A stretch of DNA of 33,703 bases from Deltaproteobacteria bacterium (GTDB lineage: Bacteria > Desulfobacterota > Desulfuromonadia > Desulfuromonadales > Geopsychrobacteraceae): assembly GCA_024276905.1 (NCBI GenBank), contig JAJRWF010000146.1:1-33703 (forward strand). The letters run 5' to 3'. The notes beneath the pieces are model-generated. The model had not been told where the DNA came from and made no database searches. It was given only the letters and a program-made list of their open reading frames with translations. This document shows, piece by piece, positions 1-33,703 of this stretch. Within the stretch, counting starts at the first letter, position 1. Each line of letters opens with the position of its first letter. A program made the translations under genes and the position numbers.

Positions 1-304
1 TCATCGCCAGCAGCTGCAACGAAGAGATCCCTATCAGCGGCAGATCAGATGCCTGAGCCAGTCCCTTGGCCGTCGCCAAGCCGATTCTCAATCCGGTAAA
101 GGAACCGGGCCTCCTGACCACCGCAATCAGGTCCAGATCCGGCAGGCTCAGGTCAGCGGCCTGCAAAACCTGCTGAATCTGATCGAGCAGCCGTTCACTG
201 TGGGTCGCCCTGACATGAAGCAGGGTTTCAGCGACCAGCTTCTGCCCGTCGAGCAGGGCGACACTCCCGGTCACCGAAGCGGTATCAAGTGCAAGGATTT
301 TCAT
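1..304 (-). CDS. tsaB: TsaB (YeaZ), tRNA threonylcarbamoyladenosine synthesis protein, 3' end cut by window edge
   Basis: The reading frame starts at an ATG read leftward from 304 and stays open to the window edge, giving about 101 N-terminal residues. It opens MKILALDTA, the ASKHA-fold start of TsaB, and contains RPGSFTGLRIGLATAKGLA at about residues 66-84, the family's signature loop. TsaB is the non-catalytic partner of TsaD in the complex that makes the t6A modification on ANN-decoding tRNAs. It lies 5 bases downstream of rseP on the same strand, so it is probably the last or a late gene of the rpsB-to-rseP run. One oddity is that the usual GPGSFTG motif reads RPGSFTG, a Gly-to-Arg change that one G-to-A substitution would explain. 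The family assignment is secure; only the C-terminus is missing. Confidence 0.9.
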   Translation of the reverse strand, partial: MKILALDTASVTGSVALLDGQKLVAETLLHVRATHSERLLDQIQQVLQAADLSLPDLDLIAVVRRPGSFTGLRIGLATAKGLAQASDLPLIGISSLQLLAM

Positions 305-309
305 CGTTG

Positions 310-1629
310 TCAACTCGACCAGAAGAGCCGGGCCAGATCATTGTAGATGGCCAGCACCATCAGCATGATCAGCAGTGCCAGACCGATCTGCTGCAGAATT
401 TCCCGTGCCCGTATCGACAGCGGCTTGCGGAAAACAAGCTCGAAAAGATAGAAGAGGATATGTCCGCCATCGAGAATTGGGATCGGCAGCAGATTCAAGA
501 TACCGAGTTGAATCGAGATGAAAGCCAGCACTTACAGAACTGCGGACAGATCAGTCTGGGCAGCCTGTCCGGCAACCTGGACAACCGTAATCGGACCACC
601 GATATTTTTGGCCGACACATTTCCGCTAAACAGCTTCTGGATGAAGACCAGCGTCAGGTCAATCAGTTCAATGGTACGATCCGCTCCTTCGCGAAAAGCC
701 GCCACCGGCCCGAAGCGTTTACTGATCGTCTGTTGTTGCGGACCGATACCGATCAGCCAGACCCCGCTTTCATGAATCCGGGGTTGCAACTGCAGGGTCA
801 TTTCCTTTTGATCCCGAGCAATAAGCAATTCGACTTGTTGCCCCTCAGACTTCTGTATCAGGTGTTTAAGGTCGTACCAGGATCTGATCTGTTCACCGGC
901 AACCTGCAGTATTCGGTCTCCCTGCCGCAGGCCAGCTTCGACCGCGGGCATATCGGGCATCAAACTCCCGATAATTGCCGGCTGCACCGGCAGAAGACCA
1001 AGAGCCTGCAACCCTTCGAGGCTACCATTATCGGACGGCAGAATGACCTCAGCCATTCCCCCTTGACGTAAGACGGAAAATCGCAGCTTGTCACCGGCAT
1101 GATTGACCAGCGCCTTGTTGGCGTCGGTCCAGTCTGCAAGCTAATCACCATTGAGCGCCTGCAGACAGTCACCCGCTGCAAACCCGGCGGATGAAGCTTC
1201 AGAACCGGGAGCGACATAACCGATGCAAGCGGGTTGTTCGATATAGGCCGGCAGTTGAACCCCGATCATGTAGGAGACCGGAAGAATCAAAAAAGGCAAC
1301 ATCAGATTCATCAGGGGACCGGCAGCCACAATTGCCAGCCGTCGGGCCACCGACTTGTCAGCGAAGGAGCGTTCACGCTCATCCGTCGTCAGTTCGGCAT
1401 CCTCACCCTGCTCCCCGCCCCCTTCGCCCAGCATCTGAACATAGCCGCCGAGCGGGATGGCACAGATCAGGTACTCGGTTTCACCCCAGGTTTTAGAGAA
1501 CAGCTTGGGTCCAAAGCCTAGCGACAACTTGAGAATCTTGACACCCGCCAGGCGGGCCACACAGTAATGTCCGAGTTCATGGACAAAGACCAGAATCCCG
1601 AGCATCACAATTCCGGCAATAATGGTCAT
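310..1629 (-). pseudogene. rseP: RseP site-2 zinc metalloprotease, interrupted by two in-frame stop codons
   Basis: RseP is an inner-membrane M50 protease that cleaves anti-sigma factors and remnant signal peptides inside the membrane. The frame starts at ATG 1629 and overlaps the dxr stop (ATGA). HELGH zinc-binding motif lies near residues 17-21, followed by GFGPKLF and IPLGGY. Two PDZ domains follow (roughly residues 130-195 and 220-290), and the C-terminal NLLPIPILDGGH motif supplies the third zinc ligand. Full length would be about 439 residues, like the two-PDZ E. coli type. TAG at 1141-1143 falls in PDZ1 after LQALNGD, and the same frame resumes with LADWTDANKAL. TAA at 532-534 falls before LAFISIQLGILNLL. 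No frame change is needed to join the three pieces (1141-1629, 532-1140, 310-531). Separate translation of the pieces would not give an active protease. Whether this is real decay or sequence error is not decided by the sequence. Confidence 0.88.
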
Positions 1630-2804
1630 CTTACGACTCCTTGAGTAATAATGTGTTCCGCACGTTGACGTCCCCAGCTGTCTGCCGCAAGAACTTGTGT
1701 TATTTCGGTAACGGAAACGGCTTTATGATTCTCCATCACCTGGGCTATAACCGCAGGAATCTGTAGAAAACTGATCCTCTCCTGCAGAAATGCCGCAACC
1801 GCAATCTCATTGGCAGCATTCATCACCGCCGGGCAGGTCCCACCGACTTCGAGCGCCTGATATGCCAGCCCGAGACAGGGGAAACGTTCAAGATCAGGAG
1901 TGGAAAAACTGAGATCACCACAGCGGCACAGGTCGAGGGGATTCTGTTCAAGCGGCAGCCGCTCAGGCCAGGAGAGAGCATAGGCGATCGGCGTTTTCAT
2001 ATCGGGCACACCGAGTTGCGCGATCATGGCCCCGTCACAGTATTCCACCAGGGAATGAACAATACTCTGTGGATGAATATGTACGGCAATCTGTTCAGCC
2101 GGCAGATTGAACAGCCAGCGCGCCTCAATCACCTCAAGCCCCTTGTTCATCATGGTCGCGGAATCGATGGTAATTTTCTGACCCATTTCCCAGTTAGGAT
2201 GCGCCAGGGCATCGACAGGTTTAACCTGTTGCAGATCAGCAAAGGTGGTGTTTCGAAACGGCCCGCCCGATGCCGTCAGAATCAGACGCCTGACATCCTG
2301 CCCGCGTTGCCCGGCCAACGACTGGAAGATCGCTGAATGTTCACTGTCGACCGGAATCAGGCGCACGTTCTGCCGCTCGACCTCATCCATAAACAATTCG
2401 CCGGCAGCAACCAGAATTTCTTTATTGGCCAGCGCGATATCCTTGCCCGCGCGAACGGCGGCCATAGTCGGCACCAGCCCTGCGGCACCAACAATCGCCG
2501 ACACGACCATCTCGGCGTCCACGTGCGTTGCGCATTGAGTCAAACCCTCGGGCCCGGAGAGAATCGAGGGGCCGCCATTCACCATCTCCTCGCGCAAACG
2601 TTGCGCCGCCGCCGCATCGGCAACGGCAACAACCTCCGGCTTGAATCTGGCGATCTGCTCCTTGAGCAGCTTGATATTGCCCCCGGCCGACAGACTGACC
2701 ACCCGGTAACGCTCGGGAAAAGCGGCAACAATCTCCAGAGTGCTGACACCAATGGAACCTGTCGAACCAAGAATGGCAATCGATTTTTGTTTATTACAGG
2801 GCAT
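1626..2804 (-). CDS. dxr: 1-deoxy-D-xylulose 5-phosphate reductoisomerase
   Basis: Dxr converts DXP to 2-C-methyl-D-erythritol 4-phosphate with NADPH, the committed step of the MEP isoprenoid pathway. The 392-residue product has the N-terminal Rossmann motif [24 protein letters not shown], the metal-binding [18 protein letters not shown], and the substrate-loop block [19 protein letters not shown]. Length is typical and no motif is damaged. It starts at ATG 2804, with a weak ribosome binding site, and its TGA overlaps the rseP ATG, which suggests translational coupling. UppS and CdsA, encoded just upstream, use isoprenoid and phospholipid precursors, so this is a standard envelope gene cluster. 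Confidence 0.97.
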
Positions 2805-2839
2805 TCGGATACAATTTCTGTTAATGTCCGCTCAACAAC

Positions 2840-3634
2840 TCAGGAGATCAAACGGGCCAGATAGTAGGCGAGGGGAAAGGCGAACAAAAGGCTATCAAGA
2901 CGGTCAAGTATACCACCATGACCGGGGAAAATCCCCCCCGAGTCCTTGACACCGCAGGCACGTTTAAGCAGTGACTCGAACAGATCCCCCACCTGTCCGA
3001 CCACCCCGATCAGAACACCGACCAGAATAATATGTTCGGGACCAAAGGCAGGCAGAAAAAGGGTCGCCGCCAGCCAGACTCCGAGACAGGAGCCAACCAG
3101 GCCACCAAGCGCACCCTCGATGCTTTTCTTGGGACTGACGGCAGGATAAAGTTTGTGCCGCCCGCAGGTGACACCAACAAAATAGGCCATGCTGTCACAG
3201 GCCATCACCGCAAACAGCACCAGAAAAACCCAGCCGCGCCCATCCGGCAACTGGCGCAACAGCACCAGATGCCCCAGCAGTAACGGCAGGTAGATCAACC
3301 CCAGAACCTGCCAGCCAAGACGAAAAATCAGTTGATCCAGCGGTCCCAGACTGAAAAGGTACATCACCGCCAGCAGCAACAAAGTAAAAACCAGGAACAT
3401 CAACAGCAGATCAAAACGTTGCAGATAAAGCGGAATAATCAACAGGCTGCCGGCAATCGCGCTTAAGTACTGCTCAACGATTCGCTCTCCCAGCAAAGCC
3501 ATCCGGTTGAATTCAAGCAGACCGATCAGCGAAACAGCGGCCGCAACCAGAGCAAAGATTCCCGAGGTCGAATAATAAAGAAAAGCCAGCAGCAGGGGCA
3601 GTGCAATCAGGGCTGTCAGGATGCGCTGTTTGAT
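2840..3634 (-). CDS. cdsA: Phosphatidate cytidylyltransferase (CdsA) with an apparent ATC at the native start
   Basis: CdsA makes CDP-diacylglycerol from phosphatidate and CTP at the inner membrane. The protein is almost all membrane helices and ends with the family signature, seen here as SPKKSIEGALGG and then KDSGGIFPGHGGILDRLDS. The first ATG in frame is at 3502 (220 residues), but the open frame runs upstream through IKQRILTALIALPLLLAF, a typical CdsA first helix. That extension starts at ATC 3632-3634, just after a GGGGAGG Shine-Dalgarno-like tract, inside the end of uppS. From there the product would be 264 residues, the usual family length. I therefore place the natural start at 3634 and infer a changed initiator (ATG to ATC) or rare non-canonical initiation. 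Product identity is secure; the start is not. Confidence 0.85.
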   Translation of the reverse strand: MKQRILTALIALPLLLAFLYYSTSGIFALVAAAVSLIGLLEFNRMALLGERIVEQYLSAIAGSLLIIPLYLQRFDLLLMFLVFTLLLLAVMYLFSLGPLDQLIFRLGWQVLGLIYLPLLLGHLVLLRQLPDGRGWVFLVLFAVMACDSMAYFVGVTCGRHKLYPAVSPKKSIEGALGGLVGSCLGVWLAATLFLPAFGPEHIILVGVLIGVVGQVGDLFESLLKRACGVKDSGGIFPGHGGILDRLDSLLFAFPLAYYLARLIS

Positions 3635-4380
3635 AAGCCCTCCCCTTCTGCGGTCTGTTCCGCGGTCAGTCCAAAGCGTCGTCTCCGCTGACGGTAACTT
3701 TCCAGCGCCTGCCGGAGTTCCACCGGCCCGAAATCTGGCCAGTAGACATCAACAAAATAGAATTCGGCATAGGCCAGCTGCCAAAGCAGAAAATTACTGA
3801 TCCGCAGTTCACCGCTGGTCCGGATCAACAGATCGGGATCCGGCAGACCTGCAGTATCAAGGCTGGTTTCAAAATCGGCCGCACTGACCGCCTCCGGAGT
3901 CATTTCACCGGCGGCAACTTTTTGGGCAATTTTACGGGCAGCCCGCACGATCTCGTCACGACCACCATAGGAAAGAGCCAGAGTAAGAGTCAGATCTCTC
4001 CCGGCGGCAGTTTCCAGCTCTGCGCGATGAAGTGCAGAGCTGACCTCAGCAGACAGGCGGCTGTGATCACCGATAACCCGCAGCCTGACCCCATCGTCCA
4101 GCATACGCTGTCGCTGTGACGCCAGGAATTCAAGCAGCAAAGACATCAGGGTTTCAACTTCGGACTGGGGACGCCCCCAGTTTTCAGAACTGAAGGCGAA
4201 CAGAGTCAGGTAGGAAATTTTCTGCCGTACGCACTCATCAACAACTTCAATGACTGTGCGCACCCCCTGCTGGTGACCGGCAACACGTGGTAACCCACGC
4301 TGCTCGGCCCAGCGGCCATTGCCATCCATAATGATGGCCAGGTGATCCAGTATCGGTGAAAAATCTGCGGTCTTTGACAT
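3616..4380 (-). CDS. uppS: Isoprenyl transferase (undecaprenyl diphosphate synthase)
   Basis: UppS condenses farnesyl diphosphate with isopentenyl diphosphate in cis to build the C55 lipid carrier for peptidoglycan and other envelope polymers. The 254-residue product carries the P-loop-like substrate motif HLAIIMDGNGRWA near residues 13-25, GHQQGVRTV, LTLFAFSSENW, and the C-terminal block LLIRTSGELRISNFLLWQ. All catalytic motifs are present and length is normal. Its end overlaps the likely cdsA start by 19 bases. In related genomes frr normally lies directly upstream; here about 4.4 kb of accessory DNA lies between frr and uppS, so uppS must be read from a promoter in 4381-4567 or by read-through. 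Confidence 0.96.
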   Translation of the reverse strand: MSKTADFSPILDHLAIIMDGNGRWAEQRGLPRVAGHQQGVRTVIEVVDECVRQKISYLTLFAFSSENWGRPQSEVETLMSLLLEFLASQRQRMLDDGVRLRVIGDHSRLSAEVSSALHRAELETAAGRDLTLTLALSYGGRDEIVRAARKIAQKVAAGEMTPEAVSAADFETSLDTAGLPDPDLLIRTSGELRISNFLLWQLAYAEFYFVDVYWPDFGPVELRQALESYRQRRRRFGLTAEQTAEGEGLSNSAS

Positions 4381-4458
4381 CGTTTAATTATCGGCAGCTG
4401 CCCGGTATAAGCGGCAGGAGACAGGCATACATTTCAAAGAGGATAAAACTAGCATGGC

Positions 4459-4486
4459 TTGACAGAGTGTCGCAAGGATTTAGAAT
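4459..4486 (+). promoter_or_regulatory. Orphan sigma-70-like promoter facing away from uppS
   Basis: TTGACA (4459-4464, perfect) and TAGAAT (4481-4486, five of six) are 16 bases apart. It points rightward into the tail of the minus-strand nucleotidyltransferase gene, with no plus-strand gene following. It may drive an antisense or small RNA, or be left over from a gene lost when the island formed. No terminator is obvious downstream. It may also be a chance match. Confidence 0.4.
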
Positions 4487-4567
4487 CCATCTGATTAATC
4501 AGGAAACAGATCAGCACCCAGGCAAGCAACTCACACCCGAAACACGAAATAATTATCCGGAATACCT

Positions 4568-4885
4568 TTAGCCCCGAAGGTCAAAGTGCGGGTATATTTC
4601 CACGCCGTCGCGCAGGATATTCTCCCGGAGGGACTCCTTTTTCAAACTTGCAAAATCAATCAGGTCAAATTTCAACAAGGTCGGAAGTTCAGCGAGTTGA
4701 TAACGCAAACGGTTAAGCTGGGTCGCTTCGAGAGAACCACTGAAAAGTGCGATATCGATATCTGATGCCGGGCGATAGGTGCCGGTCGCCCTCGACCCGA
4801 AGAGAACAGCGCGCTCCACAGCGGGTTCTGCGGCCAGAATTACGCTGATTCGTTACAGCAGATCTTCATCGATTCCAAAGTTCAC
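4568..4885 (-). pseudogene. MNT-domain nucleotidyltransferase (HI0073-like), in-frame stop at codon 11
   Basis: The gene appears to begin with GTG at 4885, overlapping the stop of the upstream HEPN-like gene (GTGA), and reads NFGIDEDLL, then TAA at 4853-4855, then RISVILAAEPAVERAVLFGSR in the same frame. An in-frame GTG at 4819 could restart translation, giving 83 residues. The core minimal-nucleotidyltransferase motif is intact: GSRATG followed by SDIDIALF, the metal-binding Asp pair. The family (HI0073/MntA type) is the small partner of HEPN-like proteins, often as the antitoxin that nucleotidylates the toxin. The pair lies in the accessory island upstream of uppS. Restart at 4819 would keep the active-site motif but lose an N-terminal helix, so residual function cannot be excluded. 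Confidence 0.78.
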
Positions 4886-5288
4886 TGATCACTCCAACGA
4901 GCAAGAATCTGCTGAAGGATGCGTTTAAACTCCGGGGCATATCCCGCCACGATACGCTGATAGATCTGCAGAGCGGTCTCTTCGTCATAAGTGTGGACAG
5001 TCAGGTTGCGATCTTCGAGCATATTGACCCAAAGTTCAGCATTCTCGATCAGACCAAACTGAAAGGCCTCACGGAAGGTTGAACGCGGACTCTTGGTCCC
5101 TTAATTCCCTCGTATTCCAGGTAGAACTTGATCAGCTTCCAGCAAAGCTCGTAGGTGAGCTCAAAACGTTGAATTACACCATCTTTCAGAGTTGTCGACC
5201 CGGGCGTCTCCTTGCTCTCGGCAATCGCCTCGTCGAGCCTGCGTAATGCGTTGACATAGTCCTGACGTTTTTCCGTTAAGCGGCTCAT
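4882..5288 (-). pseudogene. HI0074-type nucleotidyltransferase substrate-binding (HEPN-like) protein, frameshifted
   Basis: The frame starts at ATG 5288 (MSRLTEKRQDYVNAL) behind a GGGAGA-like ribosome binding site and runs through RFELTYELCWKLIKFYLEYEG, typical of the HI0074 four-helix fold. Near 5096-5101 the frame is lost: the first frame ends after 19 foreign residues, while the next frame continues SPRSTFREAFQFGLIENAEL and DRNLTVHTYDE to the TGA at 4882-4884. One missing base restores a 135-residue protein of normal family size. RNLTVH matches the HEPN R-x4-H signature. It overlaps the downstream nucleotidyltransferase start by four bases, the usual two-gene arrangement for this family. 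As sequenced, both partners are damaged. Confidence 0.82.
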
Positions 5289-5469
5289 GTGAGAATCTCC
5301 CGGATGATGGTTGCCATGCCTGAGAGTCATTTCGTGGAAAACTCGACAGGCTGCTCAGGGCTTAAGTGTGCCGACGTCTCTCTCGTCTGTCAAACAGCCT
5401 GACAGGAATTAAGGACATTCTATATTGCTCCCTTGACCTTGAGCAATCAATCTATTTGGCAACTTATGA

Positions 5470-5497
5470 GTTTGCATGTTTGCAATCCTGACCCCAT
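5470..5497 (+). repeat. Direct repeat copy A (RHS/RAYT-associated)
   Basis: First of three same-orientation copies of a roughly 28-base sequence with core GTTTGCATGTTTGC followed by CTGACCCCAT. Similarity to copy B runs about 12 bases further right (ACTGATA shared). On the minus strand it sits immediately after the end of the RHS fragment, whose last codons read Tyr-Gln-stop. Confidence 0.85.
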
Positions 5498-5502
5498 AGA
5501 TT

Positions 5503-5937
5503 TCACTGATAGTTTCCGCCCAGGGGATACCAGGTGTAGCTGAGGGTTTTGCCGTCCGGGCCCTGTTTGGAGGTCAAAACACCCAGGGCGACATCGTAAG
5601 TGTAGATCCACTGGCCGCCATCTTTTTCAGTCAAGGTGGTCTGCCCGGCTGCGGGGGTAGCGTAGGCGAAGGTCTTTTGATGATCGACCGGGTCTTCACT
5701 GCCTGCGGTGTCGAAGACACCGTTGGGGTCGATGATGCTGGTACACTTGCCAGCGGTGTAGCCGTATCTGGTGATGTTTTGTCCGGGATCGGTGATGTAT
5801 TCAAGCAGATCTTCATTGGTGTAGAGGTAGCTCCAGACCGGACGGGCCGATTGGGCATCGGGTGCGGGATAGCTGACTGAGGTAAGCAGCTTGCCGGGGG
5901 GACCGCCAAGGCTATGTTCTGTACCGATGATGTTCAT
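5503..5937 (-). pseudogene. RHS/YD-repeat protein fragment
   Basis: The product from ATG 5937 is 144 residues of RHS core repeats: YLYTNEDLLEYITDPGQNIT, RYGYTAG, WIYTYDVALGVLTSKQGPDG and TLSYTWYPLGG match the YD-repeat pattern of RHS and teneurin-like proteins. Full RHS proteins have over 1000 residues with an N-terminal export domain and a C-terminal toxin; neither is present. The frame is open upstream through repeat copy B back to the TAA at 6004-6006, so the fragment has no natural start. It ends Tyr-Gln-stop directly against repeat copy A. I read it as an orphan RHS segment, probably not expressed as a functional product. Confidence 0.75.
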
Positions 5938-5965
5938 GGATGATGTTTTGACCTCGCGATCAATC
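5907..5965 (+). repeat. Approx. 59-base imperfect duplication within RHS remnants, copy 1
   Basis: This stretch, containing GTTCATGGATGATGTTTTGA and CTCGCGAT, recurs at 6056-6114 with about ten differences. On the minus strand both copies encode related peptides (REVKTSSMNI and REIKTSSMNI, each followed closely by HSLGG) and both copies are in the same reading frame, so this is a duplicated RHS coding module. Confidence 0.75.
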
Positions 5966-5968
5966 TGT

Positions 5969-5998
5969 AAGTTTGCATGTTTGCATGCCTGACCCCAT
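5969..5998 (+). repeat. Direct repeat copy B (RHS/RAYT-associated)
   Basis: Second copy of the repeat with core GTTTGCATGTTTGC and CTGACCCCAT; it differs from copy A by a short change (GCATGC for GCAATC). It lies between the two RHS fragments and, on the minus strand, immediately follows the Tyr-Gln-stop end of the small fragment at 6004-6090. Confidence 0.85.
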
Positions 5999-6003
5999 CG
6001 CTT

Positions 6004-6090
6004 TTACTGATAAAGCCGGGCATTGCCGAGTTCATCGGTTGCGCTGGTGAGCTGACCACCAAGGCTGTGTTTGGCATCGTTGATGTTCAT
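6004..6090 (-). pseudogene. Second, short RHS-repeat fragment
   Basis: From ATG 6090 the frame encodes 28 residues (NINDAKHSLGG, then LTSATDELGNARLYQ) typical of the RHS core, ending at TAA 6004-6006. It is in the same frame as the larger fragment at 5503-5937 and shares its start module. The upstream frame is open only a short way. This is a remnant, not a gene. Confidence 0.65.
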
Positions 6091-6114
6091 GGATGATGTT
6101 TTGATCTCGCGATA
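6056..6114 (+). repeat. Approx. 59-base imperfect duplication within RHS remnants, copy 2
   Basis: Partner of 5907-5965, displaced by 149 bases. It spans the start of the short RHS fragment. The two copies are same-orientation and diverged, pointing to an old duplication rather than an assembly repeat. Confidence 0.75.
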
Positions 6115-6180
6115 TTTGTTCGAGAAACTTATGAACTTATCTACGTCCCATGATCTTCCCTTTATATGGCGTCGTGATGG

Positions 6181-6636
6181 CTACGAGAGATCGTCCTCAT
6201 CCTCACCGTCCCTAAGATTGTCTAAAAAATCATCTGCTGCACCTTCTACCGTCCCGGCCCGCAGGGGGTTGAGGTGAAGATAGGCCACAAGCGGCAACAG
6301 ATACTCATCCCCCTCAACCAGCACCGCCTTGTAGCGTCCCTGGAATAGATGACCATGCTTTTGAGTGCGCCAGTTGATCCATTTTGTGTAGCGCAAGGAG
6401 AGATTCTGCATAATGCGAGATAAGGGGATCTCGCCGACTTGCAGGGCCAGGTGGATGTGGTTGCTCATCAGACAGTAGGCGTAAACTCGAAAACCGAACC
6501 GCTCGATACCTTGCTGCAGCAACAGAAAAAACCGATAACGGTCTGCATCTTCAAAAAAGATGTTCGCGCCACCGTTGCCACGCAACATGACGTGGTAGAC
6601 AGCGCCGGGATAATGGATGCGGGGTTTACGAGCCAT
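6181..6636 (-). CDS. REP-associated tyrosine transposase (RAYT, Y1_Tnp/IS200-like), short C-terminus
   Basis: The 151-residue product begins MARKPRIHYPGAVYHVMLRG, the hallmark start of RAYT proteins, and has the HUH-nuclease motif as HIHL near residues 60-63 (CLMSNHIHLALQ). It continues GHLFQGRYKAVLVEGDEYLL and YLHLNPLRAG, both conserved in the family. RAYTs cut and rejoin single-stranded REP hairpins. Family members are usually over 200 residues; here the protein ends at TAG 6181-6183 after an acidic tail, so the C-terminal domain is missing or diverged. REP-like hairpins lie immediately upstream (6648-6799). A Tyr nucleophile candidate is present in the expected helix but cannot be assigned without alignment. 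Likely a decayed or minimal copy. Confidence 0.85.
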   Translation of the reverse strand: MARKPRIHYPGAVYHVMLRGNGGANIFFEDADRYRFFLLLQQGIERFGFRVYAYCLMSNHIHLALQVGEIPLSRIMQNLSLRYTKWINWRTQKHGHLFQGRYKAVLVEGDEYLLPLVAYLHLNPLRAGTVEGAADDFLDNLRDGEDEDDLS

Positions 6637-6647
6637 GGAGTAAGTAT

Positions 6648-6666
6648 CCCCCGGTAAAACCGGGGG
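6648..6666. repeat. REP-like hairpin 1
   Basis: Stem CCCCCGG / CCGGGGG with loop TAAAA, 12 bases upstream of the RAYT start. Its stem and A-rich loop match the hairpin at 6780-6798, so the two are one REP family. Such elements are the usual substrates of the neighbouring RAYT. Confidence 0.8.
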
Positions 6667-6673
6667 CTTTAGC

Positions 6674-6710
6674 CGATTGCTAGCCCCTCAAAGGGGCTTT
6701 AACGCAATCG
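6674..6710. repeat. Composite two-level palindrome between the REP hairpins
   Basis: An outer inverted repeat CGATTGC / GCAATCG (6674-6680 and 6704-6710) encloses an inner stem AGCCCC / GGGGCT (6682-6687 and 6693-6698). The whole can fold as one interrupted hairpin. It resembles the subterminal hairpins recognised by IS200-type enzymes and may be part of the RAYT's own unit. Confidence 0.65.
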
Positions 6711-6779
6711 CAAAGTCAAAAACTTAGAACCGCAATGTCGGGGTGAATCATACTCCCGCAAATGTCAAACTTTTAGGGT

Positions 6780-6798
6780 CCCCCGGCAAAGCCGGGGG
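6780..6798. repeat. REP-like hairpin 2
   Basis: Perfect stem CCCCCGGC / GCCGGGGG with loop AAA, followed by GGTTTCC. Same family as 6648-6666 and in the same orientation. The 369 bases from 6637 to 7005 hold these three hairpins, repeat copy C and the ATPase promoter, with no coding frame that I can support. Confidence 0.8.
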
Positions 6799-6823
6799 GT
6801 TTCCTTTTGTACTAAGTATAAAA

Positions 6824-6854
6824 CAAGTTTCCATGTTTGCAATCCTGACCCCAT
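6824..6854 (+). repeat. Direct repeat copy C (RHS/RAYT-associated)
   Basis: Third copy of the repeat seen at 5470 and 5969: CAAGTTTCCATGTTTGCAAT followed by CCTGACCCCAT, with one base changed in the first GTTTGC. It closes the RHS-RAYT-REP segment on the right, so the three copies bound two cassettes (5498-5968 and 5999-6823). Confidence 0.82.
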
Positions 6855-6936
6855 GGCCCCTTTCAACCGCCACCTCAACAATAAGGATTTTCCCTGTAAA
6901 CTAGTAAAAGCGGCCCCCCTCCAACAAAACACCCCG

Positions 6937-6965
6937 TTGAAACAATAATCCGATTATGATATATA
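6937..6965 (+). promoter_or_regulatory. Candidate sigma-70 promoter of the ATPase gene
   Basis: TTGAAA (6937-6942) and TATATA (6960-6965) are separated by 17 bases. The gene start is 40 bases further, with AAGGAGG at about 6991-6997 as the ribosome binding site. The surrounding DNA is AT-rich compared with the core genes. Confidence 0.5.
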
Positions 6966-7005
6966 TGCCATGTCTTGCAGGGTGGAATTAAAGGAGGGCA
7001 TACAG

Positions 7006-8388
7006 ATGCAGCGACTACAATCCAAACTTCTCAATAACTGGCTGCAGAACAATCATCGCAAACCGCTGATTGTACGGGGGGCCAGACAAGTCGGTAAGTC
7101 AACCCTGGTGGAATTGTTTGCCACGGAAAATCGGCAAAAATTGCGCTGCATCAATCTGGAACGACACCCGGAATTGGCGGAGATTTTCGCCACCAAGGAT
7201 CCGCAACGGATTATTCAGCAAATCGAATTTCTGCCGAAAATGGGTGACATCAGCAATGAATCTCTGCTGTTTTTTGATGAAATACAGGCTGTTCCTGAAG
7301 CAATTGCCGCGTTGCGCTATTTCTACGAGGAAAAGCCGGAAATACCTGTTGTCGCCGCTGGCTCATTACTGGAGTTCGCCCTTGCAGACCATTCGTTTTC
7401 CATGCCGGTGGGGAGAATTCAATATCTGCATATGGGACCGATGACGTTCAGCGAGTTTCTGCTGGCACTGAACGAGGAACGCCTTTATCAGTTCATCACG
7501 GGTTATGAATTTGGTCAGGAGATTGGCGAGGTTGTCCATCAGCGTTTACTCGATCTGCTCAAATCCTATTATTATGTCGGCGGGATGCCCGAAGCGGTGG
7601 CCGTGTTTGCAGAGACACGCAGTTACCGGGCGGTGAGCGAGGTTCACCAGTCAATCATTGACACCTACCGTGACGATTTCCCGAAGTATGCCGGTTCACG
7701 CAACCTGAACCGCATGCTGAATGTGTTTAATTTTGCAGCCAGGAATGTCGGCATAAAAGTAAAATACAGCAACATTTCCCGCCAGGAACAGAGCGTAACC
7801 CTCAAGAAGGATCTCGAGCTATTGGCTATGGCCAGAGTTATCAGCAAAGTCGTGCACAGCCACTGTTCCGGTTTGCCGCTACAGGCGGACCTTGAAGAAA
7901 AAGTTTACAAGTTGCTCTTTCTTGACATCGGGCTGATGAACGCCATTTGCGGTCTGGATTGGCTCAATCTCTCGCAAATAGACGAGGGGAAATTCATCAA
8001 CCAGGGTGCTATCGCCGAACAATTCATCGGGCAACATTTGCAGGCCATACTCGCCGACAACACAAATCGGGCATTGAATTACTGGCTGCGTGAAGGAAAA
8101 TCGTCCAATGCCGAGCTGGATTTTGTCGTTGCTCTGGGCGGGAGAATCATCCCTGTCGAGGTGAAGTCGGGGGCCACAGGATCTTTAAAATCGTTGCATC
8201 AGTTTATGGGCAGCAAACCGGCGTCACTCGCTGTCCGGTTTGACACCCAGCTCCCCAACGTGCAACAGGTAGAGACCGTCATCAAACAGAACAAGGAACA
8301 AAAGCAGGTAAGCTATCCCCTTATTTCCCTGCCCCTCTATCTGGTCGAACGGTTAGAGACCATTGTTCTTGATTGTCAGGCAAGATAG
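7006..8388 (+). CDS. AAA ATPase with C-terminal DUF4143 domain
   Basis: The 460-residue product has a P-loop (RGARQVGKSTL, about residues 24-34), a Walker B motif (LLFFDEIQ near 84-91), a sensor-like AAGSLLEFAL, and a C-terminal DUF4143 region with a nuclease-like core ELDFVVALGGRIIPVEVKSG. This is the AAA_14/DUF4143 family, a common accessory ATPase of unproven function whose C-terminus resembles PD-(D/E)XK folds. I chose ATG 7006 because AAGGAGG precedes it; an in-frame ATG at 6970 lacks such a site. It stands alone in the island, opposite in direction to the surrounding core operon, and appears intact, unlike its neighbours. Members are often found next to mobile elements and may act in defence, but nothing here shows that. 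Confidence 0.9.
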   Translation: MQRLQSKLLNNWLQNNHRKPLIVRGARQVGKSTLVELFATENRQKLRCINLERHPELAEIFATKDPQRIIQQIEFLPKMGDISNESLLFFDEIQAVPEAIAALRYFYEEKPEIPVVAAGSLLEFALADHSFSMPVGRIQYLHMGPMTFSEFLLALNEERLYQFITGYEFGQEIGEVVHQRLLDLLKSYYYVGGMPEAVAVFAETRSYRAVSEVHQSIIDTYRDDFPKYAGSRNLNRMLNVFNFAARNVGIKVKYSNISRQEQSVTLKKDLELLAMARVISKVVHSHCSGLPLQADLEEKVYKLLFLDIGLMNAICGLDWLNLSQIDEGKFINQGAIAEQFIGQHLQAILADNTNRALNYWLREGKSSNAELDFVVALGGRIIPVEVKSGATGSLKSLHQFMGSKPASLAVRFDTQLPNVQQVETVIKQNKEQKQVSYPLISLPLYLVERLETIVLDCQAR

Positions 8389-8485
8389 TCAGGGCGGGGA
8401 GATGAAACAGACCCTTATTATCAGAAAGATTGATTTGCTGTTTTCGCCACCTGCCCCGGCATCATAAAACAGTCTTGATGAACAA

Positions 8486-8512
8486 AAAAGGGTGCCTTCA
8501 CGGCACCCTTTT
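8486..8512. terminator. Bidirectional intrinsic terminator
   Basis: An 11-base-pair stem, AAAAGGGTGCC / GGCACCCTTTT, with loop TTCAC, is flanked by A-runs on the left and right so that a U-tract follows the stem in either direction. It ends the minus-strand rpsB-tsf-pyrH-frr-ferredoxin run and also the plus-strand ATPase gene. It marks the left border of the core operon and so the right border of the island. Confidence 0.85.
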
Positions 8513-8537
8513 CAAAAAAAACGGAATCTATTATTCC

Positions 8538-8702
8538 TCAGTCGACGATTGCATCAACCGGGCAGCTGTCGACACAGGCACGGCATTCGGTGCAGTCGTC
8601 GCTGATTGCGTAGATATCACCGGACTCGGCGATAGCGCCCAGTGGACAAGTGTCTACGCAGGTGCCGCAGGCAATGCAGTCTTCGGTAATTTTGAGAGCC
8701 AT
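8538..8702 (-). CDS. Small 2[4Fe-4S] ferredoxin
   Basis: ATG 8702 to TGA 8538-8540 encodes 54 residues with two complete cluster motifs: CIACGTCVDTCP (residues 9-20) and CTECRACVDSCP. Size and symmetry are those of clostridial-type ferredoxins, low-potential electron carriers common in anaerobes. It lies 48 bases downstream of frr on the same strand and just ahead of a terminator, so it is probably co-transcribed with the translation genes. There is no linked oxidoreductase, so its partner is unknown. All eight cysteines are present. Confidence 0.95.
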   Translation of the reverse strand: MALKITEDCIACGTCVDTCPLGAIAESGDIYAISDDCTECRACVDSCPVDAIVD

Positions 8703-8750
8703 CGATATTCTCCTTGGGTTCCTTGGTAAAAAGGGAAATCTGCAGACAGA

Positions 8751-9308
8751 TCAGACTTCCATCAGTTCCTGTTCTTTTTCCTTAACCGCCACATCGATCT
8801 TGGCGACATAGTCATCGGTCAACTGCTGAACCTCTTTTTCGCCTTGTTTGAGGTCATCGGCAGTGATCTCTTTATCTTTTTCGAGTAACTTGAGAGTTTC
8901 ATTGGCTTCACGCCGTGCACTACGGATCGAAATCCGGGCATCTTCGCCCATTTTGCGCACCTGCTTGGCCATCTCCTTGCGACGCTCTTCAGTCAGCGCC
9001 GGGATCGGCAGTCGGATAATCTGACCGTCCGAAGAAGGATTGAGTCCCAGATCCGCCTTGAAAATTGCCCGTTCAATATCGGAGATCAGGTTTTTCTCCC
9101 AGGGCTGGATGGTAATCAGACGCGGTTCGGGGACGCTGAGACTGGCGACCTGGCTGAGTGGGCTGGGAGTGCCGTAATAGTCGACCATGACGTCATCTAG
9201 CAATGAAATCGACGCCCGACCGGTCCGCACCCTGGCCATATCACGTCGCAGTGCCTTGATTGCCTTATCCATGGCAACCCGCCCCTCATTGAGGATCTCC
9301 TTAAGCAT
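8751..9308 (-). CDS. frr: Ribosome recycling factor
   Basis: RRF splits post-termination ribosomes together with EF-G. From ATG 9308 the product is 185 residues, the standard size, starting [20 protein letters not shown] and including [20 protein letters not shown] and the C-terminal helix [20 protein letters not shown]. The start is preceded by GGGAGG about 9 bases upstream and overlaps the pyrH stop by 8 bases; a possible GTG/ATG further upstream (9329) lies within pyrH and would add seven residues not found in the family. In relatives uppS follows directly; here ferredoxin and the island follow. Confidence 0.97.
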
Positions 9309-10032
9309 CTGTTGCTCCTCCCTTGACAATCGTACCGATCATTTCGCCACAAACAACTTTCATGATGTTACCGCGACGGGTCAGATCAAAGATAATCATT
9401 GGCAGATCATTGTCCATGCAGAGTGAGGTTGCTGTTGCATCCATCACCTGCAAGCCTTTTTGCAAGACCTCAAGGTAGGTCAGATCATCCAGCTTGACTG
9501 CGTTCTTGTCCTTGGCCGGATCGGCACTGTAGATGCCATCGACCTTGGTTGCCTTGAGGATAACTTCGGCACCGATTTCCATTGCCCGCAGACTGGCGGC
9601 GGTATCGGTGGTGAAATAGGGGTTACCGGTTCCGGCACTGAAGATGACCACCCGTCCTTTTTCAAGATGGCGCACCGCGCGACGACGGATGTAGGGCTCG
9701 GCAATCTGCTGCATATCAATGGCTGACTGTACGCGTGTAACCACATCCTGTTTTTCAAGCGCGTCCTGCATCGCCAGGCTATTCATGACCGTCGCCAGCA
9801 TCCCCATATAGTCAGCGCTGGCACGATCCATCCCCTTGGATGACGCGGCCAGGCCACGGAAGATGTTCCCCCCGCCGATCACCAGCGCAACCTCGACCCC
9901 CAGTGCGACACCTTCGCCGATCTCGGCCGCAATGCCGTTGATCACTTCCGGATCGATGCCATAGCCCTGTTCACCGGCCAGAGCCTCGCCACTGAGCTTG
10001 AGCAGTACACGTTGATACTTGATGTCAGCCAC
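9301..10032 (-). CDS. pyrH: Uridylate kinase
   Basis: PyrH phosphorylates UMP to UDP. The 243-residue product shows the amino-acid-kinase fold motifs: [41 protein letters not shown] and [20 protein letters not shown], then GTIVKGG at the end. The start codon is GTG 10032, with AGGGG about 6 bases upstream. It lies between tsf and frr on the same strand, the standard order. Confidence 0.97.
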
Positions 10033-10069
10033 AAATAACCCCTGAAAAACGCAAATGGATGAGTTTTGC

Positions 10070-10978
10070 TTACTTGCTCAATGCAGCGACTTCGGCAGCG
10101 AAGTCATCTTCCTTCTTCTCAATTCCTTCACCAAGCTGATAACGGACATAGTTGCTCAACTCGATCTCGGTGCCCAGATCCTTGGCAAGTTTCTCAATAA
10201 CCTTGCCGACTTTCTGGTCGGGATCGATAACAAAGGCCTGTTCCAGCAGGCAGACTTCACCGAAGTACTTATTGATCTGACCGGCGATGATTTTCTCGAC
10301 GATGTTCTCAGGCTTGCCGCTATCGAGAGCCTTGACCCGCATGATCTCTTTCTCCTTATCAACAACTTCGGAGGGGATCTGATCACGCTTCAGGTACTGG
10401 GGGCCGGTTGCCGCAACATGCATGGCGATCTGCCGGGCGAGTTCCTCGACCCGGTCGTCGCTCGAAGCGGTCTTCAATTCAACCAGCACGCCAATCTTGC
10501 CACCACCATGAATATAGTTCACCACCACACCCTGACCAGCGTCGCAGCGATCAAGGCGACGCAGGCTCATGTTCTCACCGATGGTGGCAATCTGGTGGGT
10601 CAGTTCTTCGGCAACAGTACGATCAGTGCCGGGGAAAGGCAGATTTTTAAGCGCCTCAACATCGGCAACAGCATTATCGAGGCTGACCGCTGCGATCCCT
10701 TGAACAAATTTCTGGAAATCCGCATTTTTGGCGACAAAATCAGTTTCGGCATTCACTTCAACCAAAACGCCCTTGGTGCCCGCAGAAGCGGCAACGACCA
10801 CTCCTTCAGCGGCAACCCGACCCGATTTTTTAGCCGCGGCCGAAAGACCTTTCTTGCGCAGAAAATCCACTGCTTCTTCAATGTTGCCGCCGGTTTCGGT
10901 CAGCGCTTTTTTACAATCCATCATGCCGGCGCCGGTTTTTTTACGCAGTTCGGATACCATTGATGCTGTGATACTCAC
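10070..10978 (-). CDS. tsf: Translation elongation factor EF-Ts
   Basis: EF-Ts is the nucleotide exchange factor of EF-Tu. The product has 302 residues, full bacterial length, beginning with the UBA-like domain [20 protein letters not shown] and the catalytic [10 protein letters not shown] block, with two further conserved regions ([17 protein letters not shown] and the C-terminal coiled region). The start is GTG 10978; GGAGG lies 8 bases upstream, and an ATG in between is out of frame. It follows rpsB after 125 bases that contain a GC-rich hairpin. Confidence 0.97.
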
Positions 10979-11050
10979 GTGTCATTCCTCCATACCGGGG
11001 TTTTTCGTCATCTGGAGTGAGAAAAACCTGATTTTCAGATGTTTACGTCA

Positions 11051-11076
11051 ACGGCCGGGCAGTGCTGCCCAGCCGT
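11051..11076 (-). other. Hairpin in the rpsB-tsf intergenic region
   Basis: ACGGC-C-GGGCA, loop GTGC, TGCCC-A-GCCGT: a ten-pair stem with one mismatch. No U-run follows on the minus strand, so it is not a plain terminator. It could set the rpsB:tsf ratio by partial termination or processing, as is known for this gene pair in other bacteria; that is inference. Confidence 0.45.
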
Positions 11077-11103
11077 CGGAAATCTTGAATTGTCTGAACT
11101 GCC

Positions 11104-11958
11104 TTATTCTGCAGCAGGTGTTTCCGTAGTCGGGGCTTTTTCAGTAGCCGGAGCTTTTTCCGTAGCAGGGGCTTTTTCCGTGACTGGCGCTTTTTCCGTC
11201 GCCGAAGCTTTTTCAGCAACTGGAGCCTCTTCAGCCGTATCCTTGCCTTCGGCAGCGGTCTGCTTGGCGGCTGCACGTTTCTCACTGCCCTCTTCACAAG
11301 AATCGGCCATGCGTGAAGCGAACAGGCGGATAGCGCGGATAGCATCGTCGTTTCCGGGGATGATGTAATCGATGCCATCGGGGTCGCAGTTCGTGTCGAC
11401 CACTGCAACAACCGGAATGCCGAGACGTTTGGCTTCCTGGACGGCAATTGCCTCTTTTTTAGGATCAATGATAAATACGGCTCCAGGCAGCTTGGCCATA
11501 TTCTTGATGCCGCCGAGGTTTTTCTCCAGCTTGGTTCGCTCGCGCTCCAGCTGCAGCACCTCTTTTTTGGTCAGTTTTTCAAACGTCCCGTCGGTCGCCA
11601 TGACCTCGATTTTCTTGAGGCGGTCGATACTCTGCTTGATGGTCGAAAAGTTGGTCAGCATGCCGCCAAGCCAACGATTATTGACATAATACTGTCCCGA
11701 ACGCGCGGCCTCTTCAGCAATGGCATCCTGAGCCTGCTTCTTGGTACCGACAAACAGAACCTTCTCGCCACCTGCAACAGTGTCCTGAATAAACTGACAG
11801 GCCGAGCGAAAATAACGCACGGTCTTCTGCAGATCGACAATGTAAATGCCGTTACGGGCGCCGAAGATATAGGGTTTCATCTTCGGATTCCAGCGCTTGG
11901 TCTGGTGACCGAAATGAACACCGGCCTCCAGCAGTTGTTTCATGGTAATCTGTGCCAT
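11104..11958 (-). CDS. rpsB: 30S ribosomal protein S2 with low-complexity C-terminal tail
   Basis: S2 binds the back of the 30S head-body junction. From ATG 11958, which has AAGGAG nine bases upstream, the product is 284 residues: [51 protein letters not shown] and [12 protein letters not shown] are all diagnostic. The upstream in-frame ATG at 12165 would place the promoter and leader inside the gene, so I reject it. After the usual end near residue 235 there is an unusual tail of about 45 residues made of EKAPAT-type hexapeptides, coded by 18-base tandem repeats. It is first in the rpsB-tsf-pyrH-frr run. Confidence 0.97.
11119..11229 (-). repeat. 18-base tandem repeats encoding the S2 tail
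   Basis: Five clear EKA(P/S)xT hexads with degenerate copies at both ends. At DNA level each unit contains GCTTTTTC on the plus strand followed by GTNGNNGG-like sequence. Units differ at third positions and by Ala, Thr, Val or Ser, so the array is old but still in frame. Confidence 0.9.
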
Positions 11959-12013
11959 TTTGTTGCTCCTTTTACTCTGCGGTTTGATTCCTCCGCTTTC
12001 GTCATCCCGCTTC

Positions 12014-12036
12014 GGGCTCAGGCGCGGCCTGAGACC
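12014..12036 (-). promoter_or_regulatory. rpsB leader hairpin, possible S2 autoregulatory element
   Basis: In the roughly 110-base leader between the promoter (12079-12107) and the rpsB start, the minus strand reads GGTCTCAGGC, loop CGC, GCCTGAGCC: a nine-pair stem with a bulge. It is followed by a second small hairpin, CCCGAAGCGGG. S2 represses its own mRNA through leader structures in other bacteria. I cannot show that these match any described motif. Confidence 0.45.
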
Positions 12037-12078
12037 TCCCGTCACGGTCAAAAAGCGTGCGTAATGGTTAACCCGTGG

Positions 12079-12107
12079 TCTATACCATGACATCTGACCA
12101 CGATCAA
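12079..12107 (-). promoter_or_regulatory. rpsB operon promoter
   Basis: On the minus strand TTGATC (12107-12102), 17-base spacer, TATAGA (12084-12079). Transcription would begin near 12072, giving a structured leader of about 110 bases before the rpsB ATG at 11958. It is the only good promoter between rpsB and the divergent lptF. Confidence 0.6.
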
Positions 12108-12125
12108 GAAAAAATTCGGTCGAGA

Positions 12126-12154
12126 TTGAACGATTCATGCGTGTCGAATATTTA
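12126..12154 (+). promoter_or_regulatory. Weak candidate promoter of lptFG
   Basis: TTGAAC (12126-12131), 17-base spacer, TATTTA (12149-12154). The -10 box matches only three of six positions. It would start transcription about 17 bases before the lptF ATG at 12178, and it lies back to back with the rpsB promoter. Confidence 0.3.
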
Positions 12155-12177
12155 CAGTTCCACACGGCTGTAATAAG

Positions 12178-13359
12178 ATGCCGGCCATGGCAACCCGACG
12201 CATCAATCGTTACATTTTTCGTGAAGTCCTCACCCCGACACTGCTCGGCCTGGTGATTTTCACCTTTATCCTGGTCATGGGACGACTCCCCGGCCTCACT
12301 GAACTGGTGGTCAACAAAGGTGTCCCGCTCGGCAGTATTCTCAAACTGTTCAGCTACCTGCTGCCGACCTTTCTCAGCATCACCATCCCGCTTTCTTTTC
12401 TGCTCGGCATTCTGCTGGCTTTCGGACGCCTCTCGGCCGACAGCGAATTTGTCGCTCTTAAGGCCAGCGGTATCAGCCTCTACTCCCTGCTGATGCCGAT
12501 CCTGTTATTCTCCCTGTTCTGCTCTCTGGTCACCGGCTCCCTGACCCTCTATGGCGAACCAGCAGGCAAAACCGCTTTCCGCGATCAGATTTTTGCTATT
12601 GCCTCGGACCGAGCCAGCATCGGGGTGGAAGCAGGGGTTTTCAATGACAGCTTTGAAGGTCTTGTTATCTACGCCGAAGCCATGGATGATCGGCAGGACC
12701 AGATGCACAATGTGTTTATTTCCGATGAGCGGGCCGCTAAAAAACCGGCAAATATTTTTGCCCGCCAGGGACGTTTTATTCGCAATCAGCAATTGCAAAC
12801 CCTGACCCTGCGGTTGAAGCGGGGAACAATCCATCACCTGGCGGAGGATAAGAAGAAAAGCTACCAGACCATCAGCTTCGACACCTACGACATTAACCTG
12901 GATATTGGCCAGGGGTTGACCGACGCGTCGTCGCGCTCCCACTCCCTGGGCGAATACAGCCCCCGGCAACTGATCGACGCCCGTCGTGACCAGACCGATC
13001 CCCGACAAGCCAACCGCCTGGCCGTTGAACTGCACAAGCGGATCAGTACTTCAGCGGCCCCGCTGGTCTTTGCCCTGATCGGTATCCCGCTGGGGCTGCA
13101 ATCAAGCCGTTCCGGCAAGGGTGCAGGCTTTGCGCTGGCCCTGGGCATCGCGCTCTGCTATTACGTCCTCCTCAGCCTGTCGAGCACCGTCGCCAGCAAA
13201 GGAACCCTGCCGGCGGCTATTTCCCTCTACCTGCCGAATCTGCTTTTTATTGCCGGTGGTCTTTTCTTTATCCACCGAACCGCGATCGAAAAACCGATTC
13301 GTCTGCCACTGCCACAGCTGAAACCGCTCTTGTCCCGACTGACAGGGAGAAGGAAATGA
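12178..13359 (+). CDS. lptF: LPS export permease LptF
   Basis: LptF and LptG form the membrane part of the LptB2FG ABC transporter that extracts lipopolysaccharide from the inner membrane. The 393-residue product has an N-terminal amphipathic helix ([20 protein letters not shown]), about six membrane helices with a large periplasmic jellyroll domain (roughly residues 130-280), and the LptF-type [17 protein letters not shown] coupling segment near residue 95. ATG 12178 and ATG 12187 are both possible starts; neither has a strong ribosome binding site. Its stop overlaps the lptG start (ATGA), so the two are coupled. It appears intact. Confidence 0.95.
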
Positions 13360-14438
13360 AACAGGTCGATCGTTACCTGCTGCGCCATTTTCTACATGTT
13401 CTCGGCTTGACCCTCTGTGCCTGTGTAGGCATTTACCTGCTGGTCGATTTCTTTGAAAAAGCCGGCGACTTCATCGAGTACAAGGCCGGCGCAGCCCAAT
13501 ATCTCTCTTATTTCCTGAACAGCATCCCGCTGATCAGCGTACAGGTAGCACCTCTGGCGATCCTGATGAGCATGGTACTGACCCTCGGCGGCCTGGGTCG
13601 CAGTAACGAAATCACCGCTTTGCGGGCCTGCGGACTCAGCCTCTGGCGGATTGTGCAACCTCTGATGCTGGCGGTAGTCTGTATCTCGGTCGCCTATCTG
13701 CTGGTCAACGAACTGCTGACTCCCCTCAACACCAGGCAACTGACCCGCCTGCTCGACTACCAATTACAGGGCAAAACGGAACCCTCCCTTAACAGCGACC
13801 GGATCTGGTACCGCGATGGCAACCGGATCATCAATGTCGCCCTCGCCCTGCCGGAGCAACAACGGCTGCAGGGCGTCACGGTTTTCGAACTTGACCGCAA
13901 CTTTTTACTCCACCGGCGCTTACAGGTCCCGGAACTTTACTTCAAGGACGGCCACTGACAAGCGGCAACCGTCAAACGCCGCTCGTTCGATTCCACCTTC
14001 GGGGATCTTAAGGCCTCAACCCTGCTGACCACCCAGACCCTCGATCTGGGCCGCACGCCCGCGGACTTTGTTCGCGCCGCCGAACAACGGGGGCTTAAAA
14101 GTGCGCTGGATCTCTGGCACAGCAGCCGCAAACTGGCGGCCGAAGGATTTGACACCACCCGCCTGGATGTCGATCTGCAGGCCCGACTGGCCGGCCCTTT
14201 CTCCTGCCTGATCATGGCATTTCTCGGCATCCCCTTCTCTTTAAGCCGTGGCCGGGGCAGCAGCGTTGCGCTGGGAATCGGCCTCAGCCTGGCGATCGGC
14301 GTCGGGTACTTTCTGCTATTGTCCCTGGCGCTGGCTTTCGGCTATTCGGGAGCCCTGCCCCCTTTCGCCGCCGGTTGGGCAGCAAACATTCTCTTTTTGC
14401 TGTTGGGATTGTATTTGTTGATGAGGATGAAGGAGTGA
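13356..14438 (+). pseudogene. lptG: LPS export permease LptG with one in-frame TGA
   Basis: The frame starts with ATG 13356 in the lptF stop and encodes [38 protein letters not shown] (coupling helix) and the jellyroll start WYRDGNRIINV. At 13956-13958 it meets TGA after YFKDGH; the same frame continues QAATVKRRSFDSTFGDL to the C-terminal membrane helices and a normal stop at 14438, for about 360 residues in total. LptG homologues usually have Trp after this DGH, and TGG to TGA is a single transition, which I take as the likely change. Truncation at residue 200 would remove half the periplasmic domain and all the C-terminal helices, so a truly broken gene should be harmful in an LPS-producing cell. 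Confidence 0.9.
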
Positions 14439-14444
14439 GGTGTT

Positions 14445-14484
14445 GGGCGTTGGGCGCTGGGCGCTTGGGTGCTTGGGTGTTGGG
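14445..14484 (+). repeat. G-tract array with G-quadruplex potential
   Basis: Six GGG tracts at 14445, 14452, 14459, 14467, 14475 and 14482, with loops of 4-5 bases (CGTT, CGCT, CGCTT, TGCTT, TGTT). This fits the usual intramolecular G-quadruplex pattern on the plus strand, and in lptG mRNA just after the stop codon. Confidence 0.75.
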
Positions 14485-14502
14485 TGTGAGGAATTTGATT
14501 TT

Positions 14503-14537
14503 CCCCAGCGCCCAATGCCCAGCGCCAAGCGCCCAGC
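14503..14537 (+). repeat. C-rich inverted partner of the G-tract array
   Basis: CCCCAGCGCCCAATGCCC followed by AGCGCCAAGCGCCCAGC. CCAAGCGCCCAGC (14525-14537) is the exact reverse complement of GCTGGGCGCTTGG in 14456-14468. So the G-rich array can either pair with this arm in a long imperfect hairpin or fold on its own. No protein is coded across it. Confidence 0.75.
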
Positions 14538-14541
14538 TATA

Positions 14542-14588
14542 GAACAAAAAAAACGCCCCGGCCGCTCAGCCGGGGCGTTTTTTTGTTC
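14542..14588. terminator. Strong bidirectional terminator between lptG and ahcY
   Basis: CGCCCCGGC / GCCGGGGCG stem with loop CGCTCA, extended by A-run/T-run pairing on both sides (AAAAAAAA before, TTTTTTT after) and flanked by GAAC/GTTC. It serves lptG from the left and ahcY from the right; the ahcY stop lies within its right edge. Confidence 0.95.
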
Positions 14589-16017
14589 AATAGCGATAGT
14601 GATCCGGCTTGTATGGTCCTTCGACCGGGATATCGATATAAGCCGCCTGCTCTGGAGTCAGGGTCGTGAGTCTGGCTCCCAGTTTGCCGAGATGCAACCG
14701 GGCGACCTTTTCATCGAGCTGTTTCGGCAAAACAAAGACTTCATTCTTGTAATTGTCTCCGTTGAGGAACAGTTCGATCTGCGCCATGACTTGGTTGGTG
14801 AAGGAGTTCGACATCACGAAACTGGGATGACCGGTCGCGCAACCGAGATTCAGCAAACGACCTTCTGCGAGGACAATCACCGCGTGCCCATCAGCGAAAA
14901 CCCACTGATCGACCTGATTGCCATGCTCAACTGGATTCTTGATATTGATTTTTTTGATGCCAGGCGTTTTTGCCAGACCGGCCATATCGATTTCATTGTC
15001 GAAGTGGCCGATATTGCCAACAATGGCATTGTGCTTCATCTGCGCCATGTGGCTGGCGGTGATGATATTGAAGTTGCCGGTGGTAGTGACAAAGATATCG
15101 GCGCTGGCGACAACATCCTCAAGGGTCTTGACCTCGTAGCCTTCCATCAACGCCTGCAGGGCACAGATCGGATCGATCTCGGTGACGATCACCCGTGCGC
15201 CCTGACCACGCAGCGACTGACAGCAGCCTTTGCCGACATCACCGTAGCCGCAGACCACCGCAACCTTGCCCGAAATCATCACATCGGTCGCGCGCATAAT
15301 GCCGTCGACCAGCGAATGACGGCAGCCGTAGACATTATCAAATTTACTTTTGGTCACTGCATCGTTGACGTTCATCGCCGGGAAGGGCAGTAGACCGTCA
15401 CGCTGCAATTGGTAAAGGCGGTGGACACCGGTGGTCGTCTCTTCGGTGACACCCTTGATCGAATTCTGGATGGCCGCCCAGTCGATCCGTTTTTCGCCGA
15501 TTGAAGACTGAAGACTCGTGATCAGTTCAACGACATCTTCCGGGTCTTCAGCGCTAATTGTCGGCACCCCTTTGTTCTGCCACTCGGCCCCTTTCAGGAC
15601 CATCATCGTGGCATCGCCACCATCATCCAAGATCATGTTCGGCAGTTGACCATCCGGCCAGTTGAGAGCCTGCTCGGTACACCACCAGTACTCCGCCAAG
15701 GTCTCACCCATCCAGGCGTATACCGGGACTCCGGTCGCGGCGATGGCTGCAGCCGCATGATCCTGGGTTGAAAAAATGTTGCAGGATGCCCAGCGCACCT
15801 CGGCCCCCAGATCGATCAGGGTTTCGATTAAAACCGCAGTCTGAATCGTCATATGCAACGACCCGGTGATACGCGCTCCGGCCAGTGGTTTCTTGCCGGA
15901 ATATTCATCACGCAGCGCCATCAGTCCCGGCATTTCAACCTCGGCCATGCCGATTTCACGCCGCCCGAAATCGGCCAGCTGCATATCCTTGACTTTATAA
16001 TCGGTAAACTCACTCAT
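14587..16017 (-). CDS. ahcY: Adenosylhomocysteinase
   Basis: AhcY hydrolyses S-adenosylhomocysteine to adenosine and homocysteine, which relieves methyltransferase inhibition. The 476-residue product has [19 protein letters not shown], the NAD-binding [28 protein letters not shown], and ends KPDHYRY, the conserved C-terminus whose Lys and Tyr reach the NAD of the neighbouring subunit. Length corresponds to the long bacterial form that has an insert (around [19 protein letters not shown]). No clear promoter or known SAH/SAM riboswitch core is visible in 16018-16150. Confidence 0.98.
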
Positions 16018-16153
16018 CGGGCCAAAAACTACTTGTCAGTTGTTTCGTCCGCAATTAGATGGGACAGTTTCATAAAATATATTTTTTCACTGCGGCAAGA
16101 ATACCGCTCTATCCAGTATTTTGCATTAGACTATTTTCAATTATCTCAGTAGA

Positions 16154-17254
16154 TCACCGAGATGCACCTGACGAAGGTTCCGACTTTACCTTCCCTGGCG
16201 ACCGTTCGACAAACAGCAGCCAGCACCAGGTGCAGTAGAACCAGAACCAGAGCAAGACAGTCGCTGCCAATCGTCCCGGCGGGTGATTTGTCAGCAGGTT
16301 ATAGATCGGTTCAAACAGTTTGACCAGTGTCGTTTTCCCCTGCCCGACCGGAACATTCTGTTTGAAAGAACGTTTTGCATCCAGAGCAAAGGCCAGTTGC
16401 CAGGCATGGCCCTGGACGTAACTGCCGCTGCGGTACCAGATTTTCAGCCGTTGCCCAAAAGGCAGGCGCTTGATACTGCGCTTGAACTGCCGAAAAAAGG
16501 GCCGCAAGCGCAAATGCCCCCCCATCCCCTGTTGACGGTAAACCGGGATCGCATCGACAAAGAAATCGTTCCAGCCGATGCTGCGAAAACACATGATCAG
16601 TGCATTGAGCAGCTGACGCTGCCAGAGGCCCTCGATTTCGAAGCGACGGGCCGAAGTTGATATTTCAGAGGGCAACAGCTCCCAGCGACCGATCCGCCGC
16701 AGACGTTCAGCAAAATCGGTATCCTCCATGACCGGTAGATTTTCACGGAAATGCCCCACCCGCTGAAAGGTCTCACGCCGCAACAGAAAACCCTGATCAC
16801 CATGAATACACTCGGGACGCGACAGACGGGCTTTCCATTCATAATAGTAGTAGCCGGGATGCGGCTGCTCGTCGCGACGACGAAAGTGAAGTCGAAAGCG
16901 TCCGCCAACCGGATCGGTGCCGAAATCTTTCATCATATCCAGCCCACGGCGCAATGCACGCTCATCGTAAAAACGGCTATCGACGTGCAACAGCAGTAAC
17001 CAGTTGGTTCGCGCTTTGGCGATCCCGGTATTGAGCTGTCGACCGCGGCCCCTTTCTGCGTCATACAACCTGACGGGATATACACAAAACCGTTGATATT
17101 CGGCGACCACTGCGGCCGGGTTGTCCGTCGAGCCGCCATCACTGAGGATCACTTCAAAATCGAGATCCTTCTGCCGCAGCAGATCGGTCAACAGACAACG
17201 CAACTGATCTGCATCATTAAGGATCGGTACGATGATTGAGAGTTCAGGTGTCAT
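16154..17254 (-). CDS. GT2-family glycosyltransferase with C-terminal membrane segment
   Basis: From ATG 17254 the product is 366 residues and starts MTPELSIIVPILNDADQLRC, a GT-A fold entry. It has LSDGGSTDN, RGRGRQLNTGIAKA, LLLLHVDSRF (DxD-like metal site), ECIHGDQGFLLRRE and PVMEDTDFAERLRR, then STSARRFEIEGLWQRQ. This set recalls the TIGR04283-like branch of GT2. Residues 240-366 form an extension with basic segments and one hydrophobic helix near the C-terminus (LLWFWFYCTWCWLLFV), so the enzyme is likely anchored to the membrane. GTG 17317 would add 21 unconvincing residues. Acceptor and sugar cannot be told from sequence. It sits downstream of eno's divergent start and 136 bases upstream of ahcY. 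Confidence 0.85.
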   Translation of the reverse strand: MTPELSIIVPILNDADQLRCLLTDLLRQKDLDFEVILSDGGSTDNPAAVVAEYQRFCVYPVRLYDAERGRGRQLNTGIAKARTNWLLLLHVDSRFYDERALRRGLDMMKDFGTDPVGGRFRLHFRRRDEQPHPGYYYYEWKARLSRPECIHGDQGFLLRRETFQRVGHFRENLPVMEDTDFAERLRRIGRWELLPSEISTSARRFEIEGLWQRQLLNALIMCFRSIGWNDFFVDAIPVYRQQGMGGHLRLRPFFRQFKRSIKRLPFGQRLKIWYRSGSYVQGHAWQLAFALDAKRSFKQNVPVGQGKTTLVKLFEPIYNLLTNHPPGRLAATVLLWFWFYCTWCWLLFVERSPGKVKSEPSSGASR

Positions 17255-17312
17255 GGCAATCAACAAACACTCTTCAGAGGCATAAAAAACGTCACAATGG
17301 GCAAAAATCCGC

Positions 17313-18713
<1,401 letters not shown>

Positions 18714-18740
18714 GAAACGATCGTCCTGAAAACTCTGTTC

Positions 18741-18785
18741 TGACGAAGAAGGGCCGCGATAAATTCTCGCGGCCCTTCTTCGTCA
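18741..18785. terminator. Long perfect hairpin downstream of eno
   Basis: Nineteen-pair perfect stem (TGACGAAGAAGGGCCGCGA and its complement) with a seven-base loop TAAATTC. The pyrimidine-rich end (CCTTCTTCGTCA) replaces a plain U-run. It separates eno from the convergent minus-strand gene at 18801 and probably terminates both. Confidence 0.8.
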
Positions 18786-18800
18786 GATATCAAATCAGCT

Positions 18801-19193
18801 TCACAGAGGGTGGAGTCGGTAACTGGTCCCTTTCTTTTCACGTCTCAATTGTCCCTGCTGATCCAGCTCGCGCAATATTTTCTGCAGATCTCGACGGTCC
18901 TTGCCTGGAAAATTGGCGTAAAGTTCGGTCTGGGTCAAACCGGGGTTTTCTTCGACTCTCTGCAGAATAGCTTCCGACAGCTCCCTGCCGCTGTTCGGTG
19001 TTTCGTTGCCTGCAGATGCCTCCTGCACCGCTGGAGCAGGAGCTGGTTCAGCCTCAACCGAAGAGCTGTCGTCCTCGTCAACCAGAGCACGTTGCTCAGC
19101 ACGAATCTCCCTTTCAATTTCGAGCAGGCGCCGGTAGACATAATAACCGGCTGCAATCAGGGCGATCAACAATAGAATAAAAAACAATTGCAT
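18801..19193 (-). CDS. Membrane-anchored protein with C-terminal winged-helix-like domain
   Basis: The 130-residue product has one N-terminal membrane helix (LFFILLLIALIAAGYYVYR), a short charged helix (EIEREIRAEQRALVDEDDSS), a Pro/Ala-rich acidic linker, and a C-terminal region SEAILQRVEENPGLTQTELY followed by DRRDLQKILRELDQQGQLRR. The latter is the pattern of a winged helix that reads DNA or mediates protein contacts. No specific family is recognised. It starts 4 bases downstream of the zinc-finger gene's stop codon, so both are likely one transcript. A membrane anchor tied to a DNA-binding-like fold is uncommon; it could be a tether or a sensor. The role is unknown. Confidence 0.75.
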   Translation of the reverse strand: MQLFFILLLIALIAAGYYVYRRLLEIEREIRAEQRALVDEDDSSSVEAEPAPAPAVQEASAGNETPNSGRELSEAILQRVEENPGLTQTELYANFPGKDRRDLQKILRELDQQGQLRREKKGTSYRLHPL

Positions 19194-19196
19194 AGA

Positions 19197-19517
19197 CTAA
19201 ATTTCCTCCTCAGCGATGTCTTTTTCCTCCCGGCCGAACCAATGGTCGAACCAGTTACGATGATCCTTCTCGGCCAGAATTTTCAGATCATTGGGGCCGA
19301 GCCAGACGCCCCCACACCCCCGACAACGATCAAGCGGGACATCACGAAATGTCATCGGCTCAATCGCATCTCCACACTTGGGACAACGATTAAGGCAATG
19401 GGTGCGGGCCAGTGTTTCCTCAGCCTCCTCTTTCATCTTGTTGATCAGTTTCTGTTCCTGCCGATGAAAATATTCATTCTCGAGGGCTTTTTTACGGTCT
19501 TCCCAGGCATCTTTCAT
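19197..19517 (-). CDS. zf-TFIIB domain protein
   Basis: From ATG 19517, with GGAGG six bases upstream, 106 residues. The first half is a charged helix (KKALENEYFHRQEQKLINKM). Residues about 45-75 form the zf-TFIIB ribbon: CPKCGDAIEPMTFRDVPLDR followed by CRGCGGVWLG. The C-terminal third is acidic. Such proteins are widespread and mostly uncharacterised. An upstream in-frame start at 19601 would overlap the Cas6-like gene's end and lacks a binding site, so I reject it. Confidence 0.88.
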   Translation of the reverse strand: MKDAWEDRKKALENEYFHRQEQKLINKMKEEAEETLARTHCLNRCPKCGDAIEPMTFRDVPLDRCRGCGGVWLGPNDLKILAEKDHRNWFDHWFGREEKDIAEEEI

Positions 19518-19600
19518 AAGGAACCTCCACGGCCGAGCAGAAATACTTGTAATCCTTGTTTTATTATACCCGAATGGCCCGTGACGACAACAGATCGACA

Positions 19601-20518
19601 TTAAACAAGGCGATAGCGCCCGGCACCGAATGCAGCGCCCTTACCGATACCGAACAGTTCACCGACTTTGAGCAGTGGCCAGAGCTCAACCAGTCCGGCC
19701 CCGCTGAGTGTCACAGAACCGAGCAGACCACCAGCCTCTTCACGGCTGTGCAATGGACGCCAATCCTGCCAGTCAAATCGGGCCTCTGTTTCCTGCAGAG
19801 ACCGCGAACAATCCAGCAGGAAACGGGGATCGAAAACATCCTCCAGATCTGCCCAGACTGCAAGCATCCCGGTCACCCGGCGCAGGATAAACGGCAACAC
19901 CTCGGCAAATCCGGAGCGAAACAGCGGCCGCTGGTTTTTTATCAACCGGGCCGGACTCAAGAATTCGAAGTCGATGGCTGAAGGAGCAACAGAGTCGAGC
20001 ACAGATGAGAGATCAAAAATCTGCGGCGTTAAACCAAACGGACCACCACACCAGAGAGGTTCTGTTTCCATTCCACTGTTGCAACTTTCGATTTTTTCAA
20101 GCATGAAACGCCCACTGCTGCCACACAAACCGATTTCACCCAGTGCCGCAAGCAACCGGGAAAAAATTTCCACCTGCAACATGCCTCGACCAAGAAAACA
20201 GACGTTCAACTCAAGACAATCCTCGCTAGCGAACTTCTGTTGCTGCAACTGATCAATCTGCAGGACAAAACCGGGGGCAGGTTGCTGAACGCGGCGTAAC
20301 AGAGCGGGATCTGTCGGCAGAGAGGGCCGGAGAAGCTCCCTGAAGTCAGCAGGAACCCGACCTCCAGACAGATCGCCCCTCATGACTCGACTGAACTCAC
20401 GCCGCAAACGCAGTAGCGCATAGGGCGGCAAAAGAAGATCCTCCGTAAACCGCAACTGATAGCGTAACAGCGTGTACTCAGCACCGAGCAACTGCGTTTT
20501 CAGCGCACTGTCAATCAA
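19601..20518 (-). CDS. Stand-alone Cas6-like RAMP protein
   Basis: The 305-residue product ends LKVGELFGIGKGAAFGAGRY, the glycine-rich loop that defines Cas6/RAMP C-terminal domains (PF10040 type). It also has LPPYALLRLRREFSRVM near the N-terminus, FLSPARLIKNQRPL, and GGLLGSVTLSG before the loop, in the usual order for this family. Cas6 proteins cut pre-crRNA, yet no CRISPR array and no other cas gene are present here. The protein has one histidine only (LHSREEAGG), in the C-terminal half, and lacks the Cys-rich CPY segment common in relatives, so catalysis by the usual His is doubtful. TTG 20518 is the likely start; no ATG fits. It is divergent from tgt and may head a unit with the two genes that follow. 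Confidence 0.8.
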   Translation of the reverse strand: MIDSALKTQLLGAEYTLLRYQLRFTEDLLLPPYALLRLRREFSRVMRGDLSGGRVPADFRELLRPSLPTDPALLRRVQQPAPGFVLQIDQLQQQKFASEDCLELNVCFLGRGMLQVEIFSRLLAALGEIGLCGSSGRFMLEKIESCNSGMETEPLWCGGPFGLTPQIFDLSSVLDSVAPSAIDFEFLSPARLIKNQRPLFRSGFAEVLPFILRRVTGMLAVWADLEDVFDPRFLLDCSRSLQETEARFDWQDWRPLHSREEAGGLLGSVTLSGAGLVELWPLLKVGELFGIGKGAAFGAGRYRLV

Positions 20519-20552
20519 TGGCGTCGACTCATTTCTTTCTTGCGTACATTTC

Positions 20553-20581
20553 TTGCGCGCATTCTTCGATTCTGCTATACG
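20553..20581 (+). promoter_or_regulatory. Candidate tgt promoter
   Basis: TTGCGC (20553-20558), 17-base spacer, TATACG (20576-20581). Both boxes match four of six or fewer, so confidence is moderate. The start codon at 20611 would follow a leader of about 22 bases. Confidence 0.4.
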
Positions 20582-20610
20582 TCTAGGCCCCTGATCACAT
20601 GGAGAGACCG

Positions 20611-21744
20611 ATGTTCAACTTTGAACTTCTACATACGGACCCGCAAACCGCCGCCCGGCGCGGACGACTTCAGACTCCGCACGGCGTCATCGAAACCCCG
20701 ATTTTCATGCCGGTCGGCACCCATGGCGCCCTCAAGGCAATGACCCCGGCCCAGGTCGAAGAGACCGGAGCCCAGATTATTTTGGCCAACACCTACCACC
20801 TGCACCTCAAGCCGGGAGAATCCCTGGTCAAAAAAGCCGGCGGCCTGCACAGTTTCATGAACTGGAAAGGTCCGATCCTGACCGACAGCGGCGGGTTTCA
20901 GGTTTTCTCTCTTCCCAAAAAACGGATCGGCGAAGAAGGCGTCCACTTTCGTCACGAACTGACCGGTGAAGAGATTTTTCTCGGCCCCAAAGAAGCGATG
21001 CAGATCGAGAACGACCTCGGTGCCGATATTATCATGGCCTTCGATGAATGTATCCCCTACCCGGCGACCCACGACTATTCCGCCCGGTCGATCAAAAAAA
21101 CCCTGCGCTGGGCGGAAAGCTGCCTCAAATATCACAGGCGTGATGACCAGGCGTTGTTCGGCATCGTCCAGGGGAGTATCTACCCTGACCTGCGCAAGGA
21201 ATGCGCCGAGCAGATGACGAAAATGGATTTCCCCGGTTATGCAGTCGGTGGCGTCAGTGTCGGCGAGGGCCTTGAACTGCTGAAAAAAGTGGTTGAATAC
21301 ACTGCGCCCTTTTTACCCGAGAACAAACCGCGCTACTTGATGGGCGTCGGACTTCCCGAAGATATTCTGGAAAGTATCGAACGCGGGATGGACATGTTCG
21401 ACTGCGTTATCCCGACCCGTTACGCACGCAGTGCCACGCTCTTTACCAGTCGCGGCAAGCTGCGCCTGACCAATCGTCAGTATCGCCGTGATTTTTTTCC
21501 GGTTGACCCGGCCTGTGACTGTTACTGCTGCCAGAATTTCAGCCGAGCCTACCTGCACCACCTGTTCAACGCCAATGAAATCCTCTCGGCGACCCTGTCG
21601 GCGATACATAATGTCCGCTTTTACCTCAATATAGTCGCTGGCGCCCGTAAAGCGATAGAGGCCGGTGAGTTTACAGCCTATAAAGAGGACTTTCTCGGCA
21701 ACTACGGCTCATCTGAAGAAAAAAAGAAGAAAAAAAGGAAATAG
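20611..21744 (+). CDS. tgt: Queuine tRNA-ribosyltransferase
   Basis: Tgt exchanges guanine-34 of tRNAs for Asp, Asn, His and Tyr with the queuosine precursor preQ1. I choose ATG 20611 because GGAGAG lies just upstream and family members start MFNFELL-like; ATG 20599 would add four residues and has no binding site. Seen: PIFMPVGTHGALKAMTP, GGFQVFSL, DIIMAFDEC (active-site Asp), ALFGIVQGSIY, GYAVGGVSVGE, MFDCVIPTRYARSATLF (nucleophile Asp) and the zinc site CDCYCC...H. About 377 residues. The C-terminal tail is unusually Lys-rich (EEKKKKKRK). In many relatives tgt lies with queA, yajC and secD; it is alone here. Confidence 0.97.
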   Translation: MFNFELLHTDPQTAARRGRLQTPHGVIETPIFMPVGTHGALKAMTPAQVEETGAQIILANTYHLHLKPGESLVKKAGGLHSFMNWKGPILTDSGGFQVFSLPKKRIGEEGVHFRHELTGEEIFLGPKEAMQIENDLGADIIMAFDECIPYPATHDYSARSIKKTLRWAESCLKYHRRDDQALFGIVQGSIYPDLRKECAEQMTKMDFPGYAVGGVSVGEGLELLKKVVEYTAPFLPENKPRYLMGVGLPEDILESIERGMDMFDCVIPTRYARSATLFTSRGKLRLTNRQYRRDFFPVDPACDCYCCQNFSRAYLHHLFNANEILSATLSAIHNVRFYLNIVAGARKAIEAGEFTAYKEDFLGNYGSSEEKKKKKRK

Positions 21745-21795
21745 CACTGCGGATTTCGTATTTTTCTCGTTGAACAAATAACTGAATCCTGCTGG

Positions 21796-22032
21796 TTATT
21801 TCTCTTCTTTCTCAGCACGCAACTCAATCAGAGAACGCTGTTCTGTTTTGCAATCAGGACACTCGAAAACACGCGTGTCATGCCACCAGGGATCCGGCCC
21901 CCAGTAGATCGGGTTGCCGATTGTGTCTATCTGCCGGACGCTGTTGAAATTCTTTGGCTCTCCACAGGCGTCACAATAGAGCCAGACCCGTCCGGCGGCA
22001 CAAGCCTGAAGAAATTCACCGGGGTTGGACAT
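21796..22032 (-). CDS. Small zinc-ribbon-like protein, unknown function
   Basis: The 78-residue product from ATG 22032 has two CxxC pairs, CDAC (residues 20-23) and CPDC (near 58-61), the spacing of a zinc ribbon. The middle carries PIYWGPDPWWHDTRVFE. A weak binding site (AAGAAG) precedes the start. No family is recognised. It is minus-strand and lies between tgt and the first cold-shock gene. Codon usage looks like its neighbours, so I accept it as real. Confidence 0.7.
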   Translation of the reverse strand: MSNPGEFLQACAAGRVWLYCDACGEPKNFNSVRQIDTIGNPIYWGPDPWWHDTRVFECPDCKTEQRSLIELRAEKEEK

Positions 22033-22081
22033 CTTCTTTCCCTTCCATCACCCTTCAATCAGATTCAATTCTAGCGGTAAC

Positions 22082-22116
22082 AAAAAAAGCCCCACGATAA
22101 ACCGCGAGGCTTTTTC
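22082..22116 (-). terminator. Intrinsic terminator of the first cold-shock gene
   Basis: On the minus strand AAGCCTCGCGG, loop TTTATC, GTGGGGCTT (with G-U pairs), followed by TTTTTTT. It lies 20 bases after the stop of the gene ending at 22136. Confidence 0.8.
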
Positions 22117-22135
22117 TTCTTATTTTCCAAGCAGA

Positions 22136-22336
22136 TCAGACTTTCTCTACGTTGCTGGCCTGAGGCCCTTTCTGCCCTTCTGACACATCGAAAGAGACGC
22201 GCTGACCTTCAGCAATAGACTTGAAGCCCTCACCGGAAATCGCCGAAAAATGTACAAACACATCAGGACCATTGTCCTGCTCAATAAAGCCGAAACCCTT
22301 GGAATCATTAAACCACTTTACCGTTCCTTCTGCCAT
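22136..22336 (-). CDS. Cold-shock protein (CspA family), copy 1
   Basis: The 66-residue product has the OB-fold RNA-binding motifs KGFGFIEQD (RNP1) and VFVHFSAI (RNP2). Such proteins are RNA chaperones that prevent secondary structure in mRNA. The start is ATG 22336, [11 protein letters not shown]; the upstream ATG at 22381 is in frame but lies before the binding site. It shares 57 of 66 residues with copy 2. It has its own terminator. No promoter was clear in its upstream 220 bases. Confidence 0.97.
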
Positions 22337-22587
22337 CGTCTTGTCTCCCTCTGTTCCCCTCTGGAACTGCGGTCGCGGCACGAACTAATCGTACCAGAGA
22401 TGATATTCCCCTCGGAATTCCCGTCATCGACACCTCTGTCGGCACAGGAGTTGAGCATGGATCCCCGAGTCAAAGTACGCTAACACGGTGTTCTATTCGG
22501 TGCAAGTTGATTTTTCGACACCATTAATTGAACCCACTGAACCGACTGAAAAAGGGGAAGAAGGTAAAAACAACAACCGCACAAACA

Positions 22588-22618
22588 GGAATGGCCAGGA
22601 CAATATCCCGGCCATTCC
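22588..22618 (-). terminator. Hairpin downstream of the second cold-shock gene
   Basis: GGAATGGCC / GGCCATTCC nine-pair stem with a 13-base interior that can pair further (GGA/TCC). No strong U-run follows on the minus strand, so it may act as a weak terminator or an mRNA 3' end stabiliser. Confidence 0.5.
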
Positions 22619-22666
22619 GTTGTACGAAAGGATCGTAAATCAAAACTGAACTGTCAACCCTGAAAC

Positions 22667-22867
22667 TCAGATTTTGACAATGTTGCTCGCTTGAGGACCC
22701 TTTTGACCTTCGGTGACGTCAAAGCTGACACGCTCACCCTCGTTGAGTGACTTGAAGCCCTCGCCTGAAATCGCCGAGAAATGTGCGAACACATCGGGCC
22801 CGTTGTCCTGCTCGATAAAACCAAAACCTTTAGCATCATTGAACCACTTTACAGTACCTTCAGCCAT
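22667..22867 (-). CDS. Cold-shock protein (CspA family), copy 2
   Basis: The 66-residue product [20 protein letters not shown] differs from copy 1 at nine positions; RNP2 reads VFAHFSAI, a variant common in the family. It is a CspA-type RNA chaperone. A near-consensus promoter lies 119 bases upstream, so the mRNA has a long leader of about 110 bases, as in cold-regulated csp genes where the leader controls translation. The two copies are tandem on the same strand but each has its own 3' hairpin, so I expect separate regulation. Confidence 0.97.
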
Positions 22868-22985
22868 CTTTTCTGCTCCTCGTTCTTCTCTGTGGAATAA
22901 ACTGCCTCAACCTGCGGCAAACAACCAGGTCATCCCCCTAAATGGGTCGACCCACGACAACACTCTAATGAAATCAATAGCGACA

Positions 22986-23014
22986 ATTAAACGTGTAGAT
23001 CCACACATTGTCAA
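22986..23014 (-). promoter_or_regulatory. Strong promoter of cold-shock copy 2 with a palindrome in the spacer
   Basis: On the minus strand TTGACA (perfect), 17-base spacer, TTTAAT (five of six). The spacer contains GTGTGGATCTACAC, a 14-base palindrome with mismatches at one symmetric pair. A protein bound there would block polymerase, so it could be an operator. The predicted start is near 22979. Confidence 0.7.
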
Positions 23015-23073
23015 GTAACTCGTTCATTTTTTTATAATTATAGGGAAACCAGGGGTCAGGAAAAGGCATTTTT

Positions 23074-23814
23074 TCAGTCAAAAGCGATGACAAAAGCGCC
23101 CGGGAAATCGCCGTTGCGCAGCGTATCCTTCGCAATCTCAGCGGCACGTAAAGAACGGAATTCCCCGACTCTCACCCGGTAAAGAGTACGGCCATTACTC
23201 GCGCTGATACTTACATCTGTGCGGCCGAAACGGGACCGAAGACGTCCAGCAAGGCGCCTGGCATTGTCAGCTTGCGAAAACGCACCGATCTGCACAGCAT
23301 AGCTGCCGGCATCGTAATTTAACGGCTCGGAGTAGGTCGTTTTTGTTCCTTTACGGTGGGGATAACCAAGAGCGACGACTCTGACCGGTGCTGTTCCCTG
23401 CGCAACAATATCCAGCTTCTGTGCTGCCGCATAGGAAAGATCAATGATGCGTCCGGCGACAAAAGGCCCACGATCATTGATCCGCACCAGAACTGATTTC
23501 CCGTTTCGCTGGTTGGTGACTCGAACCTCAACCCCCAGCGGCAGGGTTTTATGCGCCGCAGTCATGGCGTACATATTATAGGTTTCACCGTTACTGGTCA
23601 GGCGGCCGTGAAACTTCTTGCCGTACCAGCTGGCAACGCCGCGCTGGGAAAAACCCTGATGATCTCGCAACGGCCGGTAACGTTGGCCATCGACCTCATA
23701 GGGCTTTTGCCACCCTTTAAGCTCACGGGTTTCCGGTGTATCTATCACCCTGGTGGTATGCCCCCCGCAGGAGACCTGCAGCAGGGCCAGCAACAGCAGA
23801 CAGAAAAAGCGCAT
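23074..23814 (-). CDS. rlpA: RlpA-type septal ring lytic transglycosylase lipoprotein
   Basis: RlpA cleaves naked glycan strands at the division site. The 246-residue product has a lipoprotein signal ([16 protein letters not shown], lipobox Cys at 16), the double-psi beta-barrel domain ([19 protein letters not shown], then [20 protein letters not shown] with catalytic residues of the RlpA fold), and a C-terminal SPOR domain ([20 protein letters not shown]) that binds denuded peptidoglycan. It starts 8 bases after the accA stop, so it is likely cotranscribed with dnaE and accA. Confidence 0.95.
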
Positions 23815-23822
23815 TGCCTTGA

Positions 23823-24776
23823 TTACTCTTCGAGTCGGCTCATGGCACGAAAACGCTGGTAGCGCTGCTCAACCAGTTCTTCGCCGGAAAGTTCAGAGAG
23901 TTCCGTAAGATGTTTTTTAAGATAGTCCTTAAGACTGCTAGCGACCGTCTTATGATCGCTATGTGCACCACCGAGGGGTTCTGGAACCACATCGTCAATC
24001 ACGCACCCGAGGGATTCAACATCCCGTGCCGTCAACTTGAGTGCTTCGGCAGCCTGAGGCCCTTTGGCACCGTCATTCCAGAGAATTGCGGCGCAACCTT
24101 CCGGTGAGATAACGGCGTAGACTGCGTACTCCATCATCAGCACCCGGTTGCCGACAGCGATTGCCAGCGCGCCGCCCGAACCGCCCTCACCGGTCACAGT
24201 AACAATAACCGGCACCTTGAGGGTTGCCATCTCACGCAGATTGCGGGCAATCGCCTCAGCCTGCCCCCGTTCCTCAGCACCGATACCGGGAAACGCGCCA
24301 GGCGTATCGACAAAGGTGAAGATCGGCAGACCAAACTGCTCCGCCATCTGCATCACCCGCAGGGCTTTACGGTATCCTTCGGGATTCGGCATCCCGAAGT
24401 TGCGATGGACCTTCTGTTTGGTATTGCGGCCCTTCTGATGGCCGATGACACAGCAAGGCTCGCCGTCAAAACGCGCGAAGCCACAAACCAGGGCCGGATC
24501 ATCACGGAAATTACGATCACCATGGACCTCGAACCAGTCGGTAAATATCAGGTCGATAAAATCGAGAGTATAGGGCCGGTCGGCGTGGCGCGCCAACTGG
24601 GTTCGCTGCCAGCGGCTGAGGTTGGTGAATATTTCTTTTTTGAGTTTTTCGGATTTCTTTTCAAGTTTCTTGATATCACTGCTGAAATCAACATTGTCAG
24701 TCGAAAATTCTCGCAGCTCGCCGATTTTTGCTTCAAGCTCGGCCAGCGGTTTTTCAAATTCGAGATAATTACTCAT
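23823..24776 (-). CDS. accA: Acetyl-CoA carboxylase carboxyltransferase subunit alpha
   Basis: AccA with AccD moves the carboxyl group from biotin to acetyl-CoA, the first step of fatty-acid synthesis. The 317-residue product has the N-terminal coiled helix ([20 protein letters not shown]), [20 protein letters not shown], and the oxyanion-loop block [20 protein letters not shown]. Length is typical. It follows dnaE on the same strand after 191 bases and precedes rlpA, an order found in related genomes. Confidence 0.97.
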
Positions 24777-24967
24777 TGATCGCTCCTTTGCAAAACGAAG
24801 GGGCCAGCATATATGAGTTTAACGTCACGTTCAACCTGAATCCGTATTCCCAAACCAACCAGAGTGTCGAACACGCTGAACTGACAGGGATTTTAGGAAT
24901 ACCATTGATTGCCCCTGCAGACCAAAACGAGGAATATCATGTCGCAGGGACAAACAGCAATCGCCTG

Positions 24968-27900
24968 TTATTCGAAGGTCATGACACTGTAGCCGAACAG
25001 CTTTTCTGCCTCAACCATCGCTTCGTCTGAAGCAGCCATTCGAAGTTGTGCGGGCAGCCGTATCACGGTTTCGCTCCGATCCGGAATAATCATATGCAGC
25101 GCAACCTCGCAACCGCCGCGATAGCGCTGAACGATCGACTTGAGCTGACGTAACTGCATCTCATCCAGACCCGGTGTGGTCAGACGGATATTGACCCGGC
25201 GGGTCTGCTTTTGTGTCGCATCGCGCAACAGTTCGACCTCGCTGACCAGCAGCTTGCATGCCTCTTCACCAACATCCAGATCACCGGACAACAGCAGCGG
25301 CTCCTCTCCCTTGAGCAGATCCATCGCTGCCGCATAGGCCTCGGGGAAAACCACACATTCCACAGAACCGGAGAGATCTTCAAGGGTGACAAAGGCCATC
25401 CGGTCTCCCTTTTTGGTCATCAACTCCTTGATCCCCGAAATGATCCCGCACAACCGGACCTTTTCCCTGTCGGTCCGCTCGCTCAGCCCGGCAGAATCGC
25501 AAGTCGCCAGGCGCTTGATGACATCGGAAAAACGATCAAGGGGATGGCCTGAAACGTAGAAACCCAGGGCTTCTTTTTCGTAGGCCAGCAGGTCCCGCTC
25601 TTCCCATTCGCCGATTTCAGGCAGAACCCCGTAACCGTTACCGGCAACCGACACCACTTCATGGCTGCCAAAGAGAGATTCCTGACCCGATTCACGTTCG
25701 CGCTGCAGTCGCTGACCGACTTCCATCGCCTCTTCAAGGACCGCCATGAATTGGGCCCGTTTACCGCCCAGAGTATCGAAAGCCCCGCACTTAACCAGCG
25801 CTTCAACAACCTTTTTATTGACCTTGCGCAGATCGACCCGCTCACAGAAATCCTGCAACGAACAGAACGGCTTATCCTTGCGCACTTCGATAATAGATTC
25901 AAGGGCTGCCGCGCCCACCCCCTTGACCGCACCGAGACCGAAGCGGATTGCGCCTTCACGAACCGTAAACGACCGGTCGGAAGCATTGATATCGGGCGGG
26001 AAGACCTCGATCCCCATCGCGCGAACCTCGCTGATATTTTTGATCACCTTGTCGGTGTTCTCCATATCCTCGGTCAGCAGCGCCGCCATGAATTCTACCG
26101 GGTAATGTGCCTTGAGGTAAGCCGTGTGGTAGGCGACCAGGGCGTAAGCCGCCGAGTGTGACTTGTTAAAACCGTAGGCAGCAAACTTTTCCATCAGGTC
26201 GAAGACCGCTTCGGCCTTCTTCAGGTTGAGCTTGTTCTCTTTGGCCCCGGCAAGAAAAAGATCCTTTTGCTTGGCCATCTCTTCAGCTTTTTTCTTGCCC
26301 ATGGCCCGGCGTAACAGATCGGCGGCACCAAGGCTGTAATTCGCCAACACCTGGGCAATAAGCATGACCTGTTCCTGATAGACGATAACGCCGTAGGTAT
26401 CCTTGAGCAGCGGTTCTAGCTGCGGGAAAGGGTAATCGAATTTCTCCAGTCCATGCTTACGCTTGATAAAGGAGTCGACCATTCCCGAACCGAGCGGGCC
26501 CGGACGGTAAAGAGCAACCATTGCGATCAGGTCTTCAAAGCAGTTCGGCTTGAGCTTGACCAGATATTCCTTCATCCCTGAGGATTCAAGCTGAAAAACG
26601 CCGGTCGTTTCTCCACGCGACAACAGCGCATAGGCTTTAGAGTCATCATCACCGACCAGTTGCAGGTCAAAATCCTGCTCGCCCCCTTCTCGCACCAGTC
26701 TGACCGCATTCTCGATCACGGTCAGGGTCTTCAACCCGAGAAAATCGAACTTGACCAGCCCGATCTTTTCAACATAGTTCATCGGGTACTGGGTGACTTG
26801 ACCGCCCGATTTGGGGTCGGTATAGAGTGGCAGATATTCCGGCAAGGGTTTCGGTGTCACAACCACCCCGGCCGCGTGGGTCGAAGCATGACGGGTCAGA
26901 CCTTCGAGCGCCAGGGAGATCCGAATCAACTCCTTGACCTTGGAGTCCTTTTCGATCAGGTCCTTGAGTTTTGGTTCCTGTTCGATTGCATCCTTCAGGG
27001 TGATTCCGAGCACATTCGGAACCATTTTGGCAATCCGGTCGACCTCACCGTAGGGAATATTCAGTGCCCGCCCGACATCGCGCAACACCCCTTTGGCCAA
27101 CATGGTGCCGAAGGTGATGATCTGGGCCACATTTTCGCTACCGTACTTCTCGCGCACGTAGTCGATCACCCGCTCACGACCGTAGATACAGAAATCGACG
27201 TCGATATCCGGCATCGAGATCCGTTCCGGGTTCAGAAAACGTTCAAACAGCAAATTGTAGGGCAGCGGATCGATGTCGGTGATGCGGATCGACCAGGCAA
27301 CCAGGCTGCCGGCCGCGCTGCCCCGCCCCGGCCCGACCGGTACGCCATTATTCTTGCCCCAGTTGATAAAATCGGCCACGATCAGAAAATAGCCGGGGAA
27401 ACCCATCTGGGCGATACAATCGAGTTCGATCTGCAGGCGCTCATTATAGGCTGCGATATCCTCGTCATTCAGATCACGAACCTTGCGCACTTCTTCGAGA
27501 CGTTCTTCGAGCCCCTGCCAGCACATTTCTGCCAGCACCTGATCCAGAGTCTTGTCGGCCGGTTTCTCATACTGTGGAAAATGGTAGGTATTGAAATCAA
27601 GTTCAAGATTGCACTGCTCGGCGATCTGCAGGGTATTGGCCAGGGCCTGGGGTTGACCGGGAAAAAGATCGGCCATTTCCTGCGGGCTCTTGACGTAGAA
27701 TTCGTCATTGGAAAAACGCATCCGCTTCGGATCGTCCATCGTTTTTCCGGTCTGGATACAGAGCAGCACCTCGTGAGCGAAGGCATCTTCCCGCCGCAGG
27801 TAGTGACAGTCGTTGGTTGCAACCAGCGGCAAGCCGAGCTCATCTGAAATCAGGATCAGACCATCATTGGCTTTTTTCTGTTCGGGAATAAAGTTTTCCT

Positions 27901-28438
27901 GCAGTTCAAGATAGAAGCGCCCTTCATCAAAAACCTGCGCCATCTCTCCGGCCCGCCGCAGGGCGTCTTCCGGCTGCCCCAGATTGAACAGGGTCGGCAA
28001 TTCCCCGCCCAGGCAGGCCGACAGTGCGATCAGACCCTCGTTATGCTGTGCCAGCAGGTCCCAGTCGATGCGGGGGCGATAATAGAAGCCTTCACGGTAG
28101 GCCGCGGAAATCAGGCGGCAGAGATTCTGATAACCGATCAGATTCTGACACAGCAGCACCAGATGATACGAAGCTTCGGAGGATCCGCGTGCATTCCCCT
28201 TGGTAAACCGTGAGCCGGGCGCAACATAGACCTCGCAACCAACAATCGGCTTGATACCGGCAGCCCGGGCCTTGCTGTAAAACTCAACCGCACCGAACAT
28301 ATTGCCGTGATCGGTCACGGCAACGGCAGGCATGTTGTAATCCTTGGCGCGTGCGACAAGTTCATCGAGTTTTATTGCACCATCGAGCAGGCTGTACTGA
28401 CTATGAAGATGAAGGTGAACGAAACTGGATGCTTGCAT
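24968..28438 (-). CDS. dnaE: DNA polymerase III subunit alpha
   Basis: DnaE is the replicative polymerase. The 1156-residue product has the N-terminal PHP domain (FVHLHLHSQYSLLDGAIKLD, VTDHGNMFGAVEFY), the catalytic PolIIIalpha core (PDIDVDFCIYGRERVIDYV, with the Asp pair), the KMKEYLVKLKPNCFEDL-like finger region, a tandem helix-hairpin-helix domain, and an OB fold near 980-1060 (VRLCGIISGIKELMTKKGDR). Length and order fit the family. No break is visible. It starts at ATG 28438; the region to guaC (28439-28682) holds the hairpin at 28517-28534. Confidence 0.98.
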   Translation of the reverse strand: MQASSFVHLHLHSQYSLLDGAIKLDELVARAKDYNMPAVAVTDHGNMFGAVEFYSKARAAGIKPIVGCEVYVAPGSRFTKGNARGSSEASYHLVLLCQNLIGYQNLCRLISAAYREGFYYRPRIDWDLLAQHNEGLIALSACLGGELPTLFNLGQPEDALRRAGEMAQVFDEGRFYLELQENFIPEQKKANDGLILISDELGLPLVATNDCHYLRREDAFAHEVLLCIQTGKTMDDPKRMRFSNDEFYVKSPQEMADLFPGQPQALANTLQIAEQCNLELDFNTYHFPQYEKPADKTLDQVLAEMCWQGLEERLEEVRKVRDLNDEDIAAYNERLQIELDCIAQMGFPGYFLIVADFINWGKNNGVPVGPGRGSAAGSLVAWSIRITDIDPLPYNLLFERFLNPERISMPDIDVDFCIYGRERVIDYVREKYGSENVAQIITFGTMLAKGVLRDVGRALNIPYGEVDRIAKMVPNVLGITLKDAIEQEPKLKDLIEKDSKVKELIRISLALEGLTRHASTHAAGVVVTPKPLPEYLPLYTDPKSGGQVTQYPMNYVEKIGLVKFDFLGLKTLTVIENAVRLVREGGEQDFDLQLVGDDDSKAYALLSRGETTGVFQLESSGMKEYLVKLKPNCFEDLIAMVALYRPGPLGSGMVDSFIKRKHGLEKFDYPFPQLEPLLKDTYGVIVYQEQVMLIAQVLANYSLGAADLLRRAMGKKKAEEMAKQKDLFLAGAKENKLNLKKAEAVFDLMEKFAAYGFNKSHSAAYALVAYHTAYLKAHYPVEFMAALLTEDMENTDKVIKNISEVRAMGIEVFPPDINASDRSFTVREGAIRFGLGAVKGVGAAALESIIEVRKDKPFCSLQDFCERVDLRKVNKKVVEALVKCGAFDTLGGKRAQFMAVLEEAMEVGQRLQRERESGQESLFGSHEVVSVAGNGYGVLPEIGEWEERDLLAYEKEALGFYVSGHPLDRFSDVIKRLATCDSAGLSERTDREKVRLCGIISGIKELMTKKGDRMAFVTLEDLSGSVECVVFPEAYAAAMDLLKGEEPLLLSGDLDVGEEACKLLVSEVELLRDATQKQTRRVNIRLTTPGLDEMQLRQLKSIVQRYRGGCEVALHMIIPDRSETVIRLPAQLRMAASDEAMVEAEKLFGYSVMTFE

Positions 28439-28516
28439 AATATATCAATACCAAAGGCAAGAAGAAAAGTCGTAACACACTGAAATAACGGAAGAATAAT
28501 GCGTAGCAGCAGGCAA

Positions 28517-28534
28517 GGCCGCAGGAGAGCGGCC
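28517..28534. other. Perfect inverted repeat between dnaE and guaC
   Basis: GGCCGC AGGAGA GCGGCC. It lies in the divergent intergenic region, about 80 bases upstream of the dnaE start. No T-run follows on either strand, so it is more likely an operator or leader hairpin than a terminator. Confidence 0.5.
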
Positions 28535-28628
28535 ACGAACTGAATTCTAGCATTGCCCTTTCAGCATGGTCAACCAAAACGACCGTCGAACAAACAAATA
28601 TCTGCTCTTTAAAAACCTCCTGCAGGCG

Positions 28629-28657
28629 GTTACAATGCTTCATGTACCGTTCATAAT
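28629..28657 (+). promoter_or_regulatory. Candidate guaC promoter
   Basis: GTTACA (28629-28634), 17-base spacer, CATAAT (28652-28657). The -10 box matches five of six positions. The leader would be short, about 20 bases, with GGAGG 8-12 bases before ATG 28683. Confidence 0.45.
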
Positions 28658-28682
28658 TGCCAACAACGGAGGCTGCTCCCAC

Positions 28683-29720
28683 ATGCGTATCGAACTGGAC
28701 CTGAAACTTGGCTTCAAGGACGTGCTGATCCGGCCAAAACGCTCAACGCTCAAAAGCCGCGCACAAGTCCGACTGGAACGCAACTACAGTTTCCTGCACA
28801 GCAAACAACAATGGAATGGTGTCCCGGTTGTCGCTGCAAATATGGACACGGTCGGAACCTTCGCCATGGCTGAAGCATTGGCCCGACACAACATGCTGTG
28901 CGCCCTGCACAAACACTACTCGGTCGACGAATGGAAAACCTGGCTCAAACAGACAGATGAAAATATTCATCAGCGGATCATGGTCAGTACCGGCACTTCG
29001 GACAGCGACATGGACAGGCTGCGGGCGATCATTGCGGCGGCTCCGCAACTCAGGTTTATCTGTATCGACGTTGCCAATGGTTATGCTGAAACCTTTGTCG
29101 ATTTTGTTTCGCGAGTCCGTGAGGCCTACCCACAGATGACGATCATCGCCGGAAATGTCGTGACCGGTGAAATGGTCGAGGAGTTACTCCTTTCTGGTGC
29201 CGATGTGGTCAAGGTTGGAATCGGACCGGGATCGGTCTGCACGACACGGGTCAAGACCGGAGTCGGCTATCCGCAACTTTCGGCGGTTATCGAGTGTGCC
29301 GATGCCGCTCACGGCCTGGGGGGACGAATCATCTCTGACGGCGGCTGCAGCTGCGCCGGCGATGTTGCCAAGGCCTTCGGCGGCGGTGCCGACTTTGTTA
29401 TGCTCGGCGGCATGCTGGCCGGTCATGACGAAAGCGGCGGCCGGATCGTTGAACGTAACGGCCAGCAATACAAACTCTTCTACGGGATGAGTTCATCGAC
29501 GGCAATGGGGAAACATGCCGGAGGGGTCGCCGGGTACAGATCTTCCGAAGGAAAAACCGTTGAAGTTCCCTACCGGGGGCCGGTCGAAGAAACCGTCCGC
29601 GATATTCTGGGCGGAATTCGCTCAACCTGTACCTACGTTGGTGCTGCGGAACTGCGTGAACTGAGCAAGCGAACGACCTTTATTCGCGTGCAAGAGCAGG
29701 AAAACCGAGCGTTTTCCTGA
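28683..29720 (+). CDS. guaC: GMP reductase
   Basis: GuaC reduces GMP to IMP with NADPH and so returns guanine nucleotides to the purine pool. ATG 28683, with GGAGG upstream, gives 345 residues, the size of E. coli GuaC. The TIM-barrel motifs are present: [56 protein letters not shown] with the catalytic Cys, [20 protein letters not shown] and [20 protein letters not shown]. The lack of CBS domains and the GPGSVCTTR loop favour GMP reductase over IMP dehydrogenase. An in-frame ATG at 28566 is not supported. Confidence 0.95.
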
Positions 29721-29738
29721 CAGAAAATCTGGACGGCC

Positions 29739-32557
29739 TCAGGCATCCAACCCTTTTTTCCTGACCAGTGCGGCCTGTACCATTGTCTGCAGTTCATCAA
29801 TCACAAACGGTTTTGCCAGGGTGGCATAAACACCCAGTCCACTCTGGGCGCTTTCGGCAGCATCAGGCATCTTGCCGGTGACGACAAGGGCAAGCGGCCG
29901 CTGCTCCTCATCAATCTCCTGCAGCTGGCAAAGAAAATCGATACCGTTCATCTTCGGCATCTGGATGTCGACCAGAACCAGATCTGCGCCTTCATTGTGA
30001 ATGATTTTCAAGCCCTCTTCACCATCATCAGTCGTCACAACTTCGTAACCCTGCCCGGTCAGGGTCTGATTGATCAACTCGCGAATATTCGGCTCGTCAT
30101 CTATGACCAGAATTCTCCCGCTGACCTCAGGATTAACGAAAAATTTCGGGTACTCGACCTGTGGACCGACCGCATCGCCGACATCACGCAAAGGCAGATA
30201 GAGGGTAAAGCTGCTCCCGAAATTCATCTGGCTCTCAACCTCGATCCGGCCACTGTGATTTCTGGCAATGGTATGACAGATTGCCAGGCCCAGACCGGTG
30301 CCACGCACTGTCGCCTGCGGTGAGTCCGAGCGAGCATATTCGCCCTTGGTTGAAAAGAACGGGGTGAAAATTTTCTTCAGATGATCTTCCGGGATCCCGC
30401 AACCGGAATCACTCACCTTGATCCAGGCCTGGTCATCACTGATTCCACTCTTGATACTGATCTGCTTTTGCGGGCAACCAATCAAGGCATGACGAGCATT
30501 GATCAGCAAATTAAGCACGACCTGTCCAACCTGGGCGCGATCCATCAGAAATTTCGGCAGTTCAGCAAAATCGCAGACCAGTTCGATTCCGTCACTGACG
30601 AATTCACGTTCGACCAGAGCATAGCTTTCACGGATAGTTGCATTCAGGTCGGCACGGGTCATCCGGGCACTCTGACGACTCGAGCAACTGAGCAGATTGG
30701 CCGTCAGGTCACGAGCACGCAACGAAGAAACCCGGATGGTTTCAAAATAGGAGCGGGCCTGCTCTGAAAGACCCTCAAGGCGTCCTCCCAGTTCAGCATA
30801 GCCGAGCACCCCGGTGTGAATATTGTTGAATTCATGAGCTACGCCACTGGCCAGAGTACCGACTGCGGCCATTCGTTCGGAAAGAATCAACATCTCTTCG
30901 GAATGCTTACGCTCGGTGATATCTTCAATCAGTCCTTCAACATAGCAATTGGTCAGATTCCCCTTGAGGTTGCAGTAAAGCGAAACCCAGATCGGATCCT
31001 GACGACCGATCGGTCTGAGTTGCAGATCCCAGTTATGGACATTACGGTGCACCTTCAGGGCATCCAGAAGCTCCTTGCGATCCCCCTGATCGTTGTAGAG
31101 CTCCATCACATTGTGGCCTTTCAGCTCATCAATCGTCTGGCAACCTGCCATCTGTGCAAACGTCCGGTTGGCACTCAGAATCTCACCGTCGTGACCGATA
31201 CGAAAGACACCGACATTAAGGTTCTCAACCAGCGAGGAATACTGATTTTCCTTACGGCGCAGGCTCTCTTCTACCCGTTGACGTTGCTGGCGGGACTGTT
31301 CCAGTTCTTTCATCAAGTCATCAAAGCGACGGGCGGTCTCACTGACCTCACGAAACATCCCCTGCTGCAGACATTCTTTCTGACCGCTACTGAAATCACC
31401 GGCGGCGATATCTTCCGCGTAGCGCCGTAAACCAATCACCGGCCGCGCAATGGATCGGGCAATGAACAGGATCAGAAAACTGGCCAGCACCGAAATGCCG
31501 AAGGTCATCAGGTAATTGTTGACCCGGTTCTGCTTGAGGGCTCCCAGGTAGTCATTTTCAGGCATATACATGCCGATAACCCAGGGCCACTGCGGATTGG
31601 GAAAAGGTGTAAACATGGCTTGATACGACTCGCCATCAAGTTCGAACTCAGCATATTCAGCCCGGTTGAGTAAAATCTGGCTGTTTTCATCCTGAGCAAT
31701 CCCCAGAGCGCGGAAAGCCGCACGGCAGAATTTGTCGCTTAACTCATCGATCTTGACCAGTCGTGAACTGGCCTGCTCGCCTTCTTTGCGAAACTTGATT
31801 TTGTCGACGTCATGAAAGGCAACAACATCCCGGTTGCGGTTGAGCATAAAGGCACGCCCGTTGGTACCGATGCGCAGCTTTGAAATGAAGGTCGAAAGTT
31901 GATCGATCTCAATATCAACCCCGACAATCCCGCGCAGTTGTCCATTCGCGGCATAGGTCGGACCACTGATCGTAATTCCCGGTTTCTGCGAAGTATAAAA
32001 ATATAGGGATCCGTCCAGTAGATACCATCCGTTGCCAGCGCTCCCTGATACCAGGGACGTACCCGTGGGTCATAGCTGTCGTCCGGATCATCCTCTTCAA
32101 ACACCAGGTTCTGTTGTGCATCACGCCAGACGTAATGAACCTTGCGCACCCCATTCTCATGGCTGATGACTTTAGTTCTGGTCCCACCGGGAGAGTGTTT
32201 GTCGTTGCGACTGACAAAGAAAAAATTTCCGTCAGGTGTCCCCAGATAAATTCCCGAAATATCGGGATAGGTCACCAGCTGTTCATTGAAATAGTTTTCC
32301 AGCGCCTGCCCGTTCTCCTGCATCAGAACCTGAGAACGCAACAGACGTTTGGTCAACTGGGTTGCCCGCTGGGCTTTCCCCAGATAATTCTGACTCTGTT
32401 CCATGGCATAGGAAGCGATATTGTCCATGATGACACGGGCATGATTTTCGAGAACTTTTTCTGAAGTCAGCTGAGTGGAGGTGGTGGTCACCAGAAATGT
32501 TCCCCAGATAACCGCAAGGAAACTGAGAAAAAGGACCATCCGGATTGAAATTTTCAT
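29739..32557 (-). pseudogene. Hybrid sensor histidine kinase with a one-base frameshift in an A5 (T5) run
   Basis: Two adjacent frames together encode one protein of about 939 residues. The first (32557 leftward) has a TM helix at 7-25 and a dCache-type sensor start; it breaks at the five-base run 31997-32001 near residue 186, after DPYIF. The second frame then reads YTSQKPGITISGPTY and runs to 29739. One more T on the minus strand would join them. Domains in order: TM1, dCache (about 35-335), TM2 (about 350-370), HAMP, PAS (about 440-555), HisKA with VAHEFNN (His near 575), HATPase_c (SGCGIPEDH, GTGLGLAI), and a C-terminal receiver (DLVLVDIQMP). It would sense a periplasmic ligand and phosphorylate its own receiver; there is no partner regulator gene in view. 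The frameshift may be a sequencing slip. Confidence 0.85.
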
Positions 32558-32586
32558 ATCCCCCCCTTGGGTGAAAAGACCGGCAA

Positions 32587-32615
32587 ATTATAGGGGATAG
32601 CATCTCGCCAGTCAA
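32587..32615 (-). promoter_or_regulatory. Strong promoter of the sensor kinase gene
   Basis: On the minus strand TTGACT (32615-32610), 17-base spacer, TATAAT (32592-32587, perfect). The start codon 32557 follows about 22 bases after the predicted start, behind a GGGGGGG tract that can serve as ribosome binding site. This is the best sigma-70 promoter in the window together with that of cold-shock copy 2. Confidence 0.75.
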
Positions 32616-32643
32616 CTGAAACAACCTTCGGAGTTCACTGCTC

Positions 32644-33228
32644 TCAGGCGAAAACTTCTACTCCGAACTGCTTGAGAAGACTGATCAGCTTGATTAGCGG
32701 CAGACCGATCAGAGCGTTATAGTCATCACCTTCCATCTTTTCCATCAGGGCGATTCCCAAACCTTCGATCTTGAAAGCACCAGCACATTCAAAAGGTTTT
32801 TCACGCCGGACATAATCCACAATCTGCTCATCCTTCAACTCACGCAGAGTCACCGAAAATGCAGAATAATCGGTCTGATAGGTTCCATTACCACTATCGA
32901 ACAGTGCAATTCCGGTAAAAAACGTGTGGGTGCGTCCAGACATCTGTTTAAGCTGGGTGATGGCGACCTCTTCACTCCCCGGTTTACCGACGGCCCGCCC
33001 GCGCTGGTCGACAAAAACCTGATCCGAGCCGACGATCAGAGCATTGGGATAACGTTCGGCAAGGCTCTGGGCTTTTCCGAGGGAGAAATGACGCACCAGA
33101 AGTTCAGGAGCGACCGCCGGATCGATGGTTTCCTTGAAGGGTGGCGCCGCAGTAATGAATGGCAGCTGCAGCTGCCGCATCAACTGCAGGCGATAAGGAC
33201 TGGTAGAAGCCAGAATCAGTTGGCGCAT
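32644..33228 (-). CDS. Maf-like nucleoside triphosphate pyrophosphatase (YceF subfamily)
   Basis: Maf proteins hydrolyse non-canonical nucleotides to monophosphates. The 194-residue product starts MRQLILASTSPYRLQLMRQL (substrate loop), has LIVGSDQVF (catalytic Asp), GRTHTFFTG, and ECAGAFKIEGLGIALMEKMEG. The AGAFK block and NALIGLPLIKL end are those of the YceF (m7GTP) branch rather than the canonical dTTP/UTP Maf. Length and start fit. It lies 86 bases upstream of the kinase start and may be transcribed with the gene to its right. Confidence 0.92.
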   Translation of the reverse strand: MRQLILASTSPYRLQLMRQLQLPFITAAPPFKETIDPAVAPELLVRHFSLGKAQSLAERYPNALIVGSDQVFVDQRGRAVGKPGSEEVAITQLKQMSGRTHTFFTGIALFDSGNGTYQTDYSAFSVTLRELKDEQIVDYVRREKPFECAGAFKIEGLGIALMEKMEGDDYNALIGLPLIKLISLLKQFGVEVFA

Positions 33229-33310
33229 GGATCTCCCTAGGGTAAAAGTCAGCCCTTTTTTACCTCAAGATCTTGCAAATTGCAATCATCCCCGCCGCCC
33301 CGGCAACCCG

Positions 33311-33703
33311 TCAACAGGCAGTCGTCCGTCTCCACGAGGCAACAGATTCACAAACCTGCTGGTGTGGCCGTTCGATCCGCATCTCGGGACGAAAAGACGT
33401 AACAAACGGTTCTTGCCGCGCAACAATCTGCTGCTGCCAGAAGCCATCGGTTTGATCGAAAACCAGTTCAGTGTGAAAACTGAGGCCTTTTAGCCCTTCG
33501 GCCAGCGCCTGCTCGACCAGCCCCTGATCATAGCGTTGGCAGAGGGTTTCACTGCCGGCCTCCCAGATCGGCAGAATCCGCCCCTGCATCTGCTCACCGA
33601 CGCTGGCTTCAAACCAGGCCTCAATACTCCCGTCACCAACTGTTCCACTCAGCTGCAGGGTACGGCCAGTCTGGCGCATGCTGGCAAGATCGAAATAAAG
33701 GGA
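33311..33703 (-). CDS. Unidentified protein, 3' part only
   Basis: The frame is open from the window edge and stops at TGA 33311-33313, giving about 130 C-terminal residues (SLYFDLASMRQTGRTLQLSG, EAWFEASVGEQMQGRILPIW, GLVEQALAEGLKGLSFHTEL). An internal ATG at 33679 is not shown to be the start. I recognise no family. It is mostly soluble and moderately acidic, with strand-rich pattern. It precedes maf by 82 bases on the same strand and may be cotranscribed. The reading frame and codon use look real. Confidence 0.6.
   Translation of the reverse strand, partial: SLYFDLASMRQTGRTLQLSGTVGDGSIEAWFEASVGEQMQGRILPIWEAGSETLCQRYDQGLVEQALAEGLKGLSFHTELVFDQTDGFWQQQIVARQEPFVTSFRPEMRIERPHQQVCESVASWRRTTAC

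What the first reader, a model, noticed from the sequence alone, without database searches (positions are those of the whole stretch)
19601..20518. Stand-alone Cas6-like RAMP protein with a single histidine and no CRISPR array
The protein has the Cas6 C-terminal G-rich loop and the family's motif order, yet no cas gene or array lies in 33.7 kb. Its only histidine is in the C-terminal half, and the Cys-rich segment of many relatives is absent. It is followed on the same strand by a zf-TFIIB protein and a membrane-anchored winged-helix protein. This could be a Cas6 relative working on a cellular RNA, an RNA-binding protein that has lost cleavage, or the orphan of a lost CRISPR system. Of all the loci here it is the best candidate for an undescribed function.
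Basis: partly seen in the sequence, partly recalled or inferred. Interest (0 to 1): 0.72.

Follow-up and report, generated by a model that had tools for sequence, protein, structure and literature searches.

The report
Inherited Cas6-like protein outside CRISPR
A protein with the fold of the CRISPR RNA-cutting enzyme Cas6 is kept as an ordinary single-copy chromosomal gene across nearly a whole class of bacteria, most of which show no CRISPR adaptation gene, so a piece of bacterial immune machinery appears to have been given a permanent, still unknown, cellular RNA job.

Summary
The gene at 19601-20518(-) encodes a 305-aa Cas6-fold protein (Pfam and PADLOC Cas6; AlphaFold2 model pLDDT 92, Z 19.8 to a solved Cas6) with a single histidine (H257) and no Cys4 segment. 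It is not a remnant. Orthologues occur in 176 of 194 genomes of the class, almost always as one copy at one housekeeping locus (tgt | [frdCAB] cas6L - zf - [ftsH] - WH | enolase). Only 74 of those 176 genomes have Cas1, the same rate as genomes without the gene. The window's genome and a complete congener lack Cas1, Cas5 and type III RAMPs. The class-wide copies form one clade (SH-aLRT 99.7) separate from type III-linked Cas6, and have lost that group's YKG..RGxFG, RYSxRQ and (in this order) Cys4 and G-loop histidine motifs, while keeping the G-loop lysine and an Arg-Arg pair. dN/dS is about 0.13-0.20. One family has lost cas6L, zf and WH from the locus. I read it as a CRISPR-independent ('domesticated') Cas6 that binds a cellular RNA, probably without the classical Cas6 active site. 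Its target, and whether it cleaves, are unknown. I found no description of it in the open-access library searched.

The parts
19601..20518 (-). cas6L: stand-alone Cas6-fold protein, 305 aa (stop included in coordinates)
19197..19517 (-). zf: small zinc-ribbon (PF13453 TFIIB-type) protein, about 106 aa, start MKDAW; follows cas6L on the same strand in 42 of 54 relatives
18801..19193 (-). WH: 130-aa protein with N-terminal hydrophobic stretch and C-terminal winged-helix-like domain (domain call sub-threshold); near cas6L in 40 of 54 relatives
19563..19590 (-). promoter-like site TTGTCG-16-TATAAT upstream of zf (consensus match only)
20599..21744 (+). tgt, divergent neighbour, context only
17343..18713 (+). 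enolase, convergent neighbour, context only

Best explanation
Shown: Cas6 fold, class-wide single copy at one locus, no statistical link to Cas1, a separate clade, purifying selection, and loss of motifs that CRISPR-linked relatives keep. Inferred: the two RRM-like domains, the G-loop (K293) and the conserved arginines (R39, R191, R213-R214) bind a structured cellular RNA. The classical Cas6 active site between helix 1 and the G-loop is probably no longer used, so the protein acts mainly as an RNA-binding or chaperone factor. In this order it works with the small zinc-ribbon protein encoded next door, possibly supplying in trans the zinc element that this branch lost, and with a membrane-anchored winged-helix-like protein. 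The CRISPR-independent inherited Cas6 part I hold at about 0.9; the binding-without-classical-cleavage part at about 0.6.
For: One homologue in 54 of 60 relatives, 28 of 31 genera, and 176 of 194 class genomes, 63 of 68 genera. Cas1 in 74 of 176 carriers versus 7 of 18 non-carriers, Fisher p = 1. No Cas1, RAMP (PF03787) or Cas5 in G000 or in complete congener G003. Same locus across families. Order and Geobacterales-like copies together are one side of a branch against type III-linked Cas6, SH-aLRT 99.7. Some genomes (e.g. G086) hold both kinds. Motif differences. Model pLDDT 92.2; best match the Cas6 domain 6dd5, Z 19.8, 253 aligned. dN/dS 0.13-0.20 in nine pairs; Mantel r 0.77 with tgt, 0.78 with WH, 0.60 with zf. 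One family lacks all three genes while tgt, ftsH and enolase remain.
Against: No RNA target is known, and nothing tested shows RNA binding. Loss of histidine does not prove loss of cleavage: active Sulfolobus Cas6 enzymes lack a general acid/base and use basic residues (PMC3727216). zf is not adjacent in 12 of 54 relatives nor beside the Geobacterales-like copies, and occurs unlinked in some genomes, so partnership is not obligatory. The loss of all three genes in family f4 is one event. The tree is quick, unrooted and without bootstrap. Orphan arrays were not excluded genome-wide.
Confidence: 0.6

Rival explanations
1. Cas6L is an active metal-independent endoribonuclease that has been retargeted to one cellular RNA (for example a hairpin in an mRNA or sRNA) using basic or tyrosine residues instead of histidine.
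For: Fold and G-loop lysine intact. RR213-214 and R39 invariant in the order. Tyr at column 222 in 100% and His at column 290 in 62% of the Geobacterales-like copies. Sulfolobus Cas6 is active without His (PMC3727216).
Against: Residues conserved in CRISPR-linked relatives near helix 1 (YKG..RGxFG), RYSxRQ and the G-loop His are lost in this order. No substrate known.
Confidence: 0.27
2. Resident crRNA processor: a fixed Cas6 that serves whichever CRISPR effector module arrives ('cas6 as attractor gene').
For: cas6 is reported to stay fixed while effector modules shuffle (PMC6452270). 30 of 85 carriers in the order have Cas1.
Against: 55 of 85 carriers have no Cas1; type III RAMP found in 1 of 60 relatives. 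Type III loci in the class bring their own Cas6 of another clade. No Cas1 correlation. Motifs of type III-linked Cas6 lost.
Confidence: 0.06
3. Non-catalytic structural or protein-binding role: the Cas6 fold is a scaffold for the zinc-ribbon and membrane proteins with no RNA function.
For: Close linkage to zf and WH in most order members; loss of all three in one family.
Against: G-loop lysine and arginines, elements that contact RNA in Cas6, are among the best conserved positions. The Geobacterales-like branch keeps the gene without adjacent zf or WH.
Confidence: 0.06
4. Degenerating orphan of a lost CRISPR system.
For: No cas genes nearby.
Against: Class-wide retention, dN/dS 0.13-0.20, no stops inside in any of 55 listed matches, fixed locus.
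Confidence: 0.01

Closest known systems
Type III-associated Cas6 (PF10040 family, formerly DUF2276), e.g. copies beside csx1-cas10-csm2-csm3 in the same class (L085, L091, L093, L116)
   Same: Same family by profile (HHalign 100% probability, E 5e-47), same two-RRM fold and C-terminal G-loop.
   Different: CRISPR-linked members keep a Cys4 knuckle (100%), YKG..RGxFG, RYSxRQ and the G-loop His (90-100%); the stand-alone order branch has essentially lost these, has DPxxxRRxQKP and GKGAxYGAG instead, and sits in a housekeeping locus.
Cas6 domain of Marinomonas mediterranea Cas6-RT-Cas1 (PDB 6dd5, 7kft)
   Same: Closest solved structure: Z 19.8, rmsd 3.7, 253 residues; 6dd5 and 7kft are the only PDB hits by sequence profile.
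   Different: Part of a spacer-acquisition fusion in a CRISPR system; 17% identity.
PhCas6nc, non-catalytic Pyrococcus horikoshii Cas6 (as reviewed in PMC3727216)
   Same: Precedent for a Cas6 that binds RNA but does not cleave.
   Different: An archaeal Cas6; not compared by sequence here.
DUF2276 proteins in cas loci (PMC3936711)
   Same: Same Pfam family (PF10040), described there as G-loop proteins without functional annotation.
   Different: That paper describes copies in cas loci, often beside csx16/VVA1548, not a chromosomal CRISPR-free copy.

Membership tests
Cas6 (fold and sequence family) | PF10040 / Cas6 profile match above cut-off | tested here: met
   42.6 bits against cut-off 25; PADLOC Cas6 4.9e-49 over 14-304
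Cas6 (fold and sequence family) | Two ferredoxin/RRM-like domains with C-terminal G-rich loop | tested here: met
   model pLDDT 92.2; Z 19.8, 17.0, 16.1 to solved Cas6 over the whole chain; GIGKGAAFGAG
Cas6 (functional: crRNA maturation) | Linked to cas genes or an array | tested here: not met
   no cas gene or array found in the window; locus is housekeeping in all families examined
Cas6 (functional: crRNA maturation) | Host genome has a CRISPR-Cas system to serve | tested here: not met
   no Cas1, RAMP or Cas5 in G000 or in complete G003; G000 is 92% complete and arrays were not scanned genome-wide
Cas6 (functional: crRNA maturation) | Motifs conserved in type III-linked members (Cys4, YKG..RGxFG, RYSxRQ, G-loop His) | tested here: not met
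   Cys4 0-2% and G-loop His 9% in the 56 order members against 100% and 90-100% in CRISPR-linked members; YKG and RYSxRQ segments replaced
Cas6 (functional: crRNA maturation) | Metal-independent cleavage of CRISPR repeat RNA | not testable with these tools
   needs biochemistry
CRISPR-associated type III Cas6 clade | Groups with CRISPR-linked Cas6 in a tree | tested here: not met
   stand-alone copies form their own side of a branch, SH-aLRT 99.7

The most novel reading that the evidence does not exclude
A Cas6 captured once from a CRISPR system (probably type III) in the ancestor of a bacterial class became a vertically inherited housekeeping RNA-binding or RNA-processing factor, with loss of its own zinc knuckle matched in one order by a dedicated zinc-ribbon partner encoded next to it.
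Probability: 0.5. Interest if true: 0.85.

Novelty: new variant of a known kind. Interest (0 to 1): 0.7.

Why it matters
Known CRISPR exaptations (transposon guidance, type IV, Cascade-STAND modules) are multi-gene modules, mostly tied to mobile elements or defence. A single Cas protein fixed as a core gene across a class would be a different outcome: immune RNA machinery absorbed into ordinary cell physiology. It is directly testable, because the class includes genetically workable laboratory strains. It also bears on annotation: the name 'CRISPR-associated endoribonuclease Cas6' would wrongly imply CRISPR in most genomes of the class.

Tried and rejected
Orphan or pseudogene: rejected by conservation and dN/dS. 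Mobile-element cargo: plasmids gave one weak match, an annotated CRISPR cas6 of Allochromatium; phages gave none. zf as obligatory partner: rejected as stated, since 12 of 54 relatives have no adjacent zf and 8 genomes outside the order carry zf unlinked. tgt as functional partner because of adjacency: weak, since tgt is separated by frdCAB in other families and kept where cas6L is lost. zf/cas6L co-occurrence is significant (75/10/1/12, p 9e-9) but driven largely by one loss in family f4, so not counted as independent evidence. No Rfam family in the window. Literature searches for stand-alone Cas6, DUF2276, GSU1179, Cas6 with Desulfuromonas or Geobacter found no description of this gene; the library lacks most subscription papers and all bioRxiv. 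One genome-contig scan found a single close relative. In the phylum outside the class, matches are sporadic with several copies in some genomes, and 7 of 10 neighbour proteins tested there (one from each of ten loci) are Cas10. Several mixed Pfam/PADLOC calls failed on wrong ORF coordinates and were repeated in part. A first group alignment clipped the N-termini of the Geobacterales-like and CRISPR copies and was redone.

Full report
Observation. The ORF at 19601-20518(-) is real: 305 aa, TTG start. It matches PF10040 CRISPR_Cas6 at 42.6 bits against a cut-off of 25 and a full-length PADLOC Cas6 model at 4.9e-49. Its only histidine is H257. The window holds no Rfam match and no CRISPR-like repeat train. 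The genes tested around it are mostly housekeeping: tgt, enolase, AdoHcyase, accA, rpsB, dxr, uppS, lptF/G. The next gene on the strand is a PF13453 zinc ribbon. The one after it has an N-terminal hydrophobic stretch and a C-terminal domain whose winged-helix assignment rests on sub-threshold hits only.

Fold. AlphaFold2 on the 54-row alignment gives pLDDT 92.2 and pTM 0.91. The best solved matches are all Cas6: 6dd5 Z 19.8 (rmsd 3.7, 253 residues), 6fjw 17.0, 4ill 16.1, TTHB231 14.8, TTHA0078 14.2; Foldseek E 2.8e-12 to 6dd5. A Geobacterales-like orthologue also folds with confidence (pLDDT 91.1), with 6dd5 at Z 20.0.

Distribution. A homologue is found in 54 of 60 relatives and 28 of 31 genera, one copy each except one genome. 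With the profile it is found in 176 of 194 genomes of the class, 63 of 68 genera. For families outside the order this count may include CRISPR-linked Cas6, so it is an upper bound there; of 38 such loci inspected, 29 group as stand-alone and 9 with type III-linked Cas6. Within the order, 85 of 98 have it. Of the 13 without, 10 are all the sampled members of one family (f4) and 3 are incomplete assemblies.

Independence from CRISPR. Cas1 is found in 30 of 85 carriers against 3 of 13 non-carriers in the order (p = 0.53), and in 74 of 176 carriers against 7 of 18 non-carriers in the class (p = 1.0). The window's genome (92% complete) and the single-contig congener G003 (100% complete) have no Cas1, no type III RAMP and no Cas5. 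Type III RAMPs occur in 1 of 60 relatives. Genome-wide array scans were not possible.

Locus. In the window's family the gene is divergent from tgt, and enolase lies convergent beyond WH. In other families the order is tgt | frdCAB, cas6L, zf, ftsH, WH | enolase, with pieces missing or moved. Much the same chromosomal place is kept across the class. In family f4 the block reads tgt | ftsH | enolase with cas6L, zf and WH missing, and genome-wide searches find none of the three in the f4 genomes listed. That is one loss, so the co-loss is suggestive only. zf follows cas6L on the same strand in 42 of 54 relatives and WH is near in 40 (counted per genome). A promoter-like site precedes zf, so an operon is not shown.

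Two kinds of Cas6 in one class. Some genomes hold further PF10040 proteins beside csx1-cas10-csm2-csm3-csm5 (type III-A) or Cas10d, Cas7 and Cas5 of type III-D. In the rest of the phylum matches are sporadic, sometimes several per genome, and 7 of 10 tested neighbour proteins are Cas10. In a tree of 84 rows the class-wide stand-alone copies are one side of a branch against all the type III-linked and phylum copies, SH-aLRT 99.7; the order copies form one group (100) and the Geobacterales-like copies another (99) (an earlier tree). The tree is unrooted, so that a CRISPR Cas6 was captured, rather than the reverse, is inferred from the much wider diversity of CRISPR Cas6.

Motifs. CRISPR-linked copies keep LPxYKGSxxRGxFG, four cysteines (100%), WxRYSxRQ and a G-loop histidine (90-100%). 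Stand-alone copies of the order have 0-2% of the cysteines, 9% of the histidine, and LRREL in place of the YKG segment. The Geobacterales-like copies keep most cysteines (59-90%), have 62% of the histidine, and have lost the YKG and RYSxRQ segments. Both stand-alone branches share DPxxxRRxQKP and GKGAxYGxG, and both keep the G-loop lysine (98-100%) and an Arg-Arg pair (lists). The His of the RRVTxMLxxH motif, present in 61% of the order, is Trp in the window. Known Cas6 active sites lie between helix 1 and the G-loop, but residues vary and active Sulfolobus enzymes have no general acid or base; a non-catalytic RNA-binding Cas6 is also known (PMC3727216). So loss of the classical site is likely, and loss of cleavage is not proven.

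Selection and descent. dN/dS in nine close pairs is 0.13-0.20; pairwise distances track tgt (Mantel r 0.77), WH (0.78) and zf (0.60). This fits vertical inheritance under purifying selection, although cas6L evolves much faster than tgt (median identity 38% against 83%).

How it most likely works. Shown: fold, distribution, locus, clade, selection, motif change. Inferred: it binds a structured cellular RNA through the inter-domain cleft and G-loop, with cleavage lost or altered; the zinc-ribbon protein is a partner in this order. The branch that lost the internal Cys4 knuckle is the one with an adjacent zinc-ribbon gene, and the branch that keeps the knuckle is not. This is a correlation on two branches and counts as a lead only.

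Literature. Searches of the open-access library found PF10040/DUF2276 as proteins in cas loci (PMC3936711) and general reviews of Cas evolution and exaptation without this case. Subscription papers and preprints were not searchable, so novelty is 'not found', not 'shown absent'.

The names 'order' and 'Geobacterales-like' in this report rest on that and on the kinship labels of the search tool.

Noticed in passing
window 22136-22381(-) and about 22669-22870(-): Two similar cold-shock-type genes appear to lie in tandem between tgt and the rlpA-like gene; the first was translated, the second judged by reading only.
   Followed up: no
window 6970-8388(+): AAA_14/DUF4143 ATPase in an otherwise housekeeping region.
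   Followed up: no
L150, L152, L154: In family f4 the tgt-ftsH-enolase locus has lost cas6L, zf and WH, although some f4 members have Cas1.
   Followed up: partly
L060 and L061 (G050): One genome (73% complete) has two cas6L copies, each followed by a zf gene; could be a duplication or a mixed assembly.
   Followed up: no
L033:4854-6824(-): A 656-aa ORF on the opposite strand upstream of cas6L with no Pfam match; it sits where frdA lies in sister genomes and is probably the antisense of frdA.
   Followed up: no
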